This document shows positions 1 to 64,000 of a stretch of 64,000 bases of DNA, one piece after another; position 1 is the first letter of the stretch, and each line of letters opens with the position of its first letter. The stretch spans positions 62,001 through 126,000 of the forward strand of contig NZ_BBYK01000041.1 in NCBI RefSeq assembly GCF_001570365.1, in the 5' to 3' direction. Source of the stretch: Microtetraspora fusca. GTDB taxonomy: Bacteria > Actinomycetota > Actinomycetes > Streptosporangiales > Streptosporangiaceae. Below the pieces are notes generated by a model. The model made no database searches. It had not been told where the DNA came from and saw only the letters and a list, made by a program, of their open reading frames with translations. The position numbers and the translations under genes were made by a program.

Positions 1-1
1 G

Positions 2-262
2 GTGGGCGCGCGGCCGGAGCCGGAGTTCGAGATGCTGGTGGACGGGCGGCCGGTGCCGGTGGTGCCGGGCCAGACCGTGGGCGCGGCGCTGCACGCGGCC
101 GGGATCCGGATCTGGCGCACGACCCGCTTCGGTGAGCGGCGGCGCGGCCTGTTCTGCGGGCTCGGCGTCTGCTTCGACTGCCTGGTCACCGTCAACGGCG
201 AGGAGAACCTGCGGGCCTGCCTGACCGAGGCCCGCCCCGGTGACGAGGTGACCACGTCATGA
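2..262 (+). CDS. (2Fe-2S)-binding subunit of a D-hydroxyproline dehydrogenase-like oxidoreductase (start uncertain)
   Basis: Small ferredoxin-like subunit of 86 residues if the GTG at base 2 is the start; the real start could lie left of the window. Four cysteines fit a plant-type [2Fe-2S] cluster: the segment FCGLGVCFDCLV gives C-x4-C-x2-C, and a fourth Cys follows in RACL. Small subunits of this kind are known from the HcnA/SoxD-like heteromeric amine and D-hydroxyproline dehydrogenases, where they pass electrons from the FAD subunit. The stop overlaps the start of the FAD subunit (ATGA), so the two are translationally coupled. The third, DAO-like catalytic subunit of such complexes is not in the window and may lie upstream. 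The family is secure; the substrate is inferred from the neighbouring epimerase and HypD-like genes. Confidence 0.8.
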   Translation: MGARPEPEFEMLVDGRPVPVVPGQTVGAALHAAGIRIWRTTRFGERRRGLFCGLGVCFDCLVTVNGEENLRACLTEARPGDEVTTS

Positions 263-1662
263 CCGGGCACGACGCGGCGTACGACCTGGCCGTCGTGGGA
301 GCGGGGCCCGCGGGTCTGGCGGCGGCGGGCGTGGCGGCGCGGGCGGGCCTGCGCGTGGCGCTCCTGGACGCCGGGGCGCGGGTCGGCGGCCAGTACTTCC
401 GCCAGCCGCCCGACGGGTTCCACGCCTCCCGGCCCGGTGCGCTCCATCACGGCTACTCCAGATTCGTACGGCTCCGCGACGGGCTCGGCGACGCCGACGT
501 CCTGCTCGGCCACCGGGTGTGGGCGGTCGAACCGGCCGCGGGCGGCGGCTTCGCCGTCCACTGCCTGAAGGGCGGGCGGGAGCGGGCCACCACCGTCGCC
601 GCGACGCGGCTGCTGGTCGCGACCGGCGCGCACGACCGCGTCCTGCCGTTCCCCGGCTGGGACCTGCCCGGGGTGATGACGGCGGGCGGCGCGCAGGCGC
701 TGCTCAAGGGCAACCTCGTCGTCGCCGGACGCCGCGTCGTGGTCGCCGGGACCGGCCCGTTCCTGCTGCCCGTCGCGACCTCGCTGGCCGCGGCGGGGGC
801 GCGCGTCGTCGGGGTCTTCGAGGCGGGCGGCCGGTTCGCGCTCGCGCCCCGGGCCCTCACCCGGCCGGGCAAGGCGGTCGAGGCCCTCGGGTACGGCGGG
901 CGCCTGGCCCGGCACCGCGTGCCGTACAAGGGGGGCCGCGCGGTGGTGGCCGCGCACGGCGCCGGCGAGCTGACCCACGTGACGGTCGCCAGGGTGGACG
1001 CCGAGTGGCGGCCGTACCGGCGCGGTCACGAGACGGTCCGGTGCGACACCCTCGCGATCGGCTACGGCTTCACGCCCCAGCTCGACCTCGTCGCGCAGCT
1101 CGGCTGCGAGATCGGCGCGGACGCGGCGGGCGGCCCGGCGGTGCGGGTGGACCGGCACATGCGCACCAGCGTCCCCGGCGTGTACGCGGCGGGCGAGACC
1201 ACCGGCGTGGGCGGCGCGGACCTGGCCGAATTGGAAGGGGCGATCGCGGGCCGGGCCGTCGTGGCCGACGCGCGCGGCGTCCCGGCGGCGGGAGACCCGG
1301 CGGCGGTCCGGGCCGAGGTGCGGAGGCGGCGGCTGGCCGCGTTCGCGGACGCGCTGCTGCGCGCCTACCCGGTGCGCGATGGCTGGACCTCCTGGCTGCG
1401 TGACGACACGCCGATCTGCCGCTGCGAGGAGGTGCCGTACCGCCGGGTCAGGGAGGCCCGCGATCTCGGCGCCGCCGACGCGCGCTCCATCAAGCTGCTG
1501 GCCCGGCCCGGGATGGGCTGGTGCCAGGGACGGATCTGCGGCGAGGCCGTGGCCCGCCTCGCCGGTGAGGATCCGGGGCCGCCCCGGCGGCCGATCGCCC
1601 AGCCCGTACGGCTCGGCGACCTCGCCGACATGGATGAGAGGACATCGGATGACGACGCGTGA
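259..1662 (+). CDS. FAD/NAD(P)-dependent oxidoreductase subunit, D-hydroxyproline dehydrogenase-like
   Basis: A 467-residue flavoprotein. An N-terminal Rossmann motif (VVGAGPAGLAAA, about residue 12) binds FAD, a second dinucleotide-binding stretch (VVVAGTGPFLLP) lies near residue 160, and the YAAGETTGVGG segment near residue 315 is the usual C-terminal FAD contact. The C-terminal 90 residues carry a BFD-like cysteine cluster (CRCEE, then CQGRICG), so this subunit probably holds its own [2Fe-2S] centre. The layout matches HcnB/SoxA-like alpha subunits of D-hydroxyproline dehydrogenases, which oxidise cis-4-hydroxy-D-proline to the pyrroline. It overlaps the ferredoxin subunit by 4 bp and the HypD-like gene by 14 bp. 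Substrate is inferred from context; opine or sarcosine oxidation are alternatives. Confidence 0.82.
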   Translation: MTGHDAAYDLAVVGAGPAGLAAAGVAARAGLRVALLDAGARVGGQYFRQPPDGFHASRPGALHHGYSRFVRLRDGLGDADVLLGHRVWAVEPAAGGGFAVHCLKGGRERATTVAATRLLVATGAHDRVLPFPGWDLPGVMTAGGAQALLKGNLVVAGRRVVVAGTGPFLLPVATSLAAAGARVVGVFEAGGRFALAPRALTRPGKAVEALGYGGRLARHRVPYKGGRAVVAAHGAGELTHVTVARVDAEWRPYRRGHETVRCDTLAIGYGFTPQLDLVAQLGCEIGADAAGGPAVRVDRHMRTSVPGVYAAGETTGVGGADLAELEGAIAGRAVVADARGVPAAGDPAAVRAEVRRRRLAAFADALLRAYPVRDGWTSWLRDDTPICRCEEVPYRRVREARDLGAADARSIKLLARPGMGWCQGRICGEAVARLAGEDPGPPRRPIAQPVRLGDLADMDERTSDDDA

Positions 1663-2542
1663 GAAACCGTGGCACGGAGTCATGGTGGCCACCGCGCTGC
1701 CGCTGCGCGACGACCTGAGCGTCGACTACGACGCGTACGGCGAGCACTGCCGGTGGCTGGTGGACAACGGGTGCGACGGCGTGGTGCCCAACGGCTCACT
1801 CGGGGAGTACCAGACGCTGACCCCCGAGGAGCGGGCCAGGGTCGTGGAGACCGCGGTCGCGGCCGTGGGCGGCGACCGGGTCATGCCGGGCGTCGCCGCC
1901 TATGGGGCGCTGGAGGCGCGCCGGTGGACTGAGCAGGCCCACGAGGCGGGCTGTGCCGCGGTGATGCTGCTGCCGCCGAACGCCTACCGGGCCGACGAGC
2001 CGGCCGTGGTGGCGCACTATCGCGAGGTCGCGCGGGCCGGGCTGCCGATCGTGGGCTACAACAACCCGATCGACACCAAGGTGGACCTCACGCCCCGGCT
2101 GCTCGCCACGCTGCACGCCGAGGGGCTCGTCGTGGGCGTCAAGGAGTTCACCGGAGATGTCCGGCGGGCGTACGAGATCGCCGAGATGGCCCCCGGGCTG
2201 GACGTGCTGATCGGCTCCGACGACGTGCTGCTGGAGATGGCCCTCGCGGGAGCGGTCGGCTGGATCGCGGGCTACACCAACGCGCTGCCCGTCTCGACCG
2301 TCGCGCTCTACCGCGCGGCGATGGCCCGCGACCTGGACACCGCGCTCCCGCTCTACCGGTCCCTGCACGCGCTGCTGCGCCGGGACTCCAAGACCGAGTT
2401 CGTCCAGGCGATCAAGCTCTCCATGGACATCGCCGGTCGTCGCGGCGGCCCGTGCCGTCCGCCCCGCCAGCCGTTGACGACCGAGCAGGAGGCTGCCGTG
2501 CGCGCCGTGACCGAGAAGGCGCTCGCCGAGGGGCTCCGCTAG
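1649..2542 (+). CDS. DapA-family aldolase/deaminase, probable delta1-pyrroline-4-hydroxy-2-carboxylate deaminase
   Basis: A 297-residue DHDPS/NAL-family TIM barrel. Visible family residues are the Schiff-base lysine K165 in GVKEFTGD, the catalytic tyrosine Y137 in GYNNP, and the PNGSLGE substrate loop near residue 48 where DapA has GTTGE. In the hydroxyproline pathway, HypD of this family deaminates the pyrroline formed by the upstream dehydrogenase to alpha-ketoglutarate semialdehyde. I chose the ATG at 1649 because the encoded protein then begins at the usual family N-terminus; it overlaps the FAD gene by 14 bp in another frame. No semialdehyde dehydrogenase is seen in the window, so that last step must be elsewhere. 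Function is inferred from family plus the adjacent epimerase. Confidence 0.8.
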   Translation: MTTREKPWHGVMVATALPLRDDLSVDYDAYGEHCRWLVDNGCDGVVPNGSLGEYQTLTPEERARVVETAVAAVGGDRVMPGVAAYGALEARRWTEQAHEAGCAAVMLLPPNAYRADEPAVVAHYREVARAGLPIVGYNNPIDTKVDLTPRLLATLHAEGLVVGVKEFTGDVRRAYEIAEMAPGLDVLIGSDDVLLEMALAGAVGWIAGYTNALPVSTVALYRAAMARDLDTALPLYRSLHALLRRDSKTEFVQAIKLSMDIAGRRGGPCRPPRQPLTTEQEAAVRAVTEKALAEGLR

Positions 2543-2573
2543 TGGAGCGTCGTACGGCGGGAGAGCGGGCGCG

Positions 2574-3575
2574 ATGAGGACGAAGCGGGTCTTCCACGCG
2601 GTGGACTCCCACACCGAGGGGATGCCGACCCGGGTGATCACCGGGGGCGTCGGCGTGATCCCGGGTGCGACCATGGCCGAGCGCCGCGAGCACTTCGTGG
2701 CGCATCTCGACCACGTACGCACCCTGCTGATGTACGAGCCGCGCGGGCACTCGGCGATGAGCGGCGCGATCCTGCAGCCGCCCACCCGGGCCGACGCCGA
2801 CTTCGGCGTGCTCTACATCGAGGTGTCCGGCTGCCTGCCGATGTGCGGCCACGGAACCATCGGCGTCGCCACGGTCCTCGTGGAGACGGGGATGGTCGAG
2901 GTGACCGAGCCGGTGACCGTGATCCGGCTCGACACCCCGGCCGGGCTTGTCGTCGCCGAGGTGCGGGTCGAGGACGGCGCGGCGGTGGCGGTGACCATCA
3001 CCAACGTGCCGTCGTTCAGCGTCGCGCTCGACCGCGCGGTGCGGGTGCCCGGCCTCGGCGAGGTGCGCTACGACCTCGCCTACGGCGGCAACTTCTACGC
3101 CATCCTGCCCATCGAGTCGGTCGGGCTGCCGTTCGAGCGCTCGCGCAAGCAGGAGATCCTCGACGCGGGACTCGCCGTGATGGCCGCGATCAACGAGCGG
3201 GACGAGCCGGTCCATCCGGAGGATCCGGGGATCCGCGGCTGCCATCACGTCCAGTTCGTCGCGCCGGGGTCGGACGCCCGGCACTCCCGGCACGCGATGG
3301 CGATCCATCCCGGCTGGTTCGACCGCTCGCCGTGCGGCACCGGCACGAGCGCGCGGATGGCCCAGCTCCACGCCCGGAAGGAGCTGCCCCTGGACACCGA
3401 CTTCGTCAACGAGTCGTTCATCGGCACCCGCTTCGTCGGCCGCCTGGTGGCCGAGACGTCCGCCGGGGGCCTGCCCGCGGTGGTCCCCACGATCACCGGC
3501 CGGGCCTGGGTGACCGGAACCGCCCAGTACTTCCTCGACCCCCGCGATCCCTTCCCCGAGGGCTTCCTGCTTTAG
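2574..3575 (+). CDS. Proline racemase family protein, probable 4-hydroxyproline 2-epimerase
   Basis: A 333-residue member of the proline racemase superfamily. Both catalytic cysteines are present: C91 in the MCGHGTIG motif and C254 in DRSPCGTGTSA. The Cys/Cys pair is the established signature of proline racemases and 4-hydroxyproline epimerases, and excludes the Thr- or Ser-substituted trans-3-hydroxyproline dehydratases. It would interconvert trans-4-hydroxy-L-proline and cis-4-hydroxy-D-proline, feeding the dehydrogenase encoded just upstream. It begins 31 bp after the HypD-like gene behind a GGGAGAG ribosome site and ends the first co-directional block. Proline racemase itself is the main alternative; the neighbours favour the epimerase. 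Confidence 0.85.
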   Translation: MRTKRVFHAVDSHTEGMPTRVITGGVGVIPGATMAERREHFVAHLDHVRTLLMYEPRGHSAMSGAILQPPTRADADFGVLYIEVSGCLPMCGHGTIGVATVLVETGMVEVTEPVTVIRLDTPAGLVVAEVRVEDGAAVAVTITNVPSFSVALDRAVRVPGLGEVRYDLAYGGNFYAILPIESVGLPFERSRKQEILDAGLAVMAAINERDEPVHPEDPGIRGCHHVQFVAPGSDARHSRHAMAIHPGWFDRSPCGTGTSARMAQLHARKELPLDTDFVNESFIGTRFVGRLVAETSAGGLPAVVPTITGRAWVTGTAQYFLDPRDPFPEGFLL

Positions 3576-3694
3576 GTCGCGGCGCCGGCAGTATCGACCA
3601 CGACATGGCCGCTTCCCCGGCGAACGCGAGGAGGTCTCAGAGGTGCCGCGCGACGCGGCACGAGCTGGATCTTCGGCTTACGCCGGGGAGCGCG

Positions 3695-5749
3695 TCAACT
3701 CCGATCGAGGGGGAGCGGGAGCCGGGCGCGGACCTCCCATCCTCCAGAGGACGGTCCCGCGGTGGCCGACCCCGCGAGTTCCTCGGCCCGCTCCGAGATC
3801 GAACGCAGGCCGACACCCGGACGCCAGGAAGCCGGCGGCGTGCCGTCGTCACGAACGGTGACTAAGAGGTCGCCGTCGACCGAGACAGTGATCACGCATC
3901 GCCGGGCGTCGGAGTGGCGCAGAACGTTCGTCAGCGCCTCGTTCACGATGCGGTAGGCGGCCAGCTCGACCGCGGGTGACAGCGTGGGAATCCGTACGGG
4001 CGCGTCCAGCTCCACGGCGATCCCGCGACGCGTCTCGCCGGAGAGGCCCGCCACCTTCTGGGACAGCGCGCCCACCAGCCCCAGATCGTCGAGTTCGATG
4101 GGGCGTAGCCCATAGACGACGCGGCGGACGGAGTCGAGCGCGGCGCGCAGATCGGCTCGTACCTCGCCCAGCAGGCGTTCGGCCTCACCACTGTCCGAGC
4201 CGATCAGGTTGGAGGCCGCGTCGGCGAGGAAGGTGATGCTGCTCAGCGTGGGTCCGAGACCGTCGTGAAGCTCGCGCTGCAACCGGACACGCTCCGCCGC
4301 GGCGGCTTCCACGGTCGCGGTGCGCGCCTGCTGGACCTGCTCGCTCAACCTGGTGGCGTGCAACGCGACCGCGAGCGGGGTCGCGATGAGCTCCAGTGTC
4401 CGCCGGTCGGCCTCGTGCAGGTGTGGTTCGCCGCGGCGCAGTCCTACGGCGAGGGTTCCCACCACGTCGCCGCGATAGCCGAGCGGCAACTCGACGGTCG
4501 CCGAGTCCTGTGGCGTGCCGGTCGTGGCGAGTTCGGCGCCGCCGGGCTCCCGGCGCAGGGCGACCCAGGGAAGACGCAGAGCGACGCGCGTCCGATCGAG
4601 CACACCGGCCAGGTCGTCGTCGTGGCGCAGCCCCTCGCCGACCCGCCACGCCGTCTGCGCCGGATCGGAACGGGTGCCGTAGAAGGCGCGGTCGATCAGC
4701 CGCCGCAGCAGCAGCCGCAGCGGCGTGAAGCAGATCGCCACGACAATCGCCGCGCCGATCGACACCCCGCGCTCGGCGTCTTTCGGAACGAGCAGTGAGA
4801 ATCCGGCCACGAGTCCGGCGTACACCGCGATGATCATTGACAGGGTCAGGCCGTACAGCAACGCCCTGGACAGCACGAGCCGGATGTCGAACAACTCGTA
4901 CCGCACGATCGCGATCCCGATCGCGATCGGGAAGAGCGCGAACGACAGCAGGAGCAGGATCGGCCCGTCACCGGTGATCCAGCGCTGCGAGTTGAGCGCG
5001 AGCGCCGCCACCAGGGCCAGGATCAGCCACAGCAGTTGCCGCCGGGTGCGTTCGTCGCCACGCCGATAGCGGAGCACGAGCGAGGCGACCACCAGAAGTT
5101 GGGCCACCGCGCCGGCGCCGCCCACCGCGGAACTGATCGACTCGGGTACGTCCAGCCCGACGGAGACGATCGACACGGTCCTCGCGGAGTCCCCGAGCAC
5201 CGAGCCGTCCGAGAGCACACCGGTCACCAGTTGGTAGGCGCCGCAGACCATGACGAGCCAGGCCAACGGCAGCCAACGCCGGCTCAGCAGGCGCCCGTTG
5301 GGGAAGACCAGGAGGGCGACATTGAACAGCCAGCCGATGCCGAGCTGCCACGCCCCCGTCGACAGGGTCGACAGTGTCCGGAGGAGCGGGACCGGCCAGT
5401 CCATGCCGAGGCCGAACAGCATGGCCGTCGTCGCGGCCGCGGTCGTCAGATGTCCGATCCCGCACACCAGGAACAGAGGGCCGATCACGTTGCGCCGGCG
5501 GAACCACACGATGGGCGTGCCCGCGGCGAGAAAGCCGAGCCCGATGACGAGGTTGGTCAGGGTGTAGGAGTCGACGAAGATCCGCCATCGGGCTCCGGCG
5601 GCGGTGGCGAAGGCGACCGCCGCGATGGCGAGCGCGGACCCGGCCGCCGCGGTGGCTCCCACACGTAGCCGAGCGGGGCGAGCGGCGGCGGGCTCGCCCG
5701 CATCGGTCGCGGCGGTGCCGGAAGCGGCGGCGGCGGTGTCATCGCTCAC
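3695..5749 (-). CDS. NarL-type two-component sensor histidine kinase with polytopic membrane domain
   Basis: A 684-residue sensor starting at GTG. The first 340 residues hold roughly ten hydrophobic stretches (for example 34-52, 66-80, 90-110, 210-226, 238-252, 262-283 and 299-321). A GAF-like linker follows at about 365-465, then HisKA_3 with phospho-acceptor H495 in QRELHDGLGP. The C-terminal HATPase has an N box (NEALTNVLRHS) and a G1 box (VRDDG, then GVGLRSISERA). The response-regulator gene lies immediately upstream and overlaps it by 11 bp. The signal is unknown. The pair sits on the opposite strand inside the hydroxyproline locus, but nothing in the sequence ties it to that pathway. 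Confidence 0.9.
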   Translation of the reverse strand: MSDDTAAAASGTAATDAGEPAAARPARLRVGATAAAGSALAIAAVAFATAAGARWRIFVDSYTLTNLVIGLGFLAAGTPIVWFRRRNVIGPLFLVCGIGHLTTAAATTAMLFGLGMDWPVPLLRTLSTLSTGAWQLGIGWLFNVALLVFPNGRLLSRRWLPLAWLVMVCGAYQLVTGVLSDGSVLGDSARTVSIVSVGLDVPESISSAVGGAGAVAQLLVVASLVLRYRRGDERTRRQLLWLILALVAALALNSQRWITGDGPILLLLSFALFPIAIGIAIVRYELFDIRLVLSRALLYGLTLSMIIAVYAGLVAGFSLLVPKDAERGVSIGAAIVVAICFTPLRLLLRRLIDRAFYGTRSDPAQTAWRVGEGLRHDDDLAGVLDRTRVALRLPWVALRREPGGAELATTGTPQDSATVELPLGYRGDVVGTLAVGLRRGEPHLHEADRRTLELIATPLAVALHATRLSEQVQQARTATVEAAAAERVRLQRELHDGLGPTLSSITFLADAASNLIGSDSGEAERLLGEVRADLRAALDSVRRVVYGLRPIELDDLGLVGALSQKVAGLSGETRRGIAVELDAPVRIPTLSPAVELAAYRIVNEALTNVLRHSDARRCVITVSVDGDLLVTVRDDGTPPASWRPGVGLRSISERAEELAGSATAGPSSGGWEVRARLPLPLDRS

Positions 5750-6410
5750 GGCGGCCGAGCCCCGCGTCCCTGGCCATCACGATGGCCTCGGCCCGGCTGG
5801 TCACGCCCAGCTTGAGGAAGATCGCCGAGATGTGGTTGCGGACGGTTTTCTGCGCGACCCCCAGCCGATGGGCGATCGACTCGTTCGTCGCCCCTGCCGC
5901 GATCAGGTCGAGCACCTGGCGCTCGCGTGGGGACAGCTGGGGCAATGAGGGGACGTCCGGATCCACGGTGATCCGCCCGAGTACCCGCCTCGCGACGGCG
6001 CTGCTGAAGATCGCGTCTCCCGCGGCGACGGCACGGATCGCGCGCTCGATCTCGTCCTGCTCCGCCACCTTCAGCAGATATCCGTGGGCGCCGGCGCGCA
6101 GCGCCTCGGCGACGAGGGTGTCTTCCTGGAACATGGTGAGCACGAGGACAGCGGTGGCGGGGTAGTCCCGGACGATCCGGCGGGTCGCCTCCACACCGTC
6201 CATGGCCGGCATGCGCAGGTCCATGACGGCGACATCGGGCCGGTTCAGCGCGACCTCGCGCAGAGCCTCCTCACCGGTGCCCGCCTGCGCGACGACCTGG
6301 ATCCCGGGGAGGGTCGCGAGCAGAGCGGCGAGTCCGCGCCGGACGACCGGATGATCATCGGCCAGGAGCACCCGGATGGGCGCGCGATCATCGGCCTGCT
6401 GGGGGGTCAT
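5739..6410 (-). CDS. NarL/FixJ-family response regulator
   Basis: A 223-residue regulator. The receiver domain spans about residues 11-128, with acidic pocket DD at 18-19, phospho-acceptor D64 in VAVMDLRMPAMDG, the switch Thr in VLVLTMF and the conserved Lys in GYLLKV. A LuxR-type helix-turn-helix follows at about 155-215 (LSPRERQVLDLIAAGATNESIAHRLGVAQKTVRNH). It is the first gene of a two-gene operon with the sensor kinase. It is divergent from the small membrane protein at 6584, so the 173 bp between them probably contains both promoters and a self-regulatory site. I could not single out a convincing operator there. Confidence 0.92.
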   Translation of the reverse strand: MTPQQADDRAPIRVLLADDHPVVRRGLAALLATLPGIQVVAQAGTGEEALREVALNRPDVAVMDLRMPAMDGVEATRRIVRDYPATAVLVLTMFQEDTLVAEALRAGAHGYLLKVAEQDEIERAIRAVAAGDAIFSSAVARRVLGRITVDPDVPSLPQLSPRERQVLDLIAAGATNESIAHRLGVAQKTVRNHISAIFLKLGVTSRAEAIVMARDAGLGRRER

Positions 6411-6583
6411 GGCTCGATTATGGGCGCGGTACGGCGGCGCGGTTAGGGCCGTGGCCCTACTCCCGCCGGGAAATCTCCCGGCGAGAGCGCGCCGGGAAGG
6501 ACAGTCGCCTCATGTGGCCCTGGCGCTGGACTCCGAAAGTGGCTGTAGCCCCACCGGGCATCCGCCAGAAGAGGAGAACCGAC

Positions 6584-6958
6584 ATGTCCACCGATCTTCC
6601 CGGCGTGACCACACGCCGGGCCTCCCTCCCCGCCCGCATCGGGCTCGTCCTCGCCGTCGTGCTCGCCGTCCTCAGCATCATCACGTGGGTGCCGCAGTTC
6701 TCCGACGGCCCCGTCCTCGCGGGCGTGGTCGTCGCGGTCGACCTGACCACGCTCGTGGCCCTCCCGTTCGCCTGGCGCGGCGCACTGGGGGCGCGGGTCG
6801 TCGTGATCGTGACGCGGGTGCTCTCCGCGCTGACCGGACTGCCGGCGTTCTTCATCCCCGACATCCCCGCCCAGGCGGTCATGGTGGTCTCGGCAGGGAT
6901 CCTGCTCTCCCTCGTCGTCGCCGTGCTCCTGCTCATCGGGCCGAGGTCGGCTCGATGA
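6584..6958 (+). CDS. Small integral membrane protein, unknown function
   Basis: A protein of 124 residues with four predicted membrane helices (about 18-38, 46-66, 74-92 and 97-118) and a short cytoplasmic N-terminus. I place the start at the ATG preceded by AGAGGAGA at 6569-6576. The next gene starts in an ATGA overlap with its stop, so the two form an operon. I do not recognise a named family; 4-TM proteins of this type in actinomycetes are usually left as hypothetical. Its position divergent from a two-component system suggests it may be a target or accessory of that system, which is inference only. Confidence 0.75.
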   Translation: MSTDLPGVTTRRASLPARIGLVLAVVLAVLSIITWVPQFSDGPVLAGVVVAVDLTTLVALPFAWRGALGARVVVIVTRVLSALTGLPAFFIPDIPAQAVMVVSAGILLSLVVAVLLLIGPRSAR

Positions 6959-7686
6959 GCGACCAGTCGCTTCCCGGCATGCCAGCCCGCGCCCGGCGTG
7001 ACTCGCGCACGCTGGGCCGGGTGACGGCGGCGTTCCTCATGCCGATCGGCCCGGCCTGCGTGGCCGTGATCCGGTTCGTCATCCCGGGCTGGTCCGGCGA
7101 CGTGGGAGCCGATGTCGCCGCCCACCCCGACGCACAGCGGTTGGCGCTGATCCTCGGTATCCCGGCGCTGTTCACCCTCCTGCCCGGGGCGTACGCGGCC
7201 CTGCGTCTGGGGCGCCGCCACCGGCCCATCCTGACCGCGTGGACCGCCGCGTTTCTCATCCCGGGCTATCTCGGTATGACCGTCCTTGGAGCGAACGACT
7301 ACGGGGTGCTGGCGGCGACCGACATCGGCCTGGATCCGAAGACCGTGACCCGGCTGAGTGACGAGATCTTCGGCCTGAGCGCGATCCCCGGCCTCGTCTT
7401 CGTGGTGGGCCACATCGTGGGCACGCTGCTGCTCGGAGTCCTCGCCTACCGGGCCAGGCTCACCCCTCGGCCGGCGGCGATCGCGTTGACGTTCTCACAA
7501 CCACTGCATCTGACGGCCGTCATCCTCAACATCTCCTGGATGGACCTCACCGCCTGGGGAGCCACGGCGGTGGGCATGGCGTTCCTCGGCGTTCGGATTC
7601 TGCGCACCCCCGATGAGGAGTGGGACCTGCCGGCGCTCCCGGTCTCCGCATCGCGGTCCAGAAGTGTGCCGACGTCCACGGGCTGA
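6955..7686 (+). CDS. Integral membrane protein, unknown function
   Basis: A protein of 243 residues with about seven hydrophobic helices (approximately 23-44, 61-82, 90-112, 143-165, 175-192 and 198-210 are clear). It has a charged, Ser/Arg-rich tail of some 25 residues. The start overlaps the stop of the upstream 4-TM gene (ATGA), implying translational coupling. I see no transporter signature, catalytic motif or cysteine pattern that would assign a function. A strong hairpin follows the stop, so the two-gene operon appears to end here. It physically separates the first hydroxyproline block from the Liv transporter. Confidence 0.75.
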   Translation: MSDQSLPGMPARARRDSRTLGRVTAAFLMPIGPACVAVIRFVIPGWSGDVGADVAAHPDAQRLALILGIPALFTLLPGAYAALRLGRRHRPILTAWTAAFLIPGYLGMTVLGANDYGVLAATDIGLDPKTVTRLSDEIFGLSAIPGLVFVVGHIVGTLLLGVLAYRARLTPRPAAIALTFSQPLHLTAVILNISWMDLTAWGATAVGMAFLGVRILRTPDEEWDLPALPVSASRSRSVPTSTG

Positions 7687-7700
7687 GACGTGATCAAGGG

Positions 7701-7732
7701 CCTCATGCCGCTCGCGCGGTGGCGGCATGAGG
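7701..7732 (+). terminator. Terminator-like hairpin after the two membrane-protein genes
   Basis: An 11-bp perfect stem (CCTCATGCCGC with GCGGCATGAGG) and a 10-nt loop lie 15 bp after the stop of the membrane-protein gene. There is only a weak T-rich tail (TTCGTCC), as is common in GC-rich actinobacteria. It separates that operon from the Liv operon. Confidence 0.7.
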
Positions 7733-7849
7733 TTCGTCCATCGGGTGGCGACCCGATGGGGCGCCGACCGCGGTAGGCCGAGAAGATCCACGAGGGCGCT
7801 CCTAACGGTCTGGTATCAGGCCTTGACCCACCTTTAGGCGGGGTGCAAT

Positions 7850-7870
7850 GTCACATCCCACAAATGTGAC
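7850..7870. promoter_or_regulatory. Perfect inverted repeat upstream of the Liv-type binding protein, candidate operator
   Basis: GTCACAT and ATGTGAC form perfect 7-bp arms around a 7-bp spacer, ending 14 bp before the ATG of the substrate-binding protein. This position between promoter and start fits a repressor site. The GntR/FCD regulator at the end of the same cluster is the obvious candidate ligand-responsive protein. A related 12-bp palindrome (GTGACATGTCAC) covers the start of the next gene. Function is inferred from symmetry and position only. Confidence 0.5.
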
Positions 7871-7884
7871 GAGAAGAGGCGCGA

Positions 7885-9054
7885 ATGCACAAGGCCTACG
7901 GGACGACCCTCGCGGCTGTCATGGCGTCGGCGGCCCTGCTGACCGCGGGGTGCGGGCAGGGACTGCTCAGCGGCGACCCCGGTTCCGGCGAGAAGAAGAA
8001 CGAGCCGATCGTGCTCGGCATGCTGATCCCGCAGTCGGGCAGCGAGGCGGCGATCGGCCCCTACATGAGCAACGCCGCCCAGCTCGCGGTGGACGAGATC
8101 AACGCCAAGGGTGGCGTCCTCGGCCGCACCCTGGAGCTGAAGACCGCCGACGACGCGTGCGACCCGCAGACCGCGGCAGCCGGGGCGAACAAGCTGGTCA
8201 CCGAGGGCATCCGGGTCTCGATCGGCGGGTACTGCTCGGGCGCGACCCTCCCCACGCTGCCGATCTTCGCCAAGGCCGGCATCCCGATGATCATCCCGGC
8301 GGCGAACTCGCAGGAGCTCGTCGACCAGAAGCTCAAGAACGTCTTCCTGATCAATGGCACCGGCACGCAGCAGGCCGCGGCGGCCGCCTCGTGGATGGCC
8401 AAGGACGGCGCCACCAAGGTCGCGCTCATGCACGACAACACCAGCTACTCCAAGGACATCGCGGTGCGCACCCAGACCCTGCTCGACGAGCCGGGCGGCC
8501 CGGAGACCGCGATCCTGGAGGCGGTCACGCCCAAGGAGAGCGACTACAGCGCCAACATCACCAAGGTGCTAGCCAAGAAGCCCGACTACGTCTACTGGAC
8601 CGGCTACTTCCAGGAGGGCGGCCTGATCGCCCGACAGCTCCGCCAGGCCGGGTACAAGGGCAAGATCATGGTCGGCGACGGCTCGGTCTCGCCGAAGCTG
8701 ATCGAGATCGCCGGTCCCGAGGCCGCCACCGGCCTGTACGCGACCATGACCCAGACGCCGGACACGCTCAAGGGCGCCGAGAACTGGATCGCCGACTACA
8801 AGAAGAAGTTCGGCACGGACCCGGGCCCGTACTCCAACCAGGCCTACGACGCGGTGCGGCTCGCCGCCGAGGCGGTCACCAAGGCGGACGGCACCGACGG
8901 GCAGAAGGTCATCTCGGCGCTGGAGGCGATCGACGGCTTCTCGATGTTCTCCGGGCCGCTGAAGTTCACCCCCGAGCACACGCTGAGCACCGGTGGTTTC
9001 CAGATCCTCGTCGTCAAGGACGGCAAGTTCGCCCTCCAGGACGACCTCCAGTGA
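7885..9054 (+). CDS. ABC transporter substrate-binding lipoprotein, branched-chain amino acid (Liv) type
   Basis: A 389-residue periplasmic-binding-protein type I (LivK/Leu-binding) family protein. The N-terminus is a lipoprotein signal: a hydrophobic stretch ends in LLTAGC with the lipidated cysteine at position 23, followed by a Gly/Ser-rich linker. The mature protein has the family motifs (IGPYMSNAAQLAVDEINAKGG, then a second lobe from about residue 150). It is the first gene of a Liv operon lying between hydroxyproline catabolic genes, so hydroxyproline, proline or a related imino acid is the likely ligand rather than leucine. The start is supported by GAGAAGAGG just upstream. Ligand identity is inference from context. 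Confidence 0.88.
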   Translation: MHKAYGTTLAAVMASAALLTAGCGQGLLSGDPGSGEKKNEPIVLGMLIPQSGSEAAIGPYMSNAAQLAVDEINAKGGVLGRTLELKTADDACDPQTAAAGANKLVTEGIRVSIGGYCSGATLPTLPIFAKAGIPMIIPAANSQELVDQKLKNVFLINGTGTQQAAAAASWMAKDGATKVALMHDNTSYSKDIAVRTQTLLDEPGGPETAILEAVTPKESDYSANITKVLAKKPDYVYWTGYFQEGGLIARQLRQAGYKGKIMVGDGSVSPKLIEIAGPEAATGLYATMTQTPDTLKGAENWIADYKKKFGTDPGPYSNQAYDAVRLAAEAVTKADGTDGQKVISALEAIDGFSMFSGPLKFTPEHTLSTGGFQILVVKDGKFALQDDLQ

Positions 9055-9067
9055 CCTCCAGGGAATC

Positions 9068-9079
9068 GTGACATGTCAC
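9068..9079. promoter_or_regulatory. 12-bp palindrome covering the livH-like start codon
   Basis: GTGACATGTCAC is a perfect palindrome and contains the ATG at 9073. It shares the ATGTCAC/GTGACAT half-site with the inverted repeat at 7850-7870. It could be a second, intragenic-type site for the same regulator, or chance in a short sequence. Evidence is symmetry only. Confidence 0.3.
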
Positions 9080-9966
9080 AACTGGTCTGGAACGGGCTGT
9101 TCGTCGGTTCGTTCTACGCGCTCGTGGCGCTGGGCTACAGCATGGTCTACGGGATCATCAAGCTGCTCAACTTCGCCCACGGCGACCTGTACATGCTCGG
9201 CGCGTTCGTCGGCTTCGCCGTCCTCGGCGCGGCCGGCGGCGTGTCGGCCGCGATGGCGCTGCCGCTGCTGCTGCTCGTCCTCATGCTCACCATGGGCGTC
9301 ACCGGCCTGGCCGGGGTGGCGCTCGAACGGGTCGCCTACCGGCGGCTCCGCGGCGCGCCCCGGCTCTCGCTGCTGATCACCGCGGTCGGCGCGTCCTTCG
9401 CCCTGGAGTACGGCATGCGCGCCGCCGCGGGCGCCGACCCGCGCGTGTACCCGGTGCGGCTCGGCGGCACCACGCTGGAGGTCCTCGGCGCGCGGGTCAC
9501 GCTCCAGCAGCTCACCCTGGTGGCCGTGGCCGTTCTCCTCATGATCGGCCTCAACCTGCTCGTCACCCGCTCCCGCGAGGGACGCGCCATGCGGGCCGTC
9601 GCGCTCGACCCCAAGGCCGCCGCGCTCATGGGCATCGACGTGGACGCCATCATCTCCCGGACCTTCTTCCTCGGCTCCGCCCTCGCCGGAGCCGCCGGGG
9701 TCATGGCCGGGGCGCACTACGGAAAGATCGACTTCATGATGGGCTTCCTGATCGGCCTCAAGGCGTTCACGGCGGCCGTCATCGGCGGCATCGGCAACAT
9801 CCCCGGCACCATGCTCGGCGGGCTGCTCCTCGGCCTGCTCGAATCGTTCGGCACCTTCTGGCTCGGCGGCGAGTGGCGGGACGTCTTCGCCTTCGGCGTG
9901 CTCATCCTGTTCCTGACCGTGCGGCCGACCGGCCTGCTCGGCGAACGCGTCACGGAGCGGGTGTGA
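9073..9966 (+). CDS. ABC transporter permease, LivH family
   Basis: A 297-residue inner-membrane permease of the branched-chain amino acid type. It has about eight membrane segments and the LivH N-terminal signature (GLFVGSFYALVALGYSMVYGIIKLLNFAHGD). The cytoplasmic coupling region (AVALDPKAAALMGIDVDAI) contacts the ATPases, and the C-terminal glycine-rich IGGIGNIPGTMLGG is characteristic. It forms a heterodimer with the LivM-like protein. It starts 18 bp after the binding protein and its stop overlaps the next start. The predicted cargo is an imino or amino acid, judged from the surrounding catabolic genes. Confidence 0.92.
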   Translation: MSQLVWNGLFVGSFYALVALGYSMVYGIIKLLNFAHGDLYMLGAFVGFAVLGAAGGVSAAMALPLLLLVLMLTMGVTGLAGVALERVAYRRLRGAPRLSLLITAVGASFALEYGMRAAAGADPRVYPVRLGGTTLEVLGARVTLQQLTLVAVAVLLMIGLNLLVTRSREGRAMRAVALDPKAAALMGIDVDAIISRTFFLGSALAGAAGVMAGAHYGKIDFMMGFLIGLKAFTAAVIGGIGNIPGTMLGGLLLGLLESFGTFWLGGEWRDVFAFGVLILFLTVRPTGLLGERVTERV

Positions 9967-10976
9967 CCGGGCCGGGCGAGGGCGCGCCCCTCGCTGAGGC
10001 CGCCCCGGAAGCGGCGCCGGCGCCTCGTGCGGGTCGCCGCGGGGCGGGCCCCCGCTCGATCGCGTCCCGGCTGATGGAGAACCGGTGGGCCGGGCTGGCC
10101 GGGCTCGCGGTCGCCCTGCTCGCGCCGTTCGTCAACGCCACGCCGTACGCGCTGTCGGTGATGACCAGCGCCGCGATCTTCGTGATGCTGGCGGCCGGGC
10201 TCAACATCGTCGTCGGTTACTGCGGCCTGCTCGACCTCGGGTACATCGCGTTCTTCGCGGTCGGCGCGTACACCAGCGGCGTGCTGTCCACCCGCCTCGG
10301 CCTGCCGCTGATCGCCACCCTGCCCGCCGTCCTGGTCGTCACGGTGATCGCCGGCCTGGTGATCGGCGCCCCGACCCTGCGGCTGCGCAGCGACTATCTC
10401 GCGATCGTGACGCTCGGCTTCGGTGAGATCATCCGCGTCACCGCGACCAACCTCGACGTCACGGGAGGGCCCTCGGGGATCTACGGCATCCCCGGGCTTA
10501 CCGGGGGCCCGGTGTCCTTCTACTACCTGACCGTGCTGGTCGTCGCGGTCGCCGTGGTCGGCGCCGCCCGGCTGGGCCGCTCCCGCCTGGGCCGGGCGTG
10601 GCGGTTCGTCCGCGAGGACGAGGACGCCGCCGAGGCCATGGGCGTCCACACCTACAAGGTCAAGATGGCCGCCTACGTGGCCGGCGCGATCTGGGGCGGC
10701 CTGGCCGGGGTCCTGTTCGGCGCGCACCTGTCGGCGGTCTCCCCGGGCAGCTTCACGTTCCTGCAGTCCGCGCTGGTGCTGATGGCGGTCGTGCTCGGCG
10801 GCATGGGATCCATCAGGGGCGTCGTCGTCGGGGCGGTGGTCGTCAGCCTCCTGCCCGAACTGCTGCGCGACCTCGCCGACTACCGGTACGTGGCCTTCGG
10901 CGTCCTGTTGATCATCGTGATGCTGGTGCGGCCGCAGGGCCTGTGGCCGGCCAGGCCCGGGGAGGTCCCCAAGTGA
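9963..10976 (+). CDS. ABC transporter permease, LivM family
   Basis: A 337-residue permease partner of the LivH-like protein. After a 35-residue Ala/Pro/Arg-rich cytoplasmic N-terminus come about nine hydrophobic segments. LivM signatures include GLLDLGYIAFFAVGAYTSG, RSDYLAIVTLGFGEIIR and the ATP-subunit coupling helix EDEDAAEAMGVHTYKVK. I chose the GTG at 9963, which overlaps the livH-like stop (GTGA). A longer frame upstream lies inside livH and is not expected to be translated. The stop in turn overlaps the GTG of the first ATPase gene. Confidence 0.92.
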   Translation: MTGPGEGAPLAEAAPEAAPAPRAGRRGAGPRSIASRLMENRWAGLAGLAVALLAPFVNATPYALSVMTSAAIFVMLAAGLNIVVGYCGLLDLGYIAFFAVGAYTSGVLSTRLGLPLIATLPAVLVVTVIAGLVIGAPTLRLRSDYLAIVTLGFGEIIRVTATNLDVTGGPSGIYGIPGLTGGPVSFYYLTVLVVAVAVVGAARLGRSRLGRAWRFVREDEDAAEAMGVHTYKVKMAAYVAGAIWGGLAGVLFGAHLSAVSPGSFTFLQSALVLMAVVLGGMGSIRGVVVGAVVVSLLPELLRDLADYRYVAFGVLLIIVMLVRPQGLWPARPGEVPK

Positions 10977-11800
10977 ACGCCCCGCTGCTCTCCGTCGAGG
11001 GCCTGCGGCTCGCCTTCGGCGGCGTGCTCGCCATCGACGGGCTCACCTTCGCCGTCGGCGAGGCCGAGATCGTCTCGGTGATCGGCCCCAACGGCGCGGG
11101 CAAGACGTCCGCGTTCAACTGCGTGACCGGCTTCTACCGGCCCACCGCGGGATCGGTGCGGCTGCGTGGGCGCGACATCACCGGCCTGCGCCCCTCGGCG
11201 GTGGCCGCGCTCGGCGTCGCCCGCACGTTCCAGAACCTGCGGCTGTTCGGCGAGATGTCCGTCCTCGACAACGTCCGCGCCGGGACCCACCTGCGGATCA
11301 GGCAGAACGTCCTCGACGCGCTGCTGCACACCCCGCGCTACCGCAGGAGCGAGCAGGAGAGCACAGAGCAGGCCCACCACTGGCTCGACTTCGCCGGCTT
11401 GCGCGGCGACCGGTACGGCCCGGCCCGGGCCCTGCCCTACGGCGAGCAGCGCCGGGTGGAGATCGCCAGAGCGCTCGCCCGCCGTCCCGACCTGCTGCTG
11501 CTCGACGAGCCCGCCGCCGGGCTCAACCACACGGAGAAGGCCGAGATGCTCGACCTCATCCGCCGCATCCGCGAGCAGGGCGTCGCGATCGTCCTGATCG
11601 AGCACGACATGGGGCTGGTGATGGACGTCTCGCAGCGCGTGGTCGTGCTCAACTTCGGGCGGGAGATCGCCGACGGGCCCCCGGACGAGGTGCGGCGCGA
11701 CCCCGAGGTCGTCGAGGCGTACCTCGGCCGGGACGCCGACGAGGCCGAGATCGAGCAGGCCAGGGCGAGCGTGGCGGGAGGACGCGATGGCGGCGCTTGA
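10973..11800 (+). CDS. ABC transporter ATP-binding protein, LivG family
   Basis: A 275-residue ATPase of the Liv importer. Walker A is GPNGAGKTS, the Q loop lies in TFQNLRLFGEMSV, the signature is the LivG-type LPYGEQRRVEIARAL in place of LSGGQ, Walker B is LLLLDEPAAGLN and the switch His is in LIEHDMG. The unusual signature and the roughly 20-residue insertion after the Q loop are normal for LivG. The start GTG overlaps the permease stop. The C-terminus runs 14 bp into the next ATPase gene, so all five Liv genes are translationally coupled. Confidence 0.92.
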   Translation: MNAPLLSVEGLRLAFGGVLAIDGLTFAVGEAEIVSVIGPNGAGKTSAFNCVTGFYRPTAGSVRLRGRDITGLRPSAVAALGVARTFQNLRLFGEMSVLDNVRAGTHLRIRQNVLDALLHTPRYRRSEQESTEQAHHWLDFAGLRGDRYGPARALPYGEQRRVEIARALARRPDLLLLDEPAAGLNHTEKAEMLDLIRRIREQGVAIVLIEHDMGLVMDVSQRVVVLNFGREIADGPPDEVRRDPEVVEAYLGRDADEAEIEQARASVAGGRDGGA

Positions 11801-12506
11801 GATCGACGGGCTGGACGTCCACTACGGCGGTGTTCACGCGCTGCGCGGGCTGTCGCTGACGGTCGGGGAGGGCGAGGTCGTCGCCCTGCTCGGCAACAAC
11901 GGGGCGGGCAAGACGACCACCCTGTCGGCGGTGTCGGGGCTGGTGCGGCCCAGCGCGGGCCGCATCGCGTACGAGGGCCGCGACATCACCGGCGCCAAGC
12001 CGAGCGCGATCGTCCGGCTCGGGCTGGTCCACGTCCCCGAGGGACGGCGCGTTTTCAGCACCCTCAGCGTCCACGACAACCTCCTGCTCGGCGGGTACGC
12101 GGTGCACGACCAGGCCGAGGTCAGGCGGCGGATCGACCGCGTGTACGGCCTGCTGCCCCGCCTGGCCGAGCGCGCCGGCCAGCAGGGCGGCACCCTCTCC
12201 GGCGGCGAGCAGCAGATGCTCGCCATCGGCCGCGCGCTGGTCACCGGCCCCCGCCTGCTGCTGCTCGACGAGCCGTCCATGGGCCTCGCCCCGCTCGTGG
12301 TCGCCGCGGTCATGGACGTGATCAGGGAGATCAACGCGGAGGGGACGGCGGTGCTGCTGGTCGAGCAGAACGCCAGGGCCGCCCTGAAGATCGCGCACCG
12401 CGGGTACGTGATCGAGAACGGGGCGTGCGTCGTGACGGGAACCGCCGCCGAACTGCGCGACGACGCGCGGGTCGCCGAGGCGTATCTGGGAGGAAGCGTG
12501 CGATGA
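11787..12506 (+). CDS. ABC transporter ATP-binding protein, LivF family
   Basis: A 239-residue second ATPase of the importer. Walker A is GNNGAGKTT, the LivF motif VPEGRRVFSTLSVHDNL occurs near residue 77, the signature is LSGGEQQMLAIGRAL, Walker B is LLLLDEPSMGLAP and the H loop is LLVEQNA. Length and motifs are typical of LivF, which pairs with LivG under the LivH-LivM channel. The stop overlaps the start of the second proline-racemase-like gene (ATGA), which ties the transporter directly to catabolism of its cargo. Confidence 0.93.
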   Translation: MAALEIDGLDVHYGGVHALRGLSLTVGEGEVVALLGNNGAGKTTTLSAVSGLVRPSAGRIAYEGRDITGAKPSAIVRLGLVHVPEGRRVFSTLSVHDNLLLGGYAVHDQAEVRRRIDRVYGLLPRLAERAGQQGGTLSGGEQQMLAIGRALVTGPRLLLLDEPSMGLAPLVVAAVMDVIREINAEGTAVLLVEQNARAALKIAHRGYVIENGACVVTGTAAELRDDARVAEAYLGGSVR

Positions 12507-13570
12507 GAGCCGTATACGACGTTCGCACGATCGACTACCACACCGCGGGCGAGCCGTTCCGGATCGTCGTCTCGGGCGCGCCGCCGATCCCCGGCGCGAC
12601 GGTGCTCGACCGCAGGACGGCCGCGTCCGCGCCCGAGGTGGACGCCGTACGGCGGCTGCTCTGCCACGAGCCGCGCGGCCACGCCGACATGTACGGCTGC
12701 TTCCTCGTCCCGCCCGATGTTCCGCCCGATGTTCCGTCCGATGTTCCGTCCGATGTCCCGTCCGACGGTTCACCCGGCGGTTCCGCGCCGGCCGACCTCG
12801 GCGTGCTCTTCTGGCACAAGGACGGCTACTCCACGGCGTGTGGCCACGGCACCATCGCGCTCGGCGCGTACGCCGTGGAGTACGGCCTGGTCCCGGCCGC
12901 CGAGGACGGCGAGACGACCGTCGAGATCGACGTGCCGTCGGGCCGCGTGCAGGCCCGGGTGCGCCGCGCGGGCGGCGTGGTCGAGGCGGTGACGTTCCGG
13001 AACGTGCCGTCCTACGTCGTCGCCAGGGACGTGCCCGCCTGCGGCGTCACGGTGGACATCGCGTACGGCGGCGCGATCTACGCCTCCGTGCCGGCCGCCG
13101 CGTTCGGCCTCGCGGTGACCCCTGAGGACCTGCCCGCCCTGATCGCCGCCGGCCGGTCGGTCAAGGCCGGGCTGGAGGGGCACCCGGCGGCGCGGCACCC
13201 CGCCGACGACCGGCTCTCCGGGATCTACGGGGTGATCTTCTACGACGATCTCGGGTCCGCCGGCGACCGGCACCACCAGCGCAACGTCACCGTCTTCGCG
13301 GACGGCGAGGTCGACCGGTCGCCCTGCGGGTCGGGCACCGCCGCGCGGCTGGCGTCGCTCGCCGAGGGACGTCCCGATCCCCGGGCGGTCACTCTCCGGC
13401 ACGAGGGCGTCGCGGGCGGCGTGTTCCTGGCGAGCGTGGCCGCGGTGACGGAGGAGGCCGGACGCCCGGCGATCGTCCCGGAGATCGAGGGCACCGCGTT
13501 CCGCACCGGAGAGCACCGGTTCGTCCTCGACCCCCGTGACCCCCTCGGCCCCGGGTTCACCCTCCGATGA
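12503..13570 (+). CDS. Proline racemase family protein (second paralog, Cys/Cys active site)
   Basis: A 355-residue proline-racemase-superfamily enzyme. The catalytic pair is retained as C113 (TACGHGTIA) and C275 (DRSPCGSGTAA), so a simple trans-3-hydroxyproline dehydratase (Cys/Thr or Ser/Cys) is not supported even though a reductase typical of that route follows. Racemase or epimerase activity on another imino acid is the straightforward reading. Residues 72-95 are an extra Asp/Val/Pro/Ser-rich loop encoded by tandem 12-bp units, absent from the first paralog at 2574. It is coupled to the LivF-like gene by an ATGA overlap. Family certain; substrate open. Confidence 0.82.
   Translation: MRAVYDVRTIDYHTAGEPFRIVVSGAPPIPGATVLDRRTAASAPEVDAVRRLLCHEPRGHADMYGCFLVPPDVPPDVPSDVPSDVPSDGSPGGSAPADLGVLFWHKDGYSTACGHGTIALGAYAVEYGLVPAAEDGETTVEIDVPSGRVQARVRRAGGVVEAVTFRNVPSYVVARDVPACGVTVDIAYGGAIYASVPAAAFGLAVTPEDLPALIAAGRSVKAGLEGHPAARHPADDRLSGIYGVIFYDDLGSAGDRHHQRNVTVFADGEVDRSPCGSGTAARLASLAEGRPDPRAVTLRHEGVAGGVFLASVAAVTEEAGRPAIVPEIEGTAFRTGEHRFVLDPRDPLGPGFTLR
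12716..12763 (+). repeat. Four in-frame 12-bp tandem repeats inside the second proline-racemase gene
   Basis: Four consecutive units of gatgttccgtcc (the first with ccc at the end, the fourth with gtcccg) encode repeated Asp-Val-Pro-Ser/Pro. A degenerate fifth unit follows. Because units are multiples of three, copy number can change without frameshift. The repeats sit in a loop between the MYGCFLVP strand and the LGVLFWHKDGY strand, away from both catalytic cysteines. Confidence 0.9.
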
Positions 13571-13633
13571 GACGCCGGCACGGCCGTGGGCAGCGGGAGA
13601 GCGAGACGGCGACGAGATGAGGAGGACGCCCGG

Positions 13634-14611
13634 ATGAACGGCCTGCCCCACCTGGACGGCGACACGATCGACCGGCTCGTGCCTCCCGAGCGGGCCGTGG
13701 AAGCCCTGGAGGAGGCGCTGCGCGGCGGGCTCGACCCCGAGCAGGCCCCGCCGCGCCCGGTTGTCGACGTCCCGGCCGGGCAGTTCCTCCTCATGCCGGC
13801 GTCGTCCGGGGCGTACGCGGGCGTGAAGGTCGCCACGGTGGCCCCGGGCAACCCGGCGCGCGGGCTGCCCCGGATCCAGGCCCTCTACCTGCTGCTCGAC
13901 GCCGCCACGCTCACCCCGCTCGCCACGATGGACGGCACCGCGCTGACCACGCTGCGCACCCCCGCCGTCTCGGCGCTCGCCGTACGGCGTCTCGCGCCGC
14001 CGGACGCCCGCTCGCTCGTCGTGTTCGGCTCCGGACCGCAGGCGTGGGGGCACGTGACGGCCCTGCGCGGGGTGCGCCCGGTCGAGGAGGTCACCGTGGT
14101 TGCCCGGGACCCGGACCGCGCGGCCGGGCTGGCGCGGCGGTGCGCCGCCGCCGGTCTGACCGCCCGCTCCCATCCGGCGTCAGACCCCTCCTGGCGGCGT
14201 GCGGTCGAGGAGGCCGACCTGGTCGCCTGCTGCACCACCGCGCGGACGCCGCTGTTCCCCGGCGGCCTGGTGCGCGACCGCGCGGTCGTGGTCGCCGTCG
14301 GATCGCACGAGCCGGACGCGCGCGAACTGGACGACGACCTCATCGCCCGCTCCGTCGTCGTCGTGGAGGCCCGTACGGCGGCCCTGGCGGAGGCGGGCGA
14401 CCTGGTCGTCCCGTTGCGGGCCGGTAGGATCACGGCTGGCCACCTCGCCGGAAACCTCGCCGACCTCGTCGCCGGCCGGGTGGCGCCCGGACCGGGCCCC
14501 GCCGTCTTCAAGAGCGTGGGCATGGCCTGGCAGGACCTGGTGGTCGCCTCCGCGGCGTACGACGCGTGGACCGCCCGCGGGGAGATCTCCGGTGAGCACG
14601 AAAGAGGGTAG
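13634..14611 (+). CDS. Ornithine cyclodeaminase/mu-crystallin family protein, possible delta1-pyrroline-2-carboxylate reductase
   Basis: A 325-residue OCD/mu-crystallin family member. The N-terminal half carries the substrate-side motifs (GVKVATVAPGNPARGLP and TPLATMDGTALTTLRT), and the NAD(P) Rossmann motif VVFGSGPQAWGH starts near residue 130. Members linked to proline-racemase-superfamily enzymes reduce pyrroline-2-carboxylate to L-proline, which is the role I infer here. The start ATG at 13634 follows GAGGAGG; it begins 63 bp after the racemase gene. It ends 4 bp before the regulator. Ornithine cyclodeaminase or alanine dehydrogenase activity cannot be excluded from sequence alone. Confidence 0.8.
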   Translation: MNGLPHLDGDTIDRLVPPERAVEALEEALRGGLDPEQAPPRPVVDVPAGQFLLMPASSGAYAGVKVATVAPGNPARGLPRIQALYLLLDAATLTPLATMDGTALTTLRTPAVSALAVRRLAPPDARSLVVFGSGPQAWGHVTALRGVRPVEEVTVVARDPDRAAGLARRCAAAGLTARSHPASDPSWRRAVEEADLVACCTTARTPLFPGGLVRDRAVVVAVGSHEPDARELDDDLIARSVVVVEARTAALAEAGDLVVPLRAGRITAGHLAGNLADLVAGRVAPGPGPAVFKSVGMAWQDLVVASAAYDAWTARGEISGEHERG

Positions 14612-14615
14612 TGAC

Positions 14616-15338
14616 ATGGCGCCTTCGGCCGCGGACGGGCTCGGCCTGCCGCTGGTGGGCGAGCGGCAGAGCCTGCGCGAGCAGGTGGCGCAGGCGCTGC
14701 GGGACGCACTTGTCGCGGGCGAGATGCGGCCGGGAGTGGTCTACTCCGCGCCGGTGCTCGCCGCCCAGTTCGGCGTCTCCGCCACCCCCGTGCGGGAGGC
14801 GATGCTCGACCTGGCCAAGGAGGGCCTGGTCGAGGCGGTGCGCAACAAGGGCTTCCGGGTGACCGAGATGACCGACCGCGACCTCGACGAGATCACCGAG
14901 ATCCGCCAGCTCATCGAGGTCCCGACGGTGGCCCGGCTGGCCGGCAGCCGCCCGGCCGCCGACTTCGAGGAGCTGCGGCCGGTCGCAGAGGAGATCGTCG
15001 CGGCGGCCCGGCGCGGCGACCTGATCGCCTACGTCAACGCCGACCTGCGCTTCCACCTGGGGCTGCTGAGCCTGGCCGGCAACGCCCACCTCGTCGAGGT
15101 GATCCGCGACCTGCGCGGCCGGGCCCGCCTGTACGGCCTGCGCGGCCTGGCCGAGCGCGGCATCCTGATCGACTCGGCCGGCGAGCACGTCGCCATCGTG
15201 GACGCCCTGGTCCGCGGCGACGCCGCGGCGGCCGAGCGTGTCATGAGCCACCACATCCAGCACGTACGCGGCATCTGGGCGGACAAGCCGGAAAGCAGGC
15301 CCGGGACCCGGCCGGCCCCGGAAGAGCCGGAGGCGTAG
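14616..15338 (+). CDS. GntR family transcriptional regulator, FCD (FadR) subfamily
   Basis: A 240-residue regulator. The winged helix-turn-helix occupies about residues 18-85 (SLREQVAQALRDALVAGEMRPG, then LAAQFGVSATPVREAMLDLAKEGL). The all-helical FCD ligand domain follows, with the expected metal-site residues: Asp and His in NADLRFHLGLL, His in EHVAIVDAL and His in MSHHIQHV. Such proteins usually repress adjacent catabolic genes and are released by an acid metabolite. Here the likely targets are the Liv and racemase genes; the palindromes at 7850 and 9068 are candidate sites. The ATG at 14616 is preceded by AAAGAGG. Confidence 0.9.
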   Translation: MAPSAADGLGLPLVGERQSLREQVAQALRDALVAGEMRPGVVYSAPVLAAQFGVSATPVREAMLDLAKEGLVEAVRNKGFRVTEMTDRDLDEITEIRQLIEVPTVARLAGSRPAADFEELRPVAEEIVAAARRGDLIAYVNADLRFHLGLLSLAGNAHLVEVIRDLRGRARLYGLRGLAERGILIDSAGEHVAIVDALVRGDAAAAERVMSHHIQHVRGIWADKPESRPGTRPAPEEPEA

Positions 15339-15353
15339 CGGCCCCGGGGCGGC

Positions 15354-16286
15354 TCAGCCGGAGCGGGTCGCGCCGATCGAGGCGATGACCACACAGCCGA
15401 TCGCCGCCCACTCGCGTACCTGCAGGAACTCCCCGAGCACGAAGAGGCCGACCAGCGCGGCGACGGCGGGTTCGAGACTCATGAGAATGCCGAAGACCCG
15501 CTTCGGCATCCTCCGCAGCGCCTCCAGCTCGATCGAGTACGGGATGACCGAGGAGAGCAGCCCGACCCCGGCCCCCACGAGCAGGATCTCCGGGCGCAGC
15601 AGGTCGGCGCCGCCGGAGGCCACCCCGACGGGGGCGACGGCGATCGTGGCGACGACCATGGCGAGCGCCAGCCCGCTCGACCCCGGGAACCGGGCGCCGG
15701 TGGCGGCCGACAGCAGGATGTAGGCGGCCCACATGGCGCCCGCGAGCGCGGCGAACCCGATGCCCACCCAGTCGGCGCCGTCCGCCTGGCCCCACGGGGC
15801 GAGCAGGACCACCCCGGCGGCGGCCAGCGCGACCCACAGCAGGTCGACCCGCCGCCGCGACGCCACGACGGCCACGGTGAGCGGCCCGATGAACTCGATC
15901 GCGACCGCGATGCCCATGGGCAGCCGGGCCAGCGCCTCGTAGAAGGACAGGTTCATGAAGCCGAGGCTGAGCCCGAAGGCCACGCCGACGGCGAGGTCGC
16001 GCCGGGTGAGCCCCCTCAGCCGGGGCCGGGCGACGGGCACGAGGATGACCGCGCCGATCGCGATCCGCAGGAACACCACGGCGGACGGCGGCAGCTCGGC
16101 GAAGAGGTTCTTGGCCAGCCCGGCCCCGACCTGCACCGACAGGATCGCGAGCAGCACCAGTCCCGGCGGCGGGATCGAGTCCGACGCCGCCCGCAGCAGC
16201 GCCCCTGGGCGCATCCCGCCGCGCCCCATACGGAACGGTCCGGCCCGGTACGGCTCCGCCGCCCCCCACACGGGTTCAGCCGTCAT
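15354..16286 (-). CDS. EamA/DMT family exporter, RhtA-like
   Basis: A 310-residue DMT-superfamily protein with ten predicted membrane helices arranged as two EamA repeats. The C-terminal repeat segment (IELEALRRMPKRVFGILMSLEPAVAALVG) closely follows the RhtA threonine/homoserine exporter pattern. The first repeat has the typical GFMNLSFYEALARLPMGIAVAIEFIGP. I place the start at the ATG at 16286, 10 nt after GGGAGG; an in-frame extension upstream lacks such a site. It converges on the GntR regulator with a 15-bp gap. Export of amino acids fits the family but the cargo is unknown. Confidence 0.85.
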   Translation of the reverse strand: MTAEPVWGAAEPYRAGPFRMGRGGMRPGALLRAASDSIPPPGLVLLAILSVQVGAGLAKNLFAELPPSAVVFLRIAIGAVILVPVARPRLRGLTRRDLAVGVAFGLSLGFMNLSFYEALARLPMGIAVAIEFIGPLTVAVVASRRRVDLLWVALAAAGVVLLAPWGQADGADWVGIGFAALAGAMWAAYILLSAATGARFPGSSGLALAMVVATIAVAPVGVASGGADLLRPEILLVGAGVGLLSSVIPYSIELEALRRMPKRVFGILMSLEPAVAALVGLFVLGEFLQVREWAAIGCVVIASIGATRSG

Positions 16287-16410
16287 CCGGCCGCCACCTC
16301 CCAAACGTCCGCCGTACGCCTCGAAGACGGCGCCGGCCACTCGACCCGAGCGTCAGGAACCTATCGCCCCGGCCCGCGCCGCGCCGCACCGAGGTGGGCC
16401 CCGGCGGGCG

Positions 16411-17178
16411 TCACTCCCAGCGGAAGGTGCGGGAGGCCACCGCGAGCGTGACCACGGCCCATGCCACCAGCACGAGCACCGGACCGGCCGGGAAGCCGCC
16501 GCCGGAGGCGAGCACCGACCGCATCCCGTTCGTCAGCGCGGTGATCGGCAGCAGCTCCAGGATCGGGCGTACGCCTTCGGGGAACCTGGCGACGGGGAAG
16601 ACGACGCCACCCAGTCCCAGCAGGACGAGGTAGACGAGGTTGGCCGCCGCGAGCGTGGCCTCGGCCCGGAGCGTGCCCGCGATCAGCAGGCCCAGGCCGC
16701 TGAAGGCGGCGGTGCCGAGCACGATCAGCAGCGCGATCCAGAGCGGGTCTCCGTGCGGGGACCAGCCCATGGCCAGCGCGACGACGCAGATCACCGCGAC
16801 CTGGATGACCTCCACGCCCAGGACGGCCACGGTCTTGGCGAGCAGCAGGCCGGGCCGGGAAAGCGGGGTGGCCCCGAGCCGCTTGAGCACGCCGTACCGC
16901 CGTTCGAACCCGGTGGCGATGGCCTGGCCGGTGAACGCGGTGGACATGACGGCGAGCGCGAGGACGCCGGGCGTGACGAAGTCGACCCGGGACCCGGACA
17001 CGTTGATCAGCGGCGCCCGCGAGAACCCGACGAGCAGCAGCACGGGGATGATCAGGGTGAGCAGCAGCTGCTCGCCGTTGCGGAGCATGGCGCGCATCTC
17101 CGCCCCCGCCTGCGCCAGCACCATCCGCGACAGCGGGGCCGCGCCGGGCCGGGGGGTGAAGTCGAGCGTCGTGGTCAT
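16411..17178 (-). CDS. ABC-2 type transporter permease, drug-exporter (DrrB-like)
   Basis: A 255-residue permease with six predicted helices (about 37-55, 68-85, 108-138, 145-170, 176-195 and 230-250). It has the ABC-2 pattern FERRYGVLKRLGATPLSRPGLLLAKT between helices 2 and 3. The protein is short and lacks a large extracellular domain, as in daunorubicin-resistance-type exporters. It is the second gene of an operon; the ATPase gene ends 52 bp upstream. Substrate unknown. Confidence 0.88.
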   Translation of the reverse strand: MTTTLDFTPRPGAAPLSRMVLAQAGAEMRAMLRNGEQLLLTLIIPVLLLVGFSRAPLINVSGSRVDFVTPGVLALAVMSTAFTGQAIATGFERRYGVLKRLGATPLSRPGLLLAKTVAVLGVEVIQVAVICVVALAMGWSPHGDPLWIALLIVLGTAAFSGLGLLIAGTLRAEATLAAANLVYLVLLGLGGVVFPVARFPEGVRPILELLPITALTNGMRSVLASGGGFPAGPVLVLVAWAVVTLAVASRTFRWE

Positions 17179-17230
17179 CGCGTGGTCCGATCGGAGTGGG
17201 CCGGGCGGGCCGCGCCCCAGGTGGGGCGGG

Positions 17231-18181
17231 TCATCGCAGCTCCCGGCCGGTGAGTTCGAGGAAGACGTCTTCGAGGGTGCGCCGCTCGATGCTGAGGTCC
17301 TCGGCCGTGACGCCCTCGCTGGCGCACCAGGCGGTGACCGTGGCGAGCAGACCGGGGGCGACCTGCCCCTCGATGATGTAGTGCCCGGCGGGCGACTCCT
17401 TGGCGGCGCTCCCCTCGGGGAGGGCGCCGAGCAGCTCGTCGAGGTTCAGCCCCGGGCGGGCCCGGAACCGGAGCTGGCGCTCGGCGCCGGTCAGCGTGGC
17501 GGGAGTCCCGGCGGCGACGACCCGACCGTGGTCGATGATGATCACCTGGTCGGCGAGCTTCTCCGCCTCGTCCATGTAGTGCGTGGTGAGGACGACCGAG
17601 ACCCCGGCCTCGCGCAGGCCGGTGACCACGTCCCAGCAGGCGTACCTGGCCTGGGGGTCGAGGCCCGCCGTGGGCTCGTCGAGGAAGACCAGCTCGGGCC
17701 GCCCCACGATCGCCCCGGCCAGCGACAGCCGCTGCTGCTGCCCGCCGGACAGCCGCCGGTACGGCGTGCGCGCGTGCTCGGAGAGGCCGAGCCGGTCCAG
17801 GAGCGCGGCGGGGTCGAGCGGGTGGGCGTGGAACCGGGCCATGAGGCGCAGCCACTCGCCGGCGCGCATCGCGGGGGGCACGCCGCCGGACTGGAGCATC
17901 ACGCCGACCCGGGCCTTGAGCGACCGGTCGGACGGGTGGAGGCCCAGCACGCGCACCTCGCCGCCGTCGGCGTGGCGGAAACCCTCGCAGATCTCGATGG
18001 TGGACGTCTTCCCCGCCCCGTTGGGGCCGAGGATCGCGGTCACCCGGCCGCGCGCGCAGGACAGCGTCAGGCCGTCGATCGCGGTGGTGCGGCCGTAGCG
18101 CTTGACGAGGTCGCGCACCTCGACCGCGGGCGTGCCGTCGGCGCCCGGCGCGGGTCGCGTGTTCGCGGCGTCCGGCATCAT
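17231..18181 (-). CDS. ABC transporter ATP-binding protein, DrrA-like
   Basis: An ATPase of about 316 residues. Walker A is GPNGAGKTS, the signature is LSGGQQQRLSLAGAI, Walker B is LVFLDEPTAGLD and the H loop is TTHYMDEAEKLADQ. A DrrA-type C-terminal domain of about 80 residues follows. Two adjacent ATG codons (18181 and 18178) lie behind AGGAG, so the exact start is ambiguous by one residue. A longer frame reaching 18280 has no ribosome site. Together with the downstream permease it would form a multidrug or lipid exporter. Its promoter region is shared with sufR on the other strand. Confidence 0.9.
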   Translation of the reverse strand: MMPDAANTRPAPGADGTPAVEVRDLVKRYGRTTAIDGLTLSCARGRVTAILGPNGAGKTSTIEICEGFRHADGGEVRVLGLHPSDRSLKARVGVMLQSGGVPPAMRAGEWLRLMARFHAHPLDPAALLDRLGLSEHARTPYRRLSGGQQQRLSLAGAIVGRPELVFLDEPTAGLDPQARYACWDVVTGLREAGVSVVLTTHYMDEAEKLADQVIIIDHGRVVAAGTPATLTGAERQLRFRARPGLNLDELLGALPEGSAAKESPAGHYIIEGQVAPGLLATVTAWCASEGVTAEDLSIERRTLEDVFLELTGRELR

Positions 18182-18380
18182 GGTTCTCCTGCCTGCCGTC
18201 CGCACCATGGCAGACGCGGGGGATCGCAGTGGCCGGCAGTCCCCACGCTCCCGGCCTCCCCCCAGCCAGATGGGACACACTTCTTGACGAGACGAGTCTA
18301 GGGAGGCGGCGGGGTGCCCGGGCCGCCGGAGCCCTGTTCGCGCGCGCCGTCGGCCGTCCCCGGGCGCCGGGCGGGCAGTG

Positions 18381-18399
18381 TTAGGTAAGCCTACCCTGC
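18381..18399. promoter_or_regulatory. IdeR/DtxR-like iron box upstream of sufR
   Basis: TTAGGTAAGCCTACCCTGC matches 14 of 19 positions of the well-known DtxR/IdeR consensus TTAGGTTAGGCTAACCTAA, including both TTAGGT and CCT ends. It lies between the divergent ABC operon and sufR. It would place the Fe-S assembly operon under iron control as well as SufR. The match is read directly; binding is inferred. The rest of the 18182-18513 gap holds the SufR site and no gene. Confidence 0.65.
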
Positions 18400-18460
18400 G
18401 TGACTAATTGCATTCCGGACGGTTCCGGCCTTCGTTTGTGGCGAGGGAAGCAATTACGGC

Positions 18461-18475
18461 ACACTGATGTTGTGA
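18461..18475. promoter_or_regulatory. SufR operator, ACACT-N5-TGTGA
   Basis: The bases ACACT GATGT TGTGA give an exact ACACT-N5-TGTGA dyad, the arrangement I recall as reported for the SufR-type repressor Rv1460 of Mycobacterium tuberculosis at its own suf promoter. It lies 39 bp upstream of the start I assign to sufR. It would let apo- or holo-SufR control the whole operon. It overlaps a GTG at 18472, which argues against that GTG as the start. Confidence 0.75.
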
Positions 18476-18513
18476 AATACGTGCCCGGGAAGACGAACGT
18501 CGAGGAGGCCGCG

Positions 18514-19275
18514 GTGACGCGGCTTTCCGGCGTGCCCGGCAGCACAGCCGAGAGCAGGGCCGAGATCGCGGTGGGAAGCGCGCTGTCCGCCGAGCGTGGC
18601 ACGCGGGCGCGGGTCGCGCGTCTCATCCTCGAACACGGTCCGGTGACCGCCGCCGACCTGGGCGAACGGCTGGGGCTCACCCCCGCGGCCGTCCGCCGCC
18701 ACCTGGACGCGTTGCTCGCCGACGGGATGATCGCACCCCGTACGGCGAGGCCGCGCGGCCAGCGGGGCAGGGGGCGGCCGGCCAAGCTGTTCGCGATCAC
18801 CGACGCGGGCCGCAGCGCCTTCGTCCACGCGTACGACGACCTGGCGGGCAGCGCGTTGCGCTTCCTGGCCGAGCGGCTCGGAGACGAGGCCGTGTCCGAG
18901 TTCGCGCGGGCACAGGTCGCCGGCTTGGTCGACAGGCTGGAGTCGGTCATGCGCGAGGTCCCCGCCGACCAGCGGATCCGCGTGCTGGCCGAGGCGTTGT
19001 CCGCCGAGGGCTACGCCGCCTCCGCGACGGAGACGGCCATAGGAGGCGAGCAGCTCTGCCAGCACCACTGCCCGGTCGCGCACGTCGCCGCGAAGTTCCC
19101 GCAGCTGTGCGAGGCCGAGACGGAGGCGTTCGGGCAACTGCTCGGCACACCGGTGCAACGACTGGCCACGATCGCCAACGGTGACGGGGTCTGCACCACA
19201 CACGTGAGTTCTCACGCGCTGGCCGTACGGCACGCGCGCAGTCATGAAACGACGAGCAAGGAGACCGGAAGGTGA
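18514..19275 (+). CDS. sufR: Fe-S cluster-sensing transcriptional repressor SufR
   Basis: A 253-residue winged-helix regulator heading the SUF operon. The helix-turn-helix is near residues 28-75 ([37 protein letters not shown]). The C-terminal cluster-binding region has four cysteines ([22 protein letters not shown] and GDGVCTTH), the known SufR pattern for holding an Fe-S cluster. I choose the GTG at 18514 because GAGGAGG sits 5 nt upstream; upstream GTG codons at 18400 and 18472 overlap the iron box or operator. Its stop overlaps the sufB start (GTGA). It likely represses its own operon when Fe-S clusters are plentiful. Confidence 0.9.
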
Positions 19276-20684
19276 CTCTCACCGACCGCCCGGAGCTGGA
19301 AGGCCTCGGGAATTACAAGTTCGGCTGGGCCGACTCGGATGTGGCCGGTGCCGCGGCCCGCCGTGGCCTGTCCGAGGAGGTCGTCCGCAACATCTCCCAG
19401 CTCAAGAACGAGCCGGAGTGGATGCTCGACCTGCGCCTCAAGGGCCTGCGGCTGTTCGGGAAGAAGCCGATGCCGACGTGGGGCTCGGACCTGTCCGGCA
19501 TCGATTTCGACAACATCAAGTACTTCGTCCGGTCCACGGAGAAGCAGGCCGCCTCCTGGGACGAACTGCCCGCCGACATCAAGAACACCTACGACAAGCT
19601 CGGCATCCCCGACGCGGAGAAGCAGCGCCTGATCGCGGGCGTGGCCGCCCAGTACGAGTCGGAGGTCGTCTACCACAAGATCCGTGAGGACCTTGAGGAG
19701 AAGGGCGTCATCTTCGTCGACACCGACACCGGCCTGCGCGAGCACGAGGACATCTTCAAGGAGTACTTCGGCTCGGTGATCCCGGTCGGCGACAACAAGT
19801 TCGCCTCGCTGAACACCGCGGTCTGGTCGGGCGGCTCCTTCATCTACGTGCCGCCGAACGTGAACGTGGAGATCCCGCTCCAGGCCTACTTCCGGATCAA
19901 CACCGAGAACATGGGCCAGTTCGAGCGGACCCTGATCATCGTGGACGAGAACTCCTACGTCCACTACGTCGAGGGCTGCACCGCGCCGATCTACTCGTCC
20001 GACTCGCTGCACTCGGCGGTCGTCGAGATCATCGTGAAGAAGAACGCCCGCTGCCGGTACACGACCATCCAGAACTGGTCGAACAACGTCTACAACCTGG
20101 TCACCAAGCGCGCCGTGGCGTACGAGGGCGCGACCATGGAGTGGATCGACGGCAACATCGGCTCCAAGGTCACGATGAAGTACCCGGCGGTCTACCTGAT
20201 GGGCGAGCACGCCAAGGGCGAGACCCTGTCGGTGGCCTTCGCGGGTGAGGGCCAGCACCAGGACGCCGGCGCCAAGATGGTGCACCTCGCGCCCAAGACG
20301 TCGAGCACGATCGTGTCCAAGTCCGTCGCCCGCGGCGGCGGCCGCACGTCCTACCGCGGCCTCGTCCAGATCGAGGAGGGTGCGGCCGGGTCGGCGTCCA
20401 CGGTGAAGTGTGACGCGCTGCTGGTGGACCAGATCAGCCGCTCCGACACCTACCCCTACGTGGACGTCCGCGAGGACGACGTGTCGATGGGGCACGAGGC
20501 GACGGTCTCCAAGGTGTCCGAGGACCAGCTCTTCTACCTGATGAGCCGCGGCCTGAACGAGGACGAGGCGATGGCGATGATCGTGCGCGGCTTCGTCGAG
20601 CCGATCGCCAGGGAGCTCCCGATGGAGTACGCCCTGGAGCTGAACCGCCTGATCGAGCTGCAGATGGAAGGGGCCGTCGGCTGA
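19272..20684 (+). CDS. sufB: Fe-S cluster assembly scaffold protein SufB
   Basis: A 470-residue SufB, the beta-helical scaffold on which the nascent cluster is built with SufC and SufD. Strong family segments include [24 protein letters not shown] and [20 protein letters not shown] (with the conserved Cys). The C-terminal [30 protein letters not shown] binds SufC. No intein interrupts it, unlike some actinobacterial sufB genes. The GTG start overlaps the sufR stop, and the stop overlaps the sufD ATG, so the operon is tightly coupled. Confidence 0.97.
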
Positions 20685-21817
20685 TGGGTCTGGAAACGAT
20701 GCCGGTGTCCAAGCTCCACGCGGAGTCGTCGTACGACCCGGCCGACTTCCCGGTGCCGACCGGCCGCGAGGAGGAGTGGCGGTTCACGCCGCTGTCCCGC
20801 CTCAAGGGGCTCCACAACGGCACGGCCGCGCCCACGGGCAACGTCGTGGTCGAGGTGGACGCCGCGCCCGAGGTGACCGTGGAGACGGTCGGCCGCGACG
20901 ACTCCAGGATCGGCGCCGCCTACGTGCCGTCCGACCGGGTCAGCGCTCAGGCGTACGCCTCGTTCGAGAAGGCGACCGTCATCACGGTGCCCCGGGAGGT
21001 CGTGGCCTCCCGGCCGACCGTGATCAACGTGCGCGGCCTCGGCGAGGGCGCGGGCCACGGGGCCACCTACGGCCACATCGTGGTCCGGGTCGAGCCGATG
21101 GCGCAGGCGGTGCTGGTCCTCGACCACACCGGCGGCGCGGTCTACGCCGACAACGTCGAGTTCGCGGTCGGCGAGGGCGCGACCCTCAAGGTCGTCAGCC
21201 TGCAGGACTGGGCCGACGGCGCCGTCCACGTCTCCCACCACCACGCGCAGCTCGGCAAGGACGCGACGTTCCGGTCCTTCGTGGTGACCCTCGGCGGCGA
21301 CCTCGTACGGCTCTCGCCGTCCGTGTCGTACACCGCTCCGGGCGGCGACGCCGACCTGACCGGGCTCTACTTCGTGGACGCCGGGCAGCACCTGGAGCAC
21401 CGCCTCTGGGTGGACCACGGGGTGCCCAACTGCCGCAGCAACGTGACCTACAAGGGCGCGCTGCAGGGCGACGGGGCGCACGCCGTGTGGATCGGCGATG
21501 TGATCATCCGGGCCGAGGCCGAGGGCACCGACACCTACGAGCTCAACCGGAACCTCCTGCTCACCGACGGCGCCCGCGCCGACTCGGTGCCGAACCTGGA
21601 GATCCTCACCGGCGAGGTCGCCGGGGCGGGCCACGCCTCCGCCTCCGGCCGTCTCGACGACGAGCACATCTTCTACCTGCAGGCTCGCGGCATCCCGTAC
21701 GACGAGGCCCGCCGTCTCGTGGTGCACGGCTTCTTCGCCCAGCTCCTGGAGAAGATCGAAGTCGAGGAGATCCGCGAGCGGGTGCTGTCCGCAGTGGAGG
21801 CTGAGCTCGCGCGATGA
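20684..21817 (+). CDS. sufD: Fe-S cluster assembly protein SufD
   Basis: A 377-residue SufD. It shares the SufB-like beta-helix core (LDHTGGAVYADNVEFAVGEGATLKVVSLQDW and DGAHAVWIGDVIIRAEAEGTDTYELNRNLLL). The C-terminal helices (QARGIPYDEARRLVVHGFFAQLLEKI) dock SufC. The typical N-terminus ESSYDPADFPVPTGREEEWRFTPL is present. It forms the SufBC2D scaffold with its neighbours. It begins in a TGATG overlap with sufB and ends overlapping the Rieske ferredoxin gene by 4 bp. Confidence 0.96.
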   Translation: MGLETMPVSKLHAESSYDPADFPVPTGREEEWRFTPLSRLKGLHNGTAAPTGNVVVEVDAAPEVTVETVGRDDSRIGAAYVPSDRVSAQAYASFEKATVITVPREVVASRPTVINVRGLGEGAGHGATYGHIVVRVEPMAQAVLVLDHTGGAVYADNVEFAVGEGATLKVVSLQDWADGAVHVSHHHAQLGKDATFRSFVVTLGGDLVRLSPSVSYTAPGGDADLTGLYFVDAGQHLEHRLWVDHGVPNCRSNVTYKGALQGDGAHAVWIGDVIIRAEAEGTDTYELNRNLLLTDGARADSVPNLEILTGEVAGAGHASASGRLDDEHIFYLQARGIPYDEARRLVVHGFFAQLLEKIEVEEIRERVLSAVEAELAR

Positions 21818-22128
21818 GTTTCGAGAAGGTCTGCAAGGTCAGCGACATCCCCGACGACGGCGCCCTGGGCGTCGAGGTGGGGGACATCCCGGTCGCGCTC
21901 GTCCGCACCGGCGGTGAGGTCTTCGCGCTGCACGACGTGTGCTCGCACGCGGAGGTGAAGCTGAGCGAGGGCGAGGTCTACGACCACACCCTGGAGTGCT
22001 GGCTGCACGGCTCGTGCTTCGACCTGCGCTCCGGCAAGCCCACCGGCCCGCCCGCCACCAAGCCCGTGAACGTCTACCGAGTCAAGATCGACGGCGATGA
22101 CGTGTACGTCTCGCTCTCGAAGGAGTAA
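21814..22128 (+). CDS. Rieske-type [2Fe-2S] ferredoxin of the SUF operon
   Basis: A 104-residue Rieske ferredoxin similar to the non-heme iron oxygenase ferredoxin group. The cluster ligands are visible as C-S-H (DVCSHAEV) and C-W-L-H (LECWLHGSCFDL), giving the CxH...CxxH pattern with two Cys and two His. It is inserted between sufD and sufC, a conserved position in actinobacterial SUF operons. A role in supplying electrons for assembly or as a client is plausible but not shown by sequence. It overlaps sufD by 4 bp and precedes sufC by 3 bp. Confidence 0.93.
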   Translation: MSFEKVCKVSDIPDDGALGVEVGDIPVALVRTGGEVFALHDVCSHAEVKLSEGEVYDHTLECWLHGSCFDLRSGKPTGPPATKPVNVYRVKIDGDDVYVSLSKE

Positions 22129-22131
22129 TAC

Positions 22132-22878
22132 GTGTCAACCCTTGAGATTCGTGACCTGCACGTCGCCGTGGGCGACAAGGAGATCCTGCGCGGCGTCAAC
22201 CTGACCGTCAGCGCGGGCGAGACGCACGCGATCATGGGGCCGAACGGCTCCGGCAAGTCCACCCTCGCGTACGCGATCGCCGGTCACCCGAAGTACACCA
22301 TCACCTCGGGCGCCGTGCTGCTCGACGGCGAGGACATGCTCGCCATGTCGGTGGACGAGCGGGCCCGGGCCGGCCTCTTCCTCGCGATGCAGTACCCGGT
22401 CGAGGTGCCCGGTGTGAGCGTCTCCAACTTCCTGCGCTCCGCGGTCACCGCCGTGCGCGGCGAGGCCCCCAAGCTGCGCGAGTTCGCCAAGGACCTGAAG
22501 AACGGCATGGACGCCCTGTCCATCGACCCGGCGTTCGCGCAGCGCAACACCAACGAGGGCTTCTCCGGCGGCGAGAAGAAGCGGCACGAGATCCTCCAGC
22601 TCGAGCTCCTCAAGCCGAAGATCGCCGTCCTGGACGAGACCGACTCCGGCCTCGACGTCGACGCCCTCCGCGTCGTCTCCGAGGGCATCAACCGGTTCCG
22701 CGACACCGGCGACACCGGCGTGCTGCTGATCACCCACTACACCCGCATCCTCCGCTATGTGAAGCCCGACTTCGTGCACGTCTTCGCCGGCGGCCGCATC
22801 GTCGAGGAGGGCGGCCCCGAGCTGGCCGACAAGCTGGAGGACGAGGGTTACGAGTCCTACGTGAAGGCGTCCGCGTAA
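22132..22878 (+). CDS. sufC: Fe-S cluster assembly ATPase SufC
   Basis: A 248-residue ABC-type ATPase of the SufBCD complex; it is soluble, not a transporter subunit. Walker A is GPNGSGKST, the Q-loop region is LAMQYPVEVPGVSVSNFL, the signature is the SufC-specific FSGGEKKRHEILQL, Walker B is IAVLDETDSGLD and the H loop is LLITHYTRIL. The TDSGLD sequence is a SufC hallmark. It is followed directly by sufS, whose ATG overlaps the stop by one base. Confidence 0.97.
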   Translation: MSTLEIRDLHVAVGDKEILRGVNLTVSAGETHAIMGPNGSGKSTLAYAIAGHPKYTITSGAVLLDGEDMLAMSVDERARAGLFLAMQYPVEVPGVSVSNFLRSAVTAVRGEAPKLREFAKDLKNGMDALSIDPAFAQRNTNEGFSGGEKKRHEILQLELLKPKIAVLDETDSGLDVDALRVVSEGINRFRDTGDTGVLLITHYTRILRYVKPDFVHVFAGGRIVEEGGPELADKLEDEGYESYVKASA

Positions 22879-24140
22879 TGAGCGTTCCGAGCTTCGACGT
22901 GGAGAGGGTCAGGAAGGACTTCCCGATCCTCTCCCGCGAGCTGCCCGGCGGCCGGCCGCTGGTCTACCTCGACTCGGGCAACTCCTCCCAGAAGCCCGCC
23001 CAGGTGATCGACACCATGCGCGAGCACCTGGCCCAGCACTACGGCAACGTCGGCCGGGCGCTGCACGCGCTCGGCAGCGAGTCGACCGAGGCGTACGAGG
23101 CGGCCCGCGACAAGATCGCCGCGTTCGTGGGCGCGTCGTCGCGAGACGAGATCGTCTTCACCAAGAACGCCTCCGAGGCGATCAACCTGGTCGCGTACGC
23201 CTTCGGCAACCCGATCAACACCGACGAGCGGTTCCGGGTCGGCCCCGGCGACGAGATCGTCATCACGGAGATGGAGCACCACTCCAACATCGTGCCGTGG
23301 CAGCTCCTCGCCCAGCGCACGGGCGCGACGCTGCGCTGGTTCTCCGTCACCGACGAGGGCCGTCTCTCCCTGGACAACCTCGACGAGCTGGTCAACGAGC
23401 GCACCAAGATCGTCTCGATCGTCCACCAGTCGAACGTGCTCGGCACGGTCAACTCGATCTCGCCGATCCTGGCCCGGGTCCGCGAGGTCGGCGCGCTGAT
23501 GATGATCGACGCCTCGCAGTCGGTGCCCCACCAGCGGGTGGACGTGGCCGACCTCGACGTCGACTTCGTCGCCTTCACCGGGCACAAGATGCTCGGCCCG
23601 TCCGGCATCGGCGTGCTGTGGGGCCGCCGCGAGCTGCTCGAGGCCATGCCGCCGTTCCTCGGCGGCGGCGAGATGATCGAGGCGGTCTGGATGGACCACT
23701 CGACCTACGCCCCCGTGCCGCACAAGTTCGAGGCCGGGACGCCGCCGATCGTCGAGGCCGTCGGCCTCGGCGCCGCGGTCGACTACCTGACGTCGATCGG
23801 CATGGACGCGATCAAGCAGCACGAGCGGGAGCTCACCGGTTACACCCTCGACGCGCTGGGGGAGATCCCCGGCCTGCGGATCGTCGGCCCGCGCACCGTC
23901 ATCGCGCGCGGCGGCACGGTCTCGTTCACCCTTGAGGGTATCCACCCGCACGACGTCGGCCAGATCCTGGACGACGTGTTCGGCATCGCCGTACGGGTAG
24001 GACACCACTGCGCCCGGCCGCTTCACCTGCGGTTCGGAATTCCCGCGACCACTCGGGCGTCGTTCTACCTGTACAACACGACGGCCGAGGTCGACGCTCT
24101 GGTCCGCGGCCTCCACCATGTCCAGAAGGTGTTCGGCTGA
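22878..24140 (+). CDS. sufS: Cysteine desulfurase SufS
   Basis: A 420-residue class V PLP-dependent desulfurase that mobilises sulfur from cysteine. The PLP lysine is K237 in FTGHKMLGPSGIGVLWG, the cofactor-stacking His lies in EMEHHSNIVPW, and the persulfide-forming catalytic Cys is C378 in RVGHHCARPLH. Length and motifs are those of group II SufS/CsdA enzymes. It partners with SufU encoded 3 bp downstream, which accepts the sulfur. Expected to be cytosolic and essential, given that no ISC system is seen in the window. Confidence 0.97.
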   Translation: MSVPSFDVERVRKDFPILSRELPGGRPLVYLDSGNSSQKPAQVIDTMREHLAQHYGNVGRALHALGSESTEAYEAARDKIAAFVGASSRDEIVFTKNASEAINLVAYAFGNPINTDERFRVGPGDEIVITEMEHHSNIVPWQLLAQRTGATLRWFSVTDEGRLSLDNLDELVNERTKIVSIVHQSNVLGTVNSISPILARVREVGALMMIDASQSVPHQRVDVADLDVDFVAFTGHKMLGPSGIGVLWGRRELLEAMPPFLGGGEMIEAVWMDHSTYAPVPHKFEAGTPPIVEAVGLGAAVDYLTSIGMDAIKQHERELTGYTLDALGEIPGLRIVGPRTVIARGGTVSFTLEGIHPHDVGQILDDVFGIAVRVGHHCARPLHLRFGIPATTRASFYLYNTTAEVDALVRGLHHVQKVFG

Positions 24141-24143
24141 GCC

Positions 24144-24581
24144 ATGATCGCTGAATCCATGTACCAGGAGCTCATCCTGGAGCACTACAAGCACCCGCAG
24201 GGCCGCGGGCTGCGTGAGCCGTTCGACGCAGAGGTGCACCATGTGAACCCGACCTGCGGCGACGAGGTCACGCTGCGGGTGAAGCTGGGTGACGGCGGCA
24301 AGGTGCTGGACGTCTCCTACGACGGACAGGGCTGCTCGATCAGCCAGGCGGCGGCCTCCGTGCTGCACGAGCTCGCCACCGGCTCCACGATCGAGGAGTC
24401 CCTCTCGGTGGTCGACGAGTTCACCCGGCTCATGCAGGGGCGGGGCCAGGTCGAGGCCGACGAGGACGTGCTCGGCGACGCGGTCGCCTTCGCCGGAGTG
24501 GCGAAGTTCCCCGCCCGGGTCAAGTGCGCGCTGCTGTCCTGGATGGCCTACAAGGACGCCGTGCTGCGGAGCCAGGCGTGA
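24144..24581 (+). CDS. sufU: Sulfur-transfer zinc protein SufU
   Basis: A 145-residue SufU. The zinc ligands of the family are all visible: C38 and D40 in NPTCGDE, C64 in GQGCSISQA and C128 in ARVKCALLSW. SufU takes persulfide sulfur from SufS through zinc-ligand exchange and passes it to SufB. The GxGCxxSxAS segment and the roughly 20-residue insertion after it separate SufU from IscU. It lies 3 bp after sufS, and sufT follows 28 bp later behind a strong ribosome site. Confidence 0.95.
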   Translation: MIAESMYQELILEHYKHPQGRGLREPFDAEVHHVNPTCGDEVTLRVKLGDGGKVLDVSYDGQGCSISQAAASVLHELATGSTIEESLSVVDEFTRLMQGRGQVEADEDVLGDAVAFAGVAKFPARVKCALLSWMAYKDAVLRSQA

Positions 24582-24609
24582 CCCCTCGAACGAACGTAAG
24601 GAGGATGGC

Positions 24610-24975
24610 GTGAGCAAGCCGACCGAGACCCCCACGGCGACGTTCGACGGAGATACCTCCCTCGACGACGTCCTGGAGGCACTGAAGGACGTCGTGGACC
24701 CCGAGCTGGGGATCAACGTGGTCGACCTCGGCCTGATCTACGGGGTCAACCTCGACCCCGCCGGCGAGGGCGAGCGGCCCATCGCCACGGTGGACATGAC
24801 GCTGACCAGCGCGGCCTGCCCGCTGACCGACGTCATCGAGGACCAGGCCAACTCGGCCCTCGCCGACCTCGTGTCCAACGTCGTGATCAACTGGGTGTGG
24901 CTCCCGCCGTGGGGCCCGGACAAGATCACCGACGAGGGTCGCGAGCAGCTCCGGATGCTGGGCTTCAACGTCTGA
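24610..24975 (+). CDS. sufT: SufT/MIP18-family (DUF59) Fe-S maturation factor
   Basis: A 121-residue DUF59 protein, last gene of the SUF operon. Family motifs are VVDPELGINVVDLGLIYGV near residue 28 and MTLTSAACPLTDVIEDQ near residue 72 with the conserved Cys. The C-terminal WLPPWGPDKITDEGREQLRMLGFNV is typical of actinobacterial SufT. Relatives help deliver or mature clusters. I choose the GTG at 24610, 5 nt after AAGGAGG; the ATG at 24605 is in another frame. A strong hairpin follows. Confidence 0.92.
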   Translation: MSKPTETPTATFDGDTSLDDVLEALKDVVDPELGINVVDLGLIYGVNLDPAGEGERPIATVDMTLTSAACPLTDVIEDQANSALADLVSNVVINWVWLPPWGPDKITDEGREQLRMLGFNV

Positions 24976-24987
24976 CCGGACTTTCCA

Positions 24988-25025
24988 CGGGCCGACCCCG
25001 GGCTTCCCGGCCGGGGGTCGGCCCG
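24988..25025 (+). terminator. Terminator-like hairpin at the end of the SUF operon
   Basis: A perfect 12-bp stem (CGGGCCGACCCC with GGGGTCGGCCCG) and 14-nt loop start 12 bp after the sufT stop. The tail (TTCCCG) has no real T run. Position and stability favour transcription termination. Confidence 0.75.
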
Positions 25026-25522
25026 TTCCCGTGCCGCCGGGCGCGAGCCACCGTCGCGGTGTCCCGCACGCGGGTGGAGCCTCCTCGGGAGAACGCGCGT
25101 GACCGTGCCGGGCGGGGTCGTCACCGTGATGTTGGTGGCTGAGGGAATGGTGTAGGGTTGCATCTCGTTATGCCCGAAGCGACTTGAATGACGGTGTCCG
25201 TGACAAGGCCGCTCGTATCCATGCGGGTGACCTGCACGACTGCGGGAACACCGAGGTCGCCGGATTGACCGTGGTGCCGCACCACGCGAGGCGCGCATCA
25301 CGCGACGCCACCGCCTGACGCAGGGGCCTGCCCGCCGCATCGCTTGGCGGCGCCGGACTTTGTGTCCGTCCAGGAAACGATCCTGGCAGCCCCGACCATG
25401 AACACCCCTGCGTACGAATGAATGAAGTACGGCGCCGCCGTACCTGTCCTGGCTCGTCCTTTCGCAGAAGTGACGCGCCCCCGTGTTTCGACACGTCGAC
25501 TTCGATGAAAGGCACGAACCTC
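25026..25522 (+). promoter_or_regulatory. Long untranslated leader region of the DEAD-box helicase gene
   Basis: About 500 bp without a convincing gene. A possible -10 (TAGGGT, 25153-25158) lies at the left of a leader of some 360 nt. The leader contains two short upstream ORFs: MPEAT at 25170-25187 and a 26-codon frame beginning with the ATG at 25189. It also has a 7-bp hairpin with 3-nt loop (GTACGGC-GCC-GCCGTAC, around 25428-25444). Long leaders are common on cold-induced RNA helicase genes, so post-transcriptional control is a reasonable guess. No known riboswitch was recognised. Confidence 0.45.
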
Positions 25523-27784
25523 GTGACCATGCTTGACGCTGGCCATGTTTCCCCCGCGTCCTCGCCCGAGGATGACACCGCCGCCTCGTCCGAGGCCGCC
25601 ACCTCCTCCCAGATCTCCTCCGCGCCGTCCGGCGCCGCCGACTTCACGTCGCTCGGCCTGCCGCGGCCGCTCGTCTCCGGGCTGGCCAGGGAGGGCATCA
25701 CCGAGCCGTTCCCCATCCAGAGCGCGGCGATCCCCGACGTTCTCGCCGGCCGCGACGTCCTCGGCCGGGGACAGACCGGCTCGGGCAAGACGCTCGCCTT
25801 CGGCCTGCCCACCATGGCCCGCGTCGCCGGGGAGCGCGCGCTGCCCAAGCGCCCGCGCGCCGTCATCCTCGTCCCCACCCGCGAGCTGGCCCTCCAGGTC
25901 GCCGACACTCTTGAGCCGCTGGGCCGGGGGCTGTCGCTGCGCACCAGGACCGTCGTCGGCGGCATGTCGATGGGACGGCAGATCGAGTCCCTGCGCCGCG
26001 GCGTCGAGATCGTCGTGGCCACGCCCGGACGCCTCACCGACCTCATGGAGCAGGGTGAGTGCTCGCTCGAGGACGTCCAGGTCACCGTGCTCGACGAGGC
26101 CGACCACATGTGCGACCTCGGCTTCTTCCCCGTGGTGAGCGCGATCCTGGACGCCACCCCCTCCGACGGGCAGCGGCTGCTCTTCTCCGCCACGCTCGAC
26201 GGCGACGTGGACAAGCTCGTCCAGAAGTTCCTCACCGACCCGGTGACCCACTCGCTCGCTCCGGCGGCCTCGTCGGTGGCGACCATGGAGCACCACCTCT
26301 TCCAGGTCCACCGGGACGACAAGGTCGACGTGACCGCCGAGATCGCCAACCGCGAGGGCCGTACGATCCTGTTCGTGCGCACCCAGCACGGGGTGGACCG
26401 CGTCGTCAAGCAGCTCGCCCGCGTCGGCGTCCGGGCCGGCGGCCTGCACGGCGGCAAGCGGCAGAACCAGCGCACCCGCATCCTCGGGGAGTTCCGCGAG
26501 GGCAACGTGAGCGTGCTGGTCTGCACCGACGTGGCGGCCCGGGGCATCCACGTCGACGACGTCAGCCTGGTGCTCCACGTCGACCCTCCGATGGACCACA
26601 AGAGCTACCTGCACCGCGGCGGCCGTACGGCCCGCGCGGGTGAGAGCGGCAGCGTCGTGACGCTCGTCATGCCGAACGAGCGCCGCTCCACCGACGCGAT
26701 GACCCGGCGCGCGGGCATCACGCCGTCGCGGCACCGGGTGCGCCCCGGCGACGAGGTGCTCGCCGAGGTCGCCGGCGCGCGGCAGCCCAGCGGCGAGGCG
26801 ATCCCCGTGTGGGAGCCCGACGTGCGCAAGCCGCTGCGGCAGCGCCGCGAGGGCCCGGCCGGCGAAGGCCGTCCGCGCCGCTTCGGCGACCGCAGGGAGC
26901 GCCGGTTCGACCGCGACGACCGCCCCGCCCGCGACGGCGAGTACGGCGGCGGGTACAGGGGTCGGCGCGACGAGGACGGGAACTCGTTCCGCGAGGACCG
27001 CGAGCGCCGTCCGTTCCAGAACGACCGTGACGGCCGTGCCTTCCGTGGCGGCCAGGAGGACCGGCCTTTCGGCGCGGACCGCGAGGTCGGTGAAGGCCAC
27101 GAGCGCCGTGAGGGCCGTCCGTTCCGCGGTCACCGCGACGGCGGCGACCGCCCGTTCCGCGACGACCGCGAGCGCCGTCCGTTCCGTGACGAGCGTCAGG
27201 GCCGGGAAGGCCGCCCGTTCAGGGGCGACCGGGACGGTGGCGACCGCCCCTCCCGCGACGACCGTGACCGCTCCTCCCGGAACGATCGCGACGCTCGCCC
27301 GTTCCGCCGGGACCGCGACGGCGGCTCCTACCGAGGCGGCCGTGAGAGCGGCTCCTCCTACCAGGGCGACCGCCGCGGCCAGGGAGACCGTCCCTTCCGC
27401 GGGGACCGGGACGGCGGCTCCTACCGGGGCGAGCGTGACGGGCGCCGCGACGACCGCGGCTACCAGGGGGACCGCTCGCGTGGCTCCTTCGGCGAGGGCC
27501 GGGGCTCGTACGGCGGGTTCCGCGACCGGTCGCGCGGCCAGAGCGGGGAGGGCCGCTCCGAGCAGCGTGGCGGCTACCGGGACGGCGAGCGCGGCGGCCA
27601 CCGCGACGGTCATGGCAACGGCGAGCGCGGCGGCCACCGCGAAGGCCACCGTGACGGCCACCGGGGCGAGCGCCGCCCGGACGGCCGCGGTGACTTCCGC
27701 TCCCCGCGCGGCGGTGGTTTCCGCCAGGGCGGTCGCCCCGGTGGGCGCCCCGGAGGCCACTCCGGCAACCGCTCCGGCCGCTGA
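25523..27784 (+). CDS. DEAD-box ATP-dependent RNA helicase with long Arg/Asp/Gly-rich tail
   Basis: About 753 residues from the GTG at 25523 (AAAGG upstream); the ATG at 25505 is an alternative. All helicase motifs are present: GQTGSGKT, PTRELA, TPGRL, DEAD in VLDEADHM, SAT, and in lobe 2 TDVAARGIHVDD and HRGGRTARAG. The core ends near residue 400. The remaining 350 residues are low-complexity repeats of RDGG, FRDDRERRPF, YRGxR and GGHRDGH, expected to be disordered and RNA-binding. This layout suits a cold-shock or RNA-remodelling helicase of the CsdA/RhlE group acting on ribosome assembly or decay. The tail is far longer than in E. coli RhlE. Confidence 0.92.
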   Translation: MTMLDAGHVSPASSPEDDTAASSEAATSSQISSAPSGAADFTSLGLPRPLVSGLAREGITEPFPIQSAAIPDVLAGRDVLGRGQTGSGKTLAFGLPTMARVAGERALPKRPRAVILVPTRELALQVADTLEPLGRGLSLRTRTVVGGMSMGRQIESLRRGVEIVVATPGRLTDLMEQGECSLEDVQVTVLDEADHMCDLGFFPVVSAILDATPSDGQRLLFSATLDGDVDKLVQKFLTDPVTHSLAPAASSVATMEHHLFQVHRDDKVDVTAEIANREGRTILFVRTQHGVDRVVKQLARVGVRAGGLHGGKRQNQRTRILGEFREGNVSVLVCTDVAARGIHVDDVSLVLHVDPPMDHKSYLHRGGRTARAGESGSVVTLVMPNERRSTDAMTRRAGITPSRHRVRPGDEVLAEVAGARQPSGEAIPVWEPDVRKPLRQRREGPAGEGRPRRFGDRRERRFDRDDRPARDGEYGGGYRGRRDEDGNSFREDRERRPFQNDRDGRAFRGGQEDRPFGADREVGEGHERREGRPFRGHRDGGDRPFRDDRERRPFRDERQGREGRPFRGDRDGGDRPSRDDRDRSSRNDRDARPFRRDRDGGSYRGGRESGSSYQGDRRGQGDRPFRGDRDGGSYRGERDGRRDDRGYQGDRSRGSFGEGRGSYGGFRDRSRGQSGEGRSEQRGGYRDGERGGHRDGHGNGERGGHREGHRDGHRGERRPDGRGDFRSPRGGGFRQGGRPGGRPGGHSGNRSGR
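26940..27784 (+). repeat. Low-complexity repeats encoding the helicase tail
   Basis: Imperfect, degenerate in-frame repeats of units such as cgcgacggcggc and cgttccgcgacgaccgcgag encode the RDGG and FRDDRE motifs. The repeats leave several frames open on both strands. Copies are not identical and there are no spacers of constant length, so this is coding low complexity rather than a CRISPR-like array. Confidence 0.85.
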
Positions 27785-27910
27785 GGCCCGATCCTCACGG
27801 CCGCGCGACGGTGCCGAGCCGGCGTGATCAGGGCAGTCTGGTCCGCCGGTGTCGAGATCGGTTCGGCGGCGATGCGGCACCTCCCAGGGCCGTCGAGTGA
27901 CATGTGATCC

Positions 27911-27949
27911 GGCGAGCGCCGGTGTCCCACACGGGCACCGGCGCTCGCC
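27911..27949 (+). terminator. Strong intrinsic terminator after the helicase gene
   Basis: A perfect 14-bp stem (GGCGAGCGCCGGTG with CACCGGCGCTCGCC) and 11-nt loop are followed by GTTTTCC. It lies about 130 bp after the helicase stop. The rest of the 316-bp gap (27785-28100) holds no gene I can support; it must contain the promoter of the downstream esterase. Confidence 0.85.
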
Positions 27950-28100
27950 GTTTTCCGGCCGACGGTTCCACGAGCCCGCGGACATCCGGGCCTGAGTCCA
28001 TCAGGTAGGTTCCACGTCACCGGGATCGCCTCCCGCGGCTCCCGGCACGATCCCCGCCAGCGGCGTCCCCACCCGCGCGCCTGTCGTAAGGAGTCCCCCT

Positions 28101-29066
28101 GTGTTCGTCGACCTGCCGCTCGACCAGCTTCGCGCCTACCTCCCGGAACGGGACGACCCCGCCGACTTCGACGACTTCTGGGAGCGGACCCTGCGCGAGG
28201 CCCGTACGTTCGACCTCGCGGCCACCTTCACGCCCCACGACGCCCACCTCGCGCGCGTGGACGTGTACGACGTGACCTTCGCCGGGTTCGGCGGGCACCC
28301 GATCAAGGGGTGGCTGCTCACCCCCGCCTCGCCGGACGGGCCGCTGCCCTGCGTCGTCGAGTACATCGGCTACAACGGCGGGCGGGGCCTGCCGCACGAC
28401 TGGCTGCTGTGGCCGTCCGCCGGATACGCGGTGTTCGTGATGGACACCCGGGGCCAGGGCGGCGGCTGGCGGCAGGGGGACACGCCCGACCCGGCCCCCG
28501 GGACCGGCCCCGAGACCGCCGGGAAGCTGACCCGCGGCGTGCTCGACCGCGACGGGTACTACTACCGGCGCCTCTACACCGACGTGGTGCGCGCAGTCGA
28601 GGCGGCCCGGGCGCACCCCGCCGTGGACGCGGAGCGCATCGCGGTCTCGGGCGCCAGCCAGGGCGGCGGCATGGCCCTGGCCGCGGCCGCGCTCGCACCC
28701 GAGATCTCCTACGCCTTCGTCGACGTGCCGTTCATGTGCCACATCCGGCGCGCCGTCGAGGTCACCGACGCCCTGCCGTACGGGGAGTTGAGCCGGTTCT
28801 GCGCGGTCAACCGGGAGCGGGTCGAGGACGTCTTCGCCACCCTGGCCTACTTCGACGGGACGAACTTCGCGGCCAGGGCGACGGTGCCCGCCCGGTTTTC
28901 CGTGGGGCTGCGCGACGAGGTCACCCCGGCCTCGACCGTCTTCGCCGCCTACAACCACTACGCCGGTCCCAAGGACATCTCGGTCTGGCCGTTCAACGGG
29001 CACGAGGGCGGCCAGTCGGTGCAGGACCTGGAGCACCTGAAGATCGCCAGGAAGATCTTCGGCTGA
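28101..29066 (+). CDS. Acetyl xylan esterase / cephalosporin-C deacetylase family hydrolase (CE7)
   Basis: A 321-residue alpha/beta hydrolase of carbohydrate esterase family 7. The nucleophile elbow is SGASQGGGM (Ser in GxSxG), the acid is in [11 protein letters not shown] and the His in FNGHEGGQ. The CE7-type RGQGGG motif lies upstream, near residue 117. These enzymes deacetylate xylo-oligosaccharides and cephalosporin C and are cytosolic; no signal peptide is present here. The GTG start follows AAGGAG by 7 nt. The gene stands alone between two terminators. Confidence 0.9.
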
Positions 29067-29091
29067 CCTCGCATCGGCCCGACGACGGCGC

Positions 29092-29116
29092 GCGGAGGCC
29101 CGCGGCGGGCCTCCGC
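29092..29116 (+). terminator. Terminator-like hairpin after the esterase gene
   Basis: A 10-bp perfect stem (GCGGAGGCCC with GGGCCTCCGC) and a 5-nt loop lie 25 bp after the stop. No T tract follows. It separates the esterase from hisE. Confidence 0.65.
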
Positions 29117-29211
29117 CACCGGACACGTACGGCGGGGGAGTGCCGGGACGCGCCCGGTCGCGCGGACCGACTACGCTGGTTCCGCATCGCCCGACAACCC
29201 TGAAAGAGATC

Positions 29212-29475
29212 ATGAAGACCTTCGAAGAGCTGTACGCCGAGCTGTCGGAGAAGGCGCGCACCCGGCCCTCGGGCTCGGGCACCGTGGCCGCGCTGGACGC
29301 CGGGGTCCATGCCATCGGGAAGAAGGTCGTCGAGGAGGCCGCCGAGAGCTGGATGGCCGCCGAGCACGAGTCCACGGAGCGAGCCGCGGAGGAGATCTCC
29401 CAGCTCCTCTACCACGTGCAGGTCCTCATGCTGGCGCGCGGCATCGGACTCGACGAGGTCTACAAGCATCTCTAG
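29212..29475 (+). CDS. hisE: Phosphoribosyl-ATP pyrophosphatase HisE
   Basis: An 87-residue HisE catalysing the second step of histidine synthesis (PR-ATP to PR-AMP plus pyrophosphate). The all-helical MazG-like metal site is visible in [17 protein letters not shown] and in [15 protein letters not shown], the actinobacterial form of the motif. HisE is separate from HisI here, as usual in actinobacteria. The ATG at 29212 is preceded by AAAGAG; a candidate -10 (TACGCT) lies about 35 bp upstream. hisG follows 69 bp downstream, the common hisE-hisG pair. Confidence 0.95.
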
Positions 29476-29544
29476 GCCGCCGCAGGCGGCCGAAACGCGT
29501 CCAATGACCTCGTCATCCGCGTCCCGAAGGGGTTCCGTCACACC

Positions 29545-30390
29545 ATGCTGCGTCTTGCCGTACCGAACAAGGGCGCGCTCGCCGAAGCCGCCCAGATCAT
29601 CCTGAAAGAGGCGGGGTACCGCCCGCGCACCGACAGCAAGGAGCTCGTGGTCGTCGACCCCGAGAACTCCTGCGAGCTGTTCTTCCTGCGTCCCCGCGAC
29701 ATCGCCGTCTACGTCGGCGAGGGCACGCTCGACGCCGGCATCACCGGCCGCGACATGCTCTTCGACTCCGGCGCGCCGGCCGAGGAGGTCGTGCCGCTGG
29801 GCTTCGGCCGGTCCACGTTCCGCTTCGCCGCGCCCCCCGGACGGTACGGCAGCGTCACCGACCTGGCCGGCCTGCGGATCGCCACCTCCTACGCCGGTCT
29901 GCTCGGCAAGTACCTCGCCGAGGAGGGCGTCGACGCGCGGGTCATCAAGCTCGACGGCGCGGTCGAGACGGCGATACGGCTCGGCGTCGCCGACGCGGTC
30001 GCCGACGTGGTCGAGACCGGCACGACGCTCCGCAACGTCGGCCTGGAGGTCTTCGGGGAGCCCATCGCCCACTCCGAGGCCGTGCTCATCAAGCGGACCG
30101 GCGCCACCGAGACGAACGGTTTCCAGCAGCTCATCCGGCGGCTCCAGGGCGTTCTGGTCGCCCGCGACTACGTGATGATGGACTACGACATCCGCGTCGA
30201 GCGGATCGACGACGCCATCGCGATCACGCCCGGCGTCGAGGGCCCGACGGTGTCGCCGCTGCACCGCGAGGGCTGGGTCGCCGTACGCGCCATGGTGCCG
30301 CGCAAGGGCCACCAGCAGATCATGGACCAGCTCTGGGAGATCGGCGCCAAGGCCATCCTGGTCACGGCCATCTACGCCTGCCGCCTCTGA
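29545..30390 (+). CDS. hisG: ATP phosphoribosyltransferase HisG, long form
   Basis: A 281-residue long-form HisG, the first and feedback-inhibited enzyme of histidine synthesis. The N-terminal catalytic domain has LAVPNKGALAEAA, and the phosphoribosyl-binding loop VVETGTTLRNVGLEV lies near residue 155. The C-terminal 70 residues form the ACT-like histidine-binding domain, so HisZ is not required. It ends with ILVTAIYACRL, close to the usual family terminus. Together with hisE it forms a small operon closed by a terminator shared with the kinase gene on the other strand. Confidence 0.96.
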   Translation: MLRLAVPNKGALAEAAQIILKEAGYRPRTDSKELVVVDPENSCELFFLRPRDIAVYVGEGTLDAGITGRDMLFDSGAPAEEVVPLGFGRSTFRFAAPPGRYGSVTDLAGLRIATSYAGLLGKYLAEEGVDARVIKLDGAVETAIRLGVADAVADVVETGTTLRNVGLEVFGEPIAHSEAVLIKRTGATETNGFQQLIRRLQGVLVARDYVMMDYDIRVERIDDAIAITPGVEGPTVSPLHREGWVAVRAMVPRKGHQQIMDQLWEIGAKAILVTAIYACRL

Positions 30391-30416
30391 CGCCCGCCGC
30401 CGGTCTCGGCGAGCCT

Positions 30417-30441
30417 CCCGGAGCCGCTGGACGGCTCCGGG
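30417..30441. terminator. Bidirectional terminator hairpin between hisG and the kinase gene
   Basis: A perfect 10-bp stem (CCCGGAGCCG with CGGCTCCGGG) and 5-nt loop fill the space between the convergent stops of hisG and the Ser/Thr kinase. No clear T run on either side. Confidence 0.7.
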
Positions 30442-30442
30442 A

Positions 30443-32056
30443 TCAGCGCCGGTGGTCGTACAGGAGGCCGGACCGGTTCAGGTAGTCGACCAGCGGTCCG
30501 GTTGAGGCCAGCCGGCCCTTTCGCCGCGCCTCGCTCACCGTCCGGCCGAGCTCGCGCAGCTTCTTGCGCACCTTCTCGGGCTTGCCGTCCGCGAGCTTCT
30601 CCCGCATCTCCTCGATCTTGTGGCGTACCTTCTCGGCCGTGTCGGAGTCGATGCCGCCCTGCTGCTCCTGGGCGGCCAGCGCGCTCGCGAGCCCGGCCAG
30701 CCACGCCTGGGGGCCGTTCACGGTCCTGGTGGGCGACGGAGACGGAGCCGGCGGCGTCGGGGTGACCGACCGGGTCGGTTTCGGGGTGGCGGACGGGCTC
30801 CGCCGTACGGGCGCGGGCGCCGTCGCGGCACTGGTGGGAGCCGCCGCGGCGGCGTCGGGCGTGGACGTCGAGGACGGCCAGACCAGCCACGCCACGGCCA
30901 GGACGGGGACGGCCGCGCCGGCCGCGATCATCGCCCCCTTGCGCCGGGACGTCCCGCCGCGCTTCGGGCGTCCGGAGCCTCCGGACGACCACGGCCCCGG
31001 CGTGACGGACGTCTGCGCCGTCGGGCCGCCGTGCGGGTAGGCGACATGTTCGCCGTATCCGGACGTGGGCGGCCAGGCGGCCGTGTGCCCGGTGTGCCCA
31101 TGCGCGGGCGCCCCGCCGCCCTGATAGGCCTGTGGAGGCCGGCCGGACGCCGCGCCGCCGCCCTCGAAGAGCCCGGCGCCGGTCATGTCGAGCATCGCCG
31201 TGTCGCCGGCCCGCGCCGGGCCGGGAGGCGGGGGCGGGGCGTTCCGGGTCCGGGCGATCACCTCTCCGGCCGTCGGCCGGGCGCTCGGCTCCTTCTCCAG
31301 CAGCGCCAGCACCAGCGCCTCCAGGTCCGCCGGGAGCTCCGGACGGAAGCGGCGCGGCGGCGGGGGCGGCTGCTGGATGTGCTGGAAGACCAGCTCGGCC
31401 GACGACCCGGCGAACGGCGGGTGGCCGCACAGCAGCTCGTACCACACACAGCCGAGGGCGTACATGTCGCTGGCCGCGTCACCGGGGCGTCCCATGATCT
31501 GCTCGGGCGACAGGTACGCGGCGGTGCCGACGATCATGCCGACGGCGGTGAGCCGCCCCGCCGCCTCGTCCGCCAGCCGGGCGATGCCGAAGTCGACCAC
31601 CTTGACCTGGCCGCTGTCGGTCAGGTGCAGGTTGGCGGGCTTGATGTCGCGGTGCACGACCCCGGCCCGATGCGCGGCGTCCAAAGCGACGGCCACCTGC
31701 CCGACCAGGTGGCGGACCTCGTCCACCCCCAGCGGCCCCCGCGCGGCCAGCTCCTCGGCCAGGCTCCGGCCCGAGAGCAGCTCCATCACGAGGAACGGCC
31801 GCCCCCCGTGCTCGCCCACGTCGTACACGCTGACGACGTTGGGGTGGACCACCCGCGCGGCGGTGCGCGCTTCCTGGGCGAACCGGGCCCGCATGGACGG
31901 ATCGGACCCCTCGGCCGCGAAGACCTTGACCGCCACCGGCAGGTCGCGGACCAGGTCGTGCCCGCGCCACACCTCGGCCATCCCGCCCCGGCCGATCGGC
32001 GCGTCCAGGCGGTAGCGGTCGCCGAGCACGGAGGAGACTCCCACCCAGCCGTTCAC
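30443..32056 (-). CDS. Transmembrane serine/threonine protein kinase
   Basis: A 537-residue Hanks-type kinase. The kinase domain covers about residues 13-270: glycine loop GRGGMAEVW, catalytic K44, HRDIKPAN with D137, and DFG at D155. A Pro/Gly-rich linker leads to one membrane helix near 375-395 (AMIAAGAAVPVLAVAWLVW). The extracellular part is a Thr/Pro/Ser-rich stalk of about 50 residues, then a roughly 110-residue helical, Lys/Glu-rich segment (EKVRHKIEEMREKLADGKPEKVRKKL) rather than PASTA repeats. It starts at GTG behind AGGGGG. The ligand is unknown; the charged coiled outer domain is its distinctive feature. Confidence 0.92.
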   Translation of the reverse strand: MNGWVGVSSVLGDRYRLDAPIGRGGMAEVWRGHDLVRDLPVAVKVFAAEGSDPSMRARFAQEARTAARVVHPNVVSVYDVGEHGGRPFLVMELLSGRSLAEELAARGPLGVDEVRHLVGQVAVALDAAHRAGVVHRDIKPANLHLTDSGQVKVVDFGIARLADEAAGRLTAVGMIVGTAAYLSPEQIMGRPGDAASDMYALGCVWYELLCGHPPFAGSSAELVFQHIQQPPPPPRRFRPELPADLEALVLALLEKEPSARPTAGEVIARTRNAPPPPPGPARAGDTAMLDMTGAGLFEGGGAASGRPPQAYQGGGAPAHGHTGHTAAWPPTSGYGEHVAYPHGGPTAQTSVTPGPWSSGGSGRPKRGGTSRRKGAMIAAGAAVPVLAVAWLVWPSSTSTPDAAAAAPTSAATAPAPVRRSPSATPKPTRSVTPTPPAPSPSPTRTVNGPQAWLAGLASALAAQEQQGGIDSDTAEKVRHKIEEMREKLADGKPEKVRKKLRELGRTVSEARRKGRLASTGPLVDYLNRSGLLYDHRR

Positions 32057-32189
32057 CGCAACCCCCTACACATCAGCGTCAAAGGATGACGAACACCCTA
32101 ACGGAGGGATCAAGTGGACCGGGCCCGCTCGGCCCCGCCCCCGGTCGCCGCCTGTCCGGTCCCCGGACAGGGCAGGTGCACAAGCGCGC

Positions 32190-32213
32190 TTCTCTGACAA
32201 ATGTCATAGAGAA
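32190..32213. promoter_or_regulatory. Extended dyad in the kinase/ABC-exporter intergenic region
   Basis: TTCTCT (32190-32195) and AGAGAA (32208-32213) flank an inner TGACA-AA-TGTCA dyad at 32195-32206. The result is a long, AT-rich near-palindrome in an otherwise very GC-rich gap. It is 53 bp upstream of the ABC ATPase start. A binding site for the downstream response regulator is a plausible reading, unproven. Confidence 0.5.
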
Positions 32214-32254
32214 AGCCGGAGGTATGGAACTGCGGCGCGCCGCGGCACGCCGCC

Positions 32255-32260
32255 TAGCAT
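32255..32260 (+). promoter_or_regulatory. -10 element for a leaderless ABC-exporter operon
   Basis: TAGCAT lies 6 bp before the GTG at 32267, which has no ribosome-binding site. That spacing places the predicted transcription start at or next to the GTG, the usual arrangement of leaderless actinobacterial mRNAs. No good -35 is visible, so an activator may be needed. Confidence 0.5.
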
Positions 32261-32266
32261 CGGTGC

Positions 32267-33151
32267 GTGAACGCCATCTCCTTCTCCCAGGTCACACGGG
32301 CCTACGGGGACGTACTCGCGGTGGACGGGCTCGATCTCGACATCCCCGCGGGCCGTACGGTCGCCCTGCTGGGGCCGAACGGCGCCGGCAAGTCCACCTC
32401 GATCAACATGCTGCTCGGCCTGCTCCGCCCCACCAGCGGCCAGATCAGGATCTTCGGGGAGACCCCCGAACGGGCCATCGCCCGCGGGGATGTCGGCGCC
32501 ATGCTCCAGGAGGGGACGCTGATCCCCGAACTGACCGTCGCCGAGACCGTCGGCTTCGTCCGGAGCCTCTACCCCGACCCCCTTCCCCTCGACGAGATCC
32601 TGCGCATGGCCGATCTCACCGACCTGGCCGGACGCAGGGCCGGACGGCTGTCCGGCGGACAGACCCAGCGGGTACGGTTCGCGCTGGCCATCGCGGGCGC
32701 TCCCCGGCTCCTCATCCTCGACGAGCCCACCGCCGCCATGGACGTCGAGTCCCGCCGCGCCTTCTGGGACAACATCCGGGCGTACGCGGCGCAGGGGCGC
32801 ACGGTCCTGTTCGCCACCCACTACCTGGAGGAGGCCGACGAGAACTCCGACAGGGTCGTCGTCATCGCACGCGGCCGGATCGTCGCCGACGGGACGGCCG
32901 CCGAGATCAAGTCCGGGGTCGGAGGCCAGGCGGTGAGCTTCACGATGGGCACGCAGTCCGTCGCCGGCCTCGACACGCTGCCCGGCGTCATCGGGGTCGA
33001 GATCACATCGGGCCGTGCCGTACTCAGGACGAGCGACCCCGACGCCACCGTCGACGCGCTCTACCGCAAGACCACCCTCGACGTGCGCGGCCTCGAGATC
33101 GCCGGGGCCGATCTCGAGGACGCCTTCCTCGCACTGACCCAGGAGTCCTGA
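32267..33151 (+). CDS. ABC transporter ATP-binding protein (BcrA/DrrA-like)
   Basis: A 294-residue ATPase. Walker A is GPNGAGKST, the Q-loop segment is MLQEGTLIPELTVAET, the signature is LSGGQTQRVRFALAI, Walker B is LLILDEPTAAMD and the H loop is FATHYLEEAD. An 80-residue C-terminal domain follows. It heads a four-gene operon (ATPase, permease, sensor, regulator) with every junction overlapping or nearly so. This layout is typical of exporters controlled by a DesK/DesR-like system that senses membrane state or antibiotics. No Shine-Dalgarno is visible before the GTG. Confidence 0.9.
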   Translation: MNAISFSQVTRAYGDVLAVDGLDLDIPAGRTVALLGPNGAGKSTSINMLLGLLRPTSGQIRIFGETPERAIARGDVGAMLQEGTLIPELTVAETVGFVRSLYPDPLPLDEILRMADLTDLAGRRAGRLSGGQTQRVRFALAIAGAPRLLILDEPTAAMDVESRRAFWDNIRAYAAQGRTVLFATHYLEEADENSDRVVVIARGRIVADGTAAEIKSGVGGQAVSFTMGTQSVAGLDTLPGVIGVEITSGRAVLRTSDPDATVDALYRKTTLDVRGLEIAGADLEDAFLALTQES

Positions 33152-33888
33152 TGGTGAAGCACATCAAGATCGAAGCGCTGCGGATGCTGCGCAACAAGCG
33201 CTACGCCGTCTTCGTCGTGGCGTTCCCCCTCGGCTTCTACCTGCTCTACTCCAACCTGTGGGGTGACCAGGTGGACGAGACCACCGGGGTGAAGGCCAGC
33301 GTGATCCTGATGGTCTCCATGGGCGCGTACGGCGCGCTGGCCTCGTCCATCATGTCCACGGCGGTCCCCTGGGCGCAGGAGCGGGAGAGCGGCTGGCTGC
33401 GCCAGCTCCAGATCACGCCGCTGCCCAGCTGGTCGTTCATCGTGACCAAGCTGATCGTGTCCATGCTGCTCACCCTGCCCGCGCTCCTGCTCGTCGGCTT
33501 GGCGGCCGTCCTCACGCAGGGCGTCTCGCTTCCGCCGGGGGAGTGGGCCGGGCTCGTCGTCGCGATGTGGCTCGGCGTGATCCCGTTCGCCGCGCTCGGC
33601 CTGACCATCGGCTCGCTGACGCGTCCCGACACGGCCCAGCCGCTCGCCATGATCGGCATGTTCGGGCTCGCGCTGCTCGGAGGTCTCTGGATCCCCCTCG
33701 ACATCATGCCGGAGACCATGCGGACGATCGCCAAGGTGCTTCCCTCGAACGACTACGCCACGATCGGCTGGCGGATCGTCGCGGGAGAGGCGCCGCCCGC
33801 CTCGGCGGTCCTCGGCATCCTCGGGTGGGGCGTCGCTCTGGTCGCGTTCGCCATCTTCGCCTTCCGGCGGGCTACAGTCCGGGCATGA
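33151..33888 (+). CDS. ABC-2 type transporter permease
   Basis: A 245-residue permease with six predicted helices (about 20-38, 52-74, 98-125, 132-152, 161-180 and 220-240). The sequence SGWLRQLQITPLPSWSFIVTKLI between helices 2 and 3 is the ABC-2 coupling region. The PLDIMPETMRTIAKVLPSNDYATIGWRIV segment resembles permeases of bacitracin- and lantibiotic-type exporters. The ATG overlaps the ATPase stop (TGATG) and the stop overlaps the sensor ATG. Substrate unknown. Confidence 0.9.
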   Translation: MVKHIKIEALRMLRNKRYAVFVVAFPLGFYLLYSNLWGDQVDETTGVKASVILMVSMGAYGALASSIMSTAVPWAQERESGWLRQLQITPLPSWSFIVTKLIVSMLLTLPALLLVGLAAVLTQGVSLPPGEWAGLVVAMWLGVIPFAALGLTIGSLTRPDTAQPLAMIGMFGLALLGGLWIPLDIMPETMRTIAKVLPSNDYATIGWRIVAGEAPPASAVLGILGWGVALVAFAIFAFRRATVRA

Positions 33889-35060
33889 CCGGCAGGCTGG
33901 AGCGCGTCTTCACGTTCGGCAGGACGAGGGGGCGGGGGTCGCGGCTGCGGCGCCTGATGGGCATCTCGTTCGGCTTCATGTACCTCGCCTACCCGGTGTC
34001 CGACATCGTGACCGGTCAGGTCTCCGGCGCGGAGGCGGTCTGGCAGAGCGTCGCCCTCGGGGTGTTCGTGGTGACCTACGTCGCCGCCGTCCTCAGCCCG
34101 GGGGAGCACGGCGAGCGCGGCAGGCGGACGGTCGCGCTGATGGCCCTGGCGACGCTGATGGCGGTGGTGTTCCCGCTCGTCTTCCGGGGCGGGTGGACCG
34201 CGTTGCCGATCTACGTCACCGTGATGCTCTCCATGGCGCTGCCCCCGCGGCCCGCACTGGGGGCGATGGCGGCGATGGCCCTGGTCGTCCTCGTCGACTG
34301 CCTGGTCGCGGGAGCCGAGATCGGCACCGTGCTGCTGCTCGTGATGCAGGTGTGGACCCTCGGCATCCTGTTCGCCAGCGTCCGCAACACGCGCATGCTC
34401 ATCGTCCAGCTCGAGGACGCGCAGCGGGAGGTCGCCCGGCTGGCGGCGAGCGACGAGCGGCTCCGAATCGCGCGAGACCTGCACGACCTGCTCGGACACA
34501 GCCTGTCGCTGATCGTGCTGAAAAGCGAGCTGGCCGGTCGGCTGGCCGAGCAGGGGTCCGGCCGCGTCGCAGGGGAGGTCGCCGACATCGAGTCCGTGGC
34601 GCGGCAGGCGCTCGTCGAGGTGCGCGAGGCCGTCACCGGGTACCGGCAGCGCGGATTCTCCGAGGAACTCGACGGCGCGCGCTCCGCGCTCGGCGCCGCG
34701 GGCCTGACCGTGACCGTCCGCGTCTCCGGCACGCCGCTGCCCGGCGGCCTCGACGGCCTCTTCGGCTGGGCCGTGCGCGAGGCCGCCACCAACGTCGTAC
34801 GGCACGCCCGCGCCACCCGCTGCAAGATCACCGTCGCCAACGACGGGACCCGTGCCACGCTCGATGTCACCGATGACGGCGTCGCCGGGCCGTACGAGCC
34901 GGGGAGCGGCCTGCGCGGCCTCGCGGAACGGGTCCGCGCGGAGGGAGGCGCGATGGAGGCCGGGCCGTCGCCGGGCGGATTCCGGCTGCGGATCGCCGTG
35001 CCCGCTCCGCACGCGGCGGACGAGGACAGCGCTTGCGACACCGGCGTCCCCGCCGTTTAG
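33885..35060 (+). CDS. DesK-like sensor histidine kinase
   Basis: A 391-residue sensor. The N-terminal half has four to six membrane helices (about 25-45, 54-70, 82-100, 105-140 and 148-165) with no large outer domain. A short helical linker leads to HisKA_3 with H200 in IARDLHDLLGHSLSLI. The HATPase part has REAATNVVRHARATRC and VTDDGVAG...GLRGLAERV. This intramembrane-sensing design is that of DesK and of kinases that accompany ABC exporters. It is coupled by a 4-bp overlap to the permease and followed 10 bp later by its regulator. Confidence 0.92.
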   Translation: MTGRLERVFTFGRTRGRGSRLRRLMGISFGFMYLAYPVSDIVTGQVSGAEAVWQSVALGVFVVTYVAAVLSPGEHGERGRRTVALMALATLMAVVFPLVFRGGWTALPIYVTVMLSMALPPRPALGAMAAMALVVLVDCLVAGAEIGTVLLLVMQVWTLGILFASVRNTRMLIVQLEDAQREVARLAASDERLRIARDLHDLLGHSLSLIVLKSELAGRLAEQGSGRVAGEVADIESVARQALVEVREAVTGYRQRGFSEELDGARSALGAAGLTVTVRVSGTPLPGGLDGLFGWAVREAATNVVRHARATRCKITVANDGTRATLDVTDDGVAGPYEPGSGLRGLAERVRAEGGAMEAGPSPGGFRLRIAVPAPHAADEDSACDTGVPAV

Positions 35061-35070
35061 GCTCGGGCAC

Positions 35071-35676
35071 ATGATCCGCGTCATCCTCGCCGAGGACCAG
35101 GCGATGGTCAGGGGAGCGCTGGCGTCGCTGCTGGACCTGGAGCCCGACATCGAGGTCGTGGGGGAGGCGGCCACCGGAGAGGAGGCGGTCGCCGTCGTGG
35201 AGCGCCTCGAGCCCGACGTCGCCCTCCTGGACATCGAGATGCCCGTGCTGGACGGCATCGCCGCCGCCGCGCGGATCCGCGCGCGGACGCCCGGGTGCCG
35301 GGTGGTGATCCTGACGACCTTCGGACGGCCGGGATACCTGCGCCAGGCCATGGAGGCGGGCGCCTACGGGTTCCTCGTCAAGGACAGCCCGGCGCGTGAG
35401 CTGGCGGTCGCGATCCGGCGGGTGCTCGGCGGCGAGCGGGTGATCGATCCCGGCCTGGCCGCCGCCGCTCTCAGCGCGGGACCGAACCCCCTCTCGCGCC
35501 GGGAACGCGACGTCCTTGTCGCGGCCGCGGACGGCTCCACGATCGTGGACATCGCCCGCGCGCTGCATCTTTCCGAGGGCACGGTACGCAACTACCTCTC
35601 CTCGGCGATCCAGAAGACCGGCGCGCGCAACCGCATCGAGGCCGTACAGCGGTCGCGGCTTCAGGGCTGGCTCTGA
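35071..35676 (+). CDS. DesR-like response regulator (NarL family)
   Basis: A 201-residue regulator with receiver phospho-acceptor D54 in VALLDIEMPVLDG, switch Thr in VILTTFG and conserved Lys in GFLVKD. The LuxR-type DNA-binding domain is near residues 138-195 (LSRRERDVLVAAADGSTIVDIARALHLSEGTVRNYLSSAIQKTGARNR). The short form and DesR-like sequence match the preceding kinase. It probably controls its own operon, perhaps through the dyad at 32190-32213. It is the last gene of the operon; the degenerate EAL gene converges 21 bp later. Confidence 0.92.
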   Translation: MIRVILAEDQAMVRGALASLLDLEPDIEVVGEAATGEEAVAVVERLEPDVALLDIEMPVLDGIAAAARIRARTPGCRVVILTTFGRPGYLRQAMEAGAYGFLVKDSPARELAVAIRRVLGGERVIDPGLAAAALSAGPNPLSRRERDVLVAAADGSTIVDIARALHLSEGTVRNYLSSAIQKTGARNRIEAVQRSRLQGWL

Positions 35677-35697
35677 CCTCCGGCCGCGCGGCCCGGG

Positions 35698-36954
35698 TCA
35701 GCGGGCGGACCGCAGGCCGGCCACGTTGCGGATGAGGTCGCCGACGCGGACGATGCCCATACAGCGGCCGACCTCGTCGACCACCACCAGATCGTCGTAG
35801 ACCCGGGACGCGTCACGGCCGGCGAGCTGCATCGCCGCGATCGCGGGCGTCGTCCTGGGCACCGTCCTCGGGGCGTCCGCGATGCGCCTGGCCGGCTTCT
35901 TGGCGTGCAGTGCGTGGCCGTACGCGCCGGCCATGAAGAGCAGGAAGCGGCTCCGGTCGGCGCTCCCCACCGGCCGCTGGTACTCGTCCACCAGGATGAC
36001 GCTGCTGATCGACGGCTCGGAGCCGAACGCTCCGACCACCTCCTCCGCGGTCGCCTCGGCGGACAGCGTCACGCCGGGGAGCAGCAGCTCCTGGACCCGC
36101 GGTCCGAGCAGCGCCCCCGGGTGCACGGTGTCCGGCACGGGAAGCGGGACGCGCACCCGGACCCGCCCCGCCGACGGCTTCCAGTCGATCGGTGCGAGCA
36201 GCGGGCCCTGCGCCAGCCGGATGCCCCACCCGCGCGTCGCGGAGAGTTGCGCCTCGTCCCGCAGGCCGGGGGCGAGCACGTGCACGCCGAGGGAGCGTGC
36301 CACCCCGACGAGCGACTCGGCGAGCGCGCTGCGGCGCGGGTCGCGCGGCACGCGGTCCACCAGGTCGCGCGCCAGCACCACCACGTACGGCGAGGCGTCG
36401 GCGAGCAGGTCGAGGGGCAGCGGCGCGCTGCCGAGCCCGCCGAAGGCGATGAGGTATCCGGCCGCCCGCAGGCCGTCGATGCCGGCGAGCAGGGCGCGCC
36501 GGTCGGCCTCCGGGACCTCTCCCTCGATCACCAGGATCAGCTCGCGCGACCTGCGGCCCGACACGCGCACCGCCTCGTGCAGCGGGGCCAGGCCGGCGGA
36601 GCCGCCGATCACCGCGCGGGCCGGGATCGGCAGCACGAGCGGGAGCAGGGCCGCCGCCCGTGACGCGGCGAGCAGGCCCCGCACCGTGCCGGAGACGTCG
36701 GACGGCGGGAGCCCCGGCACGTCGCCCGCGTTCACCTCCACCGCGACGACGCCGCCGGTGTCGAGGTCCACGATCGGCACGAAGACCGGGGTGGGCGGAT
36801 GGCCGGGAGCCCGCGGGTGGGCGCCGGAGGAGCCGGGCGCGGGTGCGTCCGGGGCGGCCTGGGCGGGTGGCGCCGCGAAGGGGAGGGGGACCGACACGGG
36901 TTGAATTGTGCTGCCCCGATACCTGTGATCGGCAGGACGGGAAGCGAAGTTCAT
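35698..36954 (-). CDS. Degenerate EAL-domain protein with C-terminal CBS-like region
   Basis: A 418-residue protein. Residues 55-260 follow the EAL phosphodiesterase fold pattern (FVPIVDLDTGGVVAVEVNAG, then LILVIEGEV, YLIAFGGLGSAPLPLDLL and GVHVLAPGLRDEAQL). The catalytic EAL signature is replaced (EVN) and the downstream metal-binding residues are not recognisable. It is therefore unlikely to cleave c-di-GMP and may only bind it or a partner. Residues 290-418 resemble a CBS pair (SISSVILVDEYQRPVGSADRSRF and DDLVVVDEVGRCMGIVRVGDLI). Such EAL-CBS proteins occur in streptomycetes. It starts at ATG and is transcribed alone. Confidence 0.75.
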   Translation of the reverse strand: MNFASRPADHRYRGSTIQPVSVPLPFAAPPAQAAPDAPAPGSSGAHPRAPGHPPTPVFVPIVDLDTGGVVAVEVNAGDVPGLPPSDVSGTVRGLLAASRAAALLPLVLPIPARAVIGGSAGLAPLHEAVRVSGRRSRELILVIEGEVPEADRRALLAGIDGLRAAGYLIAFGGLGSAPLPLDLLADASPYVVVLARDLVDRVPRDPRRSALAESLVGVARSLGVHVLAPGLRDEAQLSATRGWGIRLAQGPLLAPIDWKPSAGRVRVRVPLPVPDTVHPGALLGPRVQELLLPGVTLSAEATAEEVVGAFGSEPSISSVILVDEYQRPVGSADRSRFLLFMAGAYGHALHAKKPARRIADAPRTVPRTTPAIAAMQLAGRDASRVYDDLVVVDEVGRCMGIVRVGDLIRNVAGLRSAR

Positions 36955-37092
36955 CCACTTTTCCCCTGCTGTTCTGTGGGGATATATCGCCGCAGGTCCG
37001 GCACGTCATCGGGCGACCCGACCCGCCCTTCGGAGCCGCCGGAACGCTCCCCGCCGCGCCCCCTGAACGCCCGCCAGCTAACCTCTGGTCTC

Positions 37093-37785
37093 ATGACGGC
37101 ACGACCGGCCGCGGGCGGGGGCAGATGGGTGACCGTGGCCCCCGAGCGCGTCGAGCGCTGGGCGGGCGGTTTCGCGGCCCGGCACGGCGGCGCCGAGGCG
37201 ACCGCGACCCCCGGTCTCGTACGGCTGACCGCCGCCGACGGCGCGGTGGCCGAACTGCACGTCCCGTTCCCGCCCCTGACGCTGGGAGAGGCCCCCGGAC
37301 ACCCGCTTCCGGGAGAAGGCCCGGAGCGGGCCGCCGGACAGGTGGCGGCGCTCGCCGCGCACGCGCGCCGCGACCGCCTGGTCGGCGTCCTGCTCGTACG
37401 GCTCGGCGGCTATGCGGCGGGCGTGTTCGACGGGGAGCGGCTGGTGACCTCCAAGGTCGGCTCCCGGCAGGTTCACGGCCGCAGCGCGGCGGGAGGGTGG
37501 TCGCAGCAGCGGTTCGCCCGGCGCAGGGAGAAGCAGTCGGCCGAGGCGCTGGAGGCGGCGGCCGACGTCGCCGCGCGCGTGCTGCTGCCGTACGCCGACG
37601 AGCTGGAGGCGGTCGTGCTCGGCGGGGACCGGCGGACGATCGACGGCGTGCGCCGCGACCGGCGGCTGGCCCCGTTGCTGGCCCTGGAGCGGCCGCCGTT
37701 CCTCACGGTGCCCGATCCCCGGCTGGCCGTCCTCAGGGAGGCGCCGGCGACGTTCCGCGCGGTCCGGGTCCGCGTCGTCGGCTGA
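37093..37785 (+). CDS. acVLRF1 family peptidyl-tRNA hydrolase
   Basis: A 230-residue member of the actinobacterial Vms1/ANKZF1-like release-factor (VLRF1) family. The diagnostic segment HGRSAAGGWSQQRFARRREKQ near residues 133-153 contains the catalytic glutamine of the GGxSQ-type loop. In Vms1 this residue releases nascent chains from tRNA on stalled large ribosomal subunits. A bacterial role in ribosome quality control is inferred from that homology. The ATG at 37093 gives the usual family N-terminus (GRWVTVAPERVERW). It stands alone upstream of an ABC-F translation ATPase gene, which fits a ribosome-rescue neighbourhood. Confidence 0.82.
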   Translation: MTARPAAGGGRWVTVAPERVERWAGGFAARHGGAEATATPGLVRLTAADGAVAELHVPFPPLTLGEAPGHPLPGEGPERAAGQVAALAAHARRDRLVGVLLVRLGGYAAGVFDGERLVTSKVGSRQVHGRSAAGGWSQQRFARRREKQSAEALEAAADVAARVLLPYADELEAVVLGGDRRTIDGVRRDRRLAPLLALERPPFLTVPDPRLAVLREAPATFRAVRVRVVG

Positions 37786-37857
37786 ACCGGTACAGCCCGG
37801 CGGCCGGTGGGAGCCGCCGCGGATCTCGCGGTCCCGGGAGGAGCGGTGCACAGGCCG

Positions 37858-37945
37858 TACACTGGGCGCTATGCGCGCTCCCGACTAGATCATCTCCCCG
37901 AGTTCGCACGGCCCCGCTCTCGCACCCTTCCGGGCGTCCGTGCGA
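37858..37945 (+). promoter_or_regulatory. Leader of the ABC-F gene: -10 element, five-codon ORF and hairpin
   Basis: A TACACT -10 (37858-37863) lies 7 bp before an ATG, predicting a leaderless start. The ORF of five codons is followed by an 8-bp stem (TCGCACGG at 37904-37911 with CCGTGCGA at 37938-37945). The coding start of the ABC-F gene is 45 bp further on. Upstream ORF plus hairpin is the usual layout for translation-dependent attenuation of ABC-F genes. The function is inferred. Confidence 0.5.
37871..37888 (+). CDS. Five-codon upstream ORF (MRAPD), putative leader peptide
   Basis: The frame ATG CGC GCT CCC GAC TAG encodes MRAPD and begins where the TACACT promoter would start transcription. 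It contains a Pro-Asp end, a slow context for elongation or termination, which could matter for ribosome stalling. It is very short, so chance cannot be excluded without comparison to related genomes. Confidence 0.4.
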   Translation: MRAPD

Positions 37946-37990
37946 CCACGCGCCGGTCCTGACCCCACCACACGGGATGTTCCCCTGATC

Positions 37991-39589
37991 ATGATCATTG
38001 CTACTGATATCGAGCTGCGCGCCGGGTCCCGGCTGCTCATCGAGGGCGCCTCGTTCCGGGTGAACCCGGGCGACAAGATCGGCCTGGTCGGCCGCAACGG
38101 CGCCGGCAAGACCACCCTGACCAAGGTGCTCGCGGGCGAGGGCATCCCCGCCGTCGGCTCCGTCACGGCCACCGGCAGCGTCGGCTACCTCCCGCAGGAC
38201 CCCCGCTCGGGCGACCTGACCACCCTCGCCCGCGACCGCATCCTGTCCGCCCGCGGGCTGGACGAGGTGCTGCGCGATCTGCGCGCCGCCGAGCAGGGCA
38301 TGGCCGCCGACGACTCGCGCGTCCGCGACCGGGCCGTCCGCGCGTACGGCCGGCTGGAGGACCGGCTGCACGTCCTCGGCGGGTACGCGGCCGAGTCGGA
38401 GGCCGCCTCCATCGCCTCCAGCCTCGGCCTGCCCGACCGGGTGCTCGCGCAGCCCCTGGAGACCCTCTCAGGAGGGCAGCGCCGCCGGGTCGAGCTGGCC
38501 CGGATTCTCTTCAGCGGAGCGGAGACTCTCCTGCTTGACGAGCCGACAAACCACCTCGATGCCGACTCGATCGGGTGGCTTCGTGATTTTTTGCGATCCC
38601 ACCAGGGCGGCTTGGTGATCATCAGCCACGATGTCAACCTACTTGAAGCGACGGTAAACCGGGTTCTGCACCTGGACGCCAACCGCTGCGTGATCGACAC
38701 CTACAACGTCGGCTGGAAGGCCTACCTCGCCCAGCGCGAGACCGACGAGAAGCGTCGCAAGCGCGAGCGGGCCAACGCGGAGAAGCAGGCGTCGGTACTG
38801 CTGGCCCAGGCCGACCGGATGCGGGCCAAGGCCACCAAGGCCAAGGCCGCGCAGGACATGGAGCGCCGCGCCCGCCGGATGCTGGCGGGGGTGGAGGGCG
38901 AGCGGCGCAGCGACCGGGTCGCCAAGCTGCGCTTCCCCGAGCCCGCCCCCTGCGGCAAGACCCCGCTCACCGCCACCGGGCTGTCGAAGTCGTACGGCTC
39001 GCTGGAGGTCTTCACCGATGTGGACGCCGCCGTGGACCGCGGCTCCCGGGTGGTCATCCTGGGCCTCAACGGCGCGGGCAAGACCACGCTGCTGCGCCTG
39101 CTCGGGGGCCTGGAGCAGCCCGACACCGGCGAGGTGCGGCCCGGCCACGGCCTCAAGCTGGGCTACTACGCCCAGGAGCACGAGACGCTCGACCCCGACC
39201 GCACGGTCCTGGAGAACATGCGTTCGGCCGGCCCCGACCTGGCCGACGTGGACCTGCGCAAGGTGCTCGGCTCGTTCCTGTTCACCGGCGACGACGTGGA
39301 CAAGCCCGCGGGCGTCCTGTCCGGCGGGGAGAAGACGCGGCTCGCCCTGGCGACGCTGGTGCTGTCGAGCGCCAACGTGCTGCTGCTCGACGAGCCCACG
39401 AACAACCTCGATCCGGCCTCGCGGGAGCAGGTCCTGTCGGCGTTGCGTTCGTACGCGGGCGCGATCGTGCTCGTCACGCACGACGAGGGGGCCGTCGACG
39501 CACTTCAGCCCGACCGGGTGATCCTCTTGCCCGACGGGGTAGAGGACGCGTGGAGTGACGAATTTTCCGATCTTGTGGCCCTCGCCTGA
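37991..39589 (+). CDS. ABC-F family ribosome-associated ATPase
   Basis: A 532-residue ABC-F protein with two ATPase domains and no membrane segments. Domain 1 has GRNGAGKTT, LSGGQRRRVELARIL and LLLDEPTNHLD; domain 2 has GLNGAGKTT, LSGGEKTRLALATLV and LLLDEPTNNLD. The linker (about 245-310) is a Lys/Arg/Glu-rich coiled coil (ETDEKRRKRERANAEKQASVLLAQADRMRAKA), the P-site-tRNA interaction motif of the family. ABC-F proteins act on stalled or antibiotic-bound ribosomes. Bases 38510-38665 use noticeably less GC-rich codons (gatttttttg, ctacttgaagcg) than the rest. The ATG at 37991 gives the typical start. Confidence 0.93.
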   Translation: MIIATDIELRAGSRLLIEGASFRVNPGDKIGLVGRNGAGKTTLTKVLAGEGIPAVGSVTATGSVGYLPQDPRSGDLTTLARDRILSARGLDEVLRDLRAAEQGMAADDSRVRDRAVRAYGRLEDRLHVLGGYAAESEAASIASSLGLPDRVLAQPLETLSGGQRRRVELARILFSGAETLLLDEPTNHLDADSIGWLRDFLRSHQGGLVIISHDVNLLEATVNRVLHLDANRCVIDTYNVGWKAYLAQRETDEKRRKRERANAEKQASVLLAQADRMRAKATKAKAAQDMERRARRMLAGVEGERRSDRVAKLRFPEPAPCGKTPLTATGLSKSYGSLEVFTDVDAAVDRGSRVVILGLNGAGKTTLLRLLGGLEQPDTGEVRPGHGLKLGYYAQEHETLDPDRTVLENMRSAGPDLADVDLRKVLGSFLFTGDDVDKPAGVLSGGEKTRLALATLVLSSANVLLLDEPTNNLDPASREQVLSALRSYAGAIVLVTHDEGAVDALQPDRVILLPDGVEDAWSDEFSDLVALA

Positions 39590-39703
39590 TCTTAATTTGA
39601 GCGGGTAGGGATCTTTTCCGGCTGAGTAGGTAGCCGATCCCGCGGAAATGACTGATCATGGCCTGAGTAACGCTGCGGAAGTCTGGCACTACAGGAGGTA
39701 CTC

Positions 39704-39919
39704 GTGGCCGAGACTCTGAAGAAGGGCACCCGGGTGACCGGGGCCGACCGTGAAAAGCTGGCCAGCGATCTCAAGAAGCGGTACGCCGCGGGTGAGAGCA
39801 TCCGTGCGCTGGCCGCTTCCACCGGCCGGTCCTACGGGTTCATCCACCGCATCCTGAGCGAGTCCGGAGTGGCTCTGCGCGGGCGCGGCGGGGCGACCCG
39901 AGGGAAGTCCAAGCGCTAG
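39704..39919 (+). CDS. Small helix-turn-helix protein conserved in actinobacteria
   Basis: A 71-residue basic protein. Residues 18-55 form a clear HTH (DLKKRYAAGESIRALAASTGRSYGFIHRILSESGV) like those in transposase- or Hin-type DNA-binding domains. The tail RGRGGATRGKSKR is Gly/Arg-rich. I recall close relatives across streptomycetes annotated only as helix-turn-helix proteins. The GTG start follows AGGAGG by 5 nt. The upstream gap has a bulged hairpin (GGGATC near 39609 with GATCCC near 39637), a possible regulatory structure. DNA binding is likely, the target unknown. Confidence 0.82.
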   Translation: MAETLKKGTRVTGADREKLASDLKKRYAAGESIRALAASTGRSYGFIHRILSESGVALRGRGGATRGKSKR

Positions 39920-40048
39920 AGATCCGCCTCGCGGGCGCGCGACCGCAGCCGCACGTTCCAGACGTCGTACGGTCCCGCCAAGAGCCATCAGAACGATATT
40001 CGGTAGGCTCGGGCGGGACCGCGGAGAAGACGGACGCAGGAGCTGTGG

Positions 40049-40867
40049 ATGGCGGACGCGACACTTGGGGGGAGCACGGAGGCGATCTCGGCGACTGAGC
40101 TCGCGGAGATCGGTCTGCGCTGTGAGGTGGACGGCGAGATCGCGACCATCACCCTTGACCGGCCGGAACGGCGTAACGCCCAGACGTTCGCCACCTGGTC
40201 GGCACTGGCCCGGATCGGGGAGAGTCTCCCCGGCCAGGTACGGGTGGTCGTGATCCGTGGTGAGGGGCCGTCCTTCTCAGCGGGCATCGACCTGCGGATG
40301 TTCACGCCCGAGGGGGTGCCCGGGCAGGGATCCTTCGGCACGGTCGCCAGGCTCGACGACGCGGCCTTCGAGCAGGCGGTCGCCGAGGCCCAGCGCGGTT
40401 TCCTGTGGCTTCGCCGGCCTGACATCGTCTCCATCGCCGCCGTCCAGGGCCACGCGATCGGGGCCGGGTTCCAGCTCGCGCTCTCCTGCGACCTGCGGGT
40501 CGTCGCGGAGGACGTGAAGTTCTGCATGAAGGAGCCGGCGCTCGGGCTGGTCCCCGATCTCACCGGCACCAAGCCGCTCGTCGACATCGTGGGCGTCTCC
40601 CGGGCGATCGAGATCTGCCTGACCGCGCGCACCGTCGGCGCCGAGGAGGCGTACCGGCTCGGCCTGGCCGAGCTGGTGGTCCCCGGCGAGGAGCTGCCGG
40701 CGGCCGTACGGGACCTCGCGGCGGCGCTGCTCGCCACGAACCGGGACGCCGCGACCGCGACCAAGCGGCTGCTTCGGGCCGCTCCGGGGCGAACCCTGGA
40801 GGAGCAGGCCGCCGCCGAGCGCGCCGAGCAGGCGCTCCGCATCCGAGCCCTGTTCGCCTCCAGCTGA
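40049..40867 (+). CDS. Enoyl-CoA hydratase/isomerase family protein
   Basis: A 272-residue crotonase-fold protein. The oxyanion-hole segments are FSAGIDLRMF and AVQGHAIGAGFQLALSCDLRV. The residues at the usual catalytic Glu positions (KEPALGLVPDLTGTKPL) include one acidic residue, so hydratase or isomerase activity is possible but the exact reaction is not determined. The first 25 residues are an extra, poorly conserved N-terminus. A TAGGCT -10-like box lies about 40 bp upstream. It stands between the HTH gene and the ABC exporter. Confidence 0.88.
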   Translation: MADATLGGSTEAISATELAEIGLRCEVDGEIATITLDRPERRNAQTFATWSALARIGESLPGQVRVVVIRGEGPSFSAGIDLRMFTPEGVPGQGSFGTVARLDDAAFEQAVAEAQRGFLWLRRPDIVSIAAVQGHAIGAGFQLALSCDLRVVAEDVKFCMKEPALGLVPDLTGTKPLVDIVGVSRAIEICLTARTVGAEEAYRLGLAELVVPGEELPAAVRDLAAALLATNRDAATATKRLLRAAPGRTLEEQAAAERAEQALRIRALFASS

Positions 40868-40919
40868 CGCCGGGAATCGGCGGTATCCTCCCCGGTGCTT
40901 CACAAGCGGGAGGATGAGC

Positions 40920-42800
40920 GTGGCGATGATGGGTGGGGGCTACGGCCCCCAGGTGATGCGGTCTCTCCGGCGTGACAGCTCGGTGACCAAGGAACGGCTC
41001 GCGCCCGGCACCGTCCGGCGCATCGCGGGGTACGCCCGGCCGTTCAAGCGGCAGATCGGCGGCTTCCTCGCGCTGGTGGTGGTCGGCGCGTTGATCGTGG
41101 TCGCCAACCCGCTGCTGATGAAGTCGGTCATCGACGACGGCATCGTGCCGCGCCGGGTCGACGTCGTGGTCTGGCTGGCCGTCGGCATCGCGGCGCTCGC
41201 CGTGGTCGACGCGCTGATCGGCCTGGGCCAGCGGTGGTTCTCGGCCCGCATCGGCGAGGGCCTGATCTACAACCTCCGCACCGAGGTCTTCGACCACGTC
41301 CAGCGCATGCCGGTGGCGTTCTTCATGCGGGCGCAGACGGGTGCGCTGGTGTCCCGGCTCAACACCGACGTCATCGGCGCGCAGCGGGCGCTCACCAGCA
41401 CCCTGTCGTCCGTGGTCTCCAACGTCGTCAGCCTGGTCGTGGTGCTCGGCGCCATGCTGGCGTTGTCCTGGCAGATCACCCTGGTCGCCCTCGTCCTGCT
41501 GCCGATCTTCATCTTCCCGGCGAAATGGGTCGGGCGCCGCATGTCGGCCCTCACCCGCGAGCAGATGCAGCTCGACGCCGAGATGAGCTCGATGATGACC
41601 GAGCGGTTCAACGTCGCCGGCGCCATGGTGGCCAAGCTGTACGGCAGGCCCGATGACGAGGCGGTCCACTTCGCCGGGCGGGCCGGACGGGTGCGCGACG
41701 TCGGCGTGGTCGTCGCGATGTACGGCGCGGTCTTCCGGATCGCGCTCGGCCTGGTCGCCGCGCTCGCCACCGCGCTCGTCTACGGGCTCGGCGGCACCCT
41801 CGCCGTGAACGGCGCCTTCGAGCTGGGCACGCTGGTCGCCCTCGCCGCCCTGCTGATGCGGCTGTACGGCCCGCTCACCAGCCTGTCGAACGTCCACGTC
41901 GACGTGATGACCGCGCTGGTCAGCTTCGACCGCGTCTTCGAGGTGCTCGACCTGAAGCCCATGGTCGCGCAGGCGCCCGACGCCCGCCCCGTCCCGGCCG
42001 GGCCGGTGACGATCGAGTTCGACGACGTCCACTTCCGCTACCCGGCGGCGTCCGAGGTGTCGCTGGCCTCGCTCGAATCCGTCGCCCGGCCGGACACCGG
42101 CCCGTCGCAGCCGGTGCTGAACGGGGTGTCGTTCACCGCGCGGCCCGGGGAGCTGGTCGCCCTGGTCGGCCACTCCGGCGCGGGCAAGACCACGATCACG
42201 TCGCTGGTCTCCCGCCTCTACGACGTGAACGAGGGCGCCGTCCGGCTCAACGGACGCGACGTCAGGGACGCCACCATGGACAGCATCAGGGACACGGTCG
42301 GCGTCGTCATGCAGGACTCGCACCTGTTCCACGACACGATCGGCAACAACCTGCGCTACGCCCGGCCGGAGGCGACCGACGAGGAGATCTGGGAGGCGCT
42401 GCGGGCGGCGCAGATCGGCGACCTCGTGAGCGCGCTCCCCGAGGGGCTGGACACGGTCGTCGGCGACCGCGGGTACCGGCTCTCCGGCGGCGAGAAGCAA
42501 CGGGTCGCGCTGGCCAGGCTGCTGCTCAAGGCCCCCAGCGTCGTCGTGCTGGACGAGGCCACCGCCCACCTCGACTCCGAGTCCGAGGCGGCGGTGCAGA
42601 CGGCGCTGAAGATCGCGCTCGCCGGCCGTACCTCGCTCGTGATCGCGCACCGGCTTTCCACGATCAGGGAGGCCGACACGATCCTGGTGATTCAGGACGG
42701 CCAGGTCGTCGAGCGGGGCGGCCACGACGAGCTGCTCGCCCGCGACGGCGCCTACGCCGAGCTCTACCGGACCCAGTTCACAGGTAGCCCAGACGCGTGA
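40920..42800 (+). CDS. ABC multidrug/lipid exporter, fused permease-ATPase
   Basis: A 626-residue type IV ABC half-transporter that would work as a homodimer or heterodimer. The membrane domain (about 30-310) has six helices. The ATPase has GHSGAGKTT, the Q loop in VMQDSHLF, LSGGEKQRVALARLL, VVVLDEATAHLD and the H loop in IAHRLSTI. Residues 360-385 contain an insertion (EVSLASLESVARPDTGPSQP) between strand segments of the ATPase. I choose the GTG at 40920, 6 nt after GGGAGG; the in-frame ATG at 40914 overlaps that site. The 3' end overlaps the convergent sulfotransferase by 23 bp. Confidence 0.9.
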   Translation: MAMMGGGYGPQVMRSLRRDSSVTKERLAPGTVRRIAGYARPFKRQIGGFLALVVVGALIVVANPLLMKSVIDDGIVPRRVDVVVWLAVGIAALAVVDALIGLGQRWFSARIGEGLIYNLRTEVFDHVQRMPVAFFMRAQTGALVSRLNTDVIGAQRALTSTLSSVVSNVVSLVVVLGAMLALSWQITLVALVLLPIFIFPAKWVGRRMSALTREQMQLDAEMSSMMTERFNVAGAMVAKLYGRPDDEAVHFAGRAGRVRDVGVVVAMYGAVFRIALGLVAALATALVYGLGGTLAVNGAFELGTLVALAALLMRLYGPLTSLSNVHVDVMTALVSFDRVFEVLDLKPMVAQAPDARPVPAGPVTIEFDDVHFRYPAASEVSLASLESVARPDTGPSQPVLNGVSFTARPGELVALVGHSGAGKTTITSLVSRLYDVNEGAVRLNGRDVRDATMDSIRDTVGVVMQDSHLFHDTIGNNLRYARPEATDEEIWEALRAAQIGDLVSALPEGLDTVVGDRGYRLSGGEKQRVALARLLLKAPSVVVLDEATAHLDSESEAAVQTALKIALAGRTSLVIAHRLSTIREADTILVIQDGQVVERGGHDELLARDGAYAELYRTQFTGSPDA

Positions 42801-43656
42801 GCTCCTCGCGCGCCACCTTCTCGGCCAGCGCGAGATCGGTGGCGGACAGCCGCGCCCGCCACGCCCCGGCAGGCGAGGGCGCCGTGCCGTACAGGGCGAC
42901 CGAGGAGAGCGGGGCGGAGAGGAACTCCGACGTCGCCGCCACGGCCTCGCCCGGCTCGGCCAGCACGTCCTCGTAGCGGAGCGTCAGCAACTGCTCACGC
43001 GGCAGCTCCCTGCGCAGGGTCGCGTTGAGCCGTACGGCGGCCCGCCAGCGCAGGGCGCACTTGCCCGCGGCGGGCATCTTCAGCCAGCGCTCCCGATGCT
43101 CGGCCGACCGCACACCGAGGAAGGCGCTGGGGAACTCGGCGTCCTCGCTGAGCATGTGGGGGCGGAACCAGGCCATGCACGCGGGGTCGGCCAGCATGTC
43201 GGCGACCACGTCCCGGCCGTCCCTGATGACCTGGACGAACCTGGCGTCGGGGAACGCCTGGAGCAGCACCGGCGCGCTGTAGAGCAGGTCGGGCCCGGCG
43301 TCGCCGAACACCGCGGGCGCCGGGTCCCGCACGCACGGGCCGTCCCCGACGACGCCGCTCGCCTCCCGGCAGGCGGCGGGGCACCCGGCGCAGGCGTCCG
43401 GGCCGATCCGCCACGCCTCCGCCAGCGCGTCCCTGATCACGCTCGGCGCGCCGCCGCTGCGCGCGATCGACGGCCGGCGCGCGAACGCGTAGACGACGCG
43501 GGCGACGGCGGGGCGGCCCATCGTCACGTGGAAGCCGGCGGAACGTTTCAGCACGCGGGCCAGCAGGTCGGCCCCGGAATGCGGAGCGCCGAGCACGAAC
43601 ACCGGACGATGGACCTTGACGCCGTTGACAACCAGGATGTGTGTCGGAGGTCGCAT
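42778..43656 (-). CDS. Sulfotransferase family protein
   Basis: A 292-residue PAPS-dependent sulfotransferase-like protein. The 5'-phosphosulfate loop is FVLGAPHSGADLLARVL near residue 23 and the 3'-phosphate motif region is FVQVIRDGRDVVADML, typical of bacterial sulfotransferase domains. A central insertion has four cysteines (ACAGCPAACREASGVVGDGPCVRD) that may bind a metal or form disulfides. The ATG at 43656 gives a normal N-terminus; the upstream extension has no support. The acceptor substrate is unknown. Its 3' end overlaps the ABC exporter gene on the other strand. Confidence 0.8.
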   Translation of the reverse strand: MRPPTHILVVNGVKVHRPVFVLGAPHSGADLLARVLKRSAGFHVTMGRPAVARVVYAFARRPSIARSGGAPSVIRDALAEAWRIGPDACAGCPAACREASGVVGDGPCVRDPAPAVFGDAGPDLLYSAPVLLQAFPDARFVQVIRDGRDVVADMLADPACMAWFRPHMLSEDAEFPSAFLGVRSAEHRERWLKMPAAGKCALRWRAAVRLNATLRRELPREQLLTLRYEDVLAEPGEAVAATSEFLSAPLSSVALYGTAPSPAGAWRARLSATDLALAEKVAREELTRLGYL

Positions 43657-43717
43657 AGGTACGGCTAGTCTGACACCCTTTGCGAGGTGAACGAACGCAG
43701 CGACACCAGGTCGCGTC

Positions 43718-44641
43718 GTGGCTGAACGTCCGCGCCGGCTGCGTCCCGGTGACACCGTCGCCGTAGTGGCCCCGTCCGGCCCGGTGGATCCCGAGCGGCT
43801 GGAACGCGGCACCGGCGTTCTCCGCGGGCTCGGCCTCGACGTGATCGTCGGTTCGCGGGCGCTCGGCAGTCAGGGGTTCCTCGCCGGGCCCGACTCCGCC
43901 CGGGTCGCCGACCTCCAGGCCGCCTGGTGCGATCCGCAGGTGTCCGCGGTGATCTGCGCCAGAGGCGGCTACGGCGCCACCCGGCTGCTCGGGGCGCTGG
44001 ACTGGGACGCGATGCGCGCCGCCGGGCCGAAGATCCTGCTCGGGTCGAGCGACGTCACCGCGCTCCACCGGGCGTTCGCCGCGGAGCTCGGCGTCGCGAC
44101 GCTCTTCGGCCCGATGCCCGCCTGCTCCCTCCTCGGCGTCCCGGAGGGCCCCGAGCCGGAGACGCTGGCCCGGCTGCGCGCGGCGCTGTTCGCGGGCGAG
44201 CGGCCCGAGCCCGTCCACGGGGACCGCGTCCTCCTCCAGGGCCGGGCCGAGGGCCCGCTGGGCGGCGGTAACCTCAGCCTGCTCGCCGCCCTCTGCGGCA
44301 CGCCGTACGGCTTCCGCGCGGACGGCCACATCGTCGTCCTGGAGGACGTGGGGGAGGCGCCGTACCGGATCGACCGGATGCTGACGCAGCTCCTGCAGAC
44401 GGGCGTCCTGGACGGCGCGGCGGGGTTCGCGCTCGGGTCGTGGACGCACTGCGGGGACCCGGACGAGGTGCTCGACGTCGTGGCCGAGCGGCTGGCCCCG
44501 CTCGGGGTCCCGATGGTCGCCGGCCTCCCCATCGGCCACGGCTCACCACAATTCAGTGTGTGGATGGAGGCGGATGGGGTTATTGATACGCAATCGTGTT
44601 CTCTGACCGGCCTTTTCCGCGATCCGGAGAGGGCACCCTGA
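43718..44641 (+). CDS. LD-carboxypeptidase (peptidase family S66)
   Basis: A 307-residue S66 family serine peptidase that cleaves L,D bonds in muropeptides during peptidoglycan recycling, or microcin-like conjugates in MccF relatives. The nucleophile Ser lies in LLGSSDVTALH, the Glu in VVLEDVGEAPYRIDRML and the His in GLPIGHGSPQ. The RGGYGATRLL segment is a family mark. No signal peptide, so it acts in the cytoplasm. The start is GTG. It is divergent from the sulfotransferase with a 61-bp gap and followed 43 bp later by an unrecognised gene. Confidence 0.92.
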   Translation: MAERPRRLRPGDTVAVVAPSGPVDPERLERGTGVLRGLGLDVIVGSRALGSQGFLAGPDSARVADLQAAWCDPQVSAVICARGGYGATRLLGALDWDAMRAAGPKILLGSSDVTALHRAFAAELGVATLFGPMPACSLLGVPEGPEPETLARLRAALFAGERPEPVHGDRVLLQGRAEGPLGGGNLSLLAALCGTPYGFRADGHIVVLEDVGEAPYRIDRMLTQLLQTGVLDGAAGFALGSWTHCGDPDEVLDVVAERLAPLGVPMVAGLPIGHGSPQFSVWMEADGVIDTQSCSLTGLFRDPERAP

Positions 44642-44684
44642 AACGCGCCCGGAAAAATCCTGGCGCGGCTGGAGGGATGGTGCT

Positions 44685-45641
44685 TTGGGACTCTTGCGGC
44701 GACTGCGCGGCCGGAAGCGGCCTGACCTTCCCGCACCGAGATCCGTCGAGGACGTCGACCTCGACTCCCTGCTCGCCCTGGTCGCCGAGACCATGGGCTT
44801 CACCTGCTCGTTCGCCCCGGACGGGACGTCCCTGACGATGGGGTCCCCGCCGCCCGGAAACGGCCGTGACGACCGGCCGGGCGAGGTGCGGGTGGTCAAC
44901 CTGGTCGGGCTGCGGCGCGAGGCCGCCCGCCGGTCCCGTGAGGACTGGCCGATGCTGGTCTCCGAGCACCTCGCCCACGCCGTGTCGGGCGAGCCGTTCG
45001 ACGCGTGCAACCTGGCGCCGATCCGGCCGCTGCTGCGCACCCGGGTGCGCGCCGCCGACGACCCGGCGATCCCCGACCCGTCCCGCATCATCGGCCGCCA
45101 CCTCAGCGCCGACCTGATCGAGGTGCTCACCGTCGGAGCCCGGCCGGTACGCCCGGAGGAGGCGTTCTGCTGGCCCATCCCCCCGGCCGAGGCGCTCGAC
45201 GTCGCCGTGGCCAACGCCCTGGCCGACGAGCGGCCCGCGGTGTCGCGGATCGACCTCGGCGGGGTGCGGGCGGGGCTGCTCGCCGCGCCCAGCGCGGCGG
45301 CCCACCTGCGCAGCCTGGAGCGCTACGTGCCGGTCCCCGACGACGGCATGCTGGTCGCGCTGCCCCACCCCGGCGTGCTGGCCCTCCACCCCGTGGACGG
45401 CATCGGCGTGGTGCGCGCGATCGAGCGGCTGCGGATCTTCGCTCAGCGGGAGTACGACGAGCGGCGCGACGGGCTCAGCCCCCACGTCTACTGGTGGCAC
45501 ATCGACGCCGGGCACGGGTGGCGGCTCACCCGCATCCAGGCGGACGTGATCGCGCAGGACGGCCAGACCCGCCTCGTCATCGCGCCGCCGCCGGAGTTCG
45601 CCCGGCTGCTGGCCAGGATCGCCGGCCAGGCCCGGCCCTGA
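44685..45641 (+). CDS. Conserved-type protein of unknown function
   Basis: A 318-residue soluble protein that I do not recognise. The TTG at 44685 is preceded by GGAGGG 8 nt upstream and gives the N-terminus LGLLRRLRGRKRPDLP. The rest has alternating hydrophobic strands, a RIIGRHLSADLIEVLTVGARPV segment, and a C-terminal HVYWWHIDAGHGWRLTRIQAD region with several aromatics and histidines. There are no membrane segments or nucleotide-binding motifs. Its GC codon pattern is normal for the window, so it is a real gene. It may share a promoter with the LD-carboxypeptidase. Confidence 0.7.
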   Translation: MGLLRRLRGRKRPDLPAPRSVEDVDLDSLLALVAETMGFTCSFAPDGTSLTMGSPPPGNGRDDRPGEVRVVNLVGLRREAARRSREDWPMLVSEHLAHAVSGEPFDACNLAPIRPLLRTRVRAADDPAIPDPSRIIGRHLSADLIEVLTVGARPVRPEEAFCWPIPPAEALDVAVANALADERPAVSRIDLGGVRAGLLAAPSAAAHLRSLERYVPVPDDGMLVALPHPGVLALHPVDGIGVVRAIERLRIFAQREYDERRDGLSPHVYWWHIDAGHGWRLTRIQADVIAQDGQTRLVIAPPPEFARLLARIAGQARP

Positions 45642-45686
45642 GACACCGGGCCCTGAGAGACCGGGCCCTGAGCCCGGGGCCGGGGG

Positions 45687-47501
45687 TCAGAGGCTGAGGG
45701 CCTGCGCGGTGTGGATCAGCGGCACGTGGCTGAACGCCTGCGGGAAGTTGCCCGCCAGCCGGCCCCGGCGCGGGTCGTACTCCTCGGCGAGCAGGCCGAC
45801 GTCGTTGCGCAGGGACAGCAGCCGCTCGAACAGCTCGACCGCCTCCTTCCTGCGGCCCACCATCGCCCGCGCCTCGGCCAGCCAGAAGCTGCAGGCGAGG
45901 AACGCGCCCTCGCCGCCCGGCAGGCCGTCCACCGGGTTGTCCTCGGCGGTCGGATAGCGCAGCACGAAGCCGTCCGCCATCAGCTCGCGCTCGATCGCCT
46001 CGATCGTGGAGTGCACCCGGGGGTCCTGCGGCGGGAGGAATCCGACGATCGGGATCATCAGCAGCGCCGCGTCCAGCTCGCGTGAGCCGTACGACTGGGT
46101 GAAGGTGCCGCGCTCGGAGTCGTAGCCCTTGTGGCACACCTCGGCGTGGATGCGGTCGCGCAGCGCCGCCCAGCGCTCGATCGGGCCGGTGCGCTCCAGC
46201 TCGCGGACCAGGCGGACGGCGCGGTCGGCGGCCACCCACGCCATGACCTTGGAGTGGACGAAGTGCCGCCGGGGGCCGCGGACCTCCCACAGGCCCTCGT
46301 CCGGCCGCTCCCACCCGCTCTCCAGGAAGTCCATCAGCTTGCGCACCAGCGACCAGGCGTGGCTGTTGGGCGGCAGGCCCCCGCGGCGGGCGACGTACAG
46401 GGAGTTGACCACCTCGCCGTAGACGTCGAGCTGGAGCTGGCCCGCCGCGCCGTTCCCGATGCGGACCGGGCGGGACTCCTCGTAGCCCGAGAGCCAGTCG
46501 AGCGTCATCTCGGGCAGCCGCCGCTCGCCGGCCACGCCGTACATGATCTGCAGGTCCTCGGCGCGGCCGGCGATGGCGCGCAGCAGCCACTCGCGCCAGG
46601 CGCGGGCCTCGTCGAGATAGCCGGTGCCGACGAGGGCGTCGAGGGTCATCGTGGCGTCGCGCAGCCAGCAGTAGCGGTAGTCCCAGTTGCGCACGCCGCC
46701 GAAGTCCTCCGGCAGCGAGGTCGTGGGGGCGGCGACGATGCCGCCGGTCGGGGAGTAGGTCAGCGCCTTGAGGGTGATCAGCGAGCGGACCACCGCGTCA
46801 CGCCATCGCCCCTGGTAGTCGCAGGTGGAGACCCACTCCTTCCAGAGTTGCTCGGTCTCCGTCAACTGCTCGAACGCGTCGATGCGCTCGGGGGCCTCCA
46901 GATGGGAGGGGTGCCAGGTGAACACGAACGGCACCCGGTCCCCGGCCGAGACGGTGAAGGTCCCGGTGTGGCGGTAGTCGCCGCCCTTCAGCGGGACGCC
47001 GGAGTGCAGCCACACCGAGTCGGGCCCGCCGACGGCCAGCAGGTGGCCGTCCACGCGGCGGACCCAGGGCACGATCCGGCCGTAGTCGAAGCGGATGCGG
47101 ATCTCGGTGGCCATCTCGACGCTGCCCGACAGGCACTCGACGATCCGGACCAGGTCGGGGTTGGACTGCCGGGGCGGCATGAAGTCGATCACCTTGACCG
47201 CGCCGGTCGGCGTCTCCCACACGGTCTCCAGGATCAGTGTCTCGTCCCGGTAGGACCGCCGGGTGGCCATGGGCTCCGGTTCGCCCCCGTGGCCTCGGCC
47301 GCCCGGGCCGTTCCCGCCGAAGGCGCTCGCGGGGGCGAGCTTCCAGCGGCCGTTTGAGGCGTCGCCGAGGAGCGCGGCGAAGCAGGCGGGGGAGTCGAAC
47401 CTGGGGAGGCAGAGCCAGTCGATCGAGCCGTTCCGCCCCACGAGGGCGGCGGACTGCATGTCTCCGATGAGCGCGTAGTCCTCGATCCGCATGCGGATCA
47501 C
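45687..47501 (-). CDS. Glycoside hydrolase family 15 protein (trehalase or glucoamylase type)
   Basis: A 604-residue GH15 enzyme. Residues 6-35 (IEDYALIGDMQSAALVGRNGSIDWLCLPRFDSPACFAALLG) are the typical N-terminal beta-domain. The (alpha/alpha)6 barrel has GVRNWDYRYCWLRDATMTLDAL, DEGLWEVRGPRRHFVHSKVM with the catalytic Glu, and LAEEYDPRRGRLAGNFPQAFSHVPLIHTA with the second acid. Actinobacterial members of this type include the mycobacterial trehalase, so trehalose or an alpha-glucan is the likely substrate. It starts 1 bp after the stop of the YczE-like gene and is probably cotranscribed. The ATG at 47492 is an alternative start. Confidence 0.9.
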   Translation of the reverse strand: MIRMRIEDYALIGDMQSAALVGRNGSIDWLCLPRFDSPACFAALLGDASNGRWKLAPASAFGGNGPGGRGHGGEPEPMATRRSYRDETLILETVWETPTGAVKVIDFMPPRQSNPDLVRIVECLSGSVEMATEIRIRFDYGRIVPWVRRVDGHLLAVGGPDSVWLHSGVPLKGGDYRHTGTFTVSAGDRVPFVFTWHPSHLEAPERIDAFEQLTETEQLWKEWVSTCDYQGRWRDAVVRSLITLKALTYSPTGGIVAAPTTSLPEDFGGVRNWDYRYCWLRDATMTLDALVGTGYLDEARAWREWLLRAIAGRAEDLQIMYGVAGERRLPEMTLDWLSGYEESRPVRIGNGAAGQLQLDVYGEVVNSLYVARRGGLPPNSHAWSLVRKLMDFLESGWERPDEGLWEVRGPRRHFVHSKVMAWVAADRAVRLVRELERTGPIERWAALRDRIHAEVCHKGYDSERGTFTQSYGSRELDAALLMIPIVGFLPPQDPRVHSTIEAIERELMADGFVLRYPTAEDNPVDGLPGGEGAFLACSFWLAEARAMVGRRKEAVELFERLLSLRNDVGLLAEEYDPRRGRLAGNFPQAFSHVPLIHTAQALSL

Positions 47502-47502
47502 G

Positions 47503-48120
47503 CTAATACGTACGGGCGGGAAGGGCGCGCAGAGTTTTCATGAAGAACTGGGTCGTCGGTCCGATCGTGAGGGCGAAGATGATCGTCCCGACGCCGACGG
47601 TGCCGCCCAGGAGCCAGCCCACGGCGAGCACGCTCAGCTCCACCAGGGTCCGGGCCACGCGGATGGACAGGCCGAGGCGGTGCAGGCCGGTCATCAGCCC
47701 GTCGCGCGGCCCCGGTCCGAAGCCGGCGCCGATGTAGAGGCCGGACGCGGCGGCGATGCAGACGATGCCGCCGAGCAGGAACGCCCACTTCACCACCCAG
47801 AAGGACGGCGCGGGAACCAGCGCCATGGTGGCGTCGGCGCAGGTCCCGACCACCAGGACGTTGCTGATCGTGCCGAGGCCGGGGCGCTGGCGCAGCGGGA
47901 TCCACAGCAGCAGCACGAGGGCGCCGACGAGGTTGATGCACAGGCCCATCGACCAGCCGGTGCGGATGGACATCCCCTGGTGGAACACCTCCCAGGGGTC
48001 GAGGCCGAGCCCGGAGTGGACCAGCAGGCCGATCCCGGCGCCGTAGCCGGCCAGCCCGACGTACAGCCGCAGGAGCCGGGCCGGCAGGGAACCCGCCCGG
48101 GGTAGTGAGAGTTCGCTCAT
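47503..48120 (-). CDS. YczE/YitT-type integral membrane protein
   Basis: A 205-residue membrane protein from the ATG at 48120, with five to six helices (about 14-33, 50-68, 77-97, 106-124, 150-170 and 176-195). Conserved segments include GLGLDPWEVFHQGMSIRTG and GLYIGAGFGPGPRDGLMTGL, which are diagnostic of the YczE/YyaS/YitT group. Genes of this type are characteristically divergent from a MocR regulator (YczR), exactly as here. The transported or sensed compound is unknown. The GH15 gene follows at 1 bp. Confidence 0.88.
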   Translation of the reverse strand: MSELSLPRAGSLPARLLRLYVGLAGYGAGIGLLVHSGLGLDPWEVFHQGMSIRTGWSMGLCINLVGALVLLLWIPLRQRPGLGTISNVLVVGTCADATMALVPAPSFWVVKWAFLLGGIVCIAAASGLYIGAGFGPGPRDGLMTGLHRLGLSIRVARTLVELSVLAVGWLLGGTVGVGTIIFALTIGPTTQFFMKTLRALPARTY

Positions 48121-48159
48121 AGTGGTTCCATGATCCGGGCCATTGACTTGCAAATAAAG

Positions 48160-48180
48160 GGCCAATCGGGACAATTGGCC
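48160..48180. promoter_or_regulatory. Operator between yczE-like and MocR genes
   Basis: GGCCAAT (48160-48166) and ATTGGCC (48174-48180) make perfect 7-bp inverted arms with a 7-bp spacer, ending 2 bp before the regulator ATG. A third, similar half (GGCCATT, 48139-48145) lies 21 bp upstream in direct orientation. Two-site arrangements of inverted and direct halves are known for MocR regulators. The site probably serves autoregulation and control of the divergent membrane protein. Confidence 0.65.
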
Positions 48181-48182
48181 TT

Positions 48183-49610
48183 ATGGACCGATATCTTAGT
48201 GCGCGTCAACTGGCTCGCCTCGTCCAGATCCCGCCCGAGACGCGGCCCTACTACAAGGCACTCGCCGAGTCGGTGCGGTCGCTGATCCTCGACGGCCGCC
48301 TCGCCGTACGCGTGCGACTTCCCGCGGAGCGGCACCTCGCCGAGGAGCTGGGCGTCAGCCGCACCACCGTCACCACCGCCTACGACCGGCTGCGGGAGCA
48401 GGGCTATCTGGAGAGCCGCCAGGGGGCCGGAAGCTGGACCGTGCTGCCCGACCCCGCCGCGCTCGGCGTGGAGGGCCCCTGGGTCGCGCCCGACGACGAG
48501 GGACGGCTGCCGCTGCACTGCGCCGCGCCGCCCGCCACGCCGTACCTGGGGGACGCCATCGCGGCGGCGGCCGAGGCCCACCACCGGTACGCGCTGGGCA
48601 TGGGCTACGACCCGATCGGCGTCGCGCCGCTGCGGGAGGCCGTCGCCCGCAGGTACAGCGAGCGCGGCGTCGCCACCCGCCCCGAGCAGATCATGATCAC
48701 CGCGGGCGCCCAGCACGCCATCCACCTCGTCATGTCACTGCTCGTCGGCCCGCAGGACCCGGTGCTGGTGGAGTCGCCCACCTTCCCGCACGCCGTCGAC
48801 GTCGCGCGGCTGCGCGGCGCCCGGCTCGTCCCGGTCGGCATCCAGGAGGACGGCTGGCACCTCGACCTGCTGGAGTGCGCGCTCCGGCAGTCGGCCGCCC
48901 GGCTCGCGTACGTCATCCCGGACTTCCACAATCCCACCGGCCACCTGATGGGGGACGAGGACCGGGCCGCGCTGGTGGCCGCCGCGCGCCGCCACGACAC
49001 GATCCTGCTGGCCGACGAGACCTGGGCCGAGCTGGCGCTCGACGACGTCGGCCCCCGCAGGCCGATCGCCTCCTTCGACACCGACGGCCGGGTGATCAGC
49101 ATCGGCTCGGCGTCCAAGCTCTGGTGGGGCGGCCTGCGTGTGGGCTGGATCCGCGCCACCGCCGCGCTGGTTCGCAGGCTCGCCCTCTTCCGGGCCTCCG
49201 TGGACATCTCCGGCGCGATCGTCGAGCAGCTCGCGGTGGCCCACCTGTTCGACCGGCTGGAGGAGACCCGCGCCGACCGGTGCCGCTCGCTGCGCGCCTC
49301 GCGGGCGGCGCTCGTCGCGGCGCTGCGCGCGGACCTGCCCTCGTGGACCTTCACGCCGCCGCCCGGAGGCGGCTCGCTGTGGATCAGGCTGGACGCGCCG
49401 GTCGCCACCCCGATCTCCGACGCGGCGGCGGCGCGGGGCGTGCGGATCGCGCCCGGTCCGTGGTTCGGCGTGGACGGGACGCTCGAACACTACGTCAGGA
49501 TCCCGTTCACCCAGCCGCCCGACGTCCTCACCGACGCCGTCCGCCGCATCGCCGCCGGCACCGGCTCGTACGGCTACCGCCCGGCCGAGCCGCTCACACC
49601 GACCCTCTGA
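48183..49610 (+). CDS. MocR family regulator (GntR-aminotransferase fusion), YczR-like
   Basis: A 475-residue MocR protein. The N-terminal GntR winged helix spans about residues 22-95 (YKALAESVRSLILDGRL...AEELGVSRTTVTTAYDRLREQGYL). The C-terminal fold-type I aminotransferase-like domain (about 115-475) binds PLP: GYDPIGVAPLREAVARRY, NPTGH, LLADETWAELAL and the lysine region SIGSASKLWWGGLRVGW with the PLP lysine. These regulators sense a PLP adduct with an amine or amino acid. It is divergent from the yczE-like gene, as for YczR. Its 3' end overlaps the convergent TRIC gene by 17 bp. Confidence 0.93.
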   Translation: MDRYLSARQLARLVQIPPETRPYYKALAESVRSLILDGRLAVRVRLPAERHLAEELGVSRTTVTTAYDRLREQGYLESRQGAGSWTVLPDPAALGVEGPWVAPDDEGRLPLHCAAPPATPYLGDAIAAAAEAHHRYALGMGYDPIGVAPLREAVARRYSERGVATRPEQIMITAGAQHAIHLVMSLLVGPQDPVLVESPTFPHAVDVARLRGARLVPVGIQEDGWHLDLLECALRQSAARLAYVIPDFHNPTGHLMGDEDRAALVAAARRHDTILLADETWAELALDDVGPRRPIASFDTDGRVISIGSASKLWWGGLRVGWIRATAALVRRLALFRASVDISGAIVEQLAVAHLFDRLEETRADRCRSLRASRAALVAALRADLPSWTFTPPPGGGSLWIRLDAPVATPISDAAAARGVRIAPGPWFGVDGTLEHYVRIPFTQPPDVLTDAVRRIAAGTGSYGYRPAEPLTPTL

Positions 49611-50208
49611 TCCCCCTCGCCAGCGGCGCGCGCCAGCCGTACCGCATGGCGAGGATGCGGAACGTGAAGGCGAGCACGGCCGAGGACAGGGTGGCGACGA
49701 ACCCGCGCACGCCCGCCGTGTACAGCACGGCCATCGCGGTCGCGCCGAGCAGCGCGGGCAGGGCGTAGAGCTGGCGGTCGTAGAGCAGGGTCGGCATCCC
49801 GCCGGACAGGACGTCGCGGATGACGCCGCCGCCGACCGCGGTGCAGACGCCGAGGAGCACGGCGTGCAAGGGGGCCAGGCCGAACTGCAGCGCCTTGGTC
49901 GTCCCCACCGCGCAGAACAGGCCGAGACCCGCCGCGTCGAACACCAGCACGCCCGGCATGGCCCGCTCGACCTGCGGATGCCAGAAGAACGCGATGACGG
50001 TGGCCGCGATCGGCACCAGGAGGTATCCCAGGTCGCGGAACGCGGCGGGCGGTACGCCGATGAACAGGTCGCGCATGACGCCGCCGCCGACCGCGGTGAA
50101 GAAGGCCAGGACCACCATGCCGACGACGTCGAGCCGTTTGCGGACGCCTTCAAGCGCTCCGGACAGGGCGAAGACGAAGATTCCGGCGAGGTCGAGCACG
50201 GGGGTCAC
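49594..50208 (-). CDS. Trimeric intracellular cation (TRIC) channel family protein
   Basis: A 204-residue UPF0126/TRIC protein with seven helices in an internal duplication. Each half has the hallmark VGGGVMRDLFIG or VGGGVIRDVLSGG and the preceding ALSGALEG or FCAVGTTKAL segments. Prokaryotic TRIC proteins form homotrimeric potassium or cation channels in the membrane. The ATG gives a normal N-terminus (MTPVLDLAGIFVFALSGALEG). It starts 6 bp after the POT transporter stop on the same strand, so the two may be cotranscribed, although the functional link is unclear. Confidence 0.92.
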   Translation of the reverse strand: MTPVLDLAGIFVFALSGALEGVRKRLDVVGMVVLAFFTAVGGGVMRDLFIGVPPAAFRDLGYLLVPIAATVIAFFWHPQVERAMPGVLVFDAAGLGLFCAVGTTKALQFGLAPLHAVLLGVCTAVGGGVIRDVLSGGMPTLLYDRQLYALPALLGATAMAVLYTAGVRGFVATLSSAVLAFTFRILAMRYGWRAPLARGIRGSV

Positions 50209-50214
50209 GTCTGC

Positions 50215-51684
50215 TCAGTCTCCCATAAGCCGCGAGAGCCTCCGCGTGCAGGCCAGCATGACGAATCCCGCGACCACCGCGACGAGGGCGAGGATCAGGT
50301 AGTACCACGGCATCGGCACCACGCCGGTGAGCCGGTACGCCTGCCCGCCGACGGAGTCGCCCAGGGCGACCGCGAGGAACCAGACGCCCATCATCTGGTT
50401 GACGAACGCCTGCGGGGCGAGCTTGTTGGTGACCGACAGCCCGACCGGGCTGATGAAGAGCTCGCCGAGGGTCTGCACGAGGTACACCGAGATCAGCCAC
50501 ATGATCGACACCTTGGGCCCGGCGGACGCCGCGTCCGCCGCCATGGCCATCACCACGAAGCTGAGCCCGATCAGCACGAGCGCGACCGCGAACTTGAGCG
50601 GCGTGCCGAACCGGTCGCCCGCCTTGATCCAGATCTTCGCGAACAGCGGCGCCAGGATGATGATCGCGATCGAGTTGACGTTGGACACCCACCCGGGCGG
50701 GACGTCGAAGCCGAGGATGTTGAGGTCGGTCCGCTGCTGGGCGAAGAGCGTGAGCGCCCCGCCCGCCTGGTCGTAGATCATCCAGAAGATCGCGGCCGAG
50801 ATGAACAGCCACAGGTACGCGACCAGCCGGGTCCGCTCCCGCGGCGTGATCTCGTGCGTCCCCATGAACAGGAAGGCGAAGTACGCCGCCGGCACCGCGG
50901 CGGACAGCACCGTCAGCACGATGGTGAACCGGTCAAGCGTGAGGGCGCCGGTGGCCGCCCACAGGACCATCGCCACGACCGCCGCGCCTCCCGAGGGCAG
51001 CGCGACCCGGACGAACCGGGCGCGCTCCTCCGGGGTCAGCCTGTGCTCGGGGTGCTCGCCCGCGCCCTTCAGGTGTCGCCGGCCCAGCACGTACTGCAGG
51101 AGCCCGAAGGCCATGCCGACCGCCGCCGCGCCGAACGCGAGGTGCCAGCGGTCGCCCCGCTGGAGCCACGGCACCACCTGGATCCCCGCGAACGCCCCGA
51201 CGTTGACGCCCATGTAGAACACCGAGTAGCCCGAGTCGCGGCGGGCGTCGTCCTCGTGCCGGTAGAGGTCGCCGACCATCGCCGAGATGTTCGGCTTCAT
51301 CATGCCGCTGCCGAGCGCGATCAGGGTGAGGCCGAGCCACACGAACCCACCGCCGACCGGGACGGCCATGCTCACGTGCCCGGCCATGATGACGCTGCCG
51401 CCGTACAGCACGGCCCGGCGCGGGCCGAGGACCCGGTCGGAGATCCACCCGCCGGCCAGGGCGAGCAGGTAGACCGAGGCGATGTAGACGCCGTAGACGC
51501 CGACCGCGGTCACCCCGGACAGCCCCATCCCGCCGCGGACCGGGGGAGCGGTGAGGAAGAGCACGAGGATCGCGCGCATCCCGTAATAGCTGAAGCGCTC
51601 CCACATCTCGGTGCCGAACAACGTCGCCAGGCCGCGCGGATGTCCGAAGAACGTCCGTTCGCGCGCCCGCGCCCACGACTCCAT
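50215..51684 (-). CDS. POT/PTR2 family proton-dependent peptide transporter
   Basis: A 489-residue MFS transporter with 12-14 helices. The POT motif ExxERFxYYG is present near the N-terminus (TEMWERFSYYGMRAIL), and the second PTR2 signature lies in DLYRHEDDARRDSGYSVFYMGVNVGAFAG. It would import di- and tripeptides with protons. I start at the ATG at 51684 (MESWARARERTFFGHP); a GTG 27 bp upstream is in frame but no better supported. It is divergent from the acyl-CoA ligase gene. No association with other peptide-use genes is visible. Confidence 0.9.
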   Translation of the reverse strand: MESWARARERTFFGHPRGLATLFGTEMWERFSYYGMRAILVLFLTAPPVRGGMGLSGVTAVGVYGVYIASVYLLALAGGWISDRVLGPRRAVLYGGSVIMAGHVSMAVPVGGGFVWLGLTLIALGSGMMKPNISAMVGDLYRHEDDARRDSGYSVFYMGVNVGAFAGIQVVPWLQRGDRWHLAFGAAAVGMAFGLLQYVLGRRHLKGAGEHPEHRLTPEERARFVRVALPSGGAAVVAMVLWAATGALTLDRFTIVLTVLSAAVPAAYFAFLFMGTHEITPRERTRLVAYLWLFISAAIFWMIYDQAGGALTLFAQQRTDLNILGFDVPPGWVSNVNSIAIIILAPLFAKIWIKAGDRFGTPLKFAVALVLIGLSFVVMAMAADAASAGPKVSIMWLISVYLVQTLGELFISPVGLSVTNKLAPQAFVNQMMGVWFLAVALGDSVGGQAYRLTGVVPMPWYYLILALVAVVAGFVMLACTRRLSRLMGD

Positions 51685-51863
51685 GCCCTGTTCTCGCACG
51701 CCCGGGACCACCCCCCGAACCGCCCCCGGCGGGTATTACCGATGTCTGCCCCGTCGCGCCGCGGGCAAGCGTGGAACGTCCAGAGAAGAGGGTCTTGTCG
51801 CTGCCGGTCCGATGTGGTGCGATGCATGCCACTCGTCCAAGACTCCACGCACTTGGAGGCGCG

Positions 51864-53690
51864 ATGCCCGGGGTCCTTGAGGAGCGCGCCGCGATCGAAA
51901 ACGAGATCGCGGGCCTGACGATCTGTGCGCAGCTCAGGCGGACGGCCGCCGAACATCCTGACGCCCCCGCCTACTCCGACCCCGTGGAAGGCGGCTGGCG
52001 CACGCTGAGCTACGCCGAGGCGCGGCGGCGGATCCTGGAGATCGCCGCCGCGTACGCCGCGCTGGGCGTCGGCCCCGGCGACGCGGTCGCCCTGATGATG
52101 GTCAACCGCAGCGAGCACGTCCTGGCCGACCTCGGGGCGGTCCACGCGGGCGCCTTCGCCTGCTCGGTCTACAGCACCTTCACCCCCGACCAGGTGGCGT
52201 ACATCGCCCGGGACGTCGGGGCCAAGGTGGCCGTCGTCGGCTCCGCCGAGCTGGCCCGGTGGGAGCCGATCCTGGCCCGGCTGCCCCTGCTGGAGAAGGT
52301 CGTCGTGCTCGACGGGACGCCGCCCCGCGACGACCGCTTCCTGAGCTGGGACGACTTCCTCGCCCTCGGGGCGGAGCGGCTGGCGGCCGACCCGGAGGCG
52401 GTCGAGGCGCGCTGGCGGGCGGTCCGCCCCGGCGACGTGGCCACCGTCCTGTACACCTCCGGCACCACCGGCGACCCGAAGGGCGTCCCCCTCACCCACG
52501 CCAACCTGGCCTACGAGGCCGTCGCCACCGACAGGATGACGAACCTGCCGTCCATGGGCGCGCAGATCTCCTACCTGACCTACGCCCACATCGCCGAGCG
52601 CGTGCTCAGCCTCTACCTGCCGCTCTTCAAGGTCTCCCACGTCCACTTCTGCACCGACCTGGCGAACCTGGCCCCGACGCTCGCCCAGGTCAGGCCGGTG
52701 ATGTTCTTCGGCGTGCCCCGCGTCTGGGAGAAGATGGCCGCCCGGCTCCAGGCGCTGCTCGCCACCCAGCCGGAGGAGCGGCAGGAGCAGGTCCGCGCGG
52801 CCATGGCCGCCGGATTCGCCTACATCGAGGCCGGCCAGTACGGCTCCTCCGTCACGCCCGAGATCCAGGCCGCCTACGACCGGGCGGACGCGGCGCTGCT
52901 GTCGTCCATCAGGTCGCTGATCGGCTTCGACCGGGCCCGGTGGCTCGCCACCGCCGCCGCGCCGCTGCCGGGCGAGGTGCAGCGCTTCTTCGCCGGCCTC
53001 GGCATGAAGGTCATCGACGTGTACGGCATGACCGAGACGACCGGCGCGTTCACCGCCAACACCCCCACGGCGTACAAGCTGGGCTCGGTCGGCCGGGCCG
53101 AGCCGGGCGTGGAGGTGCGGATCGCCGAGGACGGCGAGATCCTCACCCGCGGCCCCCTCAACACCAGTGGTTACCTCAACCGGCCGGACGAGGGGCTCTT
53201 CGACGCGGACGGCTGGCTGCGCACCGGCGACGTCGGCTCCATCGACGCGGACGGCTTCGTCCGGATCGTGGACCGCAAGAAGGAGCTGATCATCACCGCG
53301 GGCGGCGAGAACATCTCGCCGGCCAACATCGAGAACGTGCTCAAGGAACACCCCCTGATCGGGCAGGCCCTCGCGTACGGCGACCGCCGGCCGTACCCGG
53401 TGGCGATCCTGACCCTGGACGCCGAGGTGGCCCCGGGATGGGCGCGGGCGCGCGGCATCGACTTCGACGACCTCGCGGAGCTGGCCGGGCACCCCGACGT
53501 GCTGAAGGCGGTCGAGGCCGCCGTCGACGCGGCGAACGCCAAACTGGCTCGGGTGCAGCAGGTGAAGAGGTGGCGGCTGCTGCCCGTCGAGTGGACGCCG
53601 GAGACCGAGGAGCTCACGCCGAGCCTGAAGCTCAAGCGGCGGGTCATCCACGCGAAGTACGCCGACCTGATCACCACGCTGTACGAGTGA
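51864..53690 (+). CDS. Long-chain acyl-CoA ligase (FadD15-like AMP-dependent synthetase)
   Basis: A 608-residue ANL-superfamily ligase that activates fatty acids through an acyl-AMP. The P-loop is LYTSGTTGDPKGVPLTH near residue 195, the A5 motif is DVYGMTETTGAF, A7 is WLRTGDVG, A8 is IVDRKKELIITAGGENISP and the C-terminal catalytic Lys lies in TPSLKLKRRVI. The QISYLTYAHIAERV region and length match the FadD15 type of actinobacteria. The ATG at 51864 follows GGAGG by 6 nt; a longer frame upstream is unsupported. Single gene, divergent from the POT transporter. Confidence 0.93.
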   Translation: MPGVLEERAAIENEIAGLTICAQLRRTAAEHPDAPAYSDPVEGGWRTLSYAEARRRILEIAAAYAALGVGPGDAVALMMVNRSEHVLADLGAVHAGAFACSVYSTFTPDQVAYIARDVGAKVAVVGSAELARWEPILARLPLLEKVVVLDGTPPRDDRFLSWDDFLALGAERLAADPEAVEARWRAVRPGDVATVLYTSGTTGDPKGVPLTHANLAYEAVATDRMTNLPSMGAQISYLTYAHIAERVLSLYLPLFKVSHVHFCTDLANLAPTLAQVRPVMFFGVPRVWEKMAARLQALLATQPEERQEQVRAAMAAGFAYIEAGQYGSSVTPEIQAAYDRADAALLSSIRSLIGFDRARWLATAAAPLPGEVQRFFAGLGMKVIDVYGMTETTGAFTANTPTAYKLGSVGRAEPGVEVRIAEDGEILTRGPLNTSGYLNRPDEGLFDADGWLRTGDVGSIDADGFVRIVDRKKELIITAGGENISPANIENVLKEHPLIGQALAYGDRRPYPVAILTLDAEVAPGWARARGIDFDDLAELAGHPDVLKAVEAAVDAANAKLARVQQVKRWRLLPVEWTPETEELTPSLKLKRRVIHAKYADLITTLYE

Positions 53691-53715
53691 GCCGGATCGG
53701 GTGACGTTTTGCCAT

Positions 53716-53737
53716 CCGGGGTGGTTTCCCACCCCGG
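53716..53737 (+). terminator. Terminator-like hairpin after the acyl-CoA ligase gene
   Basis: A 9-bp perfect stem (CCGGGGTGG with CCACCCCGG) and 4-nt TTTC loop lie 25 bp after the stop. No T run follows. A TACGGT -10 for the next gene begins 20 bp later, 8 bp before its ATG, so that mRNA may be leaderless. Confidence 0.65.
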
Positions 53738-53771
53738 GGGCATTACCCGGGCCTGCCTACGGTCTTCGGCC

Positions 53772-54593
53772 ATGAGCAGACGTCTAATCGCCAGGGCGGC
53801 CGTCGCGGCCGCCGTTCCGCTGGCCGCCCTCGGGGCGGCGCAGACACCGGCGTTGGCCGACGACGAGCTGGCCATCCGATCCGTCACCGTGCAGCCGGGC
53901 GACCCGGTCGTCGGCCCGTCCGGATCAGTGAAGCTGGTGGTCGACGTGGTCGCGCGTGGTGCGCGCGGCGACCGCGGGGTCACCGTCAAGGTCGAGCCCG
54001 GCCCGCCGACGGCCGCCTCCACCGGACAGTCCACCGGCGCCGCCCCGGCCGGGCCTGGGGCCTCCCCGGTGCGCCCGCTCATCGACGGGAGCGCCGGCTC
54101 CGTCTCCGTCTCGGGCACGCGGTCCACGCAGAACGGCCAGGACATCGGACGGTCCAGCGGGTGGGAGAAGTGGCGGTTCCAGCCCGAGGTGGGGCTGTCC
54201 CGCTGGTACCCGAGCGGCCAGTGGACCGTGGTCGCCACCGCGAAGGACGCGAACGGCGCCACCGTCAACAGCTACACGACCTTCTACCTCCGCCGGGAGA
54301 CGCGGTTCGAGGGCATCGATGTGAAACGCGACGGCGACGGCACGCGCGTCACCGGGACCCTCATGCGAGTCGATCCGAAGGGCCAGGTCGACTACCGGCC
54401 GTTCGCCGGGCGGGAGGTCGCGATCCGCTTCCGCGAGGAGGGCGCGGCCGACTGGAAGGACATGGGGACCGCCGTCACGAACAAGGACGGCTGGTTCGAG
54501 AGCCGGGCGCCGGTCAAGACCGCGGGGACCTGGCAGGTCGACTTCGGAGGAACCGGACACTACGCGTCGAACACCGGCGTCGCCTCGGGCTGA
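53772..54593 (+). CDS. Secreted protein of unknown function
   Basis: A 273-residue protein with a clear Sec signal: Arg-rich start MSRRLIARAAV, hydrophobic core, and an AxA-type cleavage site (TPALA before DDELA near residue 29). The mature part starts with a beta-sandwich-like domain (IRSVTVQPGDPVVGPSGSVKLVVDVVA), then a Gly/Ser/Thr linker. The C-terminal half has strands typical of an Ig-like or carbohydrate-associated fold (WYPSGQWTVVATAKDANG and VAIRFREEGAADWKDMGTAVTNKDGWFESRAPVKTAGTWQVDF). There are no cysteines in the mature chain. It resembles the next secreted gene in layout, so the two are probably diverged paralogs. Confidence 0.75.
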   Translation: MSRRLIARAAVAAAVPLAALGAAQTPALADDELAIRSVTVQPGDPVVGPSGSVKLVVDVVARGARGDRGVTVKVEPGPPTAASTGQSTGAAPAGPGASPVRPLIDGSAGSVSVSGTRSTQNGQDIGRSSGWEKWRFQPEVGLSRWYPSGQWTVVATAKDANGATVNSYTTFYLRRETRFEGIDVKRDGDGTRVTGTLMRVDPKGQVDYRPFAGREVAIRFREEGAADWKDMGTAVTNKDGWFESRAPVKTAGTWQVDFGGTGHYASNTGVASG

Positions 54594-54738
54594 TATCACT
54601 CCTCCCTGAAGGCTAGTTGCGAATTTGTGATGTTTTCACTGTGAATTGGGAGCAACTTTCCGTTGTCTTTGCGCGTCTTTGACGTAGGCGCGCCCCAATG
54701 GCGGGGCGCGTTCACAACGGGGAGAGGAAAGAACCCTC
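54594..54738. promoter_or_regulatory. AT-rich intergenic region between the two secreted-protein genes
   Basis: This 145-bp gap is much richer in A and T than its surroundings, especially 54612-54690. It has a dyad AGTTGC (54614-54619) with GCAACT (54651-54656). Further right, an 8-bp hairpin (CGCGCCCC-AATGG-CGGGGCGCG, with one extra C) lies near 54690-54711, and GGGAGAGGA precedes the next ATG. It likely contains a promoter for the downstream gene, perhaps for an alternative sigma factor, but I cannot assign -35/-10 boxes with confidence. Confidence 0.4.
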
Positions 54739-55689
54739 ATGGTGAAACGCATCACCGCCGCTATGGCGGTGGCCGTCATGGGCGCCACGGCGCTCGCGAC
54801 GGCCACGCCTGCCTTCGCTGACACACCGGACGCCTCCCGCAGCCCGAGCCCGGAGGTCTCCCAGACGCCCGAGGCCTCCTTCTACCGGACCGATTCCCAG
54901 ATCGTGTCGGTCGACGTCAACCCCGGCACGGTGGTCGTCCGCCGGCACGGCTCGGTCAGCGTCACCGCGACCGTTCGGACCAAGGACGTCAGGGACGTCA
55001 AGATCGACGTAGTGGAGCCCCGGGGCGGCGGCCACGGTCACGGCGGCGGCCACGGCCACTGGGTGGCGCGCAAGGACGACAACCCGGAGCGGCTGCGCGG
55101 CCCCAAGTGGGACACGAAGTCGGAGTCCTGGGACTTCGACTGGAGCCACAAGACGGGCACCTGGACGGTTCACGTCGAGGCGTTCGGCTACGACGGCAAG
55201 GTCATCACCGCCGACCGGACCTTCTCCGTGAAGCACGACGACTGGCGGCGTCCGCCCGCGCCGACGGGGCCGAAGGCCACCCGCATCGGCGACTTCACCG
55301 CCTCCCCCAAGCCGGTTCGGAAGGGGAACCGGCTTGACCTGCGGGGCAGGCTCGAGGTCGCGCAGTGCTACAGCGACTGGTACTACGACTGGGACGACTA
55401 CACCGGCCGCTGGGGCCGGGGCGACGACTGCCGCGAGAGCCGGGGCTACTGGCACGACTGGCACTGGCTCGGCGGCAAGGACGTCGACGTCTACTTCCTG
55501 CCCCGGGGCTCCCGGTCCTGGAAGTACGTCCAGACCGTCGAGACCGACGGCTCCGGCAGCTTCGCCACCAAGGTCCGGGCCTTCCAGTCCGGCACGTGGG
55601 GCGTGCGCTTCGACGGCGACCGCCGGCTGAAGGGCTCCGAGGCGTCCGAGTACGTCAAGGTCGTCGGTTACGGCTGGGGCCACCGCTAA
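54739..55689 (+). CDS. Secreted His/Asp/Trp-rich protein of unknown function
   Basis: A 316-residue exported protein. The signal peptide ends at TPAFA before DTPDA near residue 28. The first mature domain (SVDVNPGTVVVRRHGSVSVTATVRTKDV) parallels that of the preceding secreted protein. A metal-binding-looking stretch RGGGHGHGGGHGHW occurs near residue 96. A later region with many Tyr, Trp, Asp and His residues holds the only two mature cysteines (AQCYSDWYYDW and DDCRESRGYWHDWHW), which could form a disulfide. The tail TDGSGSFATKVRAFQSGTWGVRFDGDRRLKGSEAS is an Ig-like strand pattern as in stress-linked actinobacterial secreted proteins. Function unknown. Confidence 0.75.
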   Translation: MVKRITAAMAVAVMGATALATATPAFADTPDASRSPSPEVSQTPEASFYRTDSQIVSVDVNPGTVVVRRHGSVSVTATVRTKDVRDVKIDVVEPRGGGHGHGGGHGHWVARKDDNPERLRGPKWDTKSESWDFDWSHKTGTWTVHVEAFGYDGKVITADRTFSVKHDDWRRPPAPTGPKATRIGDFTASPKPVRKGNRLDLRGRLEVAQCYSDWYYDWDDYTGRWGRGDDCRESRGYWHDWHWLGGKDVDVYFLPRGSRSWKYVQTVETDGSGSFATKVRAFQSGTWGVRFDGDRRLKGSEASEYVKVVGYGWGHR

Positions 55690-55779
55690 GCGGAGGACGC
55701 GACGGCGGGGCGCGACCCGGGGGACCGGGCCGCCCCCTCCGCCGCGCCGGGACGTCGCGTATCGGCGCTGTCGTGAATC

Positions 55780-55809
55780 GGCCCGGCTCCCTCACGGGGG
55801 AGCCGGGCC
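55780..55809. terminator. Bidirectional terminator between the secreted protein and the methyltransferase gene
   Basis: A perfect 12-bp stem (GGCCCGGCTCCC with GGGAGCCGGGCC) and 6-nt loop are followed by TTCCGTCTTCTCC. It lies between convergent stops at 55689 and 55830. Confidence 0.8.
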
Positions 55810-55829
55810 TTCCGTCTTCTCCTGAACGG

Positions 55830-56390
55830 TCAGGCGGGGTCGGGCGGGGGAGCGGGGCACGAGGACGGCGCCGCCCGGGCCGCGGTGGCGAGGGCGGCGT
55901 CCTCGCACCTGATCCGGACCGCCATCAGGGCCGCGTTGAGCACGGTGAACCCGGCCGCCGTCAGCCACGCGGAATGCACCAGCGGCAGCGCCGCGCCCTC
56001 CACCGCCACCGCCACATAGTTGGGATGGCGCAGCCATCCCGGCCGGTACGGCCCGCGCCGCACCGGCGGCATGCCCGGCACCACGATCACGCGGGTGTTC
56101 CACCGGGGGCCGAGCGTGGCGACGCACCACCAGCGCAGCCCCTGCGCGGCGAGGACCAGGGCGAGCATGGGCAGGCCGAGCGCCGGGACGAACGGCCGCC
56201 CGGCCAGGTGCACCTCGACCAGGCAGGAGACGAGCAGCCCGGTGTGCAGCGCCACCAGCGGTGGGTAGTGGCCGCGTCCGCTGATCACGCCGCCCCGGGC
56301 CAGACTCCACCGTGTGTTGCGCCGGGCCACGACCAGCTCGGCGACGCGTTCCGCCCCGACCGCGAGGACGAGCAGGGCGTACCAGCTCAC
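55830..56390 (-). CDS. Isoprenylcysteine carboxyl methyltransferase-like membrane protein (SrsB-like)
   Basis: A 186-residue ICMT-family membrane enzyme with about five helices. The family motifs are RWWCVATLGPRWNTRVIVVPG and GPYRPGWLRHPNYVAVAVEGAALPL, where the RHPNY segment belongs to the SAM pocket. In the phenolic-lipid clusters of Streptomyces griseus (srs) an enzyme of this kind methylates the alkylresorcinol made by the type III PKS. Here it overlaps the PKS gene by no bases but starts 7 bp after its stop, clearly in one operon. The GTG at 56390 gives the normal N-terminus. Confidence 0.85.
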   Translation of the reverse strand: MSWYALLVLAVGAERVAELVVARRNTRWSLARGGVISGRGHYPPLVALHTGLLVSCLVEVHLAGRPFVPALGLPMLALVLAAQGLRWWCVATLGPRWNTRVIVVPGMPPVRRGPYRPGWLRHPNYVAVAVEGAALPLVHSAWLTAAGFTVLNAALMAVRIRCEDAALATAARAAPSSCPAPPPDPA

Positions 56391-56397
56391 GGCGTCC

Positions 56398-57453
56398 CTA
56401 CCAGCGGAGCAGGACGAGCTCGGAGCAGAAGCCGGGGCCCATCGCGAGCAGGACACCCGGCGTGCCCGGAGGCGGCGGCTGCGGCGACGCCATCGTGTCC
56501 CGCAGCACGAACAGCACCGAGGCGGAGGAGAGGTTCCCCGCCTGCGCGAGCGAGTGCCAGGTCACGTCAAGCGCGCCCTCGGGCAGATCGAGGGCGGCGG
56601 CGACCGCCTGGAGCACCTTCGGGCCGCCGGGGTGGCAGACCCACGCCGTCACGTCCTCCGTCGTCAGCCCCTGGTCGGCCAGGAAGCCGCGCATGTCGTC
56701 GGCCAGGTGCTCGCGCACCAGCTCGGGGATGCGCACGTCGAGCACCACCTGGAAGCCGCTGTCGCGCACGTCCCAGCCCATCACCCGCTCGGAGTCGGGA
56801 TAGAGGCGACTGCGCGTGGCGACCACGGTGGGGCCGGATGCGGCCCGTTCGTCGCCGCATGCCACGACGGCGGCGGCGCCGTCCCCGAAGAGGCCGCTCG
56901 CGATCAGGTTCGCGATCGAGCAGTCCTCGCGTTGCAGGGTGAGGGAGCAGAGCTCCACCGTGAGCAGCACGGCGACCTCGCCGGGCGCGCCGCGCAGGTA
57001 GTCGTGCAGCCGCGAGATCCCGGCCGCTCCGGCGACGCAGCCGAGGCCGAAGAGCGGGAGCCGCTTGACGTCGGGGCGCAGTCCGAGCCGCCCGGCCATC
57101 CTGGCGTCCAGCGAGGGCGCGGCCACGCCGGTGGTGGAGGCGACGATGATCATGTCCACGTCGGAGCCCTCCAGGCCGGCCGCCTCGAGCGCGGCGGCGA
57201 CCGCCTCCGCCCCCAGATCGGCCGCGGCGTCGACGTAGACCTCGTTCGCCGCCCCGAACCCGTCGAGCTTGGCGTACTCCTCGATCGGCAGCGCGAGGTG
57301 GCGCTCACGGACGCGGGTGCTCGCGTGCAGCCGGTCGAGGAGGGGACGGGCGTCCTCCGGGATCGGGCACAGCTCCGCCAGCCGGTCTCTGATCTCCTCC
57401 TGGGCGTACCGGTTCGGGGGGAGGACGCACTGAACGGCGGTGATTCGCGTCAT
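56398..57453 (-). CDS. Type III polyketide synthase (alkylresorcinol/alkylpyrone type)
   Basis: A 351-residue chalcone-synthase-family enzyme. The catalytic triad is complete: C139 in LFGLGCVAGAAG, H274 in WVCHPGGPKVL and N307 in AQAGNLSSASVL. Length and sequence resemble bacterial SrsA, ArsC and mycobacterial PKS11/18-like synthases that extend long acyl-CoA starters with malonyl-CoA to phenolic lipids. The start is the ATG at 57453 behind GGGGG; the in-frame ATG at 57489 is unsupported. The ICMT-like gene follows directly, giving a two-gene phenolic-lipid operon without the flavoprotein hydroxylase of srs. Product is inferred. Confidence 0.92.
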   Translation of the reverse strand: MTRITAVQCVLPPNRYAQEEIRDRLAELCPIPEDARPLLDRLHASTRVRERHLALPIEEYAKLDGFGAANEVYVDAAADLGAEAVAAALEAAGLEGSDVDMIIVASTTGVAAPSLDARMAGRLGLRPDVKRLPLFGLGCVAGAAGISRLHDYLRGAPGEVAVLLTVELCSLTLQREDCSIANLIASGLFGDGAAAVVACGDERAASGPTVVATRSRLYPDSERVMGWDVRDSGFQVVLDVRIPELVREHLADDMRGFLADQGLTTEDVTAWVCHPGGPKVLQAVAAALDLPEGALDVTWHSLAQAGNLSSASVLFVLRDTMASPQPPPPGTPGVLLAMGPGFCSELVLLRW

Positions 57454-57658
57454 CGAAACCCCCTGAGGCGGGAATGTGCCTTTTATCACTATTTGCCCAG
57501 TTTGATGGGGGTTATGCCTGGGTGTCCAGCTTCACCGGACAGAGTCCGAGGGCCACCGGGTACGGAAAGAGGGGGCGAAGGCTCTCTCGGGGAGGGATGG
57601 CGTCACCGTTTCGCGACCTTCCAGGGGAGAGCTTCCGGGGTGAGACCTGTGGCACAGT

Positions 57659-58522
57659 ATGGCCGTGACAAACACGGACATAAGGGACGCAACCCTTGAG
57701 GATCTCGACGCCATCGCGGCGGTGGCCGTAGCCACCGGTCAGGGAGAGGAGTGGACCGGAGCCGATCCCGCGTACGTCGGCCACCTCCTGGTCCACGGCC
57801 GGGTGGTCGTCGCCGAGCAGAACGGCACGGTGACCGGCTTCGGCGCGACCCGCCGGATCGGCGACGGGCCGGACGCGGTGACGATGCTCTGCGACCTGTT
57901 CGTCGACCCCCGATCCCATGGCCGCGGAGCGGGCAACGCCATGCTCGCGGCCCTCTGGCAGGACACCCCCCGGCGAATGACGTTCAGCAGCCTGCACGCG
58001 CACGCGCTGCCGCTGTACACGAGGTCCGGCCTGGACGCCTGGTGGCCGCTCCTCTACCTGGGCGGCGACGTGCGCGCCCTTCGCCTCCCACGCGGCTGGA
58101 CCGTCTCGGAGACCGGCCCCGGCGAGGTCGCCGCGCTGGAGCGTGAGTGGACCGGCGTGGACCGGGCCGCCGACCACGCCGCCTGGGTGGCCCGTCCCGG
58201 CGGACGGGCGCTCCTCGCCTCCCGTGACGGCGCGGTGGTCGCCGCGGCCGCCGTGGGCGGCGCCGGGCCCGAGTACGGCGTCACCCACCTGGCCACGGAC
58301 CCCGCGGCGGGCGTCAACGCGGCCAGGGACGCGGTCGTCGCCGTGCTCGCGTCGCTGGAACCGCCCGGCGGCCGGGCCATGGTCTGCCTGCCCGGGCCCC
58401 ACGTGGCGACCCGTCCCCTGCTCGCCGCGGGATGGCACAGCGACTCCATGGACGTCTTCATGGCCACCGATCCCGGCCTCCTCGACCCGCGCCGCAGCGT
58501 TCCCTCACCCGCCCTCGCCTGA
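57659..58522 (+). CDS. GNAT-family N-acetyltransferase, two-domain
   Basis: A 287-residue protein with an N-terminal GNAT domain: IRDATLEDLDAIAAVAVATG, the acetyl-CoA-binding region MLCDLFVDPRSHGRGAGNAML with the R-x-x-G-x-G/A loop at SHGRGAG, and HALPLYTRSGLDAWW. Residues 140-275 look like a second, degenerate GNAT copy (GRALLASRDGAVVAAAAVGG and GWHSDSMDVFM) without the acetyl-CoA loop. Such duplicated GNATs are common in actinomycetes. ATG 57659 and GTG 57665 are both possible starts. The substrate is unknown. It is divergent from the PKS operon with a 205-bp gap. Confidence 0.83.
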   Translation: MAVTNTDIRDATLEDLDAIAAVAVATGQGEEWTGADPAYVGHLLVHGRVVVAEQNGTVTGFGATRRIGDGPDAVTMLCDLFVDPRSHGRGAGNAMLAALWQDTPRRMTFSSLHAHALPLYTRSGLDAWWPLLYLGGDVRALRLPRGWTVSETGPGEVAALEREWTGVDRAADHAAWVARPGGRALLASRDGAVVAAAAVGGAGPEYGVTHLATDPAAGVNAARDAVVAVLASLEPPGGRAMVCLPGPHVATRPLLAAGWHSDSMDVFMATDPGLLDPRRSVPSPALA

Positions 58523-58735
58523 CGCGCCGCCCGCCGGTCCCGTCTCCGACGACGGCGTCGAGGTCGTCGCACGGGGCGGCGGACGGCGGCCAGGCCGCCC
58601 TTTCACCCCCGACGCGGGGCCGCCGCGCGTACACGCACGTCGCGGCGGGTCCGTGACGGACCGGTCAGCGGCCGGTGCCGGCGCAGAGACGACAGGTCAT
58701 AGGCTTGAGGTCTCTGAACGTTCGGGAGGTCCCCC

Positions 58736-59725
58736 TTGCTGGTTGACTCATTCGGCCGGGTCGCGACCGACCTGCGCGTCTCGCTGACCGACCGGTGCAA
58801 CCTGCGGTGCGCGTACTGCATGCCGCCCGAGGGGCTGGACTGGCTCCCCAAGCCCGACCTGCTCACCGCCGAAGAGATCGTCCGCCTGGTCACGATCGGC
58901 GTGGAGCGGCTCGGCATCACCGAGGTGCGCTACACCGGGGGCGAGCCGCTGCTCCGCCGCGAACTGGTGGAGATCGTCGCCGCGACCGCCCGGCTGCGCC
59001 CGCGCCCGCAGATCATGCTGACCACGAACGGCATCGGCCTCGCCCGGCTCGCCGCCCCGCTCGCGGAGGCCGGGCTGGACCGGGTCAACGTGTCGCTCGA
59101 CACCCTGGACCCGGCCGTGTTCCTCCGCCTCGCACACCGCGACCGCCTGCCCGACGTCCTCGATGGGCTCGCCGCGGCCCACCGGGCCGGGCTCACCCCC
59201 GTCAAGATCAACGCCGTGCTGATGCGGGGCGTCAACGAACACGAGGCGGCCCCGCTGCTGCGCTTCAGCCTCGACCACGGGTACGAGCTGCGCTTCATCG
59301 AGCAGATGCCGCTCGACGCCCAGCACGGCTGGCGCCGCGAGAACATGATCACCGCCGACGAGATCCTCGGCCTGCTCAAGGGCTCCTTCGACCTGGCGGA
59401 GGACGATCCGCGCGATCGCGGCAGCGCGCCCGCGGAGCTCTTCCTCGTGAACGGCGGCCCGGCGCGGGTGGGCGTGATCGGCTCGGTCACCCGTCCGTTC
59501 TGCGGAGCGTGCGACCGCGTCCGGCTCACCGCCGACGGCCAGATCCGCAACTGCCTGTTCGCCACGGAGGAGTCCGACCTCCGTTCCGCCCTGCGCTCCG
59601 GGGCGTCCGACGACGACCTCGCCGCCCGCTGGATCAGCGCCGTACGCGGGAAGAAGGCCGGCCACGGCATCGACGACCCGTCCTTCCTCCAGCCGTCCCG
59701 GCCCATGTCGGCCATCGGAGGCTAG
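58736..59725 (+). CDS. moaA: GTP 3',8-cyclase MoaA (molybdenum cofactor synthesis)
   Basis: A 329-residue radical SAM enzyme that converts GTP to the cyclic intermediate of molybdopterin. The N-terminal cluster is C21, C25 and C28 in DRCNLRCAYC. The second [4Fe-4S] site is in RPFCGACDRVRLTADGQIRNC. The conserved C-terminal Gly-Gly tail (SAIGG) needed for activity is intact. The start is the TTG at 58736, 6 nt after GGGAGG. mobA and a DUF6457 gene follow, so this is a small molybdenum cofactor block; moaC and moeA are not in the window. Confidence 0.96.
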   Translation: MLVDSFGRVATDLRVSLTDRCNLRCAYCMPPEGLDWLPKPDLLTAEEIVRLVTIGVERLGITEVRYTGGEPLLRRELVEIVAATARLRPRPQIMLTTNGIGLARLAAPLAEAGLDRVNVSLDTLDPAVFLRLAHRDRLPDVLDGLAAAHRAGLTPVKINAVLMRGVNEHEAAPLLRFSLDHGYELRFIEQMPLDAQHGWRRENMITADEILGLLKGSFDLAEDDPRDRGSAPAELFLVNGGPARVGVIGSVTRPFCGACDRVRLTADGQIRNCLFATEESDLRSALRSGASDDDLAARWISAVRGKKAGHGIDDPSFLQPSRPMSAIGG

Positions 59726-59767
59726 GCCGTGGTTCGCGGATCTTCCCGGCCTGCCGTGGTCGCCCAG

Positions 59768-59815
59768 ACGGCGCCTCACGGCCTCGTGGCCCCACCCGCG
59801 AGACACTCCCTGGGC
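59768..59815. repeat. Intergenic repeat copy 1 (before mobA)
   Basis: This 48-bp stretch shares acggcgcctc and gccccacccgcga, in the same order and similar spacing, with 60753-60795. Both copies end with a similar cc(c/g)tgggc. Shared cores are exact over 10 and 13 bp. It lies between moaA and mobA and may include part of the mobA 5' region. Likely a dispersed intergenic element. Confidence 0.5.
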
Positions 59816-59820
59816 GTGCC

Positions 59821-60417
59821 GTGCCGTACGACGCGGTGATCCTGGCCGGCGGGCACGCGCGGCGGCTGGGGGGACTGGACAAGCCGGCGGAGCCGGTCGC
59901 GGGGCGCTCCCTGATCGAGCGGGTCGCCGCGGCCGTGCCCGGCGCGCGGACCCTCGTCGTCGTCGGTCCCCCGCGTCCCGGGCGCGGGCTGGAGCGGGCC
60001 GTGCACACCCGGGAGGAGCCGCCCGGGTCCGGGCCGGTGCCGGCGCTGCGGGCCGGGCTCGCCCTCGTCACGGCCGACGAGATCGCGCTGCTCGCCGCCG
60101 ATCTGCCCTTCCTGACCGCGGATCACGTGACGGCGCTCCGCGCCGCGGCGCGGGAGGCGGGCGCCGCGGGCGCCGTGCTGGTCGACGACGAGGGCGCCGA
60201 GCAGTGGCTGACCGGCGTCTGGCGGACGCGGGCGCTCCGCGAGGCGCTCGCCGGGTACGACGGACACTCGCTTCGTGGTGTGCTCGGCCCGCTCGAACCG
60301 GTGACCGTCCGCCTCGCCGCGGAGGCCGGCGGGGGCACCCCCTGGTTCGACTGCGACACTATGGACGATCTCGACCGGGCACGCCGGACTCGAGTGACGA
60401 GCGAGGAGACCGCATGA
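59821..60417 (+). CDS. mobA: Molybdenum cofactor guanylyltransferase MobA
   Basis: A 198-residue nucleotidyltransferase that attaches GMP to molybdopterin. The N-terminal loop VILAGGHARRLGGLDKPAEPVAGRSLIERV is the MobA signature (LAGGxxxRxGxxKP). The metal-binding LLAADLPFLTADHV and the GxWR-type WLTGVWRTRAL follow. I place the start at the GTG at 59821, which yields a canonical N-terminus, although no good ribosome site is visible. The stop overlaps the next start (ATGA). The MobA fold is complete despite its compact length. Confidence 0.88.
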   Translation: MPYDAVILAGGHARRLGGLDKPAEPVAGRSLIERVAAAVPGARTLVVVGPPRPGRGLERAVHTREEPPGSGPVPALRAGLALVTADEIALLAADLPFLTADHVTALRAAAREAGAAGAVLVDDEGAEQWLTGVWRTRALREALAGYDGHSLRGVLGPLEPVTVRLAAEAGGGTPWFDCDTMDDLDRARRTRVTSEETA

Positions 60418-60671
60418 ACGTGCTGGAGGAGTGGACCGCCCTGGTCTGCCGCGAGCTGGGCGTCGACCCCGCGAAGGTGGATCGCACGGCGGTGCTCGAC
60501 CTGACCCGTGACGTGGCCCACGGCGTGGCCCGGCCCGCCGCGCCGCTCACCGCCTATCTGCTCGGCCTCGCCCAGGGAGCGGGCACCGCCCCCGAAGACG
60601 CGTTGGAGCGCCTCTCCGCCATGGCCCGTAACTGGGAGCAGGCGACGACCGAAACCCTCAAGGACGCCTGA
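60414..60671 (+). CDS. DUF6457 domain protein
   Basis: An 85-residue small helical protein. The sequence VLEEWTALVCRELGVDPAKVDRTAVLDLTRDVAHGVARPAAPLTAYLLGLAQGAG is the DUF6457 pattern found next to, or fused to, MobA in actinobacteria. It is coupled to mobA by the ATGA overlap. An accessory role in molybdenum cofactor guanylylation is suggested by this fixed partnership; no catalytic residue is evident. Confidence 0.85.
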   Translation: MNVLEEWTALVCRELGVDPAKVDRTAVLDLTRDVAHGVARPAAPLTAYLLGLAQGAGTAPEDALERLSAMARNWEQATTETLKDA

Positions 60672-61034
60672 CCGCGGATCCCGTGGCGGCGCCCCGGCCG
60701 GGATGACCGCACTCGGGGTCCGACACATCAAGCCCTGCTGCGCGCGGCCCGTACGGCGCCTCGCTGCGTTGCCCCACCCGCGACTTTCCGTGGGCCCGCG
60801 AGTGGCGGCCGGAGGCTCCGCTCCGGCCTTCTCCTCCGCCTTGGGCGGCGCATCCCGTCGGGATCCACGCCCGCTACGGGCAGCATTTGTCAGGCACTCC
60901 CTGACCCCGCCGGACGCCCTGGACGGCCGCTGCGGGGCCCGTCCGGGCGAAGGTCGCGGAAATATCGCGACACGCTGTGAAAACGATGTGTTCGCGGAAA
61001 AGCGGGAGTCTGTTCGAATTAAGGCGAAATTCCA
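60672..61034. other. Gene-poor intergenic region
   Basis: I see no gene here that I can support; the open frames lack ribosome sites and homology. It contains the second repeat copy (60753-60795) and several short GC-rich hairpins, for example GTCAGG-cactc-CCTGAC near 60890-60906. The right end, from about 60958, turns AT-richer and leads into the small RNA terminator on the minus strand. Confidence 0.6.
60753..60795. repeat. Intergenic repeat copy 2 (after the DUF6457 gene)
   Basis: Shares acggcgcctc (60753-60762) and gccccacccgcga (60771-60783) with the copy at 59768-59815. The two copies lie 985 bp apart, flanking mobA-DUF6457. Divergence in the middle suggests an old or degenerate element. 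Confidence 0.5.
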
Positions 61035-61154
61035 GAAAAAAGAAGGGCGACGCCGGGTGGTTACGGGGGCAAACCACCCGGCGCCGCTTCATCGGCGTTC
61101 CGACGGGGGCCCGGAACGCCGGCACCAGCGCTCCGACGGGGGACCAGAGCGCTT
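61035..61154 (-). ncRNA. Candidate 6C-type small RNA (three hairpins with C-rich loops)
   Basis: On the minus strand three stem-loops follow one another: AGCGCTC/GAGCGCT (61153-61127), GGCGTTCCG/CGGAACGCC (61120-61094) and CGCCGGGTGGTT/AACCACCCGGCG (61083-61051). Every loop contains CCCCCGT, although the stems are unrelated in sequence. The last hairpin is followed by CTTCTTTTTTC, a textbook intrinsic terminator. Upstream, TACAGT (61166-61161) and TTGACG (61192-61187) form a promoter whose start would fall at the first hairpin. The architecture fits the actinobacterial 6C RNA motif (hairpins with C-run loops). The loops here have five Cs. No protein frame explains the region. Confidence 0.85.
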
Positions 61155-61199
61155 GGCTAAACTGTACACCTACAACCCATGGGATGCGTCAAGAGTTTG

Positions 61200-61520
61200 T
61201 CACGACCCGATCTCGCGTCGATGCCGTGGTATCTCGTTTTGGTTAGCTTCCGTCGTTTCCATGGGCGAGGGTTGCCCTTTCCCTCGCTCATTGGCCCCGA
61301 TCACGGCAAGGTACGGCAAAACCACGGCTCCCCCGACGAGTAGCGCCCGCACGAACCACGGCGCCGGCACGGCGACGGCGAGGACGAGGCACACAAGACG
61401 GATGGACATCTTGATCACGTAGCTGATCTCGCGGCGCCGGATGTCCTCAGACAGCGATGGCCTGGCGTCCGTAACCTTGTGTACTGTCCGGTTCCGGCCC
61501 AAAAGCTTCACAAACTCCAC
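61200..61520 (-). CDS. DUF3099 family small membrane protein
   Basis: A 106-residue protein with two membrane helices (about 36-54 and 58-76). The segment VTDARPSLSEDIRRREISYVIKMSIRLVCLVLAVAVPAPWFVRALLVGGAVVLPYLAVIGAN is the DUF3099 pattern known from streptomycetes and relatives. The GTG at 61520 is used here; the GTG at 61511 is an alternative and no strong ribosome site marks either. The tail is polar (KGQPSPMETTEANQNEIPRHR). Function unknown. The candidate small RNA starts 46 bp downstream of its stop on the same strand but has its own promoter. Confidence 0.85.
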   Translation of the reverse strand: MEFVKLLGRNRTVHKVTDARPSLSEDIRRREISYVIKMSIRLVCLVLAVAVPAPWFVRALLVGGAVVLPYLAVIGANERGKGQPSPMETTEANQNEIPRHRREIGS

Positions 61521-61597
61521 GGTAGACCCCGCACGGTGGGGGCGCGAAAGCGCCGTAGCGATACGAGCATGAGTGTCCGAGCGAGAGGGAGGACGTC

Positions 61598-61810
61598 ATG
61601 TCGGACCGAACCTATCGGGTGACCGAAATAGTCGGAACTTCGGGGGAGAGCGTCGACCAGGCCATCCGCAACGGCATCCACCGCGCCGCCGAGACCCTGC
61701 GTCACCTCGACTGGTTCGAGGTGACCGAGGTGCGCGGCTACATCGAGAACGGCGAGGTGGCCCACATCCAGGTCGGGCTGAAGGTCGGCTTCCGCCTCGA
61801 AGACGCCTGA
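61598..61810 (+). CDS. Dodecin family flavin-binding protein
   Basis: A 70-residue dodecin, which assembles into a hollow dodecamer that stores riboflavin or FMN. The family pattern is complete: YRVTEIVGTSGESVDQAIRNGIHRAAETLRHLDWFEVTEVRGYIENGEVAHIQVGLKVGFRLE, including the flavin-stacking Trp in LDWFEV and the Gln in HIQV. The ATG follows GAGGGAGGA. It is a single gene ending in a strong hairpin shared with the convergent tldE gene. Confidence 0.95.
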   Translation: MSDRTYRVTEIVGTSGESVDQAIRNGIHRAAETLRHLDWFEVTEVRGYIENGEVAHIQVGLKVGFRLEDA

Positions 61811-61839
61811 GGCGCGGCCGTCACGGGGACGGCCGCGCC
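61811..61839. terminator. Bidirectional terminator between dodecin and tldE-like gene
   Basis: A perfect 12-bp stem (GGCGCGGCCGTC with GACGGCCGCGCC) and 5-nt loop begin directly after the dodecin stop. No T run. It lies between convergent genes. Confidence 0.75.
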
Positions 61840-61875
61840 TCGGAGCGTACGGCGGGCCGGGGCAGGGCCCCGGCG

Positions 61876-63254
61876 TCAGTTCGCCTGGCTGACGGTGGAC
61901 ATGTTGAAGTCGGGCACCCTGATCGCCGGCATGACGGTGCGGGTGAAGTAGTCGTTCCACTCGCGCGGCAGCGTCTGCTCGCTCCGCCCGACCTCGGTCA
62001 GCCGGCCGAGCAGATCGACCGGTGACTCGTTGAACCGGAAGTTGTTGACCTCCCCGACCACCTCGCCGTTCTCGACGAGGTAGACGCCGTCCCGGGTCAG
62101 GCCGGTGAGCAGCAGCGACTGCGGGTCCACCTCGCGGATGTACCACAGGCAGGTGAGCAGCAGCCCGCGCTCGGTGCCGGCGATCATCTCCTCCAGTGAG
62201 CGGCCGCCGTCCGGGCCCGCCATGATCAGGTTGTCGATCGACGGGGTGACCGCGAGCCCGGTCAGCTCGGCGGAGTGCCGGGTCTGCACCAGGTTGGCCA
62301 GCTGCCCCTCGGAGATCCACTCCGTGGCGCCGAGGCCCAGGCCGTTGTCGAAGACCGACTGCTCGCGGCTGGAGGCGTGCGCGACGACGAACGGCGCGCA
62401 CTCGATGCCCGGGTGCCCCGGGTCGCTGTAGAGCCGCACGGGGACGTCCGAGAGGCGCTCCCCGACCCGCGTGCCGCCGCCCGGCTTGGAGAAGACCGTG
62501 CGGCCGTCGGCCGCGTCCCTCGCCCCGGCCGACCAGTAGAGGTAGATCATCAGGTCGGAGACCGCGGTCGGCGGCAGGATCGTCTCGTAGCGCCCGGCCG
62601 GGACCTCCACCCGCCGCTTGGCCCAGTCGAGCCGCCGGGCGAGCGCGGCGTCGAGCGCCGCCACGTCCACGTCGGAGAAGTCACGGGTCGCCACGCCGGT
62701 CCACGCCGACCGCGACATGTCCGCCGACTTCGCGTTGAGCTCCAGCCGCCCGGTGGGCTGGTCGTGCCGGGCGCGCAGCCCGGACGACGTCCCGACGAAG
62801 GTGGAGGTCAGGATGTGCTCGGCGAAGCCGTACAGCCTCCTGCCGGAGGCCTCGGCCGCCGCGAACGAATCGCCCACCGCGGGCGCGAAGTCGCGGAAGA
62901 CCTCGATGGTCGTCGGCTCGACGGCCCGGTCCCAGTCACCGAGGGAGCCGCCGCCGAGAAGCGTCCGGGCGTCCTCCGACGGCTGGGCGTCTCTCGCGGC
63001 CTGGTCGGCCGCGGTCACCACGTCGGCGAGCTGGTCGGGACGCACCGCGGCCCGGGACACCACGCCCACGCCCTGCCCCACGATCGAGATCACCGTCAGC
63101 CGCGAGGACCGCGCCACACCGTTGGTGGTGAGGGTGTTGCCGGCGAACCGCAGGTTCGCCGTGGACCCCTCCTCCACGATGACCACGCAGTCGTCGGCGC
63201 GGCTGAGCGCGAGGGCCCGCTCGACCGTCTCCTGGGGAGTGCCCATGCGCTCGC

Positions 63255-63258
<4 letters not shown>
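61876..63258 (-). CDS. TldD/PmbA family metallopeptidase, TldE-like subunit
   Basis: A 460-residue PmbA/TldE-like protein from the GTG at 63258, which overlaps the tldD stop by 4 bp; the ATG at 63246 is an alternative. It has the family's N-terminal fold (ADDCVVIVEEGSTANLRFAGNTLTTNGV) and C-terminal LLTCLWYIREVDPQSLLLTGLTRDGVYLVENGEVVGEVNNFRFNESP. It lacks an HExxxH motif, as expected for the non-zinc partner. TldD-TldE heterodimers degrade unfolded peptides and mature some RiPPs such as microcin B17. No RiPP precursor is seen nearby. Confidence 0.92.

Positions 63259-64000
<742 letters not shown>

What the first reader, a model, noticed from the sequence alone, without database searches (positions are those of the whole stretch)
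61035..61192. Likely 6C-type small RNA with three tandem C5-loop hairpins and its own promoter and terminator
Three adjacent stem-loops on the minus strand have unrelated stem sequences but near-identical 9-nt loop cores (xxCCCCCGT). Such covariation-like structure with fixed loops is the signature of a structured RNA. A TTGACG/TACAGT promoter predicts a start at the first hairpin and a T-rich tail follows the last, giving a transcript of about 120 nt. The 6C motif is known in actinobacteria; the present copy differs in that the terminator hairpin also carries the C-rich loop and loops have five Cs.
Basis: partly seen in the sequence, partly recalled or inferred. Interest (0 to 1): 0.8.

Follow-up and report, generated by a model that had tools for sequence, protein, structure and literature searches.

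The report
Uncatalogued three-hairpin C-loop small RNA
This looks like a short gene for a regulatory RNA with three hairpins that share one C-rich loop; it is conserved in related soil bacteria, with a two-hairpin version in Streptomyces, resembles the known 6C RNA in design without matching it, and may silence other genes by pairing with G-rich start sites of their messages.

Summary
On the minus strand at 61154-61036 lie three adjacent hairpins with CCCCCGU loops, behind TTGACG-N20-TACAGT and before a T-rich tail. A covariance model of it finds 145 of 150 sampled genomes of the same family. Seventeen of 35 stem pairs show changes on both sides, while the loops hardly vary. A two-hairpin form with the same loop core sits behind DUF3099 in Streptomyces, Kitasatospora, Jiangella and others. 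So this is a conserved structured RNA element, very probably an RNA gene.

It does not meet the tests for Rfam's 6C family: no Rfam hit in the window at gathering score, and no 6C hit at the locus at E up to 10. The same genome carries a genuine 6C RNA on another contig. I found no description of it in Rfam 15 or in the paper listings and passages I saw; supplementary sRNA tables could not be opened.

Best reading: a trans-acting sRNA that uses exchangeable C-rich loops to pair with G-rich ribosome-binding sites, as shown for B11 (6C). Transcription and targets are not shown; a target-word test gave no specific signal.

The parts
61036..61154 (-). predicted sRNA transcript (about 119 nt; 5' end inferred about 7 nt after the -10, 3' end in the T tract)
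   Evidence: sequence; fold; model R1 in 145 of 150 family genomes; no RNA data
61127..61153 (-). hairpin 1, 9 bp, loop GUCCCCCGU
   Evidence: 5 of 9 pairs with changes on both sides, 98.5% of cells paired; the outermost pair is broken in 9 of 66 rows
61136..61142 (-). loop core CCCCCGU of hairpin 1
   Evidence: GTCCCCCGT in 64 of 67 distinct rows
61093..61121 (-). hairpin 2, loop GGCCCCCGU; agrees with hairpin 1 at 21 of 27 positions
   Evidence: 5 of 10 pairs with changes on both sides, 100% of cells paired; similarity
61103..61109 (-). loop core CCCCCGU of hairpin 2
   Evidence: CCCCCGT in 65 of 67 distinct rows; last base C in 1; one C missing in 1
61047..61087 (-). hairpin 3, 16 bp, loop UGCCCCCGU; presumed terminator hairpin
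   Evidence: 7 of 16 pairs with changes on both sides, 8 that never vary, 100% of cells paired
61063..61069 (-). loop core CCCCCGU of hairpin 3
   Evidence: the 9 columns examined (TTGCCCCCG, set one column early) are identical in 67 of 67 distinct rows
61034..61046 (-). T-rich tail after hairpin 3 (CCTTCTTTTTTCT)
   Evidence: sequence; in 62 of 71 loci some 8-nt stretch after the hairpin holds at least 4 T, in 9 it does not
61161..61166 (-). -10 element TACAGT (family form TAnnnT)
61187..61192 (-). -35 element TTGACG, 20 nt from the -10
   Evidence: 20-nt spacer in 62 of 63 distinct upstream regions; the 63rd (L263) is only 28 nt long
61188..61214 (-). conserved upstream block GAGAT...TCGTGAC-N4-TCTTGAC; 11-bp direct repeat, possible activator site (inferred)
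61200..61520 (-). DUF3099 gene, directly upstream on the same strand; its stop codon lies inside the conserved block
   Evidence: PF11298, 80.7 bits; synteny
60414..60671 (+). DUF6457 gene, convergent downstream neighbour (context only)
   Evidence: PF20058, 90.1 bits
58736..59725 (+). moaA (radical SAM plus Mob_synth_C), syntenic marker (context only)
   Evidence: PF06463, 121.7 bits

Best explanation
It is a stand-alone gene for a trans-acting small RNA. A dedicated promoter at the end of the DUF3099 gene starts transcription at hairpin 1 and the third hairpin terminates it, so the RNA is little more than three rigid stems, each presenting a C-rich loop (core CCCCCGU, of which at least four Cs are open). 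Each loop can pair with a G-rich stretch at or next to a ribosome-binding site, blocking translation or destabilising the message; three loops make it multivalent or redundant. Shown here: the element, its covarying structure, loop invariance, promoter-like conservation, synteny and spread. Inferred: transcription, termination, pairing in trans, repression, and the targets.
For: Covariation: 17 of 35 pairs with changes on both sides and 99.6% of cells paired, with 0 of 500 shuffles as high on these two measures (7 of 500 on the number of pair types) and slid structures far lower; the same picture on the alignment not fitted to the model. Loops vary by 0.02, 0.095 and 0.00 bits against 0.26 for stems and 1.0 for linkers. 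Found in 145 of 150 family genomes. TTGA(C/T)-N20-TAnnnT in 62 of 63 distinct upstream regions. Not simply a leader of the next gene: the nearest detected downstream gene is convergent in 36 of 71 three-hairpin loci and 7 of 84 two-hairpin loci. The last four loop Cs are predicted open, and the loop words pair with GGGGG words at -11.8 to -19.9 kcal/mol, against -4.4 to -6.4 with one AAGGAGG word (and -12.1 for anti-SD with SD; isolated duplexes, loop strain ignored). Precedent: in M. abscessus B11, either C-rich loop suffices to repress eccB4 through a G6 tract at its ribosome-binding site, with compensatory mutations (PMC10470900, section 11 read).
Against: No transcript data were available. 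A crude test on 593 predicted genes (about 9.5% of the genome) showed no excess of ACGGGGG near starts (2 seen, 1.5 expected). GGGGGAC, complementary to the hairpin 1 loop, is the most enriched of the 42 words of that composition (10 against 1.9), but CAGGGGG, which is not complementary, is second (8 against 1.9), and AAGGGGG, AGGGGGA and GGGGGAA are enriched as much or more; the start calls were biased to Shine-Dalgarno-like sites. The GU end of each loop is predicted mostly paired, which weakens a role for it in pairing. Nine of 71 loci have fewer than 4 T in any 8-nt stretch after hairpin 3. Six of 20 distant matches that I read keep the C loop only in the last hairpin.
Confidence: 0.6

Rival explanations
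1. Protein-binding decoy: the repeated CCCCCGU hairpins are identical docking sites that titrate an RNA-binding protein, as CsrB-type RNAs do with GGA loops (comparison recalled).
For: Same loop motif repeated two or three times on stems that differ; the loop edges (G or U before, GU after the Cs) are kept along with the Cs although the GU is predicted mostly paired; no specific target word found.
Against: No partner protein known or sought here; the C-rich loops of B11 act by base pairing (PMC10470900, section 11).
Confidence: 0.2
2. Cis element: a terminator or attenuator array of the DUF3099 transcript, or a leader of the following small gene (CSAKGC protein) in Streptomyces and others.
For: The nearest detected upstream gene is DUF3099 on the same strand in 54 of 71 three-hairpin and 84 of 84 two-hairpin loci; the nearest detected downstream gene is CSAKGC on the same strand in 17 of 71 and 75 of 84.
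Against: In the window and 36 of 71 three-hairpin loci the detected downstream neighbour is convergent. The -35/-10 pair at fixed spacing is kept also in the 21 of 70 loci in which, by my reading, no DUF3099 frame ends at the promoter. Plain terminators do not need invariant loops or two extra hairpins (inference).
Confidence: 0.12
3. It is a diverged, duplicated 6C RNA (common descent with Rfam RF01066).
For: Same plan, tandem stem-loops with C-rich loops; the Streptomyces form L073 reaches 27.6 bits with the 6C model (E 0.072 in a 301-base search), below the cut-off of 47.
Against: No 6C match at this locus at E up to 10; no gathering hit in 19 other loci holding the element, while the 6C control locus L001 gave one; genuine 6C elsewhere in the same genome and over the cut-off in 49 of 61 family genomes; R1 reported no match in L001 at E up to 1e-8.
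Confidence: 0.08

Closest known systems
6C RNA (Rfam RF01066; B11 in mycobacteria)
   Same: Actinobacterial, about 75-120 nt, tandem hairpins with C-rich loops; likely the same way of acting.
   Different: Different locus and sequence; loop core CCCCCGU; three hairpins in this family; in the same genome as a true 6C; no 6C model hit at this locus.
C-rich-loop sRNAs of Firmicutes (RNAIII of S. aureus, cited in a passage of PMC3765725; RsaE and others recalled)
   Same: C-rich loops aimed at mRNAs.
   Different: No sequence or synteny relation known to me; not tested here beyond the Rfam scan of the window.
Streptomyces sRNAs scr5583 and scr1434 (PMC3765725, passages)
   Same: Expressed Streptomyces sRNAs with a C-rich loop.
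   Different: Described with one C-rich loop each and numbered after flanking genes that I take to be elsewhere. I could not open their sequence tables, so identity is judged from names only.

Membership tests
6C RNA (RF01066) | Covariance-model score at or above gathering (47 bits) | tested here: not met
   No hit in the window; none at E up to 10 in 60800-61400; best relative seen 27.6 bits
6C RNA (RF01066) | Two stem-loops, each with six or more Cs (definition as given in PMC8388888, passage) | tested here: not met
   Window: three stem-loops with five Cs in each loop. Streptomyces form: two, with runs of five and six Cs
6C RNA (RF01066) | Being the 6C locus of its genome | tested here: not met
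   True 6C at G000:C80, 56.5 bits; the element is at G000:C40
C-rich-loop trans-acting sRNAs (functional class) | Conserved C-rich loops on covarying stems | tested here: met
   last four Cs of each loop predicted open
C-rich-loop trans-acting sRNAs (functional class) | Independent transcript with own promoter and terminator | tested here: inconclusive
   Promoter-like elements conserved, T tail in 62 of 71 loci; standard scans report neither; no RNA data
C-rich-loop trans-acting sRNAs (functional class) | Represses mRNAs by loop pairing at ribosome-binding sites | not testable with these tools
   Word test not discriminating

The most novel reading that the evidence does not exclude
An undescribed core regulatory RNA of Actinomycetes: a second, independent C-loop RNA system beside 6C, inherited with the DUF3099 and moaA neighbourhood across several families, in which one lineage added a third loop. 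A promoter with a fixed 20-nt spacer and an 11-bp-repeat block that reaches into the end of a coding sequence would put it under one conserved activator, so that two C-loop RNAs, differently switched, share control of messages with G-rich start sites.
Probability: 0.35. Interest if true: 0.75.

Novelty: new variant of a known kind. Interest (0 to 1): 0.55.

Why it matters
If it is a gene, it adds a widely inherited regulatory RNA to a group rich in antibiotic producers, with no Rfam 15 family reaching its cut-off here. Because 6C and this RNA coexist with similar loops, they make a natural pair for asking how C-rich loops pick targets in G+C-rich genomes, a doubt raised in print for Streptomyces (PMC3765725, passage). 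The Streptomyces form can be deleted and tested in standard laboratory strains.

Tried and rejected
Rfam: nine sub-threshold hits in 60800-61400, among them mir-483, PsiU6-40, ncS035 and ar7, each far below its cut-off; taken as chance. Weak R1 hits in the class search: I fetched 20 of the 107 matching genomes. By eye 12 have two C-loop hairpins (L074 with CCCCCGG in the first, L070 with only four Cs in the last), 6 keep only the last one and 2 (L078, L079) have none and are false; so the 107 of 394 (E up to 0.01) includes false matches. Blast side hits L032 and L033 were dropped as chance. L024 and L031, cut by contig ends, and L029 and L030, with two hairpins, were left out of A1. L067, L075 and L099 were lost from A2 by my script's filter. 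Of the 118 stretches I read the 80 listed, not the other 38. L008 and L257 are one genome and both count among the 71 loci.

Regulon of the upstream block: the repeat with one mismatch in 11 relatives gave few other sites, against a reversed control that also rings (for G000 5 sites against 2); the ones I read did not convince me, so no regulon is claimed; L288 was fetched and not analysed. Target words: not discriminating. The phylum scan with model R2 (E up to 0.001, strict filters) found 13 of 396, all of the same class; I do not know how many of the 396 lie outside it. Literature searches showed me no description of this element; no held paper has the term DUF3099. One search rested on my recall that moaA is SCO1821 in S. 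coelicolor. Error of mine: the dodecin query was translated out of frame (61600 for 61598); the right frame is a dodecin. Those rows are not used, but in 8 of 71 loci such a row stands as nearest upstream hit.

Full report
What is there. The minus strand of 61036-61154 reads as three hairpins in a row, each with a CCCCCGU loop, behind TTGACG-N20-TACAGT and followed by CCTTCTTTTTTCT. The fold is far more stable than shuffles (z -5.3). Three C5-loop hairpins spanning 73 nt stand against 19 others scattered over 1.72 million strand-bases of the same genome, so chance is not a serious explanation. Hairpins 1 and 2 agree at 21 of 27 positions and look duplicated; hairpin 3 is longer and stands as the presumed terminator.

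It is a conserved structured element. A blastn search found it in 27 of 41 genomes: 24 of 25 of the same family (own included), 1 of 4 of the same order outside the family, 2 of 12 of the class. An alignment of 24 loci (A1; one of them, L022, from another family) gave 15 of 39 RNAalifold pairs with changes on both sides. With the structure I named, 15 of 35 pairs changed on both sides, 99.9% of cells paired, and none of 500 shuffles reached any of the five measures. On 71 loci, 67 distinct rows, fitted to the model (A3), 17 of 35 pairs do; one measure, the number of pair types, was reached by 7 of 500 shuffles, and the outermost pair of hairpin 1 is broken in 9 of 66 rows. A3 leans to the structure and includes the sequences of A1. 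Variation is 0.02, 0.095 and 0.00 bits in the three loops (the third window set one column early), 0.26 in stems and 1.0 in linkers. Model R1 finds 145 of 150 sampled family genomes at E up to 0.001.

A two-hairpin form exists in other families. R1 rings in 107 of 394 class genomes (E up to 0.01), the weak ones partly false: of 20 that I read, 12 have two C-loop hairpins, 6 only the last, 2 none. In Streptomyces the loops read CAUCCCCCGU and UCCCCCCGUG. The nearest detected upstream gene is DUF3099 on the same strand in 54 of 71 three-hairpin and 84 of 84 two-hairpin loci; most of the latter came through the pattern and are Streptomyces, so they are not independent. moaA was detected in 16 of the 20 distant loci. 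With a model of the two-hairpin form (R2) a phylum sample gave 13 of 396, all of the same class.

Promoter. In 62 of 63 distinct upstream regions TTGA(C/T) and TAnnnT stand exactly 20 nt apart; the 63rd (L263) has only 28 nt to read. A block GAGAY...TYGTRAC-N4-TCTTGAC, an 11-bp direct repeat, lies above. In the window the last codons and stop of DUF3099 form part of it. By my reading, in 21 of 70 loci no DUF3099 frame ends there (11 have no frame over 60 residues). Of these 21, 13 keep TYGTRAC exactly, 7 have GTA(A/G)T in its place and 1 (L017) neither; of the other 49, 43 keep it in register. So the block is probably a regulatory site and not only a coding constraint, with less certainty for its upper half. 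That an OmpR-type response regulator binds it is a guess from the 11-bp period. A search for further copies gave nothing firm.

Not shown to be a 6C RNA. The window has no Rfam hit at gathering and no 6C hit at the locus at E up to 10. The Streptomyces form L073 reaches 27.6 bits against a cut-off of 47. Nineteen other loci holding the element had no gathering hit, while the 6C control locus L001 did. The same genome has a 56.5-bit 6C on another contig, as do 49 of 61 family genomes over the cut-off, somewhere in the genome. For G015, G138 and G782 I compared positions by eye, and the two elements lie apart; I did not do so for the rest. So it probably works like a 6C RNA but is not filed as one.

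How it may work. The last four Cs of each loop are predicted open; the first C and the GU end are partly or mostly paired, above all in hairpin 3. As isolated words the loops pair well with GGGGG. In M. abscessus B11, either C-rich loop represses eccB4 through a G6 tract at the ribosome-binding site, with compensatory mutations (PMC10470900, section 11 read). My own target test does not decide: 32 of 593 crude genes have GGGGG at -20 to -4, against 8 with CCCCC and 114 with GGAGG; ACGGGGG is not enriched (2 against 1.5); GGGGGAC is (10 against 1.9), but no more than several purine-rich G5 words. One gene has a 9-nt match (ACGGGGGAC at -12, starting near L219:4565), which alone is weak. Base pairing in trans is thus an inference from anatomy and precedent; a protein decoy remains the main rival.

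Novelty. No Rfam 15 family reaches its cut-off here. In the paper searches I saw listings and abstract starts; they and the passages describe 6C, B11 and other Streptomyces C-loop sRNAs, and nothing that I could tie to this locus. Section 5 of PMC2422843 (read) lists predicted S. coelicolor sRNAs by coordinate, but I hold no S. coelicolor coordinate for this element, so it could not be compared. Only passages were read of PMC3765725, PMC4681348, PMC8388888, PMC6789036 and PMC12395582; of PMC11678152 passages and section 7. Supplementary tables of RNA-seq studies were not open, so the Streptomyces form may already stand in a list as a bare transcript.

Noticed in passing
window 61200-61214: The last codons and stop of DUF3099 coincide with the conserved promoter block of the sRNA; 13 of 21 loci without a DUF3099 frame there keep the same TYGTRAC, so promoter selection may dictate this C-terminus.
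   Followed up: partly
L068 and L085 (G187 and G177, both 68% complete): The C loop of the first hairpin is lost and the leader carries ACGGGGGC or ACGGGGGGC, complementary to the remaining CCCCCGU loop: possible self-pairing.
   Followed up: no
L073:1103-1315: A 70-residue protein with CSAKGC and WNNP follows the sRNA in Streptomyces and others; no Pfam family at E up to 0.001.
   Followed up: no
L035 and L036 (G000:C40:328864-328960): Tandem 30-bp repeat with CCCCCGT found by the triple-loop pattern; two frames of the 200 bases read are stop-free, so it may be a protein repeat.
   Followed up: partly
window 61598-61804: Dodecin gene (PF07311), divergent from DUF3099.
   Followed up: partly
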